Shown here: positions 1-55,810 of the stretch, in pieces
How the letters are laid out: each line of letters opens with the position of its first letter
Position numbering within the stretch: position 1 is the first letter of the stretch
Assembly (NCBI RefSeq): GCF_014197915.1
Contig: NZ_JACIGK010000028.1
Location: 1-55,810, forward strand
DNA from: Roseospira visakhapatnamensis
GTDB taxonomy: Bacteria > Pseudomonadota > Alphaproteobacteria > Rhodospirillales > Rhodospirillaceae
Direction: 5' to 3'
DNA length: 55,810 bases
The notes under the pieces: generated by a model
Databases searched by the model: none
Seen by the model: only the letters and a program-made list of their open reading frames with translations
What the model was told of the DNA's origin: nothing
Made by a program: the position numbers and the translations under genes

Positions 1-243
1 TCGAGCGGCGGTCCCAAGCCTGGAAGTGCTTGCAGACGAGGCCGTTCCTGGTGACGGTCATGTGGTCGATCTGGATGCGCTCGCCGACGGCGATGCCCTT
101 GTAATCCTTTATACGTCCATGGCTGGGCGTGCCGGCCCTTGAAGGTGCGTTTGTGTTTGGCGCGCAGGGCGGACGGCGAGCGCTGGGTCAGCCCCTTTTC
201 CGCCAGGTGCTTGAGGATGCGCCCGACGGTGCTGACTCTGAGG
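1..243 (-). pseudogene. Transposase fragment (integrase-core, IS481-like), frameshifted and cut by the window edge
   Basis: Read on the minus strand, about 243 to 110 encodes TVGRILKHLAEKGL and then FKGRHAQPWTYK. The reading then continues one frame over as DYKGIAVGERIQIDHMTVT up to the window edge. This is the junction between the DNA-binding region and the DDE/rve core of an integrase-like transposase; the D of IDHM would be the first catalytic Asp. Removing one T from the TTT at 108-110 rejoins the two halves into YKDYKGIA, so one base insertion explains the break. The family assignment is by remembered motif similarity. The rest of the gene lies outside the window. Confidence 0.6.
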
Positions 244-245
244 GG

Positions 246-1077
246 GCGGCTTTGACGTCGATCGCCGAGACGTTCGGGTGTTCGGCGGAGACGCTGCGCA
301 ACTGGGTGCGCAAGGCGGACCGCGCGGCGTCGCCGGTGCACGCGGCGTCCGACGCGGCGGCATTGAGGTGGCCCGCTGCACGGTGGAACGCCTGATGAAG
401 GACATGGCTCTTCAGGGCGCGGTAAGGGGCAAGCGGATCAAGACGACGATCAGCAATCCGGCCACGCCGAGCCCCGAGGACCATGTCAACCGCCAGGTCC
501 AACCGTCCCGCCCCGATGCGCTGTGGGTGGTGAACTTTACCTTTGTCGCGACGGCCTTTGGGTTTGTCTATGTCGCCTGTGTCATTGACGCCTTCGCGCG
601 CCGGATCGTCGGCTGGCGGGGCTCGGCCCGCGCCATGACGACCCTTGTCCTCGATGCCCTGGATCAGGCCCTGCATGCCTGCGGGCCGTTCCCGGGCGGG
701 GCCCTGATCCACCACAGCGACCGGGGAGTCCAGTACTTATCACTGACGTACACCGAGCGCCTGACCGACGCCGGCGTGAAACCGTCCGTGGGCAGTGTCG
801 GCGACAGCACCGACAACGCCCTGGCCGAGACCGTCAATGGCCTCTACAAGGCCGAGGTCATCAACCCGCGCGGCTCCTGGTCCGGCGTCGAGGCCGTCGA
901 ATGCGCCACCCTGGAATGGGTGGAGTGGTTCAACCATCGCCGCCTGCTGGGACCGATCGGAAACAGACCCCCCGCCGAGGCCGAAGCCCGCTATCATGAG
1001 GCCCTCCGGGAGGCCACGATGGCGGCGGAGCACTCACACCAACCAGCCTCCGCCAAACCCGGGGCGGTTCACTTTGA
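246..1077 (+). pseudogene. IS3-family element remnant: orfA helix-turn-helix piece fused to a decayed orfB transposase
   Basis: Three reading frames carry pieces of one IS3-type transposase. Frame one (246-325) has SIAETFGCSAETLRNWVRKA, the OrfA helix-turn-helix. After a deletion and frame change, 368 to about 1020 carries OrfB from VARCTVERLMKDM through the rve core: WVVNFTFV, the region IHHSDRGVQY and DNALAETVNGLYKAE, then WFNHRRLLGPIGNRPPAEAE. A third frame (about 1030-1077) holds the usual C-terminus TSLRQTRGGSL followed by TGA. The first catalytic Asp, normally in W-x-x-D-F-T, is Asn here (AAC at about 533). Internal deletion, two frame changes and a lost catalytic residue make it non-functional. 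It ends 17 bp from the next gene's stop codon. Confidence 0.8.
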
Positions 1078-1093
1078 TGCCGTCCGCAGCCTG

Positions 1094-2029
1094 CTAGACG
1101 AGGAGGTTGACGGCGCCGTCCGCCCCTACCGCACCGAAGGCGTCGGTCACCGCCGCCCTGGCGCCGCGCGCGGCGGCGTCGGCGTCCCGGACAGCATAGG
1201 AGGCGCCATCGCCGGTCCGCTCCAGGACACGTTCCGCGGCCTTGATGATCGACCGAAGGGTGGCCAGCGTGTGCCGGGCATCGCGCGCGAACGCCTCGTC
1301 CTCAGCACGGGCGGATCCACGCCCCCCTGTCTCGGGCGGAGATGCGATCCCCCCCGGGCCGGCGGCGGTCTCCGGTCCTTGGTCGCCGGCGACGACCGGG
1401 GGCGGCGCCGTCTCCCCCCCCGGGCCGGCGGCGGTCTCCGCGCCGGCCCTCGTCGCCGATACGGGCGCGCCCTGGGTCTCGGCCGGCGGCGCGCCCGCCC
1501 CGTCGGTGGCGCCGACCGTCACCGGCGCGGTCGCCGAGACCGACGCCCCGCCCGGGGACCCCGGGGACATCATGGACGCGGCGGACGCTCCTCCCCCCCC
1601 GCCCGCGCCGGCATAGTCCCGAACGGCGGTCGCCAGGTCCCGGGCCAGGGCGGCGGCCCGGCGGGCGGCGGCCTCGGGATTGGTGGCGACCATCATGCGC
1701 AGCGCCTGAAGCTCGGCCTTGATACGGGCGATCTTCTGTCGGGCGGCTTCCTTGCGGGCTTCGTCGATGCGCGCCGGGTTGGCGTCGAGCCACGCCTGGG
1801 CCTGCCGAAGATGCTCCTGCTGCTCGCGCATCGCGTCCGCGCGATCCGGATCATCCTTCGCGACCATGGCGATCAGGTCGTCGGACGGCAGCGCGCGATC
1901 CGCGCGGGTCGCCGATCCGGGTGTCGGCCCCGAGGCACCGGCCGACGATCTGGCGACGGCCGGCTGTCGGGATGCGAAGAAGAGAGCCGCGTTCTGCGGC
2001 GTGGGACTGGTCACAAGCATGCGGGTCAT
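1094..2029 (-). CDS. Hypothetical Ala/Gly/Pro-rich protein with a central helical segment
   Basis: 311 residues, family not recognised. The N-terminal part (about 1-60) is low complexity. Residues about 65-130 are charged and helix-prone (EQQEHLRQAQAWLDANPA, KIARIKAELQALRMM) and could form a coiled coil. The middle (about 145-250) is Gly/Ala/Pro-rich and contains two copies of ETAAGPGG, encoded by near-identical 24-bp DNA repeats around 1348-1373 and 1415-1438. The C-terminus is again Ala-rich and helical. No signal peptide or membrane span is seen. Upstream, a 13-bp direct repeat (ACGTCAGGCTTCA at 2060-2072 and 2077-2089) could be an operator. An opposite-strand reading is also open across this stretch but shows no known protein. 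Codon bias favours this strand. Confidence 0.6.
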   Translation of the reverse strand: MTRMLVTSPTPQNAALFFASRQPAVARSSAGASGPTPGSATRADRALPSDDLIAMVAKDDPDRADAMREQQEHLRQAQAWLDANPARIDEARKEAARQKIARIKAELQALRMMVATNPEAAARRAAALARDLATAVRDYAGAGGGGGASAASMMSPGSPGGASVSATAPVTVGATDGAGAPPAETQGAPVSATRAGAETAAGPGGETAPPPVVAGDQGPETAAGPGGIASPPETGGRGSARAEDEAFARDARHTLATLRSIIKAAERVLERTGDGASYAVRDADAAARGARAAVTDAFGAVGADGAVNLLV

Positions 2030-2059
2030 CCTTGTTCCCGGGGGGCTTGCTCACGTGAC

Positions 2060-2089
2060 ACGTCAGGCTTCATGGGACGTCAGGCTTCA
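2060..2089. repeat. 13-bp direct repeat upstream of the hypothetical gene
   Basis: ACGTCAGGCTTCA occurs twice with a 17-bp period, 31 and 48 bp before the start of the minus-strand gene ending at 1094. A short palindrome, GGCTTCAAGCC, follows at 2084-2094. The placement would suit a regulator binding site; no regulator is identified. Confidence 0.5.
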
Positions 2090-2155
2090 AGCCTTTGACA
2101 ACCATAGCATCCCGAAACGACCCAAGGCCAAGACTTCTCGCGCCGCGCCGTGTGG

Positions 2156-3229
2156 TCAGGCGCGCTCGCGCTCGATCGCGTCGCCGACCCTCCGGGGCGG
2201 ACGGTCACGCACCATATAGGGATCCTGCCCGGTGACGCGCGCGTGCGTGTCGGACAGCAGCTCCAGCACGAAGCCGAATCCCATCAGCATCATGGCCGCC
2301 AGGCCCACGCCCATGGACACGTAGAACAGCGGCCGGCTGGTGATGGGGGTGCCGACGATGATCCGCTCCAGGCCCAGCCACAGCAGCACCGCCCCGGCCA
2401 CCAGCACGGTCGCCAGGCTGATCCGTCCGAACAGGTAGATGGGGCGGGCCTTGAAGCTGGCCTGGAACCACAGCATGACGATGTCGAACAGCACGTCGAC
2501 GACGCGGTTCAGGCCGTACTTGCTGGTCCCGGCGAAGCGGGCGTCGGCGTGCACGTCGACCTCGACCACCGATCCGCCCATCAGATGCACCAGCGCCGGC
2601 AACAGGCGGTGCTGGCCGGCACGCAGGCGCAGGCGCCGGGCCACGTCGCCACGCAGGCACTTGAAACCGCCCATGTCGCGGGCCGGACAGCCGGTGGTGG
2701 CGCGCAGCATGGCGTTGGCCGCGCGGCTGGGCCACAACCGCCAGACGGCGCTTTCGGGACGGCCCTGGCGACGACCGGAAACCAGGTCCGCGCCGCCCTC
2801 GGCCGCCGCCAGCAGCGTGGCGATATCCTCAGGCCGGTTCTGAAGGTCCGCGTCCATGACGACCACGTGGGCGCCGCGCGCGACCCGGAAGCCGGCCGAC
2901 ATGGCCGCCCATTGCCCGGTGTTGCGCGTCAGGTAGCGCGGTTTCAGACGGGGATCGCCGGCGGCCAGCGTCGCCAGGCGGGCGTTGGTGCCGTCCGTCG
3001 ACCCATCGCTGACGGCGATGATCTCGTACTCGACTCCCAGCGCCGCCATGGCCGCCGTGGTGCGCCGATGGAAGGCGTCGAGGCATGCGTCCTCGTTGAA
3101 CATGGGCACGACGATGGACACATCGGGGGGGAGGTCGGCCGGCGGATGGTCGGCGGAGTCGCCGGTCGCGAACCCGGCCGGCTCGGCGGGGGCGACGCGG
3201 GCACGGGACACGCACGGATGAGAGGGCAT
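2156..3229 (-). CDS. Family 2 glycosyltransferase, polyprenyl-phosphate type (GtrB/DPM1-like)
   Basis: 357 residues. The GT-A fold begins with [13 protein letters not shown] (38-50), followed by the nucleotide-binding SDGSTDGT (74-81) and the DxD motif in [14 protein letters not shown] (122-135). [12 protein letters not shown] (231-242) is the usual motif of polyprenyl-phosphate glycosyltransferases. Two C-terminal membrane spans (about 269-292 and 301-325) anchor it. It probably transfers a sugar from a nucleotide donor to undecaprenyl phosphate at the inner membrane. The frame runs upstream into ilvD, but that part is the antisense of a real gene. ATG 3229 is the first start outside ilvD and leaves about 37 residues before the fold. 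No partner flippase or second transferase lies next to it, so the sugar is unknown. Confidence 0.85.
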
Positions 3230-3413
3230 CGCCTGGGCTCGCGAGGGTGAAGGATGGGGCGGGGCGGACCTGTTTAGCGGCTGTCGGGCGCCCGGTCCAG
3301 CCGCGTCGCCGGGCCCGGCCGTCGACACCCGTCGCGCCACGCTTTTCAGGGTATCGTGGAGGCCCGCCCCTAAGGTAAGAGTGGCATCACGAACTCGAGA
3401 CGGGAGGATCATC

Positions 3414-5330
3414 ATGCCTGAGTTGCGTTCGCGCACCACGACGCATGGCCGTAACATGGCCGGAGCCCGGGGACTGTGGCGGGCCACCGGCATGACGGAC
3501 TCCGACTTCGGCAAGCCGATCATCGCGGTGGCCAACTCCTTCACGCAGTTCGTGCCCGGCCATGTGCACCTGAAGGATCTGGGGCAGCTGGTCTGCCGCG
3601 AGATTGAGGCCGCCGGCGCCGTCGCCAAGGAATTCAACACCATCGCCGTGGACGACGGCATCGCCATGGGCCATGGCGGCATGCTCTACAGCCTGCCGTC
3701 CCGCGAGCTGATCGCCGACGCCGTCGAATACATGGTCAACGCCCACTGCGCCGACGCGCTGGTGTGCATCTCCAACTGCGACAAGATCACCCCCGGCATG
3801 CTGATGGCCGCCATGCGGCTGAACATCCCCACGGTGTTCGTCTCCGGCGGACCGATGGAGGCCGGCAAGGTGGAGGTGGACGGCCAGGACCACGCCGTGG
3901 ACCTGATCGACGCCATGGTGCAGGCGGCCGACGACGCCAACAGCGACGAGACCGTCGCCGCCTACGAACGCTCCGCCTGCCCCACCTGCGGGTCGTGCTC
4001 GGGCATGTTCACCGCGAACTCCATGAACTGCCTGACCGAGGCGCTGGGGCTCGCGCTGCCCGGCAACGGCTCCATGCTGGCCACCCACGGCCGCCGCAAG
4101 GCGCTGTTCCTGGAGGCCGGGCGCCGCGTGGTGGACCTCTGCCGGCGGTGGTACGAGCAGGACGACGCCTCGACACTGCCGCGCCACATCGCCTGCCACG
4201 CCGCGTTCGAGAACGCCATGCGCCTGGACATCGCCATGGGCGGCTCCACCAACACCGTCCTGCACCTGCTGGCGGCCGCCCGCGAGGGCGAGGTGCCGTT
4301 CACCATGGCCGACATCGACCGGCTGTCACGCTCCACGCCGAACCTGTGCAAGGTGGCGCCGGCGGTCGCCGACGTGCATGTCGAGGACGTCCACCGCGCC
4401 GGCGGCATCATGGCCATTCTGGGGGAACTGGACCGCCTGAATCTGCTGGACACGTCGGTGCCCACGGTGCACGGCGCCACCCTGGGCGAGGCGCTGGCCC
4501 ACTGGGACGTCCGCGTGACCAACGACCCGGCGGTGCGCGACATGTTCCGCGCCGCCCCCGGCGGGGTGCGCACCACCCAGGCGTTCTCGCAGGATCGCCA
4601 TTATCCGGACCTGGACCTTGACCGCGCCGCCGGCGTCATCCGCGACGGCGCGCACGCGTTTTCGGCCGACGGCGGGCTGGCGGTGCTGTACGGCAACGTC
4701 GCCGAACGCGGCTGCATCGTGAAGACCGCCGGCGTCGATGCATCCATCCTGCGGTTCTCCGGTCCCGCCGTGGTCTGCGAAAGCCAGGACGAGGCGGTCG
4801 CCCGCATCCTCGGCGGCGAGGTCACCGCCGGCGACGTCGTCATCGTCCGCTACGAGGGTCCCAAGGGCGGCCCCGGCATGCAGGAGATGCTGTATCCCAC
4901 GAGCTACCTGAAGTCGATGGGCCTGGGCAAGAGCTGCGCCCTGTTGACCGACGGCCGCTTTTCCGGGGGAACCTCGGGACTGTCGATCGGCCACGCGTCG
5001 CCCGAGGCCGCCGCCGGGGGCGGAATCGCGCTGATCGAGCCGGGAGATATCATTGACATCGACATTCCGGCGCGCACAATCGGCGCGCGCGTGGACGACG
5101 CGGAAATGGATCGGCGCCGCGCCGCCATGGAAGCCCGGGGACCCGCCGCGTGGCAACCGAACGGCCGGCGCCGCGTTGTCTCACCAGCGTTGCGCGCCTA
5201 CGCCGCCCTGACCACCAGCGCCGACCAGGGCGCGGTGCGCGACGTCGCCCAGGTCGAACACGGCGCCGGCGCGGCAGCCGCGCCGGCGCCCACGCCCGCC
5301 TCTCCCTTGCCCGTGACCGAGGACGTCTGA
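3414..5330 (+). CDS. ilvD: Dihydroxy-acid dehydratase
   Basis: 638 residues, the usual size for the long IlvD type. It dehydrates 2,3-dihydroxy-isovalerate and 2,3-dihydroxy-3-methylvalerate in valine and isoleucine synthesis. Conserved segments are all present: [19 protein letters not shown] near the N-terminus, the Fe-S ligand regions [12 protein letters not shown] and [34 protein letters not shown], and [20 protein letters not shown] near the C-terminus. ATG 3414 is chosen because GGGAGG (3402-3407) sits 6 bases upstream and the protein then starts with the family's [24 protein letters not shown] at 3381 in the same frame lacks this support. The last 20 or so residues form an Ala/Pro tail. 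The stop is six bases before the hemerythrin-REC gene. Confidence 0.97.
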
Positions 5331-5336
5331 CCCGAC

Positions 5337-6245
5337 ATGGCCTACATCGACTGGAGCCCCGACCTGGAGTTGGGAATCGATCTGGTGGACCAGGACCACA
5401 AGGTTCTGGTCGCCCTGCTCAATCAGGCCCACGAATGCATGGGCGATCGCGAGGAGGCGGCCACCCTGGGCAGTGTCTTGAATGCCCTGGTGGATTACAC
5501 GGAGTATCATTTCCTGCGCGAGGAGCGGGTGATGGACGCCGCCGGCTTCAGCGAACTCGACGAACATCGCGAGTTGCATCGCCGGCTGACCCGCCAGGCC
5601 CGCGAAATCCGCGATCGCTACGCCGTCGATCCCAGCGGCGTGCGCGCCGTCGAGGTGATGGACTTCCTGCGCACCTGGCTGATGGACCACATCCTGAAAC
5701 AGGACTTCCGGTTCCGCCCGGCGGTGATGGCCCGGCCCGAGTCCGTCGACGTGGCCCGGACCATCGAGTTCGAAACCCGCGACGAGGACCACGCCGCCGA
5801 TGGCGCCACCGGAGCCGGCGACAGCCCCAGGGACGCCGCCACGGTCGGAGGACCGGTGGACTTCACGACCATGTCGGTGCTGGTGGTGGACGACAACCAG
5901 AATTTCCAGATCATCCTGCGCACCATCTTCAAGGGCCTCGGCTGCCCCGACGTACGCCTGGCCGACGGCGCCCGCCAGGGCCTGGACGCCCTGAACCAGG
6001 CCCCGCCCTCGCTGATCCTGGTGGACTGGCGCATGGAGGGCATGGACGGCCTGGGCTTCGTGCGCGCGGTGCGCGACCAGGACATCACCGTGCCCATCGT
6101 CATGATCACCGGCTACAACGAGCCGGGCTTTTCCGACCGGGCGCGTGAGGCCGGCGTCAATGGGTTCCTGGAAAAGCCGATCACCGCGCGGGGGCTGGTG
6201 GAGACCGTCTCCCGCGCCCTGCATGACGTGCGTTCGGCGGCCTGA
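5337..6245 (+). CDS. Bacteriohemerythrin-response regulator fusion protein
   Basis: 302 residues. The N-terminal domain (1-130) is a bacteriohemerythrin with all seven di-iron ligands in family spacing: H21, H58, E62, H77, H81, H118, D123. A variable acidic linker (about 131-178) leads to a receiver domain (179-300) with acidic pair D185/D186, phosphoacceptor D230 (LVDWRMEGMDG), T258 and K280. Hemerythrin binds O2 reversibly, and REC is phosphorylated by a histidine kinase. There is no output domain, so it probably acts like a single-domain regulator modulated by oxygen. The gene starts six bases after the ilvD stop and has no promoter room, so it is co-transcribed and probably translationally coupled. 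No cognate kinase is adjacent. Confidence 0.93.
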   Translation: MAYIDWSPDLELGIDLVDQDHKVLVALLNQAHECMGDREEAATLGSVLNALVDYTEYHFLREERVMDAAGFSELDEHRELHRRLTRQAREIRDRYAVDPSGVRAVEVMDFLRTWLMDHILKQDFRFRPAVMARPESVDVARTIEFETRDEDHAADGATGAGDSPRDAATVGGPVDFTTMSVLVVDDNQNFQIILRTIFKGLGCPDVRLADGARQGLDALNQAPPSLILVDWRMEGMDGLGFVRAVRDQDITVPIVMITGYNEPGFSDRAREAGVNGFLEKPITARGLVETVSRALHDVRSAA

Positions 6246-6253
6246 CGCCCGCC

Positions 6254-6270
6254 GGGACCACGCGGGTCCC
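6254..6270. terminator. Short hairpin between convergent genes
   Basis: GGGACC (6254-6259) and GGTCCC (6265-6270) form a 6-bp GC stem with a 5-base loop between the hemerythrin-REC stop and the ligA stop. No T-run follows on either side, so it is at best a weak bidirectional terminator. Confidence 0.3.
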
Positions 6271-10091
<3,821 letters not shown>

Positions 10092-10175
10092 GACCAGGGG
10101 TTCCGAGAGCCTTGGAGGAGTGGGCGCGGTGGGCGGGTCCCGGCCTCGACCCGGCGCCGCCCCACCAGGGCACCG

Positions 10176-11042
10176 TCAGAGCCAGTCGAACCACCCGTCG
10201 TACCAACGGGTTTCCCGCCGGGGATCGGCGATGCGCTCGCCGGTGACCAGTTCATAGGCGTCCACGTACCAGTCGCTGCCCGGGTAGTTGTGGCCCAGCA
10301 CGGCGGCCACCTTGCGGGCCTCCCCCGTGAGACCCAGCATGACATTGGTCTCCACCACGCGGTACAGCGCCTCGGGAACATGGGTGGTCTGTTGATAGTC
10401 GGCGATCACCTGCTTGAACCGGTTCAGCGCCGCCAGGTGGTGCTTCTGCCGCAGGTAGTAGCGCCCGACGCTCATCTCCTTGCCCGCCAGATGGTCGCGC
10501 GCCAGGTCGATCTTGAAGCGCGCGTCGCGGGCATACTTCGTGTTGGGGAAGCGGTTGGCCACCTCGCGCAGGCTGGCCATGGCCTGGCGCGTCATTTCCT
10601 GATCGCGCTGCACGTCGGTGATCTGTTCGTAGTAGCTCAGCCCCTTGAGATAATAGGCGTAGGCGATGTCCCGATTCCCGGGATGCAACTGGATGAAGCG
10701 GTCGATCGCGACGATTGCGTCGTCATATTGGTTATTCTCGTAATGGCTGTAGGCCGCCATCACCTGCGCCTTGGTCGCCCAGATCGAGTACGGGTGCTGC
10801 CGCTCCACCTCGTCGAACGCCCGGGCCGCCTCCTCGTAGTCCTCGTCCTCCAGCAGGGTGACGGCGCGGTTGTACAGGCGCTCGACCGGTTCTTCCGTGT
10901 AGTCCAGTTCGTCCTCGCCATTGCTGCCGCACCCCGTCAGGCCGACCGTCAGGCCGGCCGCGAGAACAAGGGCGGCCAGGCTCAGGGCCGGGCGGCGCGG
11001 AACGCGAGCGTGGTGCGGAACGCGGACTGGGAAGGCGGTCAT
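10176..11042 (-). CDS. bamD: Outer membrane protein assembly factor BamD (lipoprotein)
   Basis: 288 residues. The N-terminus is a lipoprotein signal peptide: a basic start, a hydrophobic stretch (about 18-34) and lipobox LTGC with the lipidated Cys at 38. TPR-type helices follow, with the BamD pattern from LYNRAVTLLEDEDYEEAARA through PYSIWATKAQVMAAYSHYEN to AYYLKGLSYYEQITDVQRDQ. It is the essential lipoprotein of the beta-barrel assembly machine at the periplasmic face of the outer membrane. ATG 11042 is used because the 35 extra residues of the longer frame would ruin the signal peptide. It has its own probable promoter and is separated from lpxC by a hairpin, so it probably starts a bamD-recN-ligA unit. 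Confidence 0.94.
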   Translation of the reverse strand: MTAFPVRVPHHARVPRRPALSLAALVLAAGLTVGLTGCGSNGEDELDYTEEPVERLYNRAVTLLEDEDYEEAARAFDEVERQHPYSIWATKAQVMAAYSHYENNQYDDAIVAIDRFIQLHPGNRDIAYAYYLKGLSYYEQITDVQRDQEMTRQAMASLREVANRFPNTKYARDARFKIDLARDHLAGKEMSVGRYYLRQKHHLAALNRFKQVIADYQQTTHVPEALYRVVETNVMLGLTGEARKVAAVLGHNYPGSDWYVDAYELVTGERIADPRRETRWYDGWFDWL

Positions 11043-11129
11043 GGATGCGGCGATGATCCGGATGGCCGTGGGCCGCGAGGGCCGGGGCGGAGGCACGGAC
11101 CGGGCCGGCTCGGCCCGAGCGAGGACCGC

Positions 11130-11157
11130 ACTATACCACGGTGGCACCGGCTGTCAT
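11130..11157 (-). promoter_or_regulatory. Probable sigma-70 promoter of bamD
   Basis: On the minus strand ATGACA (11157-11152) is followed after 16 bases by TATAGT (11135-11130). Each hexamer matches the sigma-70 consensus at five of six positions. Predicted transcription would begin near 11123, leaving a leader of about 80 bases before bamD. The site lies between the lpxC hairpin and bamD, as an internal promoter should. Confidence 0.5.
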
Positions 11158-11179
11158 CACCACGGTGGCGCGGGCGATC

Positions 11180-11215
11180 ATCCGGCCCGCGAGCGTCCCG
11201 GCACGCGGGCCGGAT
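11180..11215 (-). terminator. Perfect 12-bp stem just after lpxC
   Basis: ATCCGGCCCGCG (11180-11191) and CGCGGGCCGGAT (11204-11215) pair perfectly around a 12-base loop. The stem begins at the last base of the lpxC stop codon. No T-run follows on the minus strand, so it may be a Rho-assisted terminator or an mRNA 3'-end stabiliser rather than a classic terminator. Confidence 0.45.
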
Positions 11216-12240
11216 CACGCGCGGCGGCGCGCCTCCTGCACACCATCGGTGATGTCGGCGGCGGTGCTCAGGGCGGGTTCCAGGCGCCAGGCCGCCGGCC
11301 GCGCGAACAACGCCCGCAGCAGCAGGTTGTTGGCGCGGTGGCTGGGGCGCAGGCCGGCATAGACCCCGATGATCGGATGCCCGGCCAGGGCCAGATCGCC
11401 CAGGGCGTCCAGCGCCTTGTGGCGCACGAACTCGTCGGGACGGCGCAGGCCCTCCGGATTCAGCACCCGGTCGCCATCGATCACCACCGCATTGTCCAGC
11501 GACCCGCCCTGGGCGAGGCCGTTGGCGCGCAGGAAGGCGACCTCATGGGCGAAGCCGAAGGTACGGCAGTCGGCCAGGTCGGCGCGGAAGCTGTCGGGAC
11601 TCACCGTGATGGCGTGATGCTGGTGGCCGATCACCGGACTGTCGAACTGGATTTCCGCCTCGATGGTCAGGCCACGCCGGGCGGGGCGCAAGGCCAGCCA
11701 GGTCTGGCCGTCCTCCACCGTGATCTCGTCCAGGACACGGATCGCCTGGCGCACCGCCGGCTGGGCGACGGTGCCGACCTTCAGGATGGCGGTCACGAAG
11801 GCGGCACTGCTGCCGTCCATCACCGGCAGTTCCGGGCCGTCCACCTCGATGTCCAGATTGTCCACGCCAAGGCCGGCCAGCGCCGCCATCAGATGCTCGA
11901 CGGTGGAGACGGTAACGCCTTCGGTATTGCCCAGCATGGTGCACAGGCGCGTGTCGGTCACGTGGTCCCAGCGCGCCGGGATCATCGGATTCCGCCCGGT
12001 CACGTCCAGGCGGCGAACCCACAGACCCCGTCCCGGCGCTCCCGGACGCAGGGTCATGGTCACCGCCGCGCCCGAGTGCAAGCCCACGCCCTCGATGGTC
12101 ACCGGCGCGGCGAGGGTCCGCTGGGCGGTGGTGGGGGCCACGGCGCCGTGCGTCCAGGACGTCCGGGCGCCTGGTCCGGGGGTAGGATCATCCCCGGCAA
12201 GCTCCATGCTCAGGGCTTCGTCCAGGCTGGCGTCCTTCAT
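11215..12240 (-). CDS. lpxC: UDP-3-O-acyl-N-acetylglucosamine deacetylase
   Basis: 341 residues. LpxC is the zinc-dependent committed step of lipid A synthesis in the cytoplasm. Zinc and catalytic motifs are visible: TVEHLMAALAGLG (first His), the segment FVRHKALDALGDLALAG with H-x3-D, and GLRPSHRANNLLLRAL. The N-terminal VTIEGVGLHSG and PVMDGSSAAFV are also typical. About 40 residues before the fold are extra and Pro/Thr-rich. ATG 12240 is preferred because AGGGG lies six bases upstream; a GTG one codon earlier is also possible. Placement after ftsZ is standard for proteobacteria. Confidence 0.95.
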   Translation of the reverse strand: MKDASLDEALSMELAGDDPTPGPGARTSWTHGAVAPTTAQRTLAAPVTIEGVGLHSGAAVTMTLRPGAPGRGLWVRRLDVTGRNPMIPARWDHVTDTRLCTMLGNTEGVTVSTVEHLMAALAGLGVDNLDIEVDGPELPVMDGSSAAFVTAILKVGTVAQPAVRQAIRVLDEITVEDGQTWLALRPARRGLTIEAEIQFDSPVIGHQHHAITVSPDSFRADLADCRTFGFAHEVAFLRANGLAQGGSLDNAVVIDGDRVLNPEGLRRPDEFVRHKALDALGDLALAGHPIIGVYAGLRPSHRANNLLLRALFARPAAWRLEPALSTAADITDGVQEARRRA

Positions 12241-12243
12241 CAC

Positions 12244-12864
12244 GGTCCCCTAACGACTGGTTCCAGGTGGTGATTCGGCTGGCGGTCCGAGGGATGGACC
12301 ATCGGGCGATCCGGCCGCGATCCTGTCGTGACCGGAGGCCGGCGACCCTGGCGCGAGACCTGGCCCGCGAGGCTCCATCCCGCGCTGGCCCCTTCTGGCG
12401 ACGCAAAGACCATGGCGGCACGGTCCCTGACCGTGCGGATCCCGGCCGCGGCGGCAAACCCATGCCACGGCGAGGGACTCACCTTTTACTGTTCTAGGGA
12501 TAGAGGGTGCGTCGCTGCACCGCAAATCAATCAATGTTTCAGATTGTTGCGACGGGACGGGAGCGAATTCGGTCTTTGAATCAAAACCCTGACGACGTCT
12601 GCGAGAGCACCGTCGTAAGTCTGGGCACCGGCGACAGCACCACCGTCGCGGCACCCGGCCAGAACCGGGGCGCGCGGAAGGCGGACAGTCCTCGTCATGA
12701 ATAGACGCGTCTTGACCACACGCGTCATGACGACAGGCACGCGCCCCCGGGCGGGCGACGGGCAGGGAAACGGGTGTTGGGAAGGACGCGGAACCGGACA
12801 CGGCCGGCCGGACCGGGACGAGGGCACGCAGGCCCCGACCCCGACCGGCCGCGCGGTCCCGGCC
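12244..12864. other. 620-bp gap between ftsZ and lpxC
   Basis: No convincing gene; the open frames here lack any recognisable protein. A less GC-rich island at about 12485-12620 is where an lpxC promoter might sit, but no clear pair of hexamers was found. The 13-mer TGCGTCGCTGCAC at 12508-12520 is identical to the right end of the palindromic element at 36439-36451, with a CTAG nearby at 12494. It could be a worn remnant of that element. Confidence 0.5.
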
Positions 12865-14811
12865 TCAATTCGCCTGGCGGCGCAGGAACGCCGGGATCTC
12901 CAGGTGGTCCTCCCCATGAGACACCGTCGGACGGTCGCTGGGATGGACGGTCATCGGCCCACCGTCGACCCCACCGTCGTCCCGGCGCGCGCCCTGGGGC
13001 TCCGCCGTCCAGGTCTCGCGACGGGGATCGCCGCGCGGATCATCCCGCTGATCCTCGCCCGCCGAGGTTCCGCGCCGGAACCCCGTCATGCGCTGGAACA
13101 GGCTCAGGCGCTCGCCACGCCCCTGCCCGTCGTCGGACTCGTGCCGGGGCGCGGCCCCATGGCCCCCGTGATCACGACCACCGTGCGTGACCCGCAGGCC
13201 CGGCTGATCCCCGCGCGGCGCCATCGGACGGCCGGTCGGATGCGAGTGCGGGTGAGACTGCTGATGAGGTTGGGGATGAGGCTGGGGATGAGGTTGGGGG
13301 TGCGGCTGCGCGGCCAGGGCGGTCTGACCCACGGCCTGGGGCTGGGCCATCGTCTGCGGCGCCGCGTACCCCCGCGCCGGCGCCCCGGCGCCACCCGGCT
13401 GCGGCACGTGCAGCCCGCGCGCGGCCGCCGGCTCCATGCGCGGCGTCCCTGGTGTGACCGCCGGTTCGGGGATGAAGGCGCGGGCTCCGGCGGCCGCCTG
13501 GTTCGGGACCGCCGGGGAAACCGGCGCGCGCACCACCGGACGCGCCGGCGCCTGCGTCGGGGCCGGACGGGGCGGCACCGCCGCGCGCGGCGGCGCGGTC
13601 ACCGGAGCCGGACGGGCCTCGCCCTCCAGCACCGCCGCCGGGTCAAGCAGATCGCCGGAGGTCATGGCGTCGGCTGTGTCGTCCAGCACCGTGGCGGCCG
13701 TGGCGGCGGCCGGCGGCGCCGTCCGGGCGGCCGGGGCCGCCACCTTGCCGGCGGCGTGATCCTGCGCGGCGCTGGCCAGCCCCAGTCCGAACCCACCCGA
13801 GACCTGGGCCCCGCCTTCGCGCGGCTGGGTCTGGGCGACGGCATCGATGCCCGTGGCCACCACCGACACCCGCATGCGACCGTCCAGGCCGGAATCCAGG
13901 CTGGACCCGAAGATGACGTTGGCTTCCTCGCAGCGCACCTCCTCGCGGATGCGGTTGGCGGCCTCGTCCACCTCGTACAGGGTGAGGTCGTTGCCGCCGG
14001 TGATGTTGATCAGCACGCCGCGCGCGCCGCGCATCGACGTCTCTTCCAGCAACGGATTGGCGATGGCCGCCTCCGCCGCCTCGATGGCGCGGTTCTCGCC
14101 GCTGGACTCGCCGGTGCCCATCATGGCGCGGCCCATGTCCATCATCACCGTGCGCACGTCGGCGAAGTCCAGGTTGATCAGGCCGGGCATCATCATCAGG
14201 TCGGTGACCGAACGCACCCCGGCATAGAGCACGTCGTCCGCCATCTTGAAGGCGTCGGCGAAGGTGGTCTTCTCGTTGGCGACGCGGAACAGGTTCTGGT
14301 TGGGGATGATGATCAGGGTGTCCACGTACTGGCCCAGTTCATCGATGCCCCCATCGGCCAGGCGCATGCGGTGGGCGCCCTCGAACTGGAACGGCTTGGT
14401 CACCACGCCGACCGTCAGGATACCCAGGTCGCGGGCGCAGCGGGCCACCACCGGGGCGGCGCCGGTGCCGGTGCCGCCGCCCATGCCGGCGGTGATGAAG
14501 CACATATGGCTGCCCTTCATCTCGGTGGCGATGGCGTCATAGCTTTCCTCGGCCGCCGCGCGGCCGATGTCGGGCCGGGCACCGGAGCCGAGACCGTGGG
14601 TGGTTTCCGCGCCCAGTTGAATGCGGCGGTCGGTGCACGCCTGGGCCAACGCCTGGGCATCGGTGTTGGCGACCACGAAGTCCACCCCTTCCAGGTTGGA
14701 CTCGATCATGTTGTTGACGGCGTTGCCGCCCGCGCCACCGACACCAATGACGGTGATGCGCGGCTTCAACTGCGGCTCGATATCGTCGGGGACGCCGAGA
14801 TTGATGCTCAT
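12865..14811 (-). CDS. ftsZ: Cell division protein FtsZ
   Basis: 648 residues. FtsZ is the tubulin-like GTPase that forms the division ring. The GTPase core holds [18 protein letters not shown] (19-36) and the signature [12 protein letters not shown] (109-120). The T7-loop region NLDFADVR follows. A very long Ala/Pro-rich linker (about 320-635) includes a tandem His-Pro-Gln tract ([17 protein letters not shown]) encoded by 12-bp repeats at 13261-13310. The protein ends with the conserved FtsA-binding peptide [14 protein letters not shown] 14811 has a GGAGG five bases upstream and gives the standard N-terminus. However, the frame stays open for 102 more codons to an ATG overlapping the ftsA stop, so a longer form is possible. 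Confidence 0.96.
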
Positions 14812-15117
14812 CCTTGCCTCCGTGTGCGAAAAAGGTCGGGTCATGTCTGTCGGGCACCCGGGGGCGATCCCCTTGGGCGCGTGGGATGGCGACGGGTGTC
14901 GATGGGTCGATTCTGTGTCGCCCGGGTCTCTGGTCGTCTGCGCGGTTTTCCCGTTCGTCGTTGCGATGTCGGCCCCGGAACCGGCTGGTTCGGCCGGCAG
15001 GGGGGCGGGGTGGGGTTCGGGGGGCGCCGAGGGCACCTCATGCGGAGCCGGCGCCAGCGCGTCCGTCACCGGCAGGGGCGCGTCAAGGCGCGAGAGCAGA
15101 TCGCGGGACTGGGTCAT
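14812..15117 (-). other. 102-codon in-frame leader upstream of ftsZ
   Basis: The ATG at 15117-15115 overlaps the ftsA TGA and has AAGGAG eight bases upstream, inside ftsA. The frame continues without a stop into ftsZ. The first roughly 50 codons are G/C-ending and encode [16 protein letters not shown] and a Pro-rich stretch. The later codons look less coding-like (AGA, ACA, CGA, CCA). It may be an N-terminal extension of FtsZ, a coupling leader, or chance openness. Confidence 0.35.
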
Positions 15118-16433
15118 CAGAAGTGCTCCTTCAACCAGCGGCCGATACGCTCCACCGGGCCGAGCAGCCCGCCGGCGCGGGGCGGGTCCTCCGGGTCCGG
15201 GCGGTCCACGTGCTCCTGGACGGCGTGACTGAGCAGGCCGGCGCAGGTGGCGAAGGCCGGCCCGGCGACGCTCTCCGCGAGGCCCCGCAGCCTGAGCGGA
15301 CGGCCGCAGCGGACCTGCTTGTCCAGCACCAGTTCGGCCAGTTCCCGGACCCCGGTGAGCTGGCTCGCGCCGCCGGTCAGCACCGCGCGCCGACCCGCGA
15401 CCTGGTCCATGCCGGCGGCCTTCAGGTGGCCGTGCACCAGTTCCAGGGTTTCCTCGACGCGCGGACGGATGATCTGCACCAGGTAGGAGCGCGGAACCTC
15501 GATGGACTGGGTGTCCTCGTCCTCGCCCACCAGCGGCACGCGCAGGATCTCGCGGCTATCGGCCGGCGAGGCGATGGTGCCGCCGTACATGGTCTTGAGG
15601 CGCTCGGCGTTGGCCAGCGGCGTGGACAGACCCTGGGCGATGTCGCTGGTGACGTGGCCGCCGCCCACCGGGATGACGCCCACGTGGACCACGTGCCCGC
15701 CCAGGAACACCGCCACCGAGGTGGTGCCGCCGCCCATGTCGATGACCGTGGCGCCCAGGTCGCGCTCGTCCTCCACCAGGCTGGCCAGCCCGGCGGCGTA
15801 GGGCGCGGCGACGCGGTTGTCCACGTCCAGGTGGCAGCGCTCGATCACGGTGGACAGGTTGCGCAGCGGCGCCGAGGCCACCGACACCAGATGCATGCGC
15901 GCGCCCAGGCGCTCGCCGAACATGCCGCGCGGGTCGATGATGCCGTCGGCGCCGTCGATGGCGTAGCCCACCGGGATGCAGTGGATCAGCTCGCGGTCCG
16001 GATCCTCCGGCGGGCGGCGGCCGAAGGCCAGGATGCGGCGCACGTCGGCGTCCCGCACCTGATGGCCGGTGACCGCCATCTCGGCGTCGATGCGCTGGCT
16101 TTCGGGCGCGCCGCCGGAGACCGCCACCACCACCCCGTCGATGGTCTCGCCGGCCATGTCCTCGGCGGCGGACACGGCCTGACGGATGGCCGCCTCCACT
16201 TCGTCCCGATTGACCACCAGACCGGTGCGCATGCCCCGGGAGCGGTGATGACCCACCCCCAGCACGCGCAGGCCGCCGCTGTCCTCGTCCACGCGGGCGA
16301 TGAAGCAGGCCACCTTGGTGGTGCCCACGTCCAGCGCGGCCACCAGCCCGCCGCGCCGGCGAAGCACGGGCGGCGGCTGGGGCGCGGGCGCGTCATGGAC
16401 GCGGGGCGGATCGGTGCGGTCAAGCATCAGCAT
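15117..16433 (-). CDS. ftsA: Cell division protein FtsA
   Basis: 438 residues. FtsA is the actin-like ATPase that tethers FtsZ to the membrane. The phosphate 1 segment is [20 protein letters not shown]; phosphate 2 is [15 protein letters not shown]; the adenosine motif is [20 protein letters not shown]. The C-terminus [14 protein letters not shown] is the amphipathic membrane-targeting helix, placed at the extreme end as expected. A Pro-rich tail of about 28 residues precedes the fold. The start lies six bases after the ftsQ stop, with AGGAG inside ftsQ. Its own stop overlaps the ATG of the ftsZ leader frame. Confidence 0.95.
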
Positions 16434-16439
16434 CGGTCG

Positions 16440-17462
16440 TCAAGTCTCCTGTCCGGCCGTCGAGACGGACAACGCCGGCACCCCGGACCGCGCCGGCGCC
16501 TCGGGGGTCTGCCCACCCAGGCCGACGGACGGACGCGGCCGCACCACCAGACGATCGGGCAGGCGCAGATCCACGCGGTCGATGTGCCGGGCCAACAGGC
16601 GCCCCTGGCGTTCCATGACGGCCAGGCGCCCCCAGGCGTCGGCCGGATCGTGTTCCGGCAAGTGAATGTCGATGCCGTCGTCGATGGCATCCAGGCGCAG
16701 GGTCCAGCGGCGCCCGCCCACCCAGGTGGCGGCACGGACCCGCGCCGCCAGCGCCGGCTGACGCGCCAGCAGGGCCATCAGGTCCGGCACCTGACCGGGG
16801 GCGCCGGCGCCCACGATCACCGGCAGGTCGGCGAACGGACGACAGTCCACCGTCAGCGGCAGACCGGTCTGGTCGATCACCGCGAAGTCGCCGTCCGGCC
16901 GGCGCTGCCACAGGGCCAGCGGTTCGCGTTCGGTCAGCACGACGTGGATGGCGTCCGGCAGGCGCCGTTCGACCCGGGCGCCGGCCACCCAGGGCAGGGC
17001 CTCCACCCGTGCCCGCGCGGCATGGGGATCGAAGCGCAGGATGGGTTCGCCGCGCCCGGTGCCCAGGGCGTTCAGCAGGCGCGTCGGCGAGGTGCGGTCG
17101 CGGCCCTCGACGGTGACCGACCGCACCACCAGCCCGCCCCGCATCGCCAGTTGATCCATCGCCGCGCCCAGGGCCGCCCACTGCTGGCCAATGAGGCCGG
17201 AGCGCCACGTCCAGGCGGCGCCGGCCACCAGCCCGATCATGAGCAGGCCGACCCCGGCCAGGCGCAGCCGCCCCCAGATCTGACCCCAGGAGACCGGCGC
17301 GCGGCGCGGCGCGGGCCGCTTCCGGCGCGGCGTGCTGGCGTTGGCGGCGCCGCCACGGGCGCGACCGCCACCGGCGCCCCCCCGGGTCCGGCCGCCGCCC
17401 CGGGCGGGGGCGGCGCGCGGGGCGTCACCGCCGCGTCCAGCCCTGCCCGTTATCCATCGCAT
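16440..17462 (-). CDS. ftsQ: Cell division protein FtsQ (DivIB)
   Basis: 340 residues, single-pass inner-membrane divisome protein. The N-terminus is strongly basic and Gly/Arg-rich (about 1-60). A membrane span follows at about 70-87 (LAGVGLLMIGLVAGAAW). The periplasmic POTRA domain starts at VVRSVTVEGRDRTSPTRLLN, and the rest holds LPWVAGARVERRLPD and WVGGRRWTLRL, typical of FtsQ. ATG 17462 lies inside the end of ddl, giving a 13-bp overlap. The longer reading frame through ddl is spurious. FtsQ links cytoplasmic and periplasmic divisome parts through FtsL/FtsB. Confidence 0.92.
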   Translation of the reverse strand: MRWITGRAGRGGDAPRAAPARGGGRTRGGAGGGRARGGAANASTPRRKRPAPRRAPVSWGQIWGRLRLAGVGLLMIGLVAGAAWTWRSGLIGQQWAALGAAMDQLAMRGGLVVRSVTVEGRDRTSPTRLLNALGTGRGEPILRFDPHAARARVEALPWVAGARVERRLPDAIHVVLTEREPLALWQRRPDGDFAVIDQTGLPLTVDCRPFADLPVIVGAGAPGQVPDLMALLARQPALAARVRAATWVGGRRWTLRLDAIDDGIDIHLPEHDPADAWGRLAVMERQGRLLARHIDRVDLRLPDRLVVRPRPSVGLGGQTPEAPARSGVPALSVSTAGQET

Positions 17463-18388
17463 GCGGCGGCCTCCACCATCCAGGCGCAGAGCGCGGGAAA
17501 CGACAGGCCCGTCAGGGCGGCCTGCTCGGGCACCAGCGAGGTCGCCGTCAGGCCGGGCTGGGTGTTGACCTCCAGCAGGTACGGCGTCCGGCCGTCGAAG
17601 CGCAGGTCGGCGCGGCTGACGCCCCGGCAGCCCAGGGCGCGGTGGGCGCGCGCCGACAGCTCCAGGCAGGCGGCCGTGGTGGCGGCGTCCAGGTCGGCCG
17701 GCAGCACGTGCACCGAGCCCCCCGTCACGTACTTGGCGTCGTAGTCGTAGAAGCCCCGCTGGGTGGTGATCTCGGTCACCGCCAGCGGGCGGACGGCGTC
17801 GCCCTCGCCCATGACCGCCACCGTGAGCTCGCGCCCGGGAATGAACCGCTCCACCATGGCCGGTCCGTCGTAGGGCCAGTCCTGGCGCAACGCGGCCAGG
17901 GCGTTGGAGCCCTCCGTCACCACGTAGACGGCGACGCTGGACCCATCGTTGGGCGGCTTGACGACGTAGGGCCGCGCCATCGGCTCGCGGTCCGGATCGG
18001 CGAAGGCGTCGGCGCCGACCAGCACATGCTCGGGCACCGGGATGCCGGCGGCGGCGAAGACCGTCTTGGCGGCCGGCTTGTCCATGGCCAGGGCGCTGGC
18101 CAGCGCGCCGGAGTGGGTGTAGGGCAGCCCCAGGATATCCAGCATGCCCTGGATGCGGCCGTCCTCGCCGAAGCGCCCGTGCAGGGCGTTGAACACCACG
18201 TCCGGGCGGCTGTCGCGCAGGTCCTCCAGGAAGCGCAGCGGGTCCCGGTGCACATCGAGGACGGCCACCGTGTAGCCGGCCTTGCGCAGGGCGTCGGCGG
18301 CGGCGGCGCCACTGTTCAGCGACACCGCCCGCTCGGCGGACCAGCCTCCCATCAGGACGGTGACGCGGCGGTATCGTGGAGGGCTCAT
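17450..18388 (-). CDS. ddl: D-alanine--D-alanine ligase
   Basis: 312 residues. It joins two D-Ala for the peptidoglycan stem peptide in the cytoplasm using ATP. ATP-grasp motifs are present: VLMGGWSAERAVSLNSG, FNALHGRFGEDGRIQGMLD, the segment ALAMDKPAAKTVF, VVKPPNDGSSVAVYVV and LEVNTQPGLTATSLVPEQA. The ATG at 18388 overlaps the murB TGA (ATGA). The 3' end overlaps ftsQ by 13 bp. This is the usual dcw position for ddlB. Confidence 0.96.
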   Translation of the reverse strand: MSPPRYRRVTVLMGGWSAERAVSLNSGAAAADALRKAGYTVAVLDVHRDPLRFLEDLRDSRPDVVFNALHGRFGEDGRIQGMLDILGLPYTHSGALASALAMDKPAAKTVFAAAGIPVPEHVLVGADAFADPDREPMARPYVVKPPNDGSSVAVYVVTEGSNALAALRQDWPYDGPAMVERFIPGRELTVAVMGEGDAVRPLAVTEITTQRGFYDYDAKYVTGGSVHVLPADLDAATTAACLELSARAHRALGCRGVSRADLRFDGRTPYLLEVNTQPGLTATSLVPEQAALTGLSFPALCAWMVEAAACDG

Positions 18389-19380
18389 GACGGCTCTCCC
18401 TCGGTGGCGGCGGTGGCGGCCGGATCGGCGCCCGGCAGCGGGTCGCCGATGATCCGGATCTCCCAGCGCAGGTCCACACCACTGGCCGCGCGCACCCGGC
18501 GGCGCACCAGTTCGCCCAGGGCCTCGATGTCGGCGGCGCTGGCGGTGCCGGTGTTGAGCAGGAAGTTGCAGTGCCGCTCCGACACCTGCGCCCCGCCCAG
18601 GCGCAGGCCCCGACAGCCGACCTTGTCGATCAGCTCCCACGCCTTGCAGCAGGGCGGATTGGCGAACGTCGACCCGCCCGTGCGACCGCGCACCGGCTGG
18701 CTGGCCTGGCGGGCCTCGCGAATGGCGTCCATGCGGGCACCGATCTCCGCCGGATCGTCGGGGCGGCCGCGCACCGTGGCCGACGTGAAGATCCAGTCGG
18801 CGGGCGCCTCCGAATGTCGATAGGACAATCCCAGGGCGGCGGCCGGCACGTCGTGGATGCGGCCGGCGCGATCCACGGCGCGGGCCGAGACCAGCACGTC
18901 CGAGACCTCGCGACCATAGGCGCCGGCGTTCATGCGCAGCGCGCCCCCCAGGGTGCCGGGGATGCCCGAGAAGAACTCCAGCCCGCCCAGCCCGGCATCG
19001 CGGGCCACCCGGGCGAGGCTGGCATCCAGGACGGCGGCCCCGGCGACCAGGGTCTCGCCCTCCACCCGGGTCCCGGCGAAGGCGCGCCCCAGGCGGATCA
19101 CCAGGCCACGCACGCCCCCGTCGCGCACCAGCAGGTTGGAGCCGACGCCGATCACGGTGACCGGCACGCCGTCCGGCAGGGCGGCCAGCACCGCCGCCAG
19201 GTCGGCCTCGTCGGCCGGGCGGAACAGCACCTCCGCCGGTCCGCCCACCCCGAACCAGGTGACGGCCGACAGCGGCGCCTCGGCGCGCAGCCGGCCGCGC
19301 ACCGCCGGCAGGCGGTCGATCAACCGCCGCCGGGGGACGGAGCCGGCGGGACCGGCGTCCAGGCGCTCGGCGGGCATCAT
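18385..19380 (-). CDS. murB: UDP-N-acetylenolpyruvoylglucosamine reductase
   Basis: 331 residues. This FAD enzyme reduces UDP-GlcNAc-enolpyruvate to UDP-MurNAc. FAD-binding segments are [35 protein letters not shown] and [20 protein letters not shown]. The catalytic-serine region is [13 protein letters not shown], and [19 protein letters not shown] is the C-terminal motif of the type I enzyme. ATG 19380 overlaps the murC stop by four bases; a second ATG follows directly. The longer frame upstream is antisense-like noise inside murC. Confidence 0.95.
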
Positions 19381-20831
19381 GCGAACCTCCCGGTCTGGTC
19401 GGGCACCACGCCGGACACGGTCTCGGCCCGCGCCCGCAACTGTCCGGGCAAGGCGTTGGCCCAGGCCGAGATGGTGCCGGCGCCCAGGCACACCACCAGG
19501 TCGCCGGGGGCGGCCATGGCGGCGATCGTCTCGGGCAGGGCGGCCGGATCCGCCAGCGGGGCGGCCTTGCGGTGACCATGGGTGCGCAGCCCGTCCACCA
19601 GGGCGTCGCGGTCGACGCCGGGGATGGGCGCCTCGCCGGCGGCATAGACGTCGGCCACCAGCACCTCGTCGGCATCGTTGAAGCAGGTGCAGAAGTCCTC
19701 GAACAGCGCCTGAAGGCGGCTGTAGCGATGCGGCTGCACCACCGCGATCACGCGCTTGTCGCCGGCCACCTCGCGCGCGCCGCCCAGCACGGCGGCGATC
19801 TCCACCGGGTGGTGGCCGTAGTCGTCGACGACGGTCACGCCGTTCCAGGTGCCGGTGCGGGTGAAGCGCCGCCGCACCCCGGCGAAACCGGCCAGGGCGC
19901 GGCGGATGGTCTCGCCGTCGATGCCCATCTCGTGGCCGATGGCGATGGCCGCCAGGGCGTTCTGCACGTTGTGGCGCCCGAACATCGGCAGGAACAGGTC
20001 CGCGACGGTCTCGCGGGCCCCGCTGACCCGGTCCGCCAGGGTGACGTCGAAGCGCGCGCCATCCGGACCCCGCCGGGGATTGACGGCGCGGACGTCGGCC
20101 TGCGGGCTGAAGCCGTAGGTGATGACCTTACGGTCCAGCACCTCGGGGATCAGGGACTGCACCTCGGGATGATCGATGCACAGGATGGCGAAGCCGTAGA
20201 AGGGCAGGTTCTGGATGAAGGTCTTGTAGGCGTCGCGCATGCGCGCGAAGGTGCCGTAGAAGTCCAGGTGCTCGGCATCCATGTTGGTGACCACGCCGAT
20301 GGTCGCCGGCAGCTTGGTGAACGTGCCGTCGCTCTCGTCGGCCTCGACCACCATCCAGTCGCCATGGCCCAGGTAGGCGTTGGTGCCGCGCGCGTTCAGG
20401 ATGCCGCCGTTGATGACCGTCGGGTCCATGCCGGCGGTCTCCAGCAGGGCCGCGACCATCGACGTGGTGGTGGTCTTGCCGTGGGTGCCGCCGATGGCGA
20501 TCGCCCACTTCAGGCGCATCAGCTCGCCCAGCATCTCGGCCCGGCGCACCACCGGGATCAGGCGGGCGCGGGCGGCCTCCACCTCGGGATTGTCGCCCTT
20601 CACCGCCGACGAGATCACCACCACCTGCGCCTCGCCCAGATGGGCGGCGTCGTGGCCGGTGGCGACCCGCACGCCCAGCCCGCGCAGACGCTTGACGTTG
20701 GCGTTCTCGGCAAGGTCGCTGCCCTGGACGGTATAGCCCAGGTTGTGCAGCACCTCGGCGATGCCGCTCATGCCGATGCCGCCAATGCCCACGAAGTGGA
20801 TCGGGCCGATATCGAGGGGAAGGGCTCTCAC
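19377..20831 (-). CDS. murC: UDP-N-acetylmuramate--L-alanine ligase
   Basis: 484 residues. MurC adds L-Ala to UDP-MurNAc. The N-terminal Rossmann motif is [18 protein letters not shown], the ATP loop is [14 protein letters not shown], and the substrate segment is [16 protein letters not shown]. The C-terminal domain contains [16 protein letters not shown] and [18 protein letters not shown]. The start is GTG 20831, whose GTGA overlaps the murG stop. Starting there puts the Rossmann motif about 12 residues from the N-terminus, as usual. The frame upstream is chance. Confidence 0.95.
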
Positions 20832-22033
20832 GCGGTGGTCTCCCGGGGCAGGACATGGTCGGTCGGACCATCGGGGGGATCGGCCAGCGCCAGGGTCAGG
20901 GCGGCCAGCCGTTCGGCGGCGTCGGGGCGGCCCAGGGCGCGGGCGCGGGCGGCGGTGGCGGCCAGGCCATCCGCGTCGCCCAGCAGCGCCGCCAGGCGCG
21001 CGGACAGGGTGTCGGGGGTCAGCGTGCCCTGGGGCATCAGCCAGGCGGCCCCGGCCTCGTCCAGGGCGCGGGCGTTGGCCGTCTGATGGTCGTCGACGGC
21101 GAACGGAAACGGGATCAGCACCGCCGGGCGGCCGGCGCAGGTCAATTCCGCCACCGTGGAGGCTCCGGCCCGGCACAGGACCAGATGGGCGGCCGCCAGC
21201 CGCGCCGGGATGTCGTCGAAGAAGGCGGCGGTCTCGGCGGCGATGCCGGCGGCGGCATAGGTGGCGCGGGCCCGGTCCAGGTCCTCGGGACGGCACTGCT
21301 GGGCCACCGACAGGCGCGCCCGCAGGGTCTCGGGCAGCGCCGCCAGGGCCACCGGCACCAGGTCGGAGAGCGCCCGCGCCCCCTGGCTGCCGCCGGTGAC
21401 CAGAAGGCGGACCGGCCCGTCCGGCGCCGGCGGGTCATAAGGCACGGCGCGCGCCTCCAGCGTCGCCGGGCGCACCGGATTGCCCACGTGCCGGCCCTTG
21501 CCGGCGGGCAGGTGGCGCACCGTGGGCAGGGCCGTGGCGACCATCCGCGCCCGCCCGGCCAGCAGGCGGTTGGCGCGGCCCAGAACCGCGTTCTGCTCGT
21601 GAATCACCGTCGGCAGCCCCAGCAGGCTCGCCGCCAGGGTCGGCCCGAAGGCCGCGTAGCCGCCGAAGCCCACCACCACGTCGGGCCGCAGCCGGCGCAG
21701 CAATCGCCACGCCTGCCCGGCGCCGACGATCAACCGCGCCAGCCCCACCACGCGACCGGTCAGGCCGCGCCCGGCGATACCGCCGGCCTGGACCCGATGC
21801 GTCGTGAGCCGGCCCAGGACACCCCCCAGGGTCGCGCCGCCGTGGCCCTGACCGCGCCGGTCGGTGACCAGCGCCAGCCGGCAGCCGCGCGCCTCCAGCG
21901 CCGCCGCCAGCGCCTCGGCCGGGAACACGTGCCCGCCGGTTCCCCCGGCGGCCAGGACGATGAAGGGCGCGTCCCGCCCGGGCGCGACCGGCGTGGAAAC
22001 CGGAAGGGGGGTGCACAGGGGCACGTGCGTCAT
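20828..22033 (-). CDS. murG: Lipid II synthase: UDP-GlcNAc transferase MurG
   Basis: 401 residues. MurG adds GlcNAc to lipid I at the inner face of the membrane. The glycine-rich loops are [32 protein letters not shown] and [15 protein letters not shown]. The donor site is [20 protein letters not shown] with [14 protein letters not shown]. The first 20 or so residues form an extra Pro/Thr stretch. ATG 22033 overlaps the ftsW stop by four bases, and its own stop overlaps the murC GTG. Confidence 0.95.
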
Positions 22034-23244
22034 GACCGACCCTCCGCGCGTGGACGCGCCCGGGTGAGCGCCAGAATCATCCCCGTGGCCATCGCCACGC
22101 CGACCATCGAGGACCCGCCGTAGCTGATGAACGGCAGGGTCATCCCCTTGGTGGGCATGAGGTTGAGGCTGGAGGCCATGTTGATCACCGCCTGCATGGC
22201 CAGCTGCACGGTCAGACCGCCCACCGCCAGCATGGCGAACAGGTCGCGCTGGCCCATGACGCGGACCATGGCGCGCACCACCAGCAGGGAGAACAGGGCC
22301 ACCAGCACCAGGCAGAGCCACAGGCCGAATTCCTCGCCGGCGACGGCGAAGATGAAGTCCGTGTGGGCGTCGGGCAGCGCCTCCTTGACCCGGCCCTCGC
22401 CCGGGCCGCGCCCGAACAGCCCGCCCTGGGTGAAGGCGTCCATGGCCTGGCGGATCTGATAGTTGTCGCCGCTTTCCGGATCCAGGAAGCGGTTCACGCG
22501 GGACTGCACATGCGGAAACAGGGCGTAGGCGCCGACCAGGCCGCCCAGCCCCATCAAGGCCAGCAGCACCACCCAGGCCAGCGACAGTCCGGCCAGGAAC
22601 ACCTGGGCGCACCAGATGGCCACCACCACCAGGGTCATGCCCACGTCCGGTTGGGCCAGCAGCAGCGCCGCCACCCCCGCCGTCAGCACCAGCGACAGAC
22701 GCAGGCCGGGCACGCCCTCTCCGGTGACGCCGGCGGCCAGCAGCCAGGCCACCACCACCGCGAACAGCGGCTTGACCAGTTCCGAGGGTTGCAGGGTCAG
22801 CCCCGCCACGGTCAGCCACCGGGTGGCGCCGTTGTACTCGGGACCGACCACCAGGGTGAGCGCCAGCAGGCCCGTCGCGCCCAGGAAGCCCAGGACCCCC
22901 AGGCGCCGCACGCCGCGCGGCGACAGCAGCGACACCGCGAACAGCACCGCCAGACCGACCGGCACGAACACCATCTGCCGGCGCACGAAATGGAAGGTCT
23001 CGACATTGATGCGGCCGGCGGCCGGCGGGCCGGCGGCCAGGATCAGCACCCCGCCGATGGCCACCAGCAGGGCCACCACGGCCAGCATCCAGCGGTCCAC
23101 CGACCACCACCAGCGACCGATCACGCTGCCATCGCCCGGACGCACGCGCACGCGCCGCGCCGCCCCCGCGACGCCCGCGCTGGGGGGCGGCACCGTGGGC
23201 AGGGCGCGGGGCGCGATCGGAGCCTGGACGCGATGGAGGGTCAC
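22030..23244 (-). CDS. ftsW: Septal peptidoglycan polymerase FtsW (SEDS family)
   Basis: 404 residues with about ten membrane spans, the first near 52-70. FtsW polymerises lipid II into glycan strands with FtsI. SEDS signatures are clear: GATRWLTVAGLTLQPSELVK, AQPDVGMTLVV, DAHTDFIFAVAGEEFG and LPFISYGGSSMVG. A cytoplasmic tail of about 45 residues precedes the first span. The start is GTG 23244, overlapping the murD stop as GTGA. Gene order murD-ftsW-murG is standard. Confidence 0.95.
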   Translation of the reverse strand: MTLHRVQAPIAPRALPTVPPPSAGVAGAARRVRVRPGDGSVIGRWWWSVDRWMLAVVALLVAIGGVLILAAGPPAAGRINVETFHFVRRQMVFVPVGLAVLFAVSLLSPRGVRRLGVLGFLGATGLLALTLVVGPEYNGATRWLTVAGLTLQPSELVKPLFAVVVAWLLAAGVTGEGVPGLRLSLVLTAGVAALLLAQPDVGMTLVVVAIWCAQVFLAGLSLAWVVLLALMGLGGLVGAYALFPHVQSRVNRFLDPESGDNYQIRQAMDAFTQGGLFGRGPGEGRVKEALPDAHTDFIFAVAGEEFGLWLCLVLVALFSLLVVRAMVRVMGQRDLFAMLAVGGLTVQLAMQAVINMASSLNLMPTKGMTLPFISYGGSSMVGVAMATGMILALTRARPRAEGRS

Positions 23245-24740
23245 GCGGGCGCCTCCCTGTCGGTGTCGGTGTCAGTATCGGTGTCGGTGCCGGTGCCGGT
23301 GTCAGCGTCGGTGTCGTCCTCGGTTTCGGCGGCCTGGTCGCCGGTCCCGGCGCGGTCGTGCGCGCGGGACAGGTCGGCGACCAGCGCCTTGAAGACGTCG
23401 CCGCGATGGGCGAAGTCGTCGAACTGGTCCCAGGACGCGCAGGCCGGCGACAGCAGGACCACCGGCTCCTCCTCGTCGTCCTCCACCGCGTGCCGGAAGG
23501 CCATCGGCACCGCCTTGTCGAGGGTGCCGCACAGCGAATAAGGCACCTCGTGACGATCCAGGAAGGCGGCGAACGCCTTGGCGGCGTCGCCGATCAGGTA
23601 GGCATGGACGATACGGTCCAGGTGCGGCTCCAGGCGGTCGATACCGCCCTCCTTGGCCTGACCGCCGGCGATCCAGTAGATGTCCTCGTGGCACAGGATG
23701 GCCTTCTCGGCGGCCTCGGCGTTGGTGGCCTTGCTGTCGTTGACGAAGTGGACGGCCCCCACGGTGGCCACCGGCTCGTGCCGGTGCGGCAGACCCGGGA
23801 AGCTCTGGATGGCGGCGGCGATCACAGAGGCCGGCAAGCCCCGGGCCCGGCACGCGGCGTAGGCGGCGGCGGCGTTCTGCCAGTTGTGCGCGCCGGCCAG
23901 CGTGGCCACGCCCGTCAGGTCCATGACCCGGTCGGGGCGGCCGTCGATGGCGTCCACCAGCACGCCCTTGGCGGTGGTGACGCCGCCGGGGATCGGCCGC
24001 TCGGCGGAGAAGGGAATCAGACGCCGGGTATCCTGGGAGACCAACTCGCCATGGATGGCCCGGCAGGTCTCGTCATCCACGCCGATGCACACGGTCCGGG
24101 GGGGCAGGACACCATCCAGGATGCGCCGCTTGGCGGCCACGTACCCGTCCATGCCGCCGTGGCGCTCCAGGTGGTCGGCCGACACGTTGAGCAGCACCGC
24201 CACGTCGCAGGTCAGATCGCGGATCAGGTCCAACTGGTAGCTGGACAGCTCCAGGACATAGGTGCCGAAGTCCGACAGGGGCTCCAGGTCCAGCGCCGGA
24301 ACACCCAGATTGCCGCCCACCTGCACGCGCTGCCCGGCGCGGCCGAGGATATGGCCGATCAGGGCGGTGGTGGTGGACTTGCCATTGGTGCCGGTGACGC
24401 CGACGGTGAAGGCGGTGCGGCAGCTCGCGGCCAGCAGGTCGATGTCGCAAAGCAGCGGCACGCCGGCGGCGCGCGCCCGCTCGGCCACCGGATGCGGGGT
24501 CGGCAGGCTGTGCGGAATGCCGGGGCTCCACACCATCGCGCGCGTGCCGCTCAGGTCCGCCTCGCCCAGGTCGGCCAGGGGGATCCCCTCGGCCTCGGCC
24601 GCCGCGCGCCGCGCCGCGTCGTCATCCCACGCCCGGACCTTGGCCCCCGCCGCCATCAGGGCGCGGGCGCTGGCCAGTCCGGACCGACCCAGGCCCATGA
24701 CGGCGACCGGTTCCAAGGCGAGGGCATAGACGGGAATCAC
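23241..24740 (-). CDS. murD: UDP-N-acetylmuramoylalanine--D-glutamate ligase
   Basis: 499 residues, longer than the usual 450 or so because of a C-terminal tail. MurD adds D-Glu to UDP-MurNAc-L-Ala. The ATP loop is GVTGTNGKSTTTALIGHI; LELSSYQLDLI, HNWQNAAAAYAACRA and FVNDSKATNAEAAEKAI mark the central and C-terminal domains, and LLSPACASWDQFDDFAHRG is the C-terminal signature. After that the protein runs into TDADTGTGTDTDTDTDTD, encoded by a hexamer array at 23257-23318. The start is GTG 24740, with AAGGAG nine bases upstream. Confidence 0.95.
   Translation of the reverse strand: MIPVYALALEPVAVMGLGRSGLASARALMAAGAKVRAWDDDAARRAAAEAEGIPLADLGEADLSGTRAMVWSPGIPHSLPTPHPVAERARAAGVPLLCDIDLLAASCRTAFTVGVTGTNGKSTTTALIGHILGRAGQRVQVGGNLGVPALDLEPLSDFGTYVLELSSYQLDLIRDLTCDVAVLLNVSADHLERHGGMDGYVAAKRRILDGVLPPRTVCIGVDDETCRAIHGELVSQDTRRLIPFSAERPIPGGVTTAKGVLVDAIDGRPDRVMDLTGVATLAGAHNWQNAAAAYAACRARGLPASVIAAAIQSFPGLPHRHEPVATVGAVHFVNDSKATNAEAAEKAILCHEDIYWIAGGQAKEGGIDRLEPHLDRIVHAYLIGDAAKAFAAFLDRHEVPYSLCGTLDKAVPMAFRHAVEDDEEEPVVLLSPACASWDQFDDFAHRGDVFKALVADLSRAHDRAGTGDQAAETEDDTDADTGTGTDTDTDTDTDREAPA
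23257..23318. repeat. Hexamer microsatellite in the 3' end of murD
   Basis: About ten imperfect copies of GTCGGT/GTCAGT/GTGCCG-type hexamers. On the coding strand they give Asp-Thr (and Gly-Thr, Asp-Ala) dipeptides. The unit length is a multiple of three, so copy-number change would alter the tail length without shifting the frame. Confidence 0.8.
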
Positions 24741-24780
24741 GACGGCGGTCTCCTTGCGGACTGAAGAGGATCAGGGGATC

Positions 24781-25866
24781 TCAGCGCAGCTTCAGGGTGG
24801 ACAAACCGATCAGCGCCAGGATCACGGCGATGATCCAGAAGCGGATGACGATGGTGGGCTCGGCCCACCCCTTCTGTTCGAAGTGATGGTGCAGCGGCGC
24901 CATGTGGAACACGCGCCGGCCGGTGGTCTTGAAGCTGACCACCTGGACGATCACCGAGACCGTCTCCAGCACGAACAGGCCGCCGACGATGGCCAGCACG
25001 ATCTCGTGCTTGGTGACCACGCTGATGGCCCCCAGGGCACCGCCCATGGCCAGCGAGCCGGTGTCTCCCATGAACACCATGGCCGGCGGCGCGTTGAACC
25101 ACAGGAAGCCGATGCCGGCGCCGATCAGCGCGCCGCAGAACACCGCCAGTTCTCCGGTGCCGGGCACGTGGTGGATCTGGAGGTAGTTGGCGAACACGGC
25201 GTTACCCACCAGATAGGCGATGAGCGTGAACACACCGGCGGCGATGATGACCGGCACGATGGCCAGGCCGTCCAGGCCGTCGGTCAGGTTGACGGCGTTG
25301 GAGGCACCGACCATCACGAACACGGCGAACGCCAGGTAGACCCAGCCCAGGTCCACCAGCAGATCCTTGAGAAACGGGAAGGCCAGGCTGGTGCTCTCGC
25401 CGTTGTCGCCCAGCGAGGCGATCCAGACGGCCGCCGCCACGGCCAGCACGATCTGGCCCAGCAGCTTGGACTTGCCCGGCAGGCCCTTGCTGTGGCGGCG
25501 GGTGACCTTCAGGTAGTCGTCGGCGAAGCCCAGGACGCCATAGCCCAGCGTGACCATCAGCACCGCCCAGACATAGCCGCTGGACAGGTCGGCCCACAGC
25601 AGGGTGGCCACGGCCACGCCCAGCAGGATCATGATGCCGCCCATGGTGGGCGTGCCCTGCTTGGTCTCCAGATGGCGTTCGGGACCGTCCTCGCGGATCG
25701 GCTGGCCGTTGACGTGACGCCGCTTCAGCCAGCGGATGATGGCCGGCCCGAAGACGAAGGCCACCAGCATCGCCGTCATCACGGCGCCGCCGCTGCGGAA
25801 CGTCAGATACCGAAAGACGTTCAGCGCGCCGACCTGATCCGAAAACTGGTACAATAGATAGAGCAT
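24781..25866 (-). CDS. mraY: Phospho-N-acetylmuramoyl-pentapeptide-transferase
   Basis: 361 residues and about ten membrane spans. MraY transfers phospho-MurNAc-pentapeptide to undecaprenyl phosphate, making lipid I. Signature segments are [16 protein letters not shown], the pair of aspartates in [43 protein letters not shown] and [21 protein letters not shown] 25866 gives the family start [20 protein letters not shown], so the extra upstream residues of the open frame are rejected. A GGGGA precedes the ATG directly. It lies 77 bp from murF and 40 bp from murD. Confidence 0.96.
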
Positions 25867-25942
25867 TCCCCGGTCCTGTCCCGCCGTCCGTATGTGTGTC
25901 CCGACAGGCCCCGATGTGACCTGGCGTCCCCTGTGCGCCGCC

Positions 25943-27391
25943 CTACGCGGCCGGCTCGTCCTCGACACGCGCCTCGGCTCCGGCCAGCGCCAGCAGGGCG
26001 CGGACCACCAGACTCATGCGGCTGCCCAGCGACCCCTTGACCATCACCACATCGCCCGGCCGCACCGCCGCCGTCACGCGGGGCGCCAGCATGGCGCTGG
26101 AGGACGCGTGATCACCACGCCGCCCGGCCGGCAGCGCGTGGTGCAGGTGCGCCATCAGGGGGCCGGCGGTATGCACCACATCGATCCCATGTTCCAGAAC
26201 CGAGGCGGCAAGCCCGGCATGCAGCGCCGGCCCCTCCGCCCCCAGTTCCAGCATGTCGCCCAGCACGGCGATGCGCCGGCCGCCCGGTCCGGTGCGAGCC
26301 AGCGCCAGGGTTTCCAGCGCCGCCGTCACCGCCACCGGGCTGGCGTTGTAGCTTTCGTCGATCAACCGGAAACGACCGCCCGGCATGACACTCTCCCTCT
26401 GCTCGCCCCGTCCCTCCGGCGAGGTCATGCGGCCCAGGGCCGCCACCGCCGGCATCACGTCGGCGCCCGGCGCAACCAGGGCGCGCACCGCCACCACCAC
26501 CGCCAGGCTGTTGAACGCCCAATGGCGCCCGTCCAGCCCCAGCGGGTAGCCCAGCGCCGCGCCCTCGCACACCATGAACACCCGCTGGCGGCCCGGATCG
26601 CTGGCCAGGTCGAGCAAGCGCGCCTCGGCCTCGGCATGGGCGCCGAAGCCGACGATCCGCGCGACCCCGGCCAGGCGCGCGGCCCGCGCCAGCCGCCGGA
26701 AATGGCGGCTGTCACGGGGCAGAACGGCCACGCCGCCGGGCTCCAGACCCTCCAGGATTTCGGCCTTGGCGTCGGCGATGCCCTCCTCGGAGCCGAAGAA
26801 CGCGATGTGCGCCGAGGCGATGGCCGTGATGATCGCCACGTGAGGCCGCGCCAGCCGCGTGAGCGGCGCGATCTCGCCGGCGTGGTTCATGCCCATCTCG
26901 ATGACCGCGAAGGCGGTGTCGGCGGGCATCCGCGCCAGCGTCAGCGGCACCCCCCAGTGATTGTTCAGGTTGCCCCGGGTGGCATGGGTCGACCCCAGGG
27001 ACGACAGGGCCAGGGCCAGCATGTCCTTGGTGCCGGTCTTGCCGACGCTGCCCGTGACGCCCACGACCCGCACCCCGGCGGCGCGGGCGCGGGCCCGGCG
27101 GCCAAGGCCGTGGAGCGCCGCGAACGTGTCATCCACCACCAGCAGACGAGCCGGGTCCACGCCGGCCGGCGCCTGATGAACCAGGGCGGCCACGGCGCCG
27201 GCCTCCAGGGCGGCGGCGACATAGTCGTGGCCGTCGAGGCTCGGCCCCTTGAGCGCGACGAACAGGTCGCCGGGCGCGACGGAGCGGCTGTCGATGGACA
27301 CGCCGGTGGCCGTCCAGGCACCCCCTGCCCGGCCGCCGGTGGCGCGCGCGGCCTCGTCATGGGTCCACAGCGAGGCGACGGACTGGGTCAT
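25943..27391 (-). CDS. murF: UDP-MurNAc-tripeptide--D-alanyl-D-alanine ligase
   Basis: 482 residues. MurF adds D-Ala-D-Ala to complete the pentapeptide. Domain order is as usual: N-terminal [22 protein letters not shown] loop [16 protein letters not shown], substrate segment [15 protein letters not shown] and [15 protein letters not shown], then [17 protein letters not shown] and [10 protein letters not shown], ending with [18 protein letters not shown] 27391 overlaps the murE stop (ATGA). The C-terminus has a short Glu/Ala tail. Confidence 0.96.
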
Positions 27392-29022
27392 GTCGCGTCC
27401 TCCCCCTGGCGACGGTCGCGCACGGCGGCGCGGGCCTGGGTCGCGTCGTCGAAGGGCAGCACGCGGTCGCCGACCACCTGGCCCTGCTCATGCCCCTTGC
27501 CGGCGATCAGCAGCACGTCCCCGGGACCCAGCGCGGCGACGCCGGCCCGGATCGCCTCGGCGCGGTCGCCGATCTCGCGCCCGCCCGGGCAGGCGGCCAT
27601 GACGGCGGCGCGGATGGCGGCCGGATCCTCGCCGCGCGGGTTGTCGTCGGTGACGATGGGCACGTCGGCGAGGCGGGCGGCGATCTCGCCCATGATCGGG
27701 CGCTTGGTCCGGTCGCGGTCGCCGCCGCAGCCGAACACGCAGACCAGGCGCCCGGCGGCATGCGGACGCAGGGCCGTCAACGCGGTTTCCAGCGAGTCCG
27801 GGGTGTGGGAATAGTCCACGTAGACCACCGCGCCGTGATCGAGGGTGGCCACCTTCTGCATGCGGCCCGGCACCTCGGTCAGCGTCTCCAGCGCCGCCGC
27901 CGCCGGACTCGCGGGGGCGCCGCAGGCCAGCACCAGGCCCAGCGCCGCCAGCGCGTTATGCGCCTGGAAGGTGCCCGCCACCGGCAGGCACACCCGATGC
28001 CGGGTGCCCAGCACCCGCAGGGTCAGGGTCTGGCCGCAGGCCGTGGGGCGCACCTTTTCAAGGCGCAGGTCGGCGCCGCGATATCCGTAGGTCAGCACCT
28101 GATGGCCGCGACCACGGCAAACGTCGGCCAGATCCTCGGCCTGGGGCATGTCGGCGTTCAGGACCGCCACGCCGCCGGGCGCCATCACCTCGGTGAACAG
28201 GCGCGCCTTGGCGGCCAGGTAGGCGGCCATGGAGCCGTGGTAGTCCAGGTGATCGTGGGTCAGGTTGGTGAAGGCGGCGGCGCGCACCCTTACGCCGTCC
28301 AGGCGATACTGGTGCAAGCCGTGGCTGGACGCCTCCATCGCCAGATGATCGCAACCGGCGGCGACCATCTCCGCCAGAATCCGATGCAGGGCGACCGGAT
28401 CGGGCGTGGTCGTGGTGCTGGCGCGTTCGTATCCCGGCGCCACCGCGCCCAGGGTCCCCAGGCTGCCGGCCTTGAGGCCCAGCGCCGCCCAGATCTGACG
28501 GGTGAACACGGCGGTCGAGGTCTTGCCGTTGGTGCCGGTGACGGCGGCCACGGTGTCCGGCTGGGCACCGAAGAACCGGGCGGCCATGAGGGCGAAGGCA
28601 CGGCGCGGATTGGCCTCGGTGATCAGCTGGACCGGGCGCCGCGCATCGTGCACGCGGGTGCCCAGCGGCGCCAGCACGGCCACGGCGCCGCGCGCCACGG
28701 CCTCGGGGATGAACGCGCGTCCGTCCCGGGTGGTGCCGGGCAGGGCCGCGAACAGGAACCCGGGCGCGACGCGGCGCGAGTCCGCCGTCAGACCGGCGAT
28801 CTCCAGACCGGGCTCCAGATCGGCGAGGTGCCTCGCGCCGATATGCGACAGACGGCCCATGACGCTCCCTTCGTCTTTCTCGCGCGCGGTCGCGCTCGTG
28901 CACGCGCCGGCGATGCTGTTCCGACCGGCATCCATGTCCGGTGTGCGGACCGGGGCGCCGGCCATCCCTGGCGACGACGCCCCCGTCCGCAAGGCGGCGA
29001 TCAGGTCAGCGAGGCGGACCAC
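27388..29022 (-). CDS. murE: UDP-MurNAc-L-alanyl-D-glutamate--2,6-diaminopimelate ligase
   Basis: 544 residues from GTG 29022, or 490 from ATG 28860. MurE adds the third stem residue. The ATP loop is AVTGTNGKTSTAVFTRQI, and DDNPRGEDPA carries the DNPR motif that marks meso-diaminopimelate specificity. GLTADSRRVAPGFLFAALPG opens the N-terminal domain. The GTG is preferred because it gives VVRLADLIAAL, resembling the usual MurE N-terminus. It also has GGAGG nine bases upstream, overlaps ftsI by 17 bp, and keeps G/C-ending codons. Against it, the extra 54 residues are long and low complexity, and ATG 28860 has an AAGGGAG just upstream. Confidence 0.93.
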   Translation of the reverse strand: MVRLADLIAALRTGASSPGMAGAPVRTPDMDAGRNSIAGACTSATAREKDEGSVMGRLSHIGARHLADLEPGLEIAGLTADSRRVAPGFLFAALPGTTRDGRAFIPEAVARGAVAVLAPLGTRVHDARRPVQLITEANPRRAFALMAARFFGAQPDTVAAVTGTNGKTSTAVFTRQIWAALGLKAGSLGTLGAVAPGYERASTTTTPDPVALHRILAEMVAAGCDHLAMEASSHGLHQYRLDGVRVRAAAFTNLTHDHLDYHGSMAAYLAAKARLFTEVMAPGGVAVLNADMPQAEDLADVCRGRGHQVLTYGYRGADLRLEKVRPTACGQTLTLRVLGTRHRVCLPVAGTFQAHNALAALGLVLACGAPASPAAAALETLTEVPGRMQKVATLDHGAVVYVDYSHTPDSLETALTALRPHAAGRLVCVFGCGGDRDRTKRPIMGEIAARLADVPIVTDDNPRGEDPAAIRAAVMAACPGGREIGDRAEAIRAGVAALGPGDVLLIAGKGHEQGQVVGDRVLPFDDATQARAAVRDRRQGEDAT

Positions 29023-30805
29023 CGATCGCCCCCTCCCCGAGCCCCGGGCCCCCGCCGGCCACCGCCAGCCGGACACCGTCGGGAGGACCATCGATCGCCG
29101 GCCGGGGCGTCACGCCCAGCAGCGGCGCCACGCGGGCGATGATCGCGCCCGCCGTGGGCGCGGCGTTCCAGCCGGCGGTCGCGAATCCGTGTGTTTCCGG
29201 CAGGCCCTTGGGCTCATCCAGCATGGCGAGCACCACGTAGCGCGGGGCGTCCATCGGAAAGGCGGCCACGAAGGACGGCAGCAGGGCCTTGGCCCGGTAG
29301 CCGCCGCCGTTGGCTTTCTCGGCCGTGCCGGTCTTGCCGCCCACCAGATAGCCCGGCACGTCCGCCTTGCCGCCGGTTCCCTCCTCCACCACCATGCGCA
29401 TGAGCTGGCGCATCTTGTCCGAGGTCTCCACCGACAGCACCCGCCGCCCGCCCGGCGGCGCCCCGGACCCGCGCCGCAACAGCGTGGGCGCGCGCAGCAC
29501 GCCGCCATTGACCAGCGCCGCCGTGGCGGTCACCAGATGCAACGGCGTCACGGCGATCCCGTGGCCGTAGGAAATCGTTACCGTGTTGATGGGCCGCCAG
29601 GTCTCCGGATAGAGCGGCACCCCGGCCTCGGGCAGTTCGATGGACACCGGCGACAGCAGTCCCAGGCGGTCCAGGAACGCCTTCTGCCGCTCCCCTCCGA
29701 CCGACAGCGCCATCTTGCCGGAGCCGATGTTGGAGGAGTGCACCAGGATCTCGGGGATCGACAGCCACCGCCCCTGGGCATGGAAGTCCTTGATCCGGAA
29801 GCCGGCCATGCGCAGCGGATGGGAGGCGTCGAAGCCGTCCGTCAGGCGGTAGCCGCCCACCTCCAGGCCCAGGGCCGTGTTCACCAGCTTGAAGGTGGAA
29901 CCCATCTCGTACACGCCCAGGGTGGCGCGATTGAAGCGCGCCTCGGACGGAGCCGCGCCGAAGCGCTCGGGCTCGTAGTCGGGCAGACTGACCAGGGCCA
30001 GCAGTTCGCCGGTGCGGGCATCCATCACCATCGCCGCGCCGGCCAGCGCCTGGAAGCGATCGACGGCCTCGGCCAGCACCTCGCGCACGGCGTGCTGCAC
30101 GCGGATATCCAGGGACAGGCGCAGCGGCCGGTTGTCGGTCCCCAGGCGGTCGTCGAAGGCGCGCTCGATCCCGGCGATGCCCCGGTTGTCCACGTCGGTG
30201 GCGCCCAGCACGTGCGCCGCCAGACGGCCTTGCGGGAACACCCGGCGCTCGGCGGCCTCGAACTCCAGCCCCGGCAGACCCAGGCGATTGACCAGATCCT
30301 GCTCGCGCGGGGTCAGGTTGCGGCGCAGGTAGACGAAGCTGCGACCAGACGCCAGCCGCGCCCGGGCCGTCTCGAACGGAATATCGGGCAGCACCGACAC
30401 CAGCCGCGCCGCCGTGTCGTCGGGGTCGTGCACCTGGCGGGCGTCGGCGTAGAGATTGACCGTGGGAAGGTTGGTGGCCAGCACCACGCCGTTGCGATCC
30501 AGCACGTCCCCCCGCTGCACGACCGCCTGGGCCGCCGGCAGGGCCGCGTCCGCCGTCTCGTGCGCGCGTCCGTCGGACAGCGCCATCAGGTTCACCAGAC
30601 GCACCGCGATCACCAGGAAGGCGATGACGAACACCCCGGCGGTGACGGCCAGGCGGGTCCGCCCCACCTCGATGGCCGCCTTGGTCGGGCTGTCCAGGGC
30701 CACGCGCGCCGCCTGACGCGGATCGCGTCCGGGCACATCGCGGATCTCGTCGCCGGGATAGAGAAACTGGCCGCGCCGGCGCGGCGGGAACAGGCACGCG
30801 CTCAT
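29006..30805 (-). CDS. ftsI: Septal peptidoglycan transpeptidase FtsI (PBP3)
   Basis: 599 residues, class B penicillin-binding protein. A short cytoplasmic tail leads to one membrane span (LAVTAGVFVIAFLVIAVRLV). A pedestal domain opens with RGDVLDRNGVVLATNLPTVN. The transpeptidase motifs are the S-x-x-K in YEMGSTFKLVN, the S-x-N in VHSSNIGSGKMAL and the KTG in VGGKTGTAEK. It cross-links septal peptidoglycan in the periplasm with FtsW. ATG 30805 overlaps the ftsL stop by four bases; the longer frame is antisense noise over ftsL. Confidence 0.96.
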   Translation of the reverse strand: MSACLFPPRRRGQFLYPGDEIRDVPGRDPRQAARVALDSPTKAAIEVGRTRLAVTAGVFVIAFLVIAVRLVNLMALSDGRAHETADAALPAAQAVVQRGDVLDRNGVVLATNLPTVNLYADARQVHDPDDTAARLVSVLPDIPFETARARLASGRSFVYLRRNLTPREQDLVNRLGLPGLEFEAAERRVFPQGRLAAHVLGATDVDNRGIAGIERAFDDRLGTDNRPLRLSLDIRVQHAVREVLAEAVDRFQALAGAAMVMDARTGELLALVSLPDYEPERFGAAPSEARFNRATLGVYEMGSTFKLVNTALGLEVGGYRLTDGFDASHPLRMAGFRIKDFHAQGRWLSIPEILVHSSNIGSGKMALSVGGERQKAFLDRLGLLSPVSIELPEAGVPLYPETWRPINTVTISYGHGIAVTPLHLVTATAALVNGGVLRAPTLLRRGSGAPPGGRRVLSVETSDKMRQLMRMVVEEGTGGKADVPGYLVGGKTGTAEKANGGGYRAKALLPSFVAAFPMDAPRYVVLAMLDEPKGLPETHGFATAGWNAAPTAGAIIARVAPLLGVTPRPAIDGPPDGVRLAVAGGGPGLGEGAIGGPPR

Positions 30806-31236
30806 GGCCGACCTCTCGATGGATGCAGGGGCAGGGTCACCAGGGTGGCCAGGGGTCGCGGCGCCGTCATGGGCTTGCGGCCCGGCAGCGGGATGGCGTC
30901 GACCTGACCCGGGTTGAGCACGCGCGGCGCCAGCGGCGCCGGCGCATCCGGCCGCGCCACGGGACGGAACGGCAGCGCCGCCAGCGTCGTCATGCGCTCC
31001 GGTCCGACCGGCACCAGATCCAGGTGCGATCCCACCAGGCGCTCCAGGTACGCGGGCTCGCTCAGGTAGCTCCATTCGGCGCGCAGCACGTGGATCGCCT
31101 CGCGGTCGGCGGCGATGGCCCCTGTCAGGGCGGCCAGATCGTCCTCCAGGGCGATGACCTCGTACTTGAGCAGGAACAGGCCGGTGGCGAGCGCCAGCAC
31201 CAACCCGCCCCAGACGATGGCGATTCCCCGGATCAT
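30802..31236 (-). CDS. ftsL: Cell division protein FtsL
   Basis: 144 residues. The pattern is a short cytoplasmic N-terminus, one membrane span (about 5-23, IAIVWGGLVLALATGLFLL) and a leucine-zipper-like periplasmic helix (EVIALEDDLAALTGAIAADR). RAEWSYLSEPAYLERL is the alphaproteobacterial FtsL motif. The Pro-rich C-terminus is longer than usual. It bridges FtsQ/FtsB to FtsW/FtsI. It overlaps rsmH by ATGA upstream and ftsI by ATGA downstream. Sequence conservation in this family is low, so placement counts for much of the call. Confidence 0.88.
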   Translation of the reverse strand: MIRGIAIVWGGLVLALATGLFLLKYEVIALEDDLAALTGAIAADREAIHVLRAEWSYLSEPAYLERLVGSHLDLVPVGPERMTTLAALPFRPVARPDAPAPLAPRVLNPGQVDAIPLPGRKPMTAPRPLATLVTLPLHPSRGRP

Positions 31237-32237
31237 GGCGCGCCTCCCGGGTCGAGGGGCGTCCGGGCCGGCGCCTCGGTGCGCTCGGCGACCCGCAAGC
31301 GGGCCGAGCGGGCGCGCGGGTTGGCGACCACCTCGGCGTCGGCGGGCCGGCGCGCCTTGCGGCCGATGGCCCGGAAGGTGGCCGGCGGCTGATCGTTGGC
31401 GGCGGTGGGCAGGTGGCGCGAGGGATTGGGCCGGCCCTCCGAACGGTCGCGGATGAAGTCCTTGACCAGCCGGTCCTCCAGCGAATGGAAGCTGACCACC
31501 ACCAGGCGCCCGCCCGGCGCCAGCAGGGCCTCGGCGCCCTCCAGGCCCGCGACCAGTTCGTCCAGTTCGTCGTTCACCCGCAGGCGCAGGGCCTGGAAGG
31601 TGCGAGTGGCCGGATCGATGCCGTCGCGCGCCTGCTGACGGGCGGCCCCGGGGATAGCGGCGCGCACCACCGCCGCCAGGGCGCCGGTACGCGTCAGCGG
31701 CGCGTCCGCCCGGGCGGCGACGATGGCCCGGGCCACCCGGCGGGCATGGCGTTCTTCGCCCAGGGCATGAATCAGGTCGGCCAGGACGTCCTCGTCCAGG
31801 GTATTGACCAGATCGGCGGCGCTTGGTCCGTCGCCGCCCATGCGCATGTCCAGCGGACCATCCCGCAGAAAGGAAAAGCCGCGCGCGGGGTCATCGACCT
31901 GGAGGGAGGAGATGCCAAGATCGAGGGCGACGCCAGTCACGGCACGGACCCCGCGCGCGGGCAGCGACTGACCCATGGCGCCGAAGCGACCCTGAATCAG
32001 CCGGAAACGGTCGGGAAAGGCGGCGGCCACCGCCTCGGCATGCGGCCGCGCCACCGGATCACGGTCGATGGCCCAGACGGCGCAGCCGGGCGCAGCCGCC
32101 AGGATGGCGCGGGTGTAGCCGCCGGCGCCGAAGGTTCCATCCACGTAGACGCCCCCCGCGCGCACCGCGAGGGCCTCCACCACCTCGTCCCGCATCACCG
32201 GGACATGGGGCGTGGCCTGGGTCGACAGCGCGGTCAT
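31233..32237 (-). CDS. rsmH: 16S rRNA (cytosine-1402-N4)-methyltransferase
   Basis: 334 residues (older name MraW). It methylates N4 of C1402 in 16S rRNA using S-adenosylmethionine. HVPVMRDEVVEAL starts the fold, VDGTFGAGGYTRAIL is the SAM-binding loop, and ALDLGISSLQVDDPARGFSF, FQALRLRVNDELDEL and VVVSFHSLEDRLVKDFIRD are family signatures. The start overlaps the mraZ stop by ATGA, and its stop overlaps ftsL. Confidence 0.96.
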   Translation of the reverse strand: MTALSTQATPHVPVMRDEVVEALAVRAGGVYVDGTFGAGGYTRAILAAAPGCAVWAIDRDPVARPHAEAVAAAFPDRFRLIQGRFGAMGQSLPARGVRAVTGVALDLGISSLQVDDPARGFSFLRDGPLDMRMGGDGPSAADLVNTLDEDVLADLIHALGEERHARRVARAIVAARADAPLTRTGALAAVVRAAIPGAARQQARDGIDPATRTFQALRLRVNDELDELVAGLEGAEALLAPGGRLVVVSFHSLEDRLVKDFIRDRSEGRPNPSRHLPTAANDQPPATFRAIGRKARRPADAEVVANPRARSARLRVAERTEAPARTPLDPGGAP

Positions 32238-32716
32238 GACCCCGCCTCACCCGCGCGGCCACCGCGTGGCGGCAACACCGGCCCCTTGGGGGGCGCCTGG
32301 CGGGCCCGGTCCAGCAACTGCTCCATCTTCCGCTTCTGCGCGGCCGGCTCCCAAATCTGGAAGGTCCGCGCCTTGCCGACGAAGGCCGCCTGATCGGTGA
32401 TGCCCGCGTGCTCCATCAAGTCGCGCGGCAGGACGATTCGCCCGGTCTGGTCGTAGGGGACCTGGACGCTGGAGGCGAACACGAGCTGGGTGAACTCGTC
32501 CAGGTCGGACGAGAACGTCGGCAGGGACTCCAGCCCCTCGCTCAGTCGCTCCAGGTAATCCATCCCGCATCCCTCGATGCATGGATCGGTGTAGGACCGG
32601 AACAGGATGACGCCCTGGAAGTCCTGCTGCTTCAGGGCGGCACGGAACGTGGCCGGGACGGAAACGCGTCCCTTGCTGTCCACCTTGTTCGTGAATGTGG
32701 ACAGGAACAGCCCCAT
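32234..32716 (-). CDS. mraZ: Transcriptional regulator MraZ
   Basis: 160 residues, first gene of the division cluster. It contains two SpoVT-AbrB-type domains: NKVDSKGRVSVPATFRAAL near the start and VPYDQTGRIVLPRDLMEHAG in the second half. MraZ forms a ring-shaped DNA-binding oligomer that represses its own operon in other bacteria. A Pro/Arg-rich tail (about 142-160) is extra. AAAGG lies about nine bases before ATG 32716. TGGG-type MraZ repeats with regular spacing could not be recognised upstream. Confidence 0.95.
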   Translation of the reverse strand: MGLFLSTFTNKVDSKGRVSVPATFRAALKQQDFQGVILFRSYTDPCIEGCGMDYLERLSEGLESLPTFSSDLDEFTQLVFASSVQVPYDQTGRIVLPRDLMEHAGITDQAAFVGKARTFQIWEPAAQKRKMEQLLDRARQAPPKGPVLPPRGGRAGEAGS

Positions 32717-33327
32717 GGCCGTTCGCCTTTCGTTACCGCGGTTGGTCCGTCATGGCGTGCCGGCGGCTCATCCTCGATCCAGGAAAGCCAGGTCACCGAT
32801 CCCCGATTGGGTCTTTATGGTATCGCATGGGAAATCATGGTCGTCAATGCCATTCCGGGTCCATTACATGGGATGGTCGAAGACTGTCGTTGGCGCAACA
32901 AGATTCTGAGAAAGACACTGAAGGTTTTCTGTCAAACCCTTGAGGCTCACCCCAGAATCGAAGCCGAGAAAAATGTGCCTGTCGCTCTTGTTCTATTTAT
33001 GTTCCTATTGCGGCCCTGGGACGGCACCCGCGGCCAGCCCATGGGACTCCATGGGATGTCCCGTCCTCGCCCCCCCGGTGACCGCCCAGCGGTCACGCGG
33101 CGCCCGGGCGGGCACGCCCGGCCCCGGCGCATGCGTCACCGCGCACGCCCGGACCGGCGCATCGCCGGTCGCGTTAACGGTCTGATTCTCATGAGTCTTT
33201 CGGATGGATCACCGGTCGCGCCGACGGCGGACCCGGGGGCGGGAGACGCCCGTCCCATGCCATCCCATGGCCGCGCCACGGTCGCTCGACGGTCGCGCCC
33301 GCACGGCCGACCACCGGGAAGACAGGC
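32717..33327. other. 611-bp gap between rnpB and mraZ
   Basis: No convincing gene. The mraZ-proximal half (about 32800-33010) is clearly less GC-rich than its surroundings and should hold the division-cluster promoter. The distal half has a perfect 8-bp hairpin, GTGACCGC (33078-33085) with GCGGTCAC (33089-33096) around a 3-base loop. It has no T-run and its role is unclear. Confidence 0.55.
32907..32935 (-). promoter_or_regulatory. Candidate promoter of the mraZ cluster
   Basis: On the minus strand a perfect TTGACA (32935-32930) is followed after 17 bases by TTCTCA (32912-32907), a poor -10. A second TTGACG at 32847-32842 has TACCAT 19 bases further on. Either could drive the cluster; neither is strong on both hexamers. 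Confidence 0.25.
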
Positions 33328-33776
33328 GTCAGATGGCCTGTAAGCCGGGTTCTGTCCCCGCGCCCCGGTCTGGCCGACTCGGGGCGCGATGGATGGCCAT
33401 TCATCTGGGACGCCCGTCGCCGGACGCCTCGTGCGACATACCTGAACGGCGGCGCGGAAACCCGCCTGCCATCACCACCCCGGCGAACCGGAGGGTGGGG
33501 CCAACCGTTCTCCCTCAGTCTTGCTCCCGGTGGGGTTTACCATGCCCCCCCTGTCGCCAGGGGGGCGGTGCGCTCTTACCGCACCCTTTCATCCTTACCC
33601 GCCGGCGAGTCCCGAAGGGTCGCGGACGGGCGGTTTGCTTTCTGTGGCACTTTCCCTAGGGTCGCCCCCGCCGGACGTTATCCGGCACCGTGTTTCCGTG
33701 GAGCCCGGACTTTCCTCCCCAACGGGGGCGAACGCGGCGCGTCCGCCCCGCCAGGGCGGCCATCCAGCCATCTGAC
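33328..33776 (-). ncRNA. rnpB: RNase P RNA (class A)
   Basis: About 449 bases. The catalytic RNA of RNase P trims the 5' ends of tRNA precursors. On the minus strand it carries the universal segment GAGGAAAGTCCGGGCTCC (33717-33700) near the 5' end and ACAGAACCCGGCTTACAGG (33355-33337) near the 3' end. These two form the P4 core. GTCAGATGG at the 5' end and CCATCTGAC at the 3' end pair as the terminal P1-type helix. Ends are set from that helix and may be off by a few bases. It sits upstream of mraZ on the same strand. Reading frames across it are meaningless. Confidence 0.96.
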
Positions 33777-33785
33777 GCGGGTCCC

Positions 33786-33814
33786 AGGATAGGCCGGATG
33801 CGCCCGTCCCCCAA
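33786..33814 (-). promoter_or_regulatory. Probable promoter of rnpB
   Basis: Minus strand: TTGGGG (33814-33809), 17-base spacer, TATCCT (33791-33786). The -10 box lies nine bases before the inferred RNA 5' end, which is about right. The -35 box matches only in TTG. Confidence 0.45.
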
Positions 33815-33858
33815 CCCCGTTTTGCCGGCGACGCGCCCGGACCGACAGCCCCCCGCGC

Positions 33859-34851
33859 CTACCCGCCCGTCACGCTCATGTGCCGGGCCACGGCCGGACG
33901 GGCGCCGGCGCGGTCGATGACGAAGTCATGCCCCCGGGGCTTGCGGGCGATGGCCGCGTCGATGGCCGCCAGCAGCGGTCCGTCGTCATCGGGGGCGGCG
34001 CGCAGGGGCGCGCGCAGGTCGGCGGCGTCCTCCTGCCCCAGGCACATGTACAGCGTGCCGGTGCAGGTGACCCGCACCCGGTTGCAGCTCTCGCAGAAGT
34101 TATGGGTCATGGGGGTGATGAAGCCCACCCGCCGGCCGGTCTCGGCGACGTCCACATAGCGGGCCGGGCCGCCGGTGCGATGGTCGGTGTCCCGCAGTGT
34201 CCAGGTCTCGGCCAGGCGGGCGCGCACGACGGACAGCGGCAGGTAGTGGTCCATGCGGTCGGGTTCGATCTCGCCCAGGGGCATGGTCTCGATCAGGCAC
34301 AGGTCCAGCCCCCGGTCGCCGCACCAGGCCACCAAGCGGTCCAGTTCGTCCTCGTTGATGCCCTTCATGGCGACGGTGTTGATCTTCACGCGCAGGCCGG
34401 CGGCGCGGGCGGCGGCGATGCCCGCCATCACCGCGTCCAGGTCTCCCAGCCGGGTGATGCGGCGGAACCGGTCGGCATCCAGGGTGTCCAGCGAGATGTT
34501 GATCCGGCGCACGCCGCAGTCCGCCAGCGCCCCGGCATAGCGCGCGAGTTGAGTGCCGTTGCTGGTGAGCGTCAGGTCGTCGAGCCCGCCGCCCTCCAGC
34601 AGCCCGCCCAGGCCCCGGAACAGGCGCATGACGTTCTTGCGCACCAGGGGCTCGCCCCCGGTGATGCGCAGCGTGCGCACCCCACGGGACACGAAGGCGC
34701 GGCACAGGCGCTCCGTCTCCTCCAGGGTCAGCAGCGCCCGCTTGGGCAGAAAGGTCATGCTCTCCGCCATGCAGTACTGGCAGCGGAGGTCACACCGGTC
34801 TGTCACCGAGACCCGGAGGTAGGTCACGGCGCGGCCAAAGGGGTCGATCAT
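33859..34851 (-). CDS. moaA: GTP 3',8-cyclase (molybdenum cofactor synthesis)
   Basis: 330 residues. MoaA is the radical-SAM enzyme that starts molybdopterin synthesis from GTP. The first Fe-S cluster motif is the C-x3-C-x2-C in CDLRCQYC, following [21 protein letters not shown] and [13 protein letters not shown] are family signatures. The second cluster motif is [21 protein letters not shown]-like (C-x2-C then C), and the protein ends in the essential Gly-Gly. ATG 34851 gives the family start [17 protein letters not shown] start at 34932 would add 27 residues containing the repeat RDTTSG twice and is less likely. The next gene upstream is a fusion also suggestive of metal handling. Confidence 0.96.
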
Positions 34852-34966
34852 CCTGGACGGGTCCCTGTTCCCTGACGTTGTGTCCCTGACATGATCCGTG
34901 ATCGTCCCTGATGTGGTGTCACGGTTGAACACCGACCATAGCCGGAACGACAGACCCGGGCCAGGG

Positions 34967-36247
34967 TCACGCCGACGGCGCCCGCAGCACCACCGTCCGG
35001 CCGTGGCGCTTCAGGTGGCGGGCGCCGCCGCCCTCCTGAACGGTTCGCGCCAGACCGTCGGCGTCCTCCACCACCAGCCCGGCGAGCATGGTGACCCCAT
35101 GGTCGAACAGGACCGGCGCCAGCGGTGTTCCCGGACCGACCATAACCACGTCGGCGCCCGGCCGCAGCCGCGCCAACAGCCCCGGCAGGGTGCCGTTGGC
35201 CAGGGTGGAGGCGGTCAGCAGCACCGCGTCGGCCCCCGGCAGGAGAGTGGCGGCGGCGTGCACCGGGTCCCGTCCCGGCCCCGGCGTGCGCTCGACCACC
35301 CGCAGGCGCGGCAGCCGCTCGGTCAGGCCCGGAAACGCGCCGATGCTCACCGGCGCCTCGGCCTCGGCGGCCAGGGTCGCGAACAGGTTCAGGCCGTTGG
35401 CGCTCTCGCCGCGCGTGTCCCGGCGGTTGTGGGCGGCGTTGACGGCGGCCGCGCCCACGGCCCGCAACACCGGATCGGCGCCGCCCAGCCCCACGGCCAG
35501 GTCCCGCAACGGCCGCCCCGCCAGGTCGCCGGGCGCCGGTGTCGGCTGACAGCCGTGCGCCGCGCGGCGCGGCGTCTGCGCCAGCCCGACGCCGTCGGGT
35601 CCCTCCACCAGGGTCCAGTTGAAGCCGATCACCACGCGGCGCGCCGTGGCCCCGGCCGGGACATGGGCCGCCAGGGCGGTCTCCAGGCCATGCGGTCCCC
35701 ACCAGCGCCAGCAGGCGTCCAGGCTGGGCGCCAGCAGGTGCCCGGTCGGACCGCAGAAGCCCAGCCAGTCCAGGGCGTGGGACTCGGGGACCAGGGTCAG
35801 CACCGGCACGCCCTCGGCCATGGCCGCCAGCATATCCTGGGCCAGCCCCTGGCCCCGGGCCTCCAGATGCGAGAACTTGGAGACCACCAGCAGGTCCACG
35901 CCCGCCGCCACGGCGTCGCGCAACACCGAGGTGGCCCCCGTCAGGCCCTGGGAATCGAGGGAACAGGCCCCGGACTGCCGTCCCAGCGCCTGCATGATGT
36001 CGTGAGGTGGACCGCCGCCCAGGTCCAGAAGTCCCATGCCGGTCTTGCGACCGGCGGCGTCGCGGGTGGTGCGCTGCGCCAGCCCGCCCACCCTGACCCC
36101 GCGCCGCTGGAGCGCCCGGGCGAAGGCGATCAACAAGCCCTCGACATCGCCGGCGCCGGGGCCATACAGGATGGCCGCCGGCCCGGGCGGGGGACGGGGC
36201 GGAGCGACGGGGGCCGGAGGCGTGGCGCGGGCGGCGGTCGGGTTCAT
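34967..36247 (-). CDS. DUF2478-DUF4213-DUF364 fusion protein, possible molybdenum-related function
   Basis: 426 residues. Residues about 24-166 resemble DUF2478: a P-loop-like start [20 protein letters not shown], then [16 protein letters not shown] and LDWLGFCG. Residues about 203-255 resemble the DUF4213 enolase-N-like domain ([27 protein letters not shown]). Residues about 285-405 resemble the Rossmann-like DUF364 ([54 protein letters not shown]). DUF2478 genes often lie beside molybdate transport genes, and DUF364 has been proposed to chelate metals; these domain names are from memory. It lies 115 bp upstream of moaA on the same strand, so a role in molybdenum or related metal handling is inferred. 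ATG 36247 is used because codons upstream are non-coding and reach the palindromic element. Confidence 0.75.
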
Positions 36248-36323
36248 CGCCCTTTGGTGCGCCGATCCGACCGGCAATGCAACACCCTGTGGGGCAACAC
36301 CCGCCCCCCCGCGGGTCGCGCCC

Positions 36324-36454
36324 CTAGTGCACTGATCCAGACAAAAGATGCAGTCCACATTCTTTTGTCTGGATCGAAAGTGCACGAGAAACAATGTTTT
36401 GTGCAGCGACGTTTGCATTCAAGGGGGAACCCCTTGAATGCGTCGCTGCACTAG
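36324..36454. mobile_element. MITE-like composite palindromic element with CTAG ends
   Basis: 131 bp bounded by CTAGTGCA (36324-36331) and TGCACTAG (36447-36454). It contains two hairpins. Hairpin 1 pairs 36334-36348 with 36361-36375 (15 bp perfect) and extends by 7 bp (36327-36333 with 36379-36385). Hairpin 2 pairs 36401-36411 with 36441-36451 (11 bp) and 36416-36426 with 36430-36440 (11 bp, 3-base loop). It carries no gene and is less GC-rich than its neighbours. CTAG ends around a TA target suggest an IS630/Tc1-type parent transposase. The right CTAG contains the stop codon of the DUF3553 gene. Confidence 0.75.
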
Positions 36455-36651
36455 CCGCGCGGCGGGCGGGCTTCCTCGACCAGGTCCAGGTCCACGGCGG
36501 CGATGTTGACCACCTGCTTGCCCTGGTTCTCGAAGTTCACCGTCACCTGCGGCCCGACCACGGTCTGCACCTGCCCCAGCCCCCAGTCCGGCTGCGTCGG
36601 CAGGCGCACCCAGGCCCCGGGTGTGAACGGCAGAATGGTCGCCTCGGGCAT
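36451..36651 (-). CDS. DUF3553 domain protein
   Basis: 66 residues, all one domain: PGAWVRLPTQPDWGLGQVQ, then VTVNFENQGKQVVN. This matches the small DUF3553 family of alphaproteobacteria, a beta-rich CarD/KOW-like fold often found in RNA- or DNA-associated proteins; the function is not established. GAGGAG lies seven bases before ATG 36651. The TAG stop (36453-36451) belongs to the CTAG end of the palindromic element. The original stop probably was that same TAG, or the C-terminus was changed by the insertion. Confidence 0.85.
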   Translation of the reverse strand: MPEATILPFTPGAWVRLPTQPDWGLGQVQTVVGPQVTVNFENQGKQVVNIAAVDLDLVEEARPPRG

Positions 36652-36865
36652 GGTCGTCTCCTCTGTTCGTAAGGGCTCTGTGCGTAAGGGCGCGTCCCGA
36701 ACCGGCCGTTGCGTCGCGTCGCGTATGGCAGGGTGGACCGCTGTATAAAAACGGCGTCTCTTTTATGACATGGGCATGACGCGCGGCCGGCGCCAGGGAT
36801 ACAGTGCGGATCCAACGACGCCCCCGCCCACCGTGGGCCCGCGCATGGCCTCGAAAGGATCCCCC

Positions 36866-37534
36866 ATGGCCGACCGCGCCTTCCTGGAACTGGCGCAAAC
36901 CCTGTGCACGCGGCTGTGCCACGACCTGTCCGGGCCGATCGGCGCCGTCAACTCGGGCGCGGAGCTGCTGCGCGAGGAAGGCGACACGCCCGACCCCCAG
37001 GTCATCGCCCTGATGACCGAAAGCGCCGCCGCCGTGACCACGCGCCTGCGCTTCCTGCGGGCGGCGATGGGCACGCCCGGCGGCCGGGGCCTCGACCCCG
37101 ATGCCGCGCACACACTCCTGGACCAGTATCTGGCGGTGGCCGGCGGGACGCGGCGCCCGGCGCTCGACTGGTCGGTGCCCGCCCACGGCGAGCCGCCGGA
37201 AACGGTGCGCCCCAGGGTCCAGGCGCTTCTGAATCTGTGCCTGGTGGCGCTGGAGGCCCTGCCGCGCGCGGACCGGCTGAGCGTGCGGGCACCGTCGGCC
37301 CGCGCGGCGCAGGTGCTCATCGGCGGCACCGGACAGCCGCGCCCGGGTCCCCTGGACGCGATGCGGGCCGGCCTCGACGGCCCGCCGCCGTCCGGCGACC
37401 CTCGCGACGCCCAGGGGGCCTACACGGGCGTGCTGATCCGCGCGCTCGGCCTGACGGTGGTCATGGAAACCGATCCGGGGGCCGTGCGGCTCGACCTGCG
37501 CCCGGCCGGTCGGGACGGCTCCCGAATGACGTGA
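36866..37534 (+). CDS. chpT: Histidine phosphotransferase ChpT-like protein
   Basis: 222 residues. The N-terminal dimerisation helix has LAQTLCTRLCHDLSGPIGAV with phospho-accepting H19, as in ChpT. The rest is a degenerate HATPase-like domain (PRVQALLNLCLVALEALPRA, ending TGVLIRALGLTVVME) without ATP-binding boxes. In Caulobacter ChpT passes phosphate from the hybrid kinase CckA to CtrA and CpdR. ATG 36866 has AAGGA six bases upstream; an in-frame ATG at 36845 is less well placed. It is followed about 190 bp later by a hybrid CheA, an arrangement that could form a phosphorelay. The gene symbol is by family. Confidence 0.85.
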   Translation: MADRAFLELAQTLCTRLCHDLSGPIGAVNSGAELLREEGDTPDPQVIALMTESAAAVTTRLRFLRAAMGTPGGRGLDPDAAHTLLDQYLAVAGGTRRPALDWSVPAHGEPPETVRPRVQALLNLCLVALEALPRADRLSVRAPSARAAQVLIGGTGQPRPGPLDAMRAGLDGPPPSGDPRDAQGAYTGVLIRALGLTVVMETDPGAVRLDLRPAGRDGSRMT

Positions 37535-37727
37535 AGCGGGCCGATCGGCGCCACCGGACTATGACGCCGGTGTCCGAGCATGGTATAAGGTCAAGCAAAG
37601 CCATGGTCGCGATGTGATGTCCGGCGGGATTGTCGCGTTCGCGGGTCCCGGCCGCCGAAGGAAAACGGTGGCGTCCCCGGGCCGCGACGGGATGGTCTCG
37701 GCGTCGTCGGTGAACGGGGGTTGTGTG

Positions 37728-40583
37728 ATGGATGACCTGCTGAGCGAATTCCTGACCGAAACGGGCGAAAGCCTGTCCACCCTCGACGTGGAACTGGTCA
37801 ACCTTGAACAGAACCCGAACGATCGCGACATCCTGTCCAATATCTTCCGTCTGGTGCACACCATCAAGGGCACCTGCGGGTTCCTTGGGCTGCCGCGCCT
37901 GGAAAGCCTGGCGCACGCCGGCGAGAACGTGCTCGGCAAGTTCCGCGACGGCGAGCTTGAGGTCACGCAGGAGGCGGTCACCGTCATCCTGCACACCATC
38001 GACCGCATCAAGGACATCCTCGGCCACCTGGAACAGACCGAGACGGAACCCGAGGGCACCGATCAGGACCTGAAGGACCAGTTGGCGCTGCTCGCCGAGG
38101 GCCAGAGCCTGGGAACCGCCGCGCCCGCCGCTCCCGCCGCTCCGCTGGCCCCCGCGCCGGCCGAGCCGGCGGCGCCCGCCGAGGCCGACGGCGACGCCCC
38201 GGTGGTCAGCGATGGCGGCTTCCCGGTGGCCGCCGAACTGCTGGCCGAGGTCGAGGAGGCCATGGCCCAGGGCAAGCGGGCCGCCTCCGAGGTCGATCTG
38301 GCGGCGGAGATGGCCGCCGAGGCCGCGGCCGAGGAGGCCAAGGCGGCGGCGCAGGCCAAGCCCGCCCCGGCCGCCAAGCCCAAGCCGGAGCCGAAACCCG
38401 AACCCAAGGCCCAGGTTCCGGCCCGCAGCGCCGCCGCCCAGGACGGCGCCGCCAACGAGGGCGTCAAGAAGGAATCGGTGGCCGCGCAGAGCATCCGCGT
38501 CAACGTGGACCTGCTGGAAAACCTGATGACCCTGGTCTCCGAACTGGTGCTGACGCGCAACCAATTGCTGCAAATGGTGCGCGGTACCGATGATTCGGAA
38601 TTCGCCGCGCCGCTGCAACGGCTGTCGCACATCACCTCGGACCTTCAGGAAGGGGTGATGAAGACGCGCATGCAGCCCATCGGCAATGCCTGGGCCAAGC
38701 TGCCGCGCATCGTCCGCGATCTGGCCCTGGAAATGGGCAAGAAGATCGACCTGCAGATGTTCGGCGCCGACACCGAACTGGACCGCCAGGTGCTGGAGCT
38801 GATCAAGGACCCGCTGACCCACATGGTCCGCAACTCCGGCGACCACGGCCTGGAGTACCCCGATGAGCGCGTCTCCGCCGGCAAGCCCGAGACCGGCATC
38901 GTGAAGCTGAACGCCTATCACGAGGGCGGTCACATCATCATCGAGATTTCCGACGACGGGCGCGGCCTCAACCTGACCAAGATCCGCGAGAAGGCCATCA
39001 TGAACGGGCTCGCCAGCGAGGCCGACGTGGAGGCCATGACCGACCAGCAGGTCGCCCAGTTCATCTTCAAGGCCGGCCTGTCCACGGCCGAGAAAGTGAC
39101 CAACGTCTCCGGACGCGGCGTCGGCATGGACGTGGTGCGCACCAATATCGAGAAGATCGGCGGCACCATCGAGTTGAAAACCTGGCCCGGCAAGGGCTCC
39201 ACCTTCATCATCAAGATCCCGCTGACGCTGGCCATCGTGTCCGGCCTGATCGTGGAAAGCGCCGGCGAGCGCTTCGCCATCCCGCAGATCTCGGTGCTGG
39301 AACTGGTGCGGGTCACCGACAAGTCGGACACCCGGATCGAGCGCATCAACCGCGCGCCCGTGCTGCGCCTGCGCGATCGCCTGCTGCCCCTGGTGTCGCT
39401 GGCCGCGCTGCTGCGCCTGGACGAGGACCGGGGATCGGTCGAGGAGGAGGTCAGCGGCCAGGAGGAAACCTTCATCGTCGTCGCCCAGGTCGGCACCTAC
39501 ACCTTCGGCATCATCGTCGACCGGGTGTTCGACACCGAGGAGATCGTCGTCAAGCCGGTGGCGCCCATCCTGCGGCACATCACCATGTTCTCGGGCAACA
39601 CCATCCTGGGTGACGGCAGCGTCATCATGATCCTCGACCCCAACGGCATCGCCAGCGCCACCGGCGAGACCACCATGGGCGGCGGCGGCGCCGCGGAGGC
39701 GGTGCACATGCACGAGACCCGCACCGACGACCGGACCTCGCTGCTGATCTTCCGCGCCGGGTCCAAGGAACTGAAGGCGGTCCCCCTGGCCCTGGTGGCC
39801 CGCCTGGAGGAAATCGACGTCGAGAAGGTGGAGTACAGCTACGGCCAGCCGGTGGTGCAGTACCGGGGACAGTTGATGCCGCTGGTCGGCGTGGACGGCA
39901 TGCTGGGCATGAAGGACGAGGGCCGCCAGCCGGTGCTGGTGTTCTCGGATCGGGAACGGACCATGGGCCTGATGGTCGACGAGATCGTGGACATCGTCGA
40001 GGACCGCCTGAAGGTGGAACTGAAGGCCGAGCAGATGGGCGTCATCGGCACCGCCGTGATCAACGGCAAGGCCACCGACATCATCGACACCGGCCACTAC
40101 CTGACGCAGGCGTTCGGCGACTGGTTCGGCACCGCCGAGAGCGAGGCGTTCCAGGGCGGGCGCAAGCCGCCGGTGCTGCTGGTGGACGACAGCCCGTTCT
40201 TCCGCAACCTGCTCTCGCCGCTGCTGTCGGCGGCCGGGTTCGACGTGACCGTCGCCGCCGCGCCGACCGAGGCCCTCGCCCTGTTCGAGCAGGGGCGCCG
40301 GTTCTCGGCCATCATCAGCGACATCGAGATGCCCGAGATGAACGGTTTCGAGTTCGCCGAAGCGGTGCGGCAGCGGCCCGAGTGGGCGCGCGTGCCGCTC
40401 ATCGCGCTGTCGTCTCACGCCTCGGAACGCGACCTGGAGCGGGGCCGGGAAGCCGGCTTCGACGACTATGTGGCCAAGTTCGACCGCGAGTCCCTGCTCC
40501 ATGCCCTGCGCACCATGATTTCCGAGACCGGCGGCAATGGTCAGGCACAGGGTCACCACGAAACCGCCGACATGCGGTTCTGA
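37728..40583 (+). CDS. Hybrid chemotaxis-type histidine kinase CheA-CheW-CheW-REC
   Basis: 951 residues. An HPt domain (1-105) has phospho-site H44 in FRLVHTIKGTCGFLGL. An Ala/Pro/Glu-rich linker (about 110-245) follows. The dimerisation domain starts near 251 (IRVNVDLLENLMTLVSELVL). The ATPase domain has the N box DPLTHMVRNSGDHGLE (about 362), G1 SDDGRGLNL and G2 GRGVGMDVVRTNIEKIGG. Two CheW-like domains follow (about 505-640 and 670-805). A C-terminal receiver (about 815-940) has D865 in AIISDIEMPEMNGFEF and the conserved Lys in YVAKFD. This resembles CheAY kinases that regulate motility or other outputs. No receptor, CheR or CheB lies alongside. ATG 37728 is the start that gives the usual HPt N-terminus. 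Confidence 0.93.
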   Translation: MDDLLSEFLTETGESLSTLDVELVNLEQNPNDRDILSNIFRLVHTIKGTCGFLGLPRLESLAHAGENVLGKFRDGELEVTQEAVTVILHTIDRIKDILGHLEQTETEPEGTDQDLKDQLALLAEGQSLGTAAPAAPAAPLAPAPAEPAAPAEADGDAPVVSDGGFPVAAELLAEVEEAMAQGKRAASEVDLAAEMAAEAAAEEAKAAAQAKPAPAAKPKPEPKPEPKAQVPARSAAAQDGAANEGVKKESVAAQSIRVNVDLLENLMTLVSELVLTRNQLLQMVRGTDDSEFAAPLQRLSHITSDLQEGVMKTRMQPIGNAWAKLPRIVRDLALEMGKKIDLQMFGADTELDRQVLELIKDPLTHMVRNSGDHGLEYPDERVSAGKPETGIVKLNAYHEGGHIIIEISDDGRGLNLTKIREKAIMNGLASEADVEAMTDQQVAQFIFKAGLSTAEKVTNVSGRGVGMDVVRTNIEKIGGTIELKTWPGKGSTFIIKIPLTLAIVSGLIVESAGERFAIPQISVLELVRVTDKSDTRIERINRAPVLRLRDRLLPLVSLAALLRLDEDRGSVEEEVSGQEETFIVVAQVGTYTFGIIVDRVFDTEEIVVKPVAPILRHITMFSGNTILGDGSVIMILDPNGIASATGETTMGGGGAAEAVHMHETRTDDRTSLLIFRAGSKELKAVPLALVARLEEIDVEKVEYSYGQPVVQYRGQLMPLVGVDGMLGMKDEGRQPVLVFSDRERTMGLMVDEIVDIVEDRLKVELKAEQMGVIGTAVINGKATDIIDTGHYLTQAFGDWFGTAESEAFQGGRKPPVLLVDDSPFFRNLLSPLLSAAGFDVTVAAAPTEALALFEQGRRFSAIISDIEMPEMNGFEFAEAVRQRPEWARVPLIALSSHASERDLERGREAGFDDYVAKFDRESLLHALRTMISETGGNGQAQGHHETADMRF

Positions 40584-40597
40584 GCGCGCGAGAGGCC

Positions 40598-40634
40598 CCA
40601 AGGCGCCGGCGCGCAGCGTCAACGGCGCCCTTGG
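40598..40634. terminator. Hairpin between convergent hybrid kinase and carbonic anhydrase genes
   Basis: CCAAGGCGCCG (40598-40608) pairs with CGGCGCCCTTGG (40623-40634) with one bulged base and a 14-base loop. No T-run follows. Further GC-rich inverted repeats lie at 40650-40690. Confidence 0.35.
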
Positions 40635-40737
40635 AGATGGCGCCTGGGGGAGGAACCCCATGCGCGGGGCCACAGGCCCTGCGGTGGTCCGGTCGGCCGG
40701 GACGACGCCCGTGACCAGGGCCTTTCGCCGGGCCGGC

Positions 40738-41364
40738 CTAACGAAGCAACCGCATGACCTCGGCCAGGTCCTCGGAACCGGCCAGGGTGCAGGTTAGGTC
40801 GCGCAGGTGGCCGTCGTGGAGGTCGTAGATCCAGCCGTGGACCTGGAGAGCCTGGCCCCGCGCCCAGGCGTTCTGAACGATGGTGGTCGCGGCGACGTTG
40901 CGGGCCTGCTGAACCACGTTCAACTCGCACACGCGGCCCAACCGGGCGGCTTCGTCCAGGTCGGCCAGATCATGGGCATGCGCGGCCATGATCTGCTTGA
41001 TCGGACTCAGCCAGTTGTCGATGAGGCCGAAGGCCTTGCGGCTCATGGCGGCCTTCACGCCCCCGCACCCATAGTGGCCGCAAACAATGACATGACGAAC
41101 CCGCAGGATCTCGACCGCGTACTGCAACACGGTCAGCAGGTTCAGGTCCGACGGCACCACCATGTTGGCGACGTTGCGATGCACGAACAACTCGCCCGGC
41201 GCCAGCCCGACGATGTCGTTGGCCGGCACCCGGCTGTCGGAACACCCGATCCACAGGAACTCCGGGGATTGCTGGTTGACGAGGCGATTGAAGAAGTCCG
41301 GGTCGCCGGCGGTCTTCTGGTCGACCCATACGGCGTTGTTCTGGAACAGGCGGTCGATTCCCAT
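40738..41364 (-). CDS. Beta-class carbonic anhydrase
   Basis: 208 residues. It interconverts CO2 and bicarbonate with a zinc ion. Zinc ligands and the Asp-Arg dyad are in WIGCSDSRVPAND (Cys, Asp, Arg) and VIVCGHYGCGGVKAA (His, Cys). ELFVHRNVANMVV is the third signature. The C-terminal NVVQQARNVAATTIVQNAWA and VHGWIYDLHDGHLRDL match the proteobacterial Can type. ATG 41364 is used because AGGAGG lies eight bases upstream; the open frame begins 24 bases earlier. Its upstream region is occupied by a 17-bp tandem array, so its promoter is unclear. Confidence 0.95.
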   Translation of the reverse strand: MGIDRLFQNNAVWVDQKTAGDPDFFNRLVNQQSPEFLWIGCSDSRVPANDIVGLAPGELFVHRNVANMVVPSDLNLLTVLQYAVEILRVRHVIVCGHYGCGGVKAAMSRKAFGLIDNWLSPIKQIMAAHAHDLADLDEAARLGRVCELNVVQQARNVAATTIVQNAWARGQALQVHGWIYDLHDGHLRDLTCTLAGSEDLAEVMRLLR

Positions 41365-41382
41365 GGGCACGGCCTCCTTGCC

Positions 41383-41520
41383 GGTCACGAAAATGGGCCG
41401 ATCACGAAAATGGACCGATCACGAAAATGGACCGATCACGAAAATGGACCGATCACGAAAATGGACCGATCACGAAAATGGACCGATCACGAAGAAAACG
41501 GGCCGGTCATGAAAAAGGGC
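41383..41520. repeat. 17-bp tandem repeat array upstream of carbonic anhydrase
   Basis: Five perfect copies of GATCACGAAAATGGACC start at 41400, 41417, 41434, 41451 and 41468. A variant unit precedes them (41383) and two longer or altered units follow (41485 and 41505). The unit is AT-richer than the region. It is not a multiple of three, so all frames translate into repeats, but no gene is expected. The array starts 19 bp upstream of the carbonic anhydrase start and runs into the tRNA-Ala terminator. Confidence 0.95.
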
Positions 41521-41545
41521 TCGACCTGTCGCGGCCGAGCCCTTT
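41512..41545 (-). terminator. Rho-independent terminator of tRNA-Ala
   Basis: AAAGGGCTCG (41514-41523) pairs perfectly with CGAGCCCTTT (41536-41545) around a 12-base loop. On the minus strand the 3' arm ends in a run of five T. It lies eight bases after the CCA end of the tRNA. Confidence 0.8.
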
Positions 41546-41553
41546 CCTGATGA

Positions 41554-41629
<76 letters not shown>

Positions 41630-41903
41630 ACGAAACCGCGTCTTCCCGCCGTCCGCCCGGGCGGTTTCGGCGTGTCTTTTCCGGACGACGGCGGTCGCCC
41701 TGAACCCCGACCTCCGAACCCTGATGGGCGCCTTTGGGGAGACGCCCGACACCCGGGTGGCCATGGCCGAGGCCCGGGGTTATATGGGCTTCATCGGCCG
41801 GGGGCAAGAGGAAAAACGCGCGTTTCCGCGAAAACCCTGTCACCCCCGTCGCGCGCCCGCTGCACCATCCCTGGGGCGTCCCGCCCCAGGGTCGGGGACG
41901 GGC

Positions 41904-42269
41904 TTACTCGTCCTCTCCATCGCTGTCGAGATGATCGATGACCTCGGCCATGTCGTCATCGTCCTCGCCCAGATCCGAGGCGTCCTCCATCATGTCCCCG
42001 GCTTCATCCTCGGTATCGTCCAGGTCCGGCGCCTCAAGGTTGGTCTTGACGACGTCTTCGACCTCCTCAAGGGCCGCGGCCGCCACCACCGGCACCGCCT
42101 TAGGCTTCTTGTCCGGCACAGCCGGGCGCGCGCGCCGCGCACGCACGGGGGCGTCCTCCTCGTGGACGGCCCCACACTTGGGACAGACGATCGGCTGGCG
42201 CCGCATGTCATAGTATCGGGCTCCGCAGGAGCCACAGGATCGCTTCGTTCCCCATTCCGGCTTGGCCAC
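41904..42269 (-). CDS. FYDLN/TIGR02300-type zinc-ribbon protein
   Basis: 121 residues. The N-terminus has a zinc ribbon, [20 protein letters not shown] followed by PKCGAVHE, as in the alphaproteobacterial TIGR02300 (FYDLN acid domain) family. The rest is a very acidic tail of about 50 residues ending [19 protein letters not shown] and Glu/Asp. The function is unknown. GTG 42269 is the start, with AGGAGG about six bases upstream; the protein then begins with the family's AKPEWGTKR. The divergent position next to the aroA-cmk-rpsA locus is characteristic. The frame is open for another kilobase upstream by GC bias only. Confidence 0.9.
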
Positions 42270-42531
42270 CCGGACCTCCTCCTGCAGGCGCGCCGGATCC
42301 CTGGTTCCGGTTCCGGCGCGGTGGCAGACGCGATACGACAACAACAGAGTCTCAAGAGGGGCGCGTTTGCCATCATCGACAAGCCAAGTCAACGCCCGAT
42401 GCGCCCGCGCGCCCACTCTGTCGCACACGGCATGGACCCTCTCGGGACACGCGGGAAACCCGGCCCGGCGCGGTGCTTTGTCGCCAAGGACTGTCGCCGG
42501 CCGGCCGTGCGTGGTACACGCGGGCTGCCCC

Positions 42532-43353
42532 ATGTCGTCCCGATTGCCGCCCGCCGCCGCCATGCCCCCATCACTGGTCCCGACACAGCCGCCCGGTCCG
42601 CCCGCCGCCCCCACCCGCGCCGCCGTCACGGCGCCGGCGGTGACCGCGCTGGGCGCCCTGATGGCGGCGGCCACGGTGGGCGAAAGCCGTCTGCCGGCGG
42701 CCTGGGTGCCCGCCCCCCTAGCCCGCATCCTGGTCGGGCTGGGCGCGCGCGTGCGGTCCACCGACACCGGGGTGACGGTGCGTGGCCGGGGCCTGGGCGG
42801 GCTGGCCGAGCCGACCGCGCCGCTGGACGTGGCCGCCAGCCCCGACGGCCCGGTCCTGCTGCCGCCGCTGGCCGGGCTGCTGGCCACCCAGCCGATCCTG
42901 GTGGTGATCCTCGGCCCGGCGGACATGGACCTACCGGCGGACCTGATCGAGGTCCTCATGCGCGTCGGCGCCCGGCCGCGCGCCGCCGGGGAGGGCCGGC
43001 GATCCCCCCTGAGCATCCAGGGAACCGCCGCGCCCGTGGCCCTGGACCTGGGCGCCGATCCGCCGCCCTCGATCACACCGGCGGGCGCCCTCGCGGCGGT
43101 GGCCGCCGGACTGAACAGCCCGGGCGAGACCCGGGTGCCGCTGCCCGCGCCGCTGGCCGAGGCCCTGGCGGCGCTGCTGACGGCCTTCGGGGTTCCGGCC
43201 CGGATCGCCGCCGGCCCATCCCCCCCGGCGGACGACGGACCGGTCCACCTGTGCCTGACGGGCGAGGTGGAGACCCGGCCGGTCGACATCCCGGCCGGCG
43301 ACCGCCGTTTCGTCCCGTTCCGCCCATCTCCGCAGGACCCCGGTACACCATGA
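42532..43353 (+). CDS. Degenerate half-length AroA-like protein (pseudo-EPSP synthase)
   Basis: 273 residues. It aligns by eye with the first half of 5-enolpyruvylshikimate-3-phosphate synthase: [57 protein letters not shown] and [12 protein letters not shown]. Every substrate-binding motif is replaced. The GDKSxSHR loop is [10 protein letters not shown], GNxxTxxR is AASPDGPV, LxxRPM is DMDLPADL, SAQxKSA is TPAGALAA, and TRDHTE is APLAEALA. The protein stops where the second domain should begin. The frame is intact and G/C-ending, and its TGA overlaps the cmk ATG as in normal aroA-cmk operons. It cannot be an active synthase, so a functional aroA must lie elsewhere. It may be a decaying gene kept open by coupling, or a repurposed protein. 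ATG 42562 is an alternative start. Confidence 0.7.
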
Positions 43354-44039
43354 TCATCGCCATCGACGGACCCGCCGCCGCCGGCAAGGGCACCCTGGCC
43401 CGCGCCCTGGCCGACCGGCTCAACCTCGCCTACCTGGACACCGGCCTGCTGTACCGGGCCACCGGGCATGCCGTGCTGCGCGCCGGCGGCGATCCCGCCG
43501 ACCCGGTCACGGCCGAGGCCGCCGCCCGCGCCCTGTCCCCGGCCGACCTGGACGACCCGGACCTGCGCACCGAGGCGGCGGCGGCCGCCGCCTCGGCGGT
43601 GGCCGCCCTTCCGGCGGTACGCGCGGCCCTGCTGGACGTCCAGCGGGCCTTCGCCGCCCGCCCGCCGGCCGGCCGCGACGGCGTGGTCCTGGACGGTCGC
43701 GACATCGGCACCGTCGTCTGCCCCGAAGCCGACCACAAGCTGTTCATCACCGCCACCCTCGAAACCCGCGCCCGTCGGCGCTTTCTGGAGTTGCGGGACA
43801 AGGGCGTTGACGCTATAGAGTCCAGCGTTCTCCACGACATGGTGGACCGGGACGCGCGCGATTCGTCGCGCCGCGTCGCGCCGTTGGTTCCGGCCGCCGA
43901 TGCGTTCGTGCTGGACACCTCCGACCTGAGTGTGCACGACGCCCTGGCCGCGGCCCTGGCTTACGTTCGCAAGCGCCAGGAGCGGAGCGGGTCCACACCC
44001 GCCGGCACCGACGCCGACGCCGACACCGATGTTTCCTGA
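43350..44039 (+). CDS. cmk: Cytidylate kinase
   Basis: 229 residues. It phosphorylates CMP and dCMP. The P-loop is [19 protein letters not shown], followed by [37 protein letters not shown] and the lid [19 protein letters not shown] with [16 protein letters not shown] 43350 overlaps the stop of the AroA-like gene by ATGA. The C-terminus carries a short Thr/Asp/Ala tail ([11 protein letters not shown]) like the one on MurD. rpsA follows after 84 bp. Confidence 0.95.
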
Positions 44040-44123
44040 GTGAGGGACGATCAAAGACCGCCGGACCCAACCGGCAGGCCGGAAAACCAATTGCGACTCG
44101 AGTAGGACAAGGACAGACTCCCC

Positions 44124-45872
44124 ATGGCCGAAGCCGCCACCGACACCCACGCCACCGACAGCCAGGATTCCGGAGCCGACATCTTCGCGGCCGAATCCTT
44201 CGAGGCCCTGCTGAACGAAACCCTGGGCGAGAACAGCAGCCTTGAAGGCACCGTCATCAAGGGCACCGTCATCGCCGTGCGCAACGACCATGTGGTCGTG
44301 GACGTCGGCCTGAAGTCCGAAGGACGCGTGCCGCTGAAGGAGTTCACCAAGGCCGGCGAGGATCCCGAACTGAAGCCCGGCGACGGCATCGACGTCTACG
44401 TCGAGCGCTACGAGGACCGCGACGGCAACATCATCCTGTCGCGCGAGAAGGCCCGGCGCGAAGAGGCGTGGAACGAGTTGGAGAAGGCCTACACCGAAAG
44501 CCGCCGCGTCAAGGGCCAGATCTTCGGCCGCGTCAAGGGCGGCTTCACCGTGGACCTGTCCGGCGCCATGGCCTTCCTGCCCGGCAGTCAGGTGGACATC
44601 CGCCCGGTGCGCGACATCACGCCGCTGATGGGCCAGCCGTTCGAGTTCCAGATCCTGAAGATGGACCGCTCGCGCGGCAACATCGTCGTCTCGCGCCGCT
44701 CGGTGCTGGAGGAGACCCGCGCCGAGGAACGCGCCAAGCTGCTGGAGCGCCTGAAGGAAGGCGAGATCCTGGACGGCGTGGTCAAGAACATCACCGACTA
44801 CGGCGCGTTCGTGGACCTGGGCGGCGTCGACGGCCTGCTGCATGTCACCGACATCTCGTGGAAGCGCATCAACCACCCCACCGAGGCCCTGTCCATCGGC
44901 CAGACGGTGCGCGTGCAGGTGATCCGCTTCAACCCGGACACCCAGCGCATCAGCCTGGGCATGAAGCAGCTGGAGGCCGACCCCTGGGAGGGCGTGGCCG
45001 TCAAGTACCCCACCGGCACCAAGTTCGCCGGCCGGGTGACCAACATCACCGACTACGGCGCCTTCGTGGAACTGGAGCCGGGCGTCGAGGGTCTGGTCCA
45101 TGTCTCCGAGATGAGCTGGACCAAGAAGAACGTGCACCCGGGCAAGATCGTCTCCACCAGCCAGGAAGTCACCGTGATGATCCTGGACGTGGATCCGGAC
45201 AAGCGGCGCATCTCCCTGGGCCTGAAGCAGACCATGGGCAACCCCTGGTCCGACTTCCTGGGCAAGTTCCCCCCGGGCACCGAGGTCGAGGGCGAAATCA
45301 AGAACATCACCGAGTTCGGCCTGTTCATCGGCCTGCCCGGCGAGATCGACGGCATGGTCCACCTGTCCGACCTGGACTGGGCCCGGTCCGGCGACGAGGC
45401 GGTCAAGGACTACAAGAAGGGCGACGTGGTCAAGGCCAAGGTCCTCGACGTGGACGTGGACAAGGAGCGCATCAGCCTGGGCATCAAGCAGCTCGGTGAT
45501 GATCCCTACGCCGCCGCCACCGCCGACCTGCGCAAGGGCCAGACCGTCACCGGCGTGGTCACCCAGGTGCAGGACAACGGCATCGAGGTGGAGGTCAGCG
45601 GCGCCATCGGCTTCATCCGCAAGAGCGATCTGGCCCGCGATCGCGGCGACCAGCGCCCCGAGCGCTTCGCCGTCGGCGAGAAGGTGGACGCCAAGATCAC
45701 CAACATCGACAAGGCCAATCGCCGCATCGGCCTGTCCATCAAGGCACGCGAGGTGGACGAGGAGAAGCAGGCGATGGCCGATTACGGCTCCGCCGACTCG
45801 GGCGCCTCGTTGGGCGACATCCTGGGCGCCGCGCTGCGGCAGGCGCAGGAAAAGGCCGACGGCGACTCGTAA
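44124..45872 (+). CDS. rpsA: 30S ribosomal protein S1
   Basis: 582 residues with six S1 (OB-fold) domains starting near 41, 126, 213, 297, 384 and 471. The central ones carry the classic pattern, for example VVKNITDYGAFVDLGGVDGL and RVTNITDYGAFVELEPGVEG. S1 brings mRNA to the small ribosomal subunit. AAGGAC (44108-44113) lies ten bases before the ATG. It follows cmk as is normal, but the ihfB gene that usually comes next is absent; a strong terminator follows instead. Confidence 0.97.
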   Translation: MAEAATDTHATDSQDSGADIFAAESFEALLNETLGENSSLEGTVIKGTVIAVRNDHVVVDVGLKSEGRVPLKEFTKAGEDPELKPGDGIDVYVERYEDRDGNIILSREKARREEAWNELEKAYTESRRVKGQIFGRVKGGFTVDLSGAMAFLPGSQVDIRPVRDITPLMGQPFEFQILKMDRSRGNIVVSRRSVLEETRAEERAKLLERLKEGEILDGVVKNITDYGAFVDLGGVDGLLHVTDISWKRINHPTEALSIGQTVRVQVIRFNPDTQRISLGMKQLEADPWEGVAVKYPTGTKFAGRVTNITDYGAFVELEPGVEGLVHVSEMSWTKKNVHPGKIVSTSQEVTVMILDVDPDKRRISLGLKQTMGNPWSDFLGKFPPGTEVEGEIKNITEFGLFIGLPGEIDGMVHLSDLDWARSGDEAVKDYKKGDVVKAKVLDVDVDKERISLGIKQLGDDPYAAATADLRKGQTVTGVVTQVQDNGIEVEVSGAIGFIRKSDLARDRGDQRPERFAVGEKVDAKITNIDKANRRIGLSIKAREVDEEKQAMADYGSADSGASLGDILGAALRQAQEKADGDS

Positions 45873-45882
45873 AAAAGCGTTG

Positions 45883-45963
45883 GCCCCGTGTCCCCCTGTT
45901 TCGGGTCACGGGGCACCACGTTCGAAGCCCCCGGGGTGCGACATCGGCGCCCCGGGGGTTTTT
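45883..45963 (+). terminator. Rho-independent terminator of rpsA, preceded by a second hairpin
   Basis: The main stem is CCCCCGGGGTGC (45928-45939) with GCGCCCCGGGGG (45947-45958), followed by TTTTT. Just before it, GCCCCGTG (45883-45890) and CACGGGGC (45907-45914) form a first hairpin. AAAAAA follows the rpsA stop. Confidence 0.85.
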
Positions 45964-45993
45964 CGTGTGCGCCCCGGCGAAACCGCCGGCGGA

Positions 45994-46680
45994 TCACACG
46001 ACCGGTCGGTCGGGAAAGCACAACTCGTGCCGTGCCCGCCACTCGGGACCGACGTAATTGACGATCAGCGAGCGGCGCACGCCATGGATTGGCCGTCGCG
46101 CGAAGCCGTGCCAGGTCCGCTCCGAGGGCACGAAGACGGTTGCGTGATTGGCCACGAACGGCAGGCGAAGCGGCGGTCCCTTGGGGTCGGCGTAGACGTC
46201 CGTCCCCCAGTCGCCAGCCTCCGGTCCCCGCGACAGCGGCGCCAGCAGGGTGAACCGCTTGACGCCGATGTCGGTGTGCGGCTCCAGCCAGAAGCCATCG
46301 GTGTCCCGGGCGTATTCGACGCGCAGGAAGGTCCCGCTCAGGTCCACCCCGCACAGGGTCTGGATCGCGGCCACCACGCGCGGATCCTGAAGGGCGGCCG
46401 CGACCCGTCGGCAGACGGAGAACGCCTCTTGATGCGCCTGGTCGAAATAGACGCGCAGGGCGTTGTTTTCCTCCCGCCGCCCCGCCGCGTAGGTCATGGC
46501 CGCCGGATCGACGGGCAGGGCCTCAAGGGCATCAAGAACCGTCGATGGCCAGACGGTCGTGAGCCGCCAGTACGGAAACGGGTGGTCGTGTCGCGCCGCC
46601 GCCGCCAACGACGCCAGGACCGAGGTCGTGACGCCGTCGGACGTGCCTGGTGTGTTCTCCGGATGGCCTGATGTGTCCAT
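45994..46680 (-). CDS. 2-oxoglutarate/Fe(II)-dependent oxygenase, proline-hydroxylase-like
   Basis: 228 residues. The double-stranded beta-helix has the iron ligands H-x-D in FWLEPHTDIGVKRFTLLAPL and the distal His in TWHGFARRPIHGVRRSLIVN, whose following Arg probably binds 2-oxoglutarate. The N-terminal half holds FPYWRLTTVWP and ENNALRVYFD, as in bacterial 2OG-Fe(II) oxygenases found near sugar or polysaccharide genes. The substrate is unknown. ATG 46680 is chosen because the upstream codons are antisense to the end of glcF. It is on the same strand as glcF and may be the last gene of that operon, with a 67-bp gap. Confidence 0.82.
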   Translation of the reverse strand: MDTSGHPENTPGTSDGVTTSVLASLAAAARHDHPFPYWRLTTVWPSTVLDALEALPVDPAAMTYAAGRREENNALRVYFDQAHQEAFSVCRRVAAALQDPRVVAAIQTLCGVDLSGTFLRVEYARDTDGFWLEPHTDIGVKRFTLLAPLSRGPEAGDWGTDVYADPKGPPLRLPFVANHATVFVPSERTWHGFARRPIHGVRRSLIVNYVGPEWRARHELCFPDRPVV

Positions 46681-46747
46681 GCCCCACCGTACCACGGTCG
46701 ATCGCCGTCCAGAACAACCAGGCACGTCGGGGACGGGCGCACACGTC

Positions 46748-48043
46748 CTACTGGCTTTCCAGACCCCTCGGCCGTGGCCCCCCGGTGGCCCAATCCAGCA
46801 ATTGCACGGTGTGCACCATCGGACGCCCCCGGGGCGCGCCCTTGCCTTCGCGCAGGTGGTTGAGGCAGCCGATGTTGCCGGCGGCGACAACGTCGGCCTC
46901 CAACGCGCCCAGGGTCTCCAGCTTGCGGGCGCGAAGCTGCCGGGACAGGCCCGGCTGGGTGATGGAATAGGTGCCGGCGGAGCCGCAGCACAGGTGCGGG
47001 TCGCGGGGCGAGACCACGCGGAAGCCGGCGGCCTCCAGCAGGGCCTTGGGCGCGGTCTTCACCTGCTGGCCATGCTGCAACGAGCAGGCGGCGTGATAGG
47101 CCACGGTCAGCCCTGGGTCGGCGACGGGCTCCCGAAGGCCAAGCTCGCTCAGAAGCTCGGTGACGTCCACCGTCTTGGCGCTGATCGCCTGGGCCTCGGC
47201 GGCGATATCCGGCTCGCCCGCCAGCATGTGGCCGTAGTCCTTCACCGTGGTCCCGCAGCCGGAAACGGTGATCACCACCCGATCCACGCCGGCCTGGGTC
47301 CAGGCCCGCACGTTGGCGCGGGCGAAGGCGCGGGCGGCCTCCTCCCGGCCCATGTGCTGAACGACGGCCCCGCAACAGCCCTGCCCGTCGGCGAGCACGA
47401 CCTCGCAGCCGTGACGGGTCAACAGGCGGATGGCGGCGGCGTCGATCTCCGGGTCCAGGGCCGGCTGCACACAGTTGCGCATCAGCGCCACCCGCATCCG
47501 CGCCGGTCCCTGGGCGGGGATCACCCGCGCCCGGTCGGTGGGCGCGCGCAGCGCCGGGCGCCGGGTCGCCATGCCGGCGAGCGCCCCCAGTCGTCCGGGC
47601 ATCCATCTGGCGACCGGCGCCGTCAGCCAGCCCGCCAGCATCGCCAGGCGGAACCGCCCCGTGTGGGGCACCACCGCCGCCAGGATCCCCCGCACCAGGC
47701 GCTCCCCCCGGGGGCGGTTGTAGGTACGCTCGATATGCGCCCGGCCCTGGTCCAGCAAGTGCATGTAGTCCACGCCCGAGGGGCAGGTGGTCACGCACGA
47801 CAGGCAGGTGAGGCAGCGGTCGATGTGCTTGACCACGCTGGCGCTGGCCGGCGTGTCCCGCTCCAGCATGTCCTTGAGCAGGTAGATGCGCCCACGCGGG
47901 CTGTCCAGTTCGTCGCCCAGCAGCACGAAGGTCGGACAGGTGGCGGTGCAGAAGCCACAATGGACACAGGTGCGCAGGATGTCGTTGGCCTGGCGGAGGA
48001 GTGGATCGCGCGCCAGCCTGTCTTCGGCGAAACGAGTCTGCAT
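46748..48043 (-). CDS. glcF: Glycolate oxidase iron-sulfur subunit
   Basis: 431 residues. Two 4Fe-4S motifs are at the N-terminus: CVHCGFCTATCP and CLTCLSCVTTCPSG. Two cysteine-rich CCG domains follow, with GQGCCGAVVQHMG and HAACSLQHGQQVKTAPKALL then HLCCGSAGTYSITQP. GlcF passes electrons from glycolate oxidation to the respiratory chain together with GlcD and GlcE. GGAGG lies 12 bases upstream of the ATG. The gene starts four bases after the glcE stop. Confidence 0.96.
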   Translation of the reverse strand: MQTRFAEDRLARDPLLRQANDILRTCVHCGFCTATCPTFVLLGDELDSPRGRIYLLKDMLERDTPASASVVKHIDRCLTCLSCVTTCPSGVDYMHLLDQGRAHIERTYNRPRGERLVRGILAAVVPHTGRFRLAMLAGWLTAPVARWMPGRLGALAGMATRRPALRAPTDRARVIPAQGPARMRVALMRNCVQPALDPEIDAAAIRLLTRHGCEVVLADGQGCCGAVVQHMGREEAARAFARANVRAWTQAGVDRVVITVSGCGTTVKDYGHMLAGEPDIAAEAQAISAKTVDVTELLSELGLREPVADPGLTVAYHAACSLQHGQQVKTAPKALLEAAGFRVVSPRDPHLCCGSAGTYSITQPGLSRQLRARKLETLGALEADVVAAGNIGCLNHLREGKGAPRGRPMVHTVQLLDWATGGPRPRGLESQ

Positions 48044-48047
48044 GGGG

Positions 48048-49298
48048 TTACCGTCCCTCCGCCATGCGGCCGGGGCTAAGGATGCCCTTGGGGTCGAAGC
48101 TCTCCGTCACCCGCCGGGACAGCGCCGCCAGCGGCGCCGGCTGGGGCTGGAACACCGGCACGTGGGCGCGCACGTCGGCGCCGGCGCGGATCAGGGTGGC
48201 GTGGCCGCCGCCATGGTGGGCCACCGCATCGCGCACCGCGCCCGCATGCGCCTCCGGCGTCGGCGCCAGGGCCAGCCACAGCAGGCCCCCGCCCCAGTCC
48301 ATCTGCCACCCCGACAGGTGTCCCTCGCCCACCCCGTGACGCACCGCCGCCAGCACCCGCGCGCCCTGGGCCGGGGGCACCGACAGGCGCCAGAGAACCG
48401 CGTCGGCCGGGTCCGCGATCAGGCGGGCGTCGCTCACCTCGCCCCACAGGACCGCGCCGTCATCGTGAGACAGGGCCTCGGTGGGACCCAGCGCGGTCAA
48501 CTCGGTCCGCAGCGCCTGACAGCGCCAGGCCACGGACGGGTCCGGTCCCTCGACCCGCAGCGCGGTGATGGCCCGCCCATCCCCGGCGATCGCGGCGACG
48601 GCCGAGCGCGCCGCCATGGCCGCCGGCAGATGGGCGGCGCCGGACACCTCGTGCGACGAACCCAGGGCCCGCGTCATGGCCTGGACCGCGTCGGCCGCGT
48701 CCAGGCCCAGCACCAGCACGGTGGCCGATGTCTCGGGCCGGGGCACGGTCTTCAACGAAAGCTCGGTCAGCGCCGCCAGCGTCCCCATGGAGCCGGTCAG
48801 CAGCTTGGAGAGATCAAAACCGGTGACGTTCTTGACCACCCGACCACCGGACCTGAACGCCTCGCCGCGCCCGGAGACCCCGGCGATGCCCAGCACATGG
48901 TCGCGCGCGGCCCCCGCCGAAATCCGCCGGGACCCGGCCAGGTTGCAGGCCACCAGTCCACCCAGGGTGCCCGGCGGATCCGCCGGTCCATGGGGCTGGC
49001 CCAGCAGCGGGCGCCAGTCCGGCGGCTCGAAGGCCAGCATCTGTCCGGCGGCGTCCAGGGCGGCCCGGACCTCGGCCATGGACGTCCCGGCCCGCGCGGT
49101 CATCACCAGTTCCTCGGGCGCGTAGTCGACGATGCCGGCGATCCCGCTCAGGTCGAGCGCATGACTGGTGTTGGTGGGTCGGCCCAGGGCGGCCTTGGTG
49201 CCATGGCCACGCAGCGCCAGCGGCGTGGACTCGGCCAGCGCCCAGGTGATCAGGTCGGCCACCTGCTCCGGCGTGTCGGGACGGTACGTCTGGCTCAT
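48048..49298 (-). CDS. glcE: Glycolate oxidase FAD-binding subunit
   Basis: 416 residues. A PCMH-type FAD-binding domain covers about 1-180: LALRGHGTKAALGRP, GIVDYAPEELVMTARAGTSM, PHGPADPPGTLGGLVACN and GEAFRSGGRVVKNVTGFDLS. The C-terminal part ends with VTESFDPKGILSPGRMAEG. GlcE is the second, smaller flavoprotein-like subunit of the glycolate oxidase complex. It lies between glcD and glcF with a 13-bp gap to glcD. Confidence 0.95.
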   Translation of the reverse strand: MSQTYRPDTPEQVADLITWALAESTPLALRGHGTKAALGRPTNTSHALDLSGIAGIVDYAPEELVMTARAGTSMAEVRAALDAAGQMLAFEPPDWRPLLGQPHGPADPPGTLGGLVACNLAGSRRISAGAARDHVLGIAGVSGRGEAFRSGGRVVKNVTGFDLSKLLTGSMGTLAALTELSLKTVPRPETSATVLVLGLDAADAVQAMTRALGSSHEVSGAAHLPAAMAARSAVAAIAGDGRAITALRVEGPDPSVAWRCQALRTELTALGPTEALSHDDGAVLWGEVSDARLIADPADAVLWRLSVPPAQGARVLAAVRHGVGEGHLSGWQMDWGGGLLWLALAPTPEAHAGAVRDAVAHHGGGHATLIRAGADVRAHVPVFQPQPAPLAALSRRVTESFDPKGILSPGRMAEGR

Positions 49299-49311
49299 GG
49301 AGTCACGAGTC

Positions 49312-50823
49312 CTAGAACCTCGGGATATCGGGGAATGGAACCGCCCCCCCGGACACGCGCATCCGCCCCAGTTCGGCGCATCGGTGCAAGGTGGGAAAGA
49401 CCTTGCCCGGGTTCAGGAACTGCCCCGGATCGAAGGCGCATTTCAGGCGCTGCTGGTGCGCCATGTCGGTCTCGGTGAACATGGTGTACATCAGGTCGCG
49501 CTTCTCCACGCCCACGCCGTGCTCGCCGGTCAGCACGCCACCCACCGCCACGCACAGGCGCAGGATGTCGGCGCCGAACGCCTCGGCGCGCTCCAGTTCG
49601 TCGGACACGTTGGCGTCGAACAGGATCAGCGGATGCAGGTTGCCGTCCCCGGCATGGAAGACGTTGGCCACGCGCAGGCCGTACCGGCGGGACATCTCCG
49701 TCATCCGCTGCAACACCCGGGGCAGCGCCTGGCGGGGAATGGAGCCGTCCATGCACAGGTAGTCGGGCGAGATGCGCCCCACCGCCGGGAAGGCTGCCTT
49801 GCGTCCGGCCCAGAACAGCGCCCGCTCCGCGTCGTCGGCGGACGCCCGCAGCGAAACGACGCGGTTGTCGTGGGCGATGGCGGCGACGCGCTCGATCAGG
49901 TGGTCGACCTCGGCCTCGGGACCATCCAGCTCGCAGATCAGCAGCGCCTCCACATCAAGCGGGTAGTCGGCGTGCACGAAGTCCTCGGCGGCATGGATGG
50001 CCGGCCTGTCCATCATCTCCAGGCCGGCGGGAATGATCCCCTGGGCGATGATGGCGGCCACGGTGTCGGCGGCGGCGGTGGTGTCGGGGAAGCCCATGAG
50101 CACGGCGCGAGCGGTCTCCGGGCCGCGCAGGATGCGCACGGTGACCTCGGTGATCACCCCCAGCAGGCCCTCGGAGCCGGTGACCACCCCCATCAGGTCC
50201 AGATCGCCCGGGTCCAGGTGCCTGCCGCCCAGGCGCACCACCTCGCCGGTCATCAGGACCATCTCCAGGCCCAGCAGGTTGTTGGTGGTCAGGCCGTACT
50301 TGAGGCAATGCACCCCGCCGGCGTTCTCCGCCACATTGCCGCCGATGGAACAGGCGATCTGGCTGGAGGGGTCGGGGGCGTAGTAGAAGCCGCGCGCCTG
50401 GACGGCCTGGGTGATGCCCAGGTTGGTGACCCCGGGCTGGGCCACCACGCATCGGTTGTCATAGTCGATGTCCAGGATGCGGTTGAACTTGCCCAGCCCC
50501 AGGGTGACCGCGTCGGCCAGCGGCAGGGCGCCCCCGGACAGCGAGGTTCCCGCGCCCCGGGGCACGATCTTGACGCCATGGTCGTGGCAGTAGCGCAGGA
50601 CCTTGGACACCTGCTCCGTGGTGGAGGGCAGCACCACCACCAGGGGCGGCTGGCGGTAGGCGGTCAGGCCGTCGCACTCGTAGGCGCGCAATTCGTCCTC
50701 GTCGACGATGACCCCCTCGCCCACAGGACTGTTGGAGGAGCCGTCGGGCACCAGGCGCCGCAGGTCGCGGGCGATCCGGGCGCGGCGCGCGATGACGTCG
50801 GTGTCGGGATCGGGCATGCGCAT
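49312..50823 (-). CDS. glcD: Glycolate oxidase subunit GlcD (FAD-linked)
   Basis: 503 residues. The FAD domain has PLVVVLPSTTEQVSKVLRYC, VPRGAGTSLSGGALP, APDPSSQIACSIGGNVAENA and VTGSEGLLGVITEVTVRILR. The C-terminal catalytic domain has NVFHAGDGNLHPLILFD and LTGEHGVGVEKRDLM, then FDPGQFLNPGKVFP. GlcD oxidises glycolate (or D-lactate-like 2-hydroxyacids) to glyoxylate. ATG 50823 is chosen because GAGGA lies about nine bases upstream; another in-frame ATG follows two codons later. It is the first gene of glcDEF. No GlcC-type regulator is adjacent. Confidence 0.95.
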   Translation of the reverse strand: MRMPDPDTDVIARRARIARDLRRLVPDGSSNSPVGEGVIVDEDELRAYECDGLTAYRQPPLVVVLPSTTEQVSKVLRYCHDHGVKIVPRGAGTSLSGGALPLADAVTLGLGKFNRILDIDYDNRCVVAQPGVTNLGITQAVQARGFYYAPDPSSQIACSIGGNVAENAGGVHCLKYGLTTNNLLGLEMVLMTGEVVRLGGRHLDPGDLDLMGVVTGSEGLLGVITEVTVRILRGPETARAVLMGFPDTTAAADTVAAIIAQGIIPAGLEMMDRPAIHAAEDFVHADYPLDVEALLICELDGPEAEVDHLIERVAAIAHDNRVVSLRASADDAERALFWAGRKAAFPAVGRISPDYLCMDGSIPRQALPRVLQRMTEMSRRYGLRVANVFHAGDGNLHPLILFDANVSDELERAEAFGADILRLCVAVGGVLTGEHGVGVEKRDLMYTMFTETDMAHQQRLKCAFDPGQFLNPGKVFPTLHRCAELGRMRVSGGAVPFPDIPRF

Positions 50824-51011
50824 GGGCGGACGTCCTCGGCCATCGGGCACGGCGCGGACCGGTCATGACGGAACCGCGACAGTATAACCGATGTACGCCT
50901 GGGCGAGCCCCACCGCAAGCACACAACCGAGCAGTACGTCCGCCTCATGAAACACCAGGACAGAAACCGGCCGCCGGAACACCCCGCCAGACGCCGCGCC
51001 GACGAAAGGGC

Positions 51012-51308
51012 TTAGCCCCTAGCGGCGCTCGGCAACGCCGCGCGCGGCGATCCAACATCGTAATGTCGATCCGGACTGTGCGCGATTTCTCGGTACATGG
51101 TGTCGGGAGCAAGGTCCAGGTCACCAGGCCAGACCACAACCCCACCCTCGACACGCGCGCAGGCAACCGCGTGGTCGTCGCTCAGGGCCTCGAACACACC
51201 GGTGCAGAATGCACGGTCAATGCGGATCGTTCCATTCAGGCCGTCCTTGAACTGAACGGCAAGGGTCCGAGGCGCAACAGGATGGACGTCAATCACATGC
51301 CAGTGCAT
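51012..51308 (-). CDS. DUF2442 domain protein (probable antitoxin-like partner)
   Basis: 98 residues. The N-terminal MHWHVIDVHPVAPRTLAVQF and WPGDLDLAPDTMYREI match the small DUF2442 family. ATG 51308 has GGAGAAGG seven bases upstream and gives the usual DUF2442 start, so the ATG at 51392 inside the DUF4160 gene is less likely. It follows the DUF4160 gene with 55 bp between stop and start. Such pairs occur widely in accessory DNA and look like toxin-antitoxin modules, but this is unproven. Base composition is less GC-rich than the surroundings. Confidence 0.75.
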   Translation of the reverse strand: MHWHVIDVHPVAPRTLAVQFKDGLNGTIRIDRAFCTGVFEALSDDHAVACARVEGGVVVWPGDLDLAPDTMYREIAHSPDRHYDVGSPRAALPSAARG

Positions 51309-51363
51309 TCGACCTTCTCCGTTAATCAAGAGGAGCGATCTTCTCTGGCCTCTTCTTTTACTT

Positions 51364-51582
51364 TCAAAGAGACCAGTTTCGCGCCAGCTCATCGCGATGC
51401 AAATCCGCCCATTCCATCACCATCCGCGCCGCCCTTCGCGGCAGTCCCCCTTCAATGACTTCAAGATTTTGAAGACTCACCAAGACTTCATGTTCACCAT
51501 ATGTCGCATGAAAGTGCGGGGGAGCATGATCGTCCCAAAACATGCGGATGATGATGCCGTAGAACGTGGAGATCGTTGGCAT
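51364..51582 (-). CDS. DUF4160 domain protein
   Basis: 72 residues, the full length of the family. MPTISTFYGIIIRMFWDDHA starts the domain; PPHFHATYGEHEVLVSL and ARMVMEWADLHRDELARNW complete it. The H-x-P-H-F-H-type core is typical. Its usual neighbour is a DUF2442 gene, which follows here. The ribosome binding site is weak. The stretch is less GC-rich than nearby housekeeping genes, which fits recent acquisition. Confidence 0.82.
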   Translation of the reverse strand: MPTISTFYGIIIRMFWDDHAPPHFHATYGEHEVLVSLQNLEVIEGGLPRRAARMVMEWADLHRDELARNWSL

Positions 51583-51615
51583 ACGTCGTCAACCCGCGAT
51601 CAACCGCCCCACGCC

Positions 51616-52059
51616 TCACCCGGCGCTCGCTTCCTCGCGCACCACCAGGACCGAGCAGGTGGCATGCCGCACCACGCGCGCGGCGTTGGGACCCAGCAGG
51701 TAGTCGCGCAACTCCGGCCGATGGGCACCGATGACGATCAGGTCGATCCGGCGCTGCTCGGCCATGGCCAGCACGGATTCATAGACATTGCCCTCGCCCA
51801 CCAGATGGTTGACGGTCATGCCCGACGGCAGCGCGGCGTCGGCCTTGGATTTCAGGTTCTCCATCACCAGCCGGGCCATCTTCTTTTCATAGCCGTTGGG
51901 GAAGAACTGGCCCACCATGCTCATGCCGAAGGCCGGCACCACGGTCATCACGTCCAGCCGCGCCGACCACTGCCGCGCCAGGGTCACGGCGGTGGGAAAC
52001 GTGCGCTCCCAGTCGAATGGAGCATCCAGATCCACGGACACGAGAATACGGCTGAACAT
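51616..52059 (-). CDS. Universal stress protein (UspA family)
   Basis: 147 residues, one Usp domain. It starts MFSRILVSVDLDAP and ends CSVLVVREE. The ATP-binding motif G-2x-G-9x-G(S/T) appears changed: the segment GAHRPELRDYLLGPNAARVV has Arg and Pro where the second Gly and the Ser/Thr would be. It may therefore belong to the UspA class that does not bind ATP. It stands alone on the minus strand, divergent from dnaK. Confidence 0.9.
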   Translation of the reverse strand: MFSRILVSVDLDAPFDWERTFPTAVTLARQWSARLDVMTVVPAFGMSMVGQFFPNGYEKKMARLVMENLKSKADAALPSGMTVNHLVGEGNVYESVLAMAEQRRIDLIVIGAHRPELRDYLLGPNAARVVRHATCSVLVVREEASAG

Positions 52060-52382
52060 CGCGGCGGGTCTCCCGGTCGGGACAACGGGTGGGCGGCCAG
52101 CCTAGCATGGGCGGGGGCGGGACTAAACACCCGGCCTGCGCGTCCCCGCCGCCCTGGTTCCCGGCGCCACCGGCGCGCGGCGTTGATTCTGTTGCGACAC
52201 CCGCGACCGATCCTTATATAGCGCCAAACCTCAACACGCCCGATGCCGGGCGGCGACCGACCTCCCCCTCGTGGATGGACAGGGTCCGCCGTCGCGGCAA
52301 CGGCCACTGAAGACCCCTTCGTTCCGGGAAACGCCGCGGTGCCTGATGGGGCCGCCGTGCTTCGCCAAACTGGAGACAGACC
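52060..52382. other. 323-bp divergent intergenic region between usp and dnaK
   Basis: No gene seen. The part near dnaK holds a heat-shock-type promoter candidate at 52189-52221. The leader from there to the dnaK start is about 155 bases and GC-rich. Confidence 0.6.
52189..52221 (+). promoter_or_regulatory. Candidate sigma-32 promoter of dnaK
   Basis: CTGTTG (52189-52194) is followed after 18 bases by CTTATATAG (52213-52221). This resembles the alphaproteobacterial heat-shock pattern CTTG-N17/18-CYTATNTNNG, with a good -10 and a -35 that differs by one base (TGTTG for CTTG). Confidence 0.45.
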
Positions 52383-54329
<1,947 letters not shown>

Positions 54330-54382
54330 AACCGGCGCCTTCACGGCGCGCCGGGCCGCCATCGGGATCGCGCGCGGGCGCG

Positions 54383-54403
54383 GCCCCCCGACCTTCGGGG
54401 GGC
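54383..54403 (+). terminator. Very stable hairpin between dnaK and dnaJ
   Basis: GCCCCCCGA (54383-54391) pairs perfectly with TCGGGGGGC (54395-54403) around a 3-base loop. There is no T-run, so it may cause partial termination or protect the dnaK mRNA end, allowing dnaK to exceed dnaJ. Confidence 0.5.
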
Positions 54404-54508
54404 GCGTGCCGGTCGTGACCCGGGGCGGCCCGTTCGCGTGACGGGGACGCGGCCACGCCGCGGGCGACGCCAGGCAACCGATCACCGCCGCCGGAGAGAT
54501 CATCGGGG

Positions 54509-55645
54509 ATGAGCAAGCGAGATTACTACGACGTCCTGGGCGTCGACCGTCAGGCCGAAGCCGACGACCTGAAGAAGGCCTACCGCAAGCTGGCCATGAA
54601 GTACCATCCGGACCGCAACCCGGATGACAAGGACGCCGAGCACAAGTTCAAGGAACTGAACGAGGCCTACGAGGTCCTCAAGGACGAGCAGAAGCGCGCC
54701 GCCTACGACCGCTTCGGCCATGCGGCGTTCGAGGGCGGCGGCCCGGGTCAGGGCGCCGGGTTCGGGGGATTCGGCGGCTTCGCCGACATCTTCGAGGAGA
54801 TGTTCGGCGAGGTCATGGGCGGCGGCCGGCGCGGCGGCGGGGGCCGCTCCAGCAACCGGGGCGCCGACCTGCGCTACACCATGGACATCTCCCTGGAGGA
54901 CGCCTTCGCCGGCAAGAAGGCCACCATCCACATCCCCACCTCGGTGATCTGCGACACCTGCTCCGGCAGCGGCGCCAAGGACGGCACCCAGGCCAAGGCC
55001 TGCGGCACCTGTGGCGGCCTGGGCCGGGTGCGGGCGCAGCAGGGCTTCTTCACCATCGAGCGCACCTGCCCCACCTGTAACGGCCAGGGCAAGGTGATCG
55101 CCGATCCCTGCGGCGCCTGTTCCGGCAGCGGCCGGGTGCGCCGCGACAAGACCCTGGAGGTGACCATCCCCGCCGGGGTGGAGGACGGCACCCGCATCCG
55201 CCTGGCCGGCGAGGGAGAGGCCGGGTTGCGCGGCGGGCCGCCCGGCGACCTGTACATTTTCCTTTCGGTGGCGGCGCACCGTCTGTTCCACCGCGAGGGC
55301 GCCAACATCCACTGCCGCGTGCCCATCCCCATGACCACGGGGGCGCTGGGCGGGGCCATCGAGGTCCCCTCGATCGACGGCGCCCGCGCCAAGGTGACCA
55401 TCCCCGCCGGCACCCAGACGGGCACCCAGTTCCGCCTGCGCGGCAAGGGCATGAGCGTGCTGCGCTCACCCGCGCGGGGCGACATGTTCATCCAGGCGGT
55501 GGTGGAAACGCCCATGAACCTGACCAAGAAGCAACGCGAGCTTCTGGAGTCGTTCGCCAAGGAGGCCGGTGACGATTCCACCAGCCCCGAAAGCCATGGC
55601 TTCTTCAAGAAGGTCAAGGAGTTCTTCGAGGACCTGACCGACTAG
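54509..55645 (+). CDS. dnaJ: Chaperone protein DnaJ (Hsp40)
   Basis: 378 residues. The J domain (1-70) has the HPD motif in [13 protein letters not shown] Gly/Phe-rich linker follows. Four C-x2-C-x-G-x-G zinc repeats are present: [27 protein letters not shown] and CGACSGSGR. The two C-terminal substrate domains complete the protein. It stimulates DnaK ATPase and delivers clients. GGAGAG lies about 12 bases before the ATG. The TAG stop (55643-55645) is part of the CTAG end of the second MITE-like element. Confidence 0.97.
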
Positions 55646-55719
55646 TGTGGTGGATTTGAAGTTCCTATGACCTGGTCGGGAAGCGCTGGACGGACCTTCA
55701 AATCCATAAACCACACTAG
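55642..55719. mobile_element. MITE-like element with CTAG ends, just after dnaJ
   Basis: 78 bp bounded by CTAG at 55642-55645 and 55716-55719. The left end reads CTAGTGTGGT then GGATTTGAAG. The right end, inverted, reads CTAGTGTGGT, four extra bases (TTAT), then GGATTTGAAG. It has no gene. The CTAG ends and TA core suggest mobilisation by an IS630-type transposase, but the terminal sequence differs from the element at 36324. The left CTAG contains the dnaJ stop codon. Confidence 0.75.
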
Positions 55720-55810
55720 CAGTCTGTCGGGTTTGGCCGCGCGGCCTTGAGTTTAGGTGGTGGCGCGGGTGTCATGCGGCCCTGATGCGGGCCATCCGCT
55801 TGCAGTTGTA
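55720..55810 (-). mobile_element. Probable end of an insertion sequence with transposase C-terminus
   Basis: Minus strand 55810-55772 reads YNCKRMARIRAA and stop, like the C-terminal YN-x-KRM end of IS1182/IS5-type transposases. Downstream, GCAGTCTGTCGGGTTTGG (55720-55737, plus strand) looks like a terminal inverted repeat. Only 13 codons are in the window, so the call is tentative. Confidence 0.4.

Follow-up and report, generated by a model that had tools for sequence, protein, structure and literature searches.

On balance, we favour the view that in Roseospira visakhapatnamensis and its closest relatives the native class II AroA (EPSP synthase) was replaced by a foreign one, and that what is left of it, the N-terminal domain, now serves CMP kinase (Cmk) as an accessory domain without catalytic activity. 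The leftover was identified in a contig of 55,810 bp (NZ_JACIGK010000028.1), here referred to in its entirety as the window, as a 273-aa open frame on the plus strand (42532..43353) which, from the frame and its profile alignment, we annotate as a non-catalytic remnant of the N-terminal half of class II AroA. At the level of sequence, the switch of AroA class, the truncation, the erasure of the active site, the conservation of other positions and the in-frame joining to Cmk are established.

The locus and its neighbours

The remnant precedes cmk, which encodes (d)CMP kinase (43350..44039, plus strand; TIGR00017, 170.6 bits against a cut-off of 135.55), and this is followed by the conserved neighbour rpsA for the 30S ribosomal protein S1 (44124..45872, plus strand; TIGR00717, 664.9 bits). 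On the other side lies a divergent neighbour, an FYDLN_acid gene region (41907..42257, minus strand; TIGR02300, 54.7 bits against a cut-off of 41.65). In the window species the stop codon of the remnant and the start codon of cmk form an ATGA overlap at 43350-43353. The open frame, the overlap and these neighbours had been described in an earlier sequence-only reading of the window, and both the frame and the profile matches confirm them.

Six genomes were compared as the genus set: the window species (G000), four species in which the remnant is joined to Cmk (G001-G004) and one in which a 51-nt gap separates the two (G005). The set includes Rhodospira trueperi, Roseospira marina, R. navarrensis and two Rhodospira MAGs. 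The true start of the remnant may be the ATG at 42562, because the MPPS start at that point is common to G000 and G005. By eye, no clear Shine-Dalgarno sequence was seen ahead of the remnant in the two unfused species, G000 and G005 (window 42500-42600); purine-rich stretches precede the starts in some of the fused species. Elsewhere in the window (41381-41493), 6.6 copies of a 17-bp unit, CCGATCACGAAAATGGA, with 97% match lie between tRNA-Ala(GGC) and the beginning of a minus-strand gene for carbonic anhydrase (carbonate dehydratase model).

Homology of the remnant to class II AroA

Searched alone, the window protein gave no Pfam match at E ≤ 10 and matched TIGR01356 with an E value of 0.0013 (17.7 bits, far under the cut-off of 287.25) and PRK14806 with 1.4e-8. 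Across the genus, matches at E ≤ 10 were obtained with Pfam EPSP_synthase for one of the six members, with TIGR01356 for three (the best at 1.2e-6) and with PRK14806 for all six. The profile of the genus alignment, on the other hand, matched class II entries of the PDB with E values from 1.2e-17, for AroA 3rmt, to 5.7e-7; the class I entries 3ti2 and 3nvs reached 0.002 and 0.008, with chance-level matches such as ankyrin designs near and below them. We take 3rmt, 3roi and 2gg4 to be class II AroA, and 2gg4 to be the CP4 enzyme.

Aligned by hhalign to class II AroA sequences of the family and order (the filter took out 2 of the 44 class II rows), the remnant scored 99.6% over 231 columns in local mode and 99.8% over 249 columns in global mode. 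The local match spans template columns 6-246 of 456, and the contiguous N-terminal domain of AroA ends at about this point; the second domain is absent. The kinship with AroA is therefore marginal when judged from the single sequence and secure, by alignment, from the genus as a whole, and the remnant would be expected to fold like the AroA N-terminal domain. The sequence-only reading had placed a degenerate first half of AroA at the native aroA position, which the hhalign and PDB profile matches bear out.

Distribution of the remnant

All six genus genomes carry the remnant, at 300-352 bits and with the same truncation, which rules out an assembly error or a recent deletion. Among 297 genomes of the order, including five of the six genus members, the next best match after the genus (300-352 bits) had 104 bits, and 29 genomes showed no match to the remnant at E ≤ 1e-10. 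Among the matches listed, those from outside the genus all fell in open frames of at least 423 aa, as intact AroA. A scan of 84,980 species genomes, using a pattern derived from the remnant alignment itself, returned 17 loci; 5 of these are genus loci without the catalytic motifs, except for one chance RPM (L080), and the 12 others carry all five. The same short form, which the earlier reading had proposed to look for in related genomes, is thus shared by five relatives, and no full aroA occupies this place in the genus.

A class I-type AroA elsewhere in the genome

A complete aroA displaced to another part of the genome had been predicted from the window, and we found it at G000:C3:166832-168214 (L063 6830-8368, minus strand). 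The encoded protein is of class I type and passes the aroA cut-off. It is the only complete aroA of the window genome and lies on another contig, the two weaker matches being both on one contig. In all six genus genomes a class I-type AroA located elsewhere passes the aroA cut-off. Within the family (73 genomes), a search with this type gave 740-1000 bits in the six genus members. Of the other 67 genomes, 61 did not exceed 118 bits and 6, several of them incomplete, had no match; a complete class I-type AroA was found in none of the 67.

When the replacing AroA was compared with the PDB, a chloroplast entry came first (291 bits), followed by a group at 250-256 bits, which we take to be from E. 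coli, and by another at ≤142 bits, which we take to be class II. The assignment of organisms to class I and class II is that of PMC3411725, as far as the part of it used here goes. The remnant is not a recent copy of the displaced AroA, as a BLASTP comparison of the two gave an E value of 0.41 and the remnant is class II-like.

No donor of the class I-type AroA was found in 298 other Pseudomonadota genomes, since the best match among them had only 40% identity (277 bits), and 51 of the 298 matched the replacing AroA at E ≤ 1e-60. One alphaproteobacterium with a class I-type AroA (G380) was considered as an independent replicate and set aside, because its aroA and cmk lie divergently, ~230 bases apart, which is a different arrangement. 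In an order-mate (G045), two aroA genes exceed the family cut-off (L161 and L162), of which one immediately precedes cmk and the other is on a different contig; this is possibly an early stage of a similar replacement.

Arrangement of the remnant with cmk

In four of the six genomes (G001-G004) the remnant runs in frame and with no stop into Cmk, with ~250 extra residues before Cmk; the junction is a 4-base overlap in G000 and a 51-nt gap in G005. A tree built from 38 distinct Cmk proteins resolved the species with a joined remnant and those with a separate one as sister clades (100/98) within a common genus clade (97/91). The simplest history is a single fusion in the ancestor of the four joined species, although an ancestral fusion followed by one split is also conceivable. 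Among relatives, 59 loci with the GDKS motif were compared; aroA is of normal length there and in no case runs on into cmk; this set holds some genomes twice, one locus without a stop, and some loci at which the cmk start was not found or is not ATG.

Cmk of the five other genus members also passes the TIGR00017 cut-off, in G004 with its frame matched in two pieces. In the window genome cmk is the only match, and a second cmk over the cut-off, which would free the joined gene, was detected in none of the six genomes, the two matches of G004 being a single frame. In the fused species Cmk may be translated separately, since candidate internal GTG/TTG starts exist 3-5 codons before the Cmk DGP motif.

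Loss of the active site and conservation of other positions

The AroA motifs GDKSxSHR, GNxxTxxR, RPM, SAQxKSA and TRDHTE are gone from the remnant. We examined 18 active-site or signature columns, each with a conservation of 90% or more among 42 class II sequences (two signature columns below 90% were excluded); their names and positions in the remnant alignment follow what we take to be the CP4 numbering. Only 4 of the 108 cells in these columns are kept, 6 being gaps, which is at chance level as composition alone predicts 5.5. By comparison, the 65 other columns of the same domain conserved at ≥90% keep 174 of 390 cells (27 gaps), against 36 predicted from composition (Fisher p = 3e-18 for site versus other conserved cells, the cells not being independent). 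The kept cells comprise 147 of 276 for Gly, Ala, Leu, Pro and Val, and 27 of 114 for the remaining residues. The selective loss of catalytic residues noticed from the window alone is hence seen throughout the genus.

The former site has become mostly non-polar: such residues occupy 90 of its 102 aligned cells, compared with 1093 of all 1514 residues (Fisher p = 8e-5, again with cells that are not independent). The Gly/Ala/Arg/Pro fraction is 0.48-0.53 in the remnant, 0.39 in class II relatives and 0.44-0.50 in Cmk of the same species. The residues that would bind shikimate-3-phosphate are absent. Homology to an enzyme is thus combined with loss of the catalytic residues, as in a pseudoenzyme.

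Selection on the remnant

A pseudoenzyme should also be constrained at the protein level. The codon analysis used 211 codons of 295 alignment columns, after positions with a gap in any species were dropped; the rpsA comparison was made without G002. Amino-acid identity within the genus is 39-60% for the remnant, 66-83% for Cmk and 76-90% for the class I-type AroA, and the remnant thus evolves faster than Cmk in the six members. Omega fitted on the remnant's own dS (0.01-0.07) was unusable and was discarded, as synonymous sites are saturated; for the same reason, every omega given below depends on a borrowed clock.

With the clocks of cmk and aroA, omega of the remnant was 0.37 and 0.33, respectively, and omega = 1 was rejected (2ΔlnL 384 and 475). 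When the clocks were halved, omega rose to 0.75 and 0.66, and omega = 1 was still rejected over the six species (2ΔlnL 34 and 71). Ten 40-codon windows along the remnant gave 0.27-0.49 at the cmk clock. Mean amino-acid identity was 0.47, where neutral simulation gave 0.18 with the cmk clock and 0.29 with half of it. Of the 211 codons, 44 were invariant, against a simulated mean of 1.2 (6.8 at the half clock).

For the unfused pair G000/G005, omega was 0.50 (cmk clock) and 0.26 (aroA clock), and for two fused pairs 0.28-0.49; with the clock set to about half, omega = 1 becomes acceptable for two of the three single pairs, among them the unfused one. Differences between G000 and G005 at the three codon positions of the remnant are 0.28, 0.27 and 0.46, being highest at the third. 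A slower clock for the remnant is not suggested, because its third positions differ more than those of cmk (0.46 versus 0.26). Taken together, the codon models support purifying selection on the protein, and dN/dS, which had been proposed as a check, came out at 0.33-0.37 with the borrowed clocks. The constraint expected of a pseudoenzyme was accordingly found with the neighbour clocks, and it depends on them, as neutrality would fit two of the three pairs with the clock cut to about half. A chance open frame or random decay is disfavoured by the genus-wide conservation and by the codon tests, to which the caveat on the clock applies.

Possible explanations of the remnant

The main rival to our reading is that the remnant has no function and is held hostage by its frame: stops, frameshifts and aggregating variants would be purged as they lower Cmk, and the sequence would otherwise drift. 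This would account for the intermediate omega, the Gly/Ala/Arg/Pro shift, the chance-level active site and even the retention of other AroA positions, and it suits the four of six species in which remnant and Cmk share a frame. The unfused pair is harder to explain in this way, as there a stop would spare Cmk, and yet G000 and G005 are about as constrained as two fused pairs, which speaks against fusion alone keeping the remnant; a stop in G000 could nevertheless still weaken coupling to cmk. The 44 of 211 invariant codons and the presence of the remnant in all six genus genomes examined also argue against mere drift, and we regard this explanation as rather unlikely, though to be taken seriously.

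A new function in trans that is unrelated to Cmk, perhaps in the shikimate pathway or with the class I AroA as its target, would fit the separate and still constrained protein of two species. It appears improbable, given that the remnant adjoins cmk in all six genomes, in frame in four, and that the residues which would bind shikimate-3-phosphate are gone.

The sequence-only reading had offered two explanations, selection for translational coupling to cmk or a repurposed non-catalytic protein, and they fared differently: purifying selection agrees with the second, and the first is not supported as the main reason. If coupling were all, the frame would be kept only so that ribosomes reach the ATGA start of cmk, and its amino-acid sequence would be irrelevant. 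The window species has that overlap, and 4-base aroA-cmk overlaps also occur in several relatives with intact aroA. However, within the genus the overlap is found in one species of six, G005 having its 51-nt gap and four species reading in frame into Cmk, and the constraint is on the protein, whose amino-acid identity exceeds the neutral expectation. As a full explanation we hold coupling to be very improbable.

Least credible of all is a recent pseudogene on its way out, which long chance frames in the GC-rich window, the fast evolution of the remnant and the fit of omega = 1 to two of three pairs at a halved clock might suggest, but against which stand the truncation common to six species, the rejection of omega = 1 over these species with both neighbour clocks even when halved, and the excess of third-position differences between G000 and G005.

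The reading that we prefer, an AroA domain retained as an accessory domain of Cmk, would run as follows. An ancestor of the genus would have acquired a class I-type aroA elsewhere in the genome, and EPSP synthesis would have passed to it. The native class II gene in front of cmk would afterwards have been truncated to its N-terminal half and its catalytic residues lost; we infer this order, replacement before truncation and erasure. The N-terminal domain would have been retained as a folded, non-catalytic protein and would serve CMP kinase as an accessory domain, in the form of an N-terminal extension of Cmk in four species and of a separate protein, acting in trans, in the other two. In these two, one of which is the window species, it most likely continues to act on Cmk by stabilising, scaffolding or modulating it. 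That the remnant acts on Cmk at all is suggested only by their adjacency and in-frame joining. Against this reading, its fast evolution and its shift towards Gly, Ala, Arg and Pro fit weak selection for mere folding. More tentatively, it is possible that the former AroA domain, with its cleft rebuilt from mostly non-polar residues, is a dedicated regulatory or stabilising subunit of Cmk, separate or joined according to the branch.

Comparison with known systems

The remnant resembles class II EPSP synthase (3rmt, 3roi, 2gg4) in the profile of its N-terminal half and in its gene place before cmk and rpsA, and differs in lacking the active-site positions and the C-terminal half, with 17.7 bits against the 287.25 of the family cut-off. 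With bifunctional AroA-Cmk (PRK11860) it shares an AroA-derived part before Cmk in one frame, in four of six species; here, however, that part is half an AroA, non-catalytic as judged from its residues, and is separate in the window species. The isolated N-terminal domain of EPSP synthase (PDB 1p88/1p89, 216 residues) is the same half standing alone, but as an experimental fragment, whereas in the genus remnant the binding residues are gone. That isolated domain is reported to bind shikimate-3-phosphate (Stauffer 2001).

The closest precedent is the TyrA-AroF fusion of Pseudomonas syringae, in which, according to the sections of PMC1173090 used here, the EPSP synthase domain is truncated and a stand-alone EPSP synthase was acquired; these sections disagree on which end of the AroF domain was lost. 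As here, the acquired aroA lies elsewhere and the old AroA domain is a non-functional part of a fusion, and the authors consider it possible that such a leftover turns into a new regulatory domain. That case, as described in the same part of the paper, concerns one species, with TyrA as the partner and no test of selection; ours concerns a whole genus, with Cmk as the partner, the N-terminal half kept and selection estimated. The same sections report that alphaproteobacteria stably keep the order aroF > cmk > rpsA and that the aroF of Agrobacterium tumefaciens, a divergent one, has no linkage to cmk or rpsA. Replacement of aroA in alphaproteobacteria is therefore not new as such. Among the open-licence PMC papers listed by our searches, judged mainly by title and opening of the abstract, we came across no account of a degenerate AroA beside cmk.

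Such a remnant is easily overlooked, as it has no Pfam match in the window and in four species reads as extra residues of Cmk. What had been read from the window did not extend to the fusion with Cmk, to the change of class that came with the replacing AroA or to the age of the event, which is genus-wide. A gene that has been replaced would normally be expected to disappear; in this genus the leftover half stays throughout, apparently under selection at the protein level. With a joined branch and a separate sister branch, the genus makes the regulatory-domain suggestion, as worded in the part of PMC1173090 used, testable. If the former AroA domain is indeed a regulatory or stabilising subunit of Cmk, gene replacement would here have yielded a new regulatory domain, with both of its states, separate and joined, alive today.
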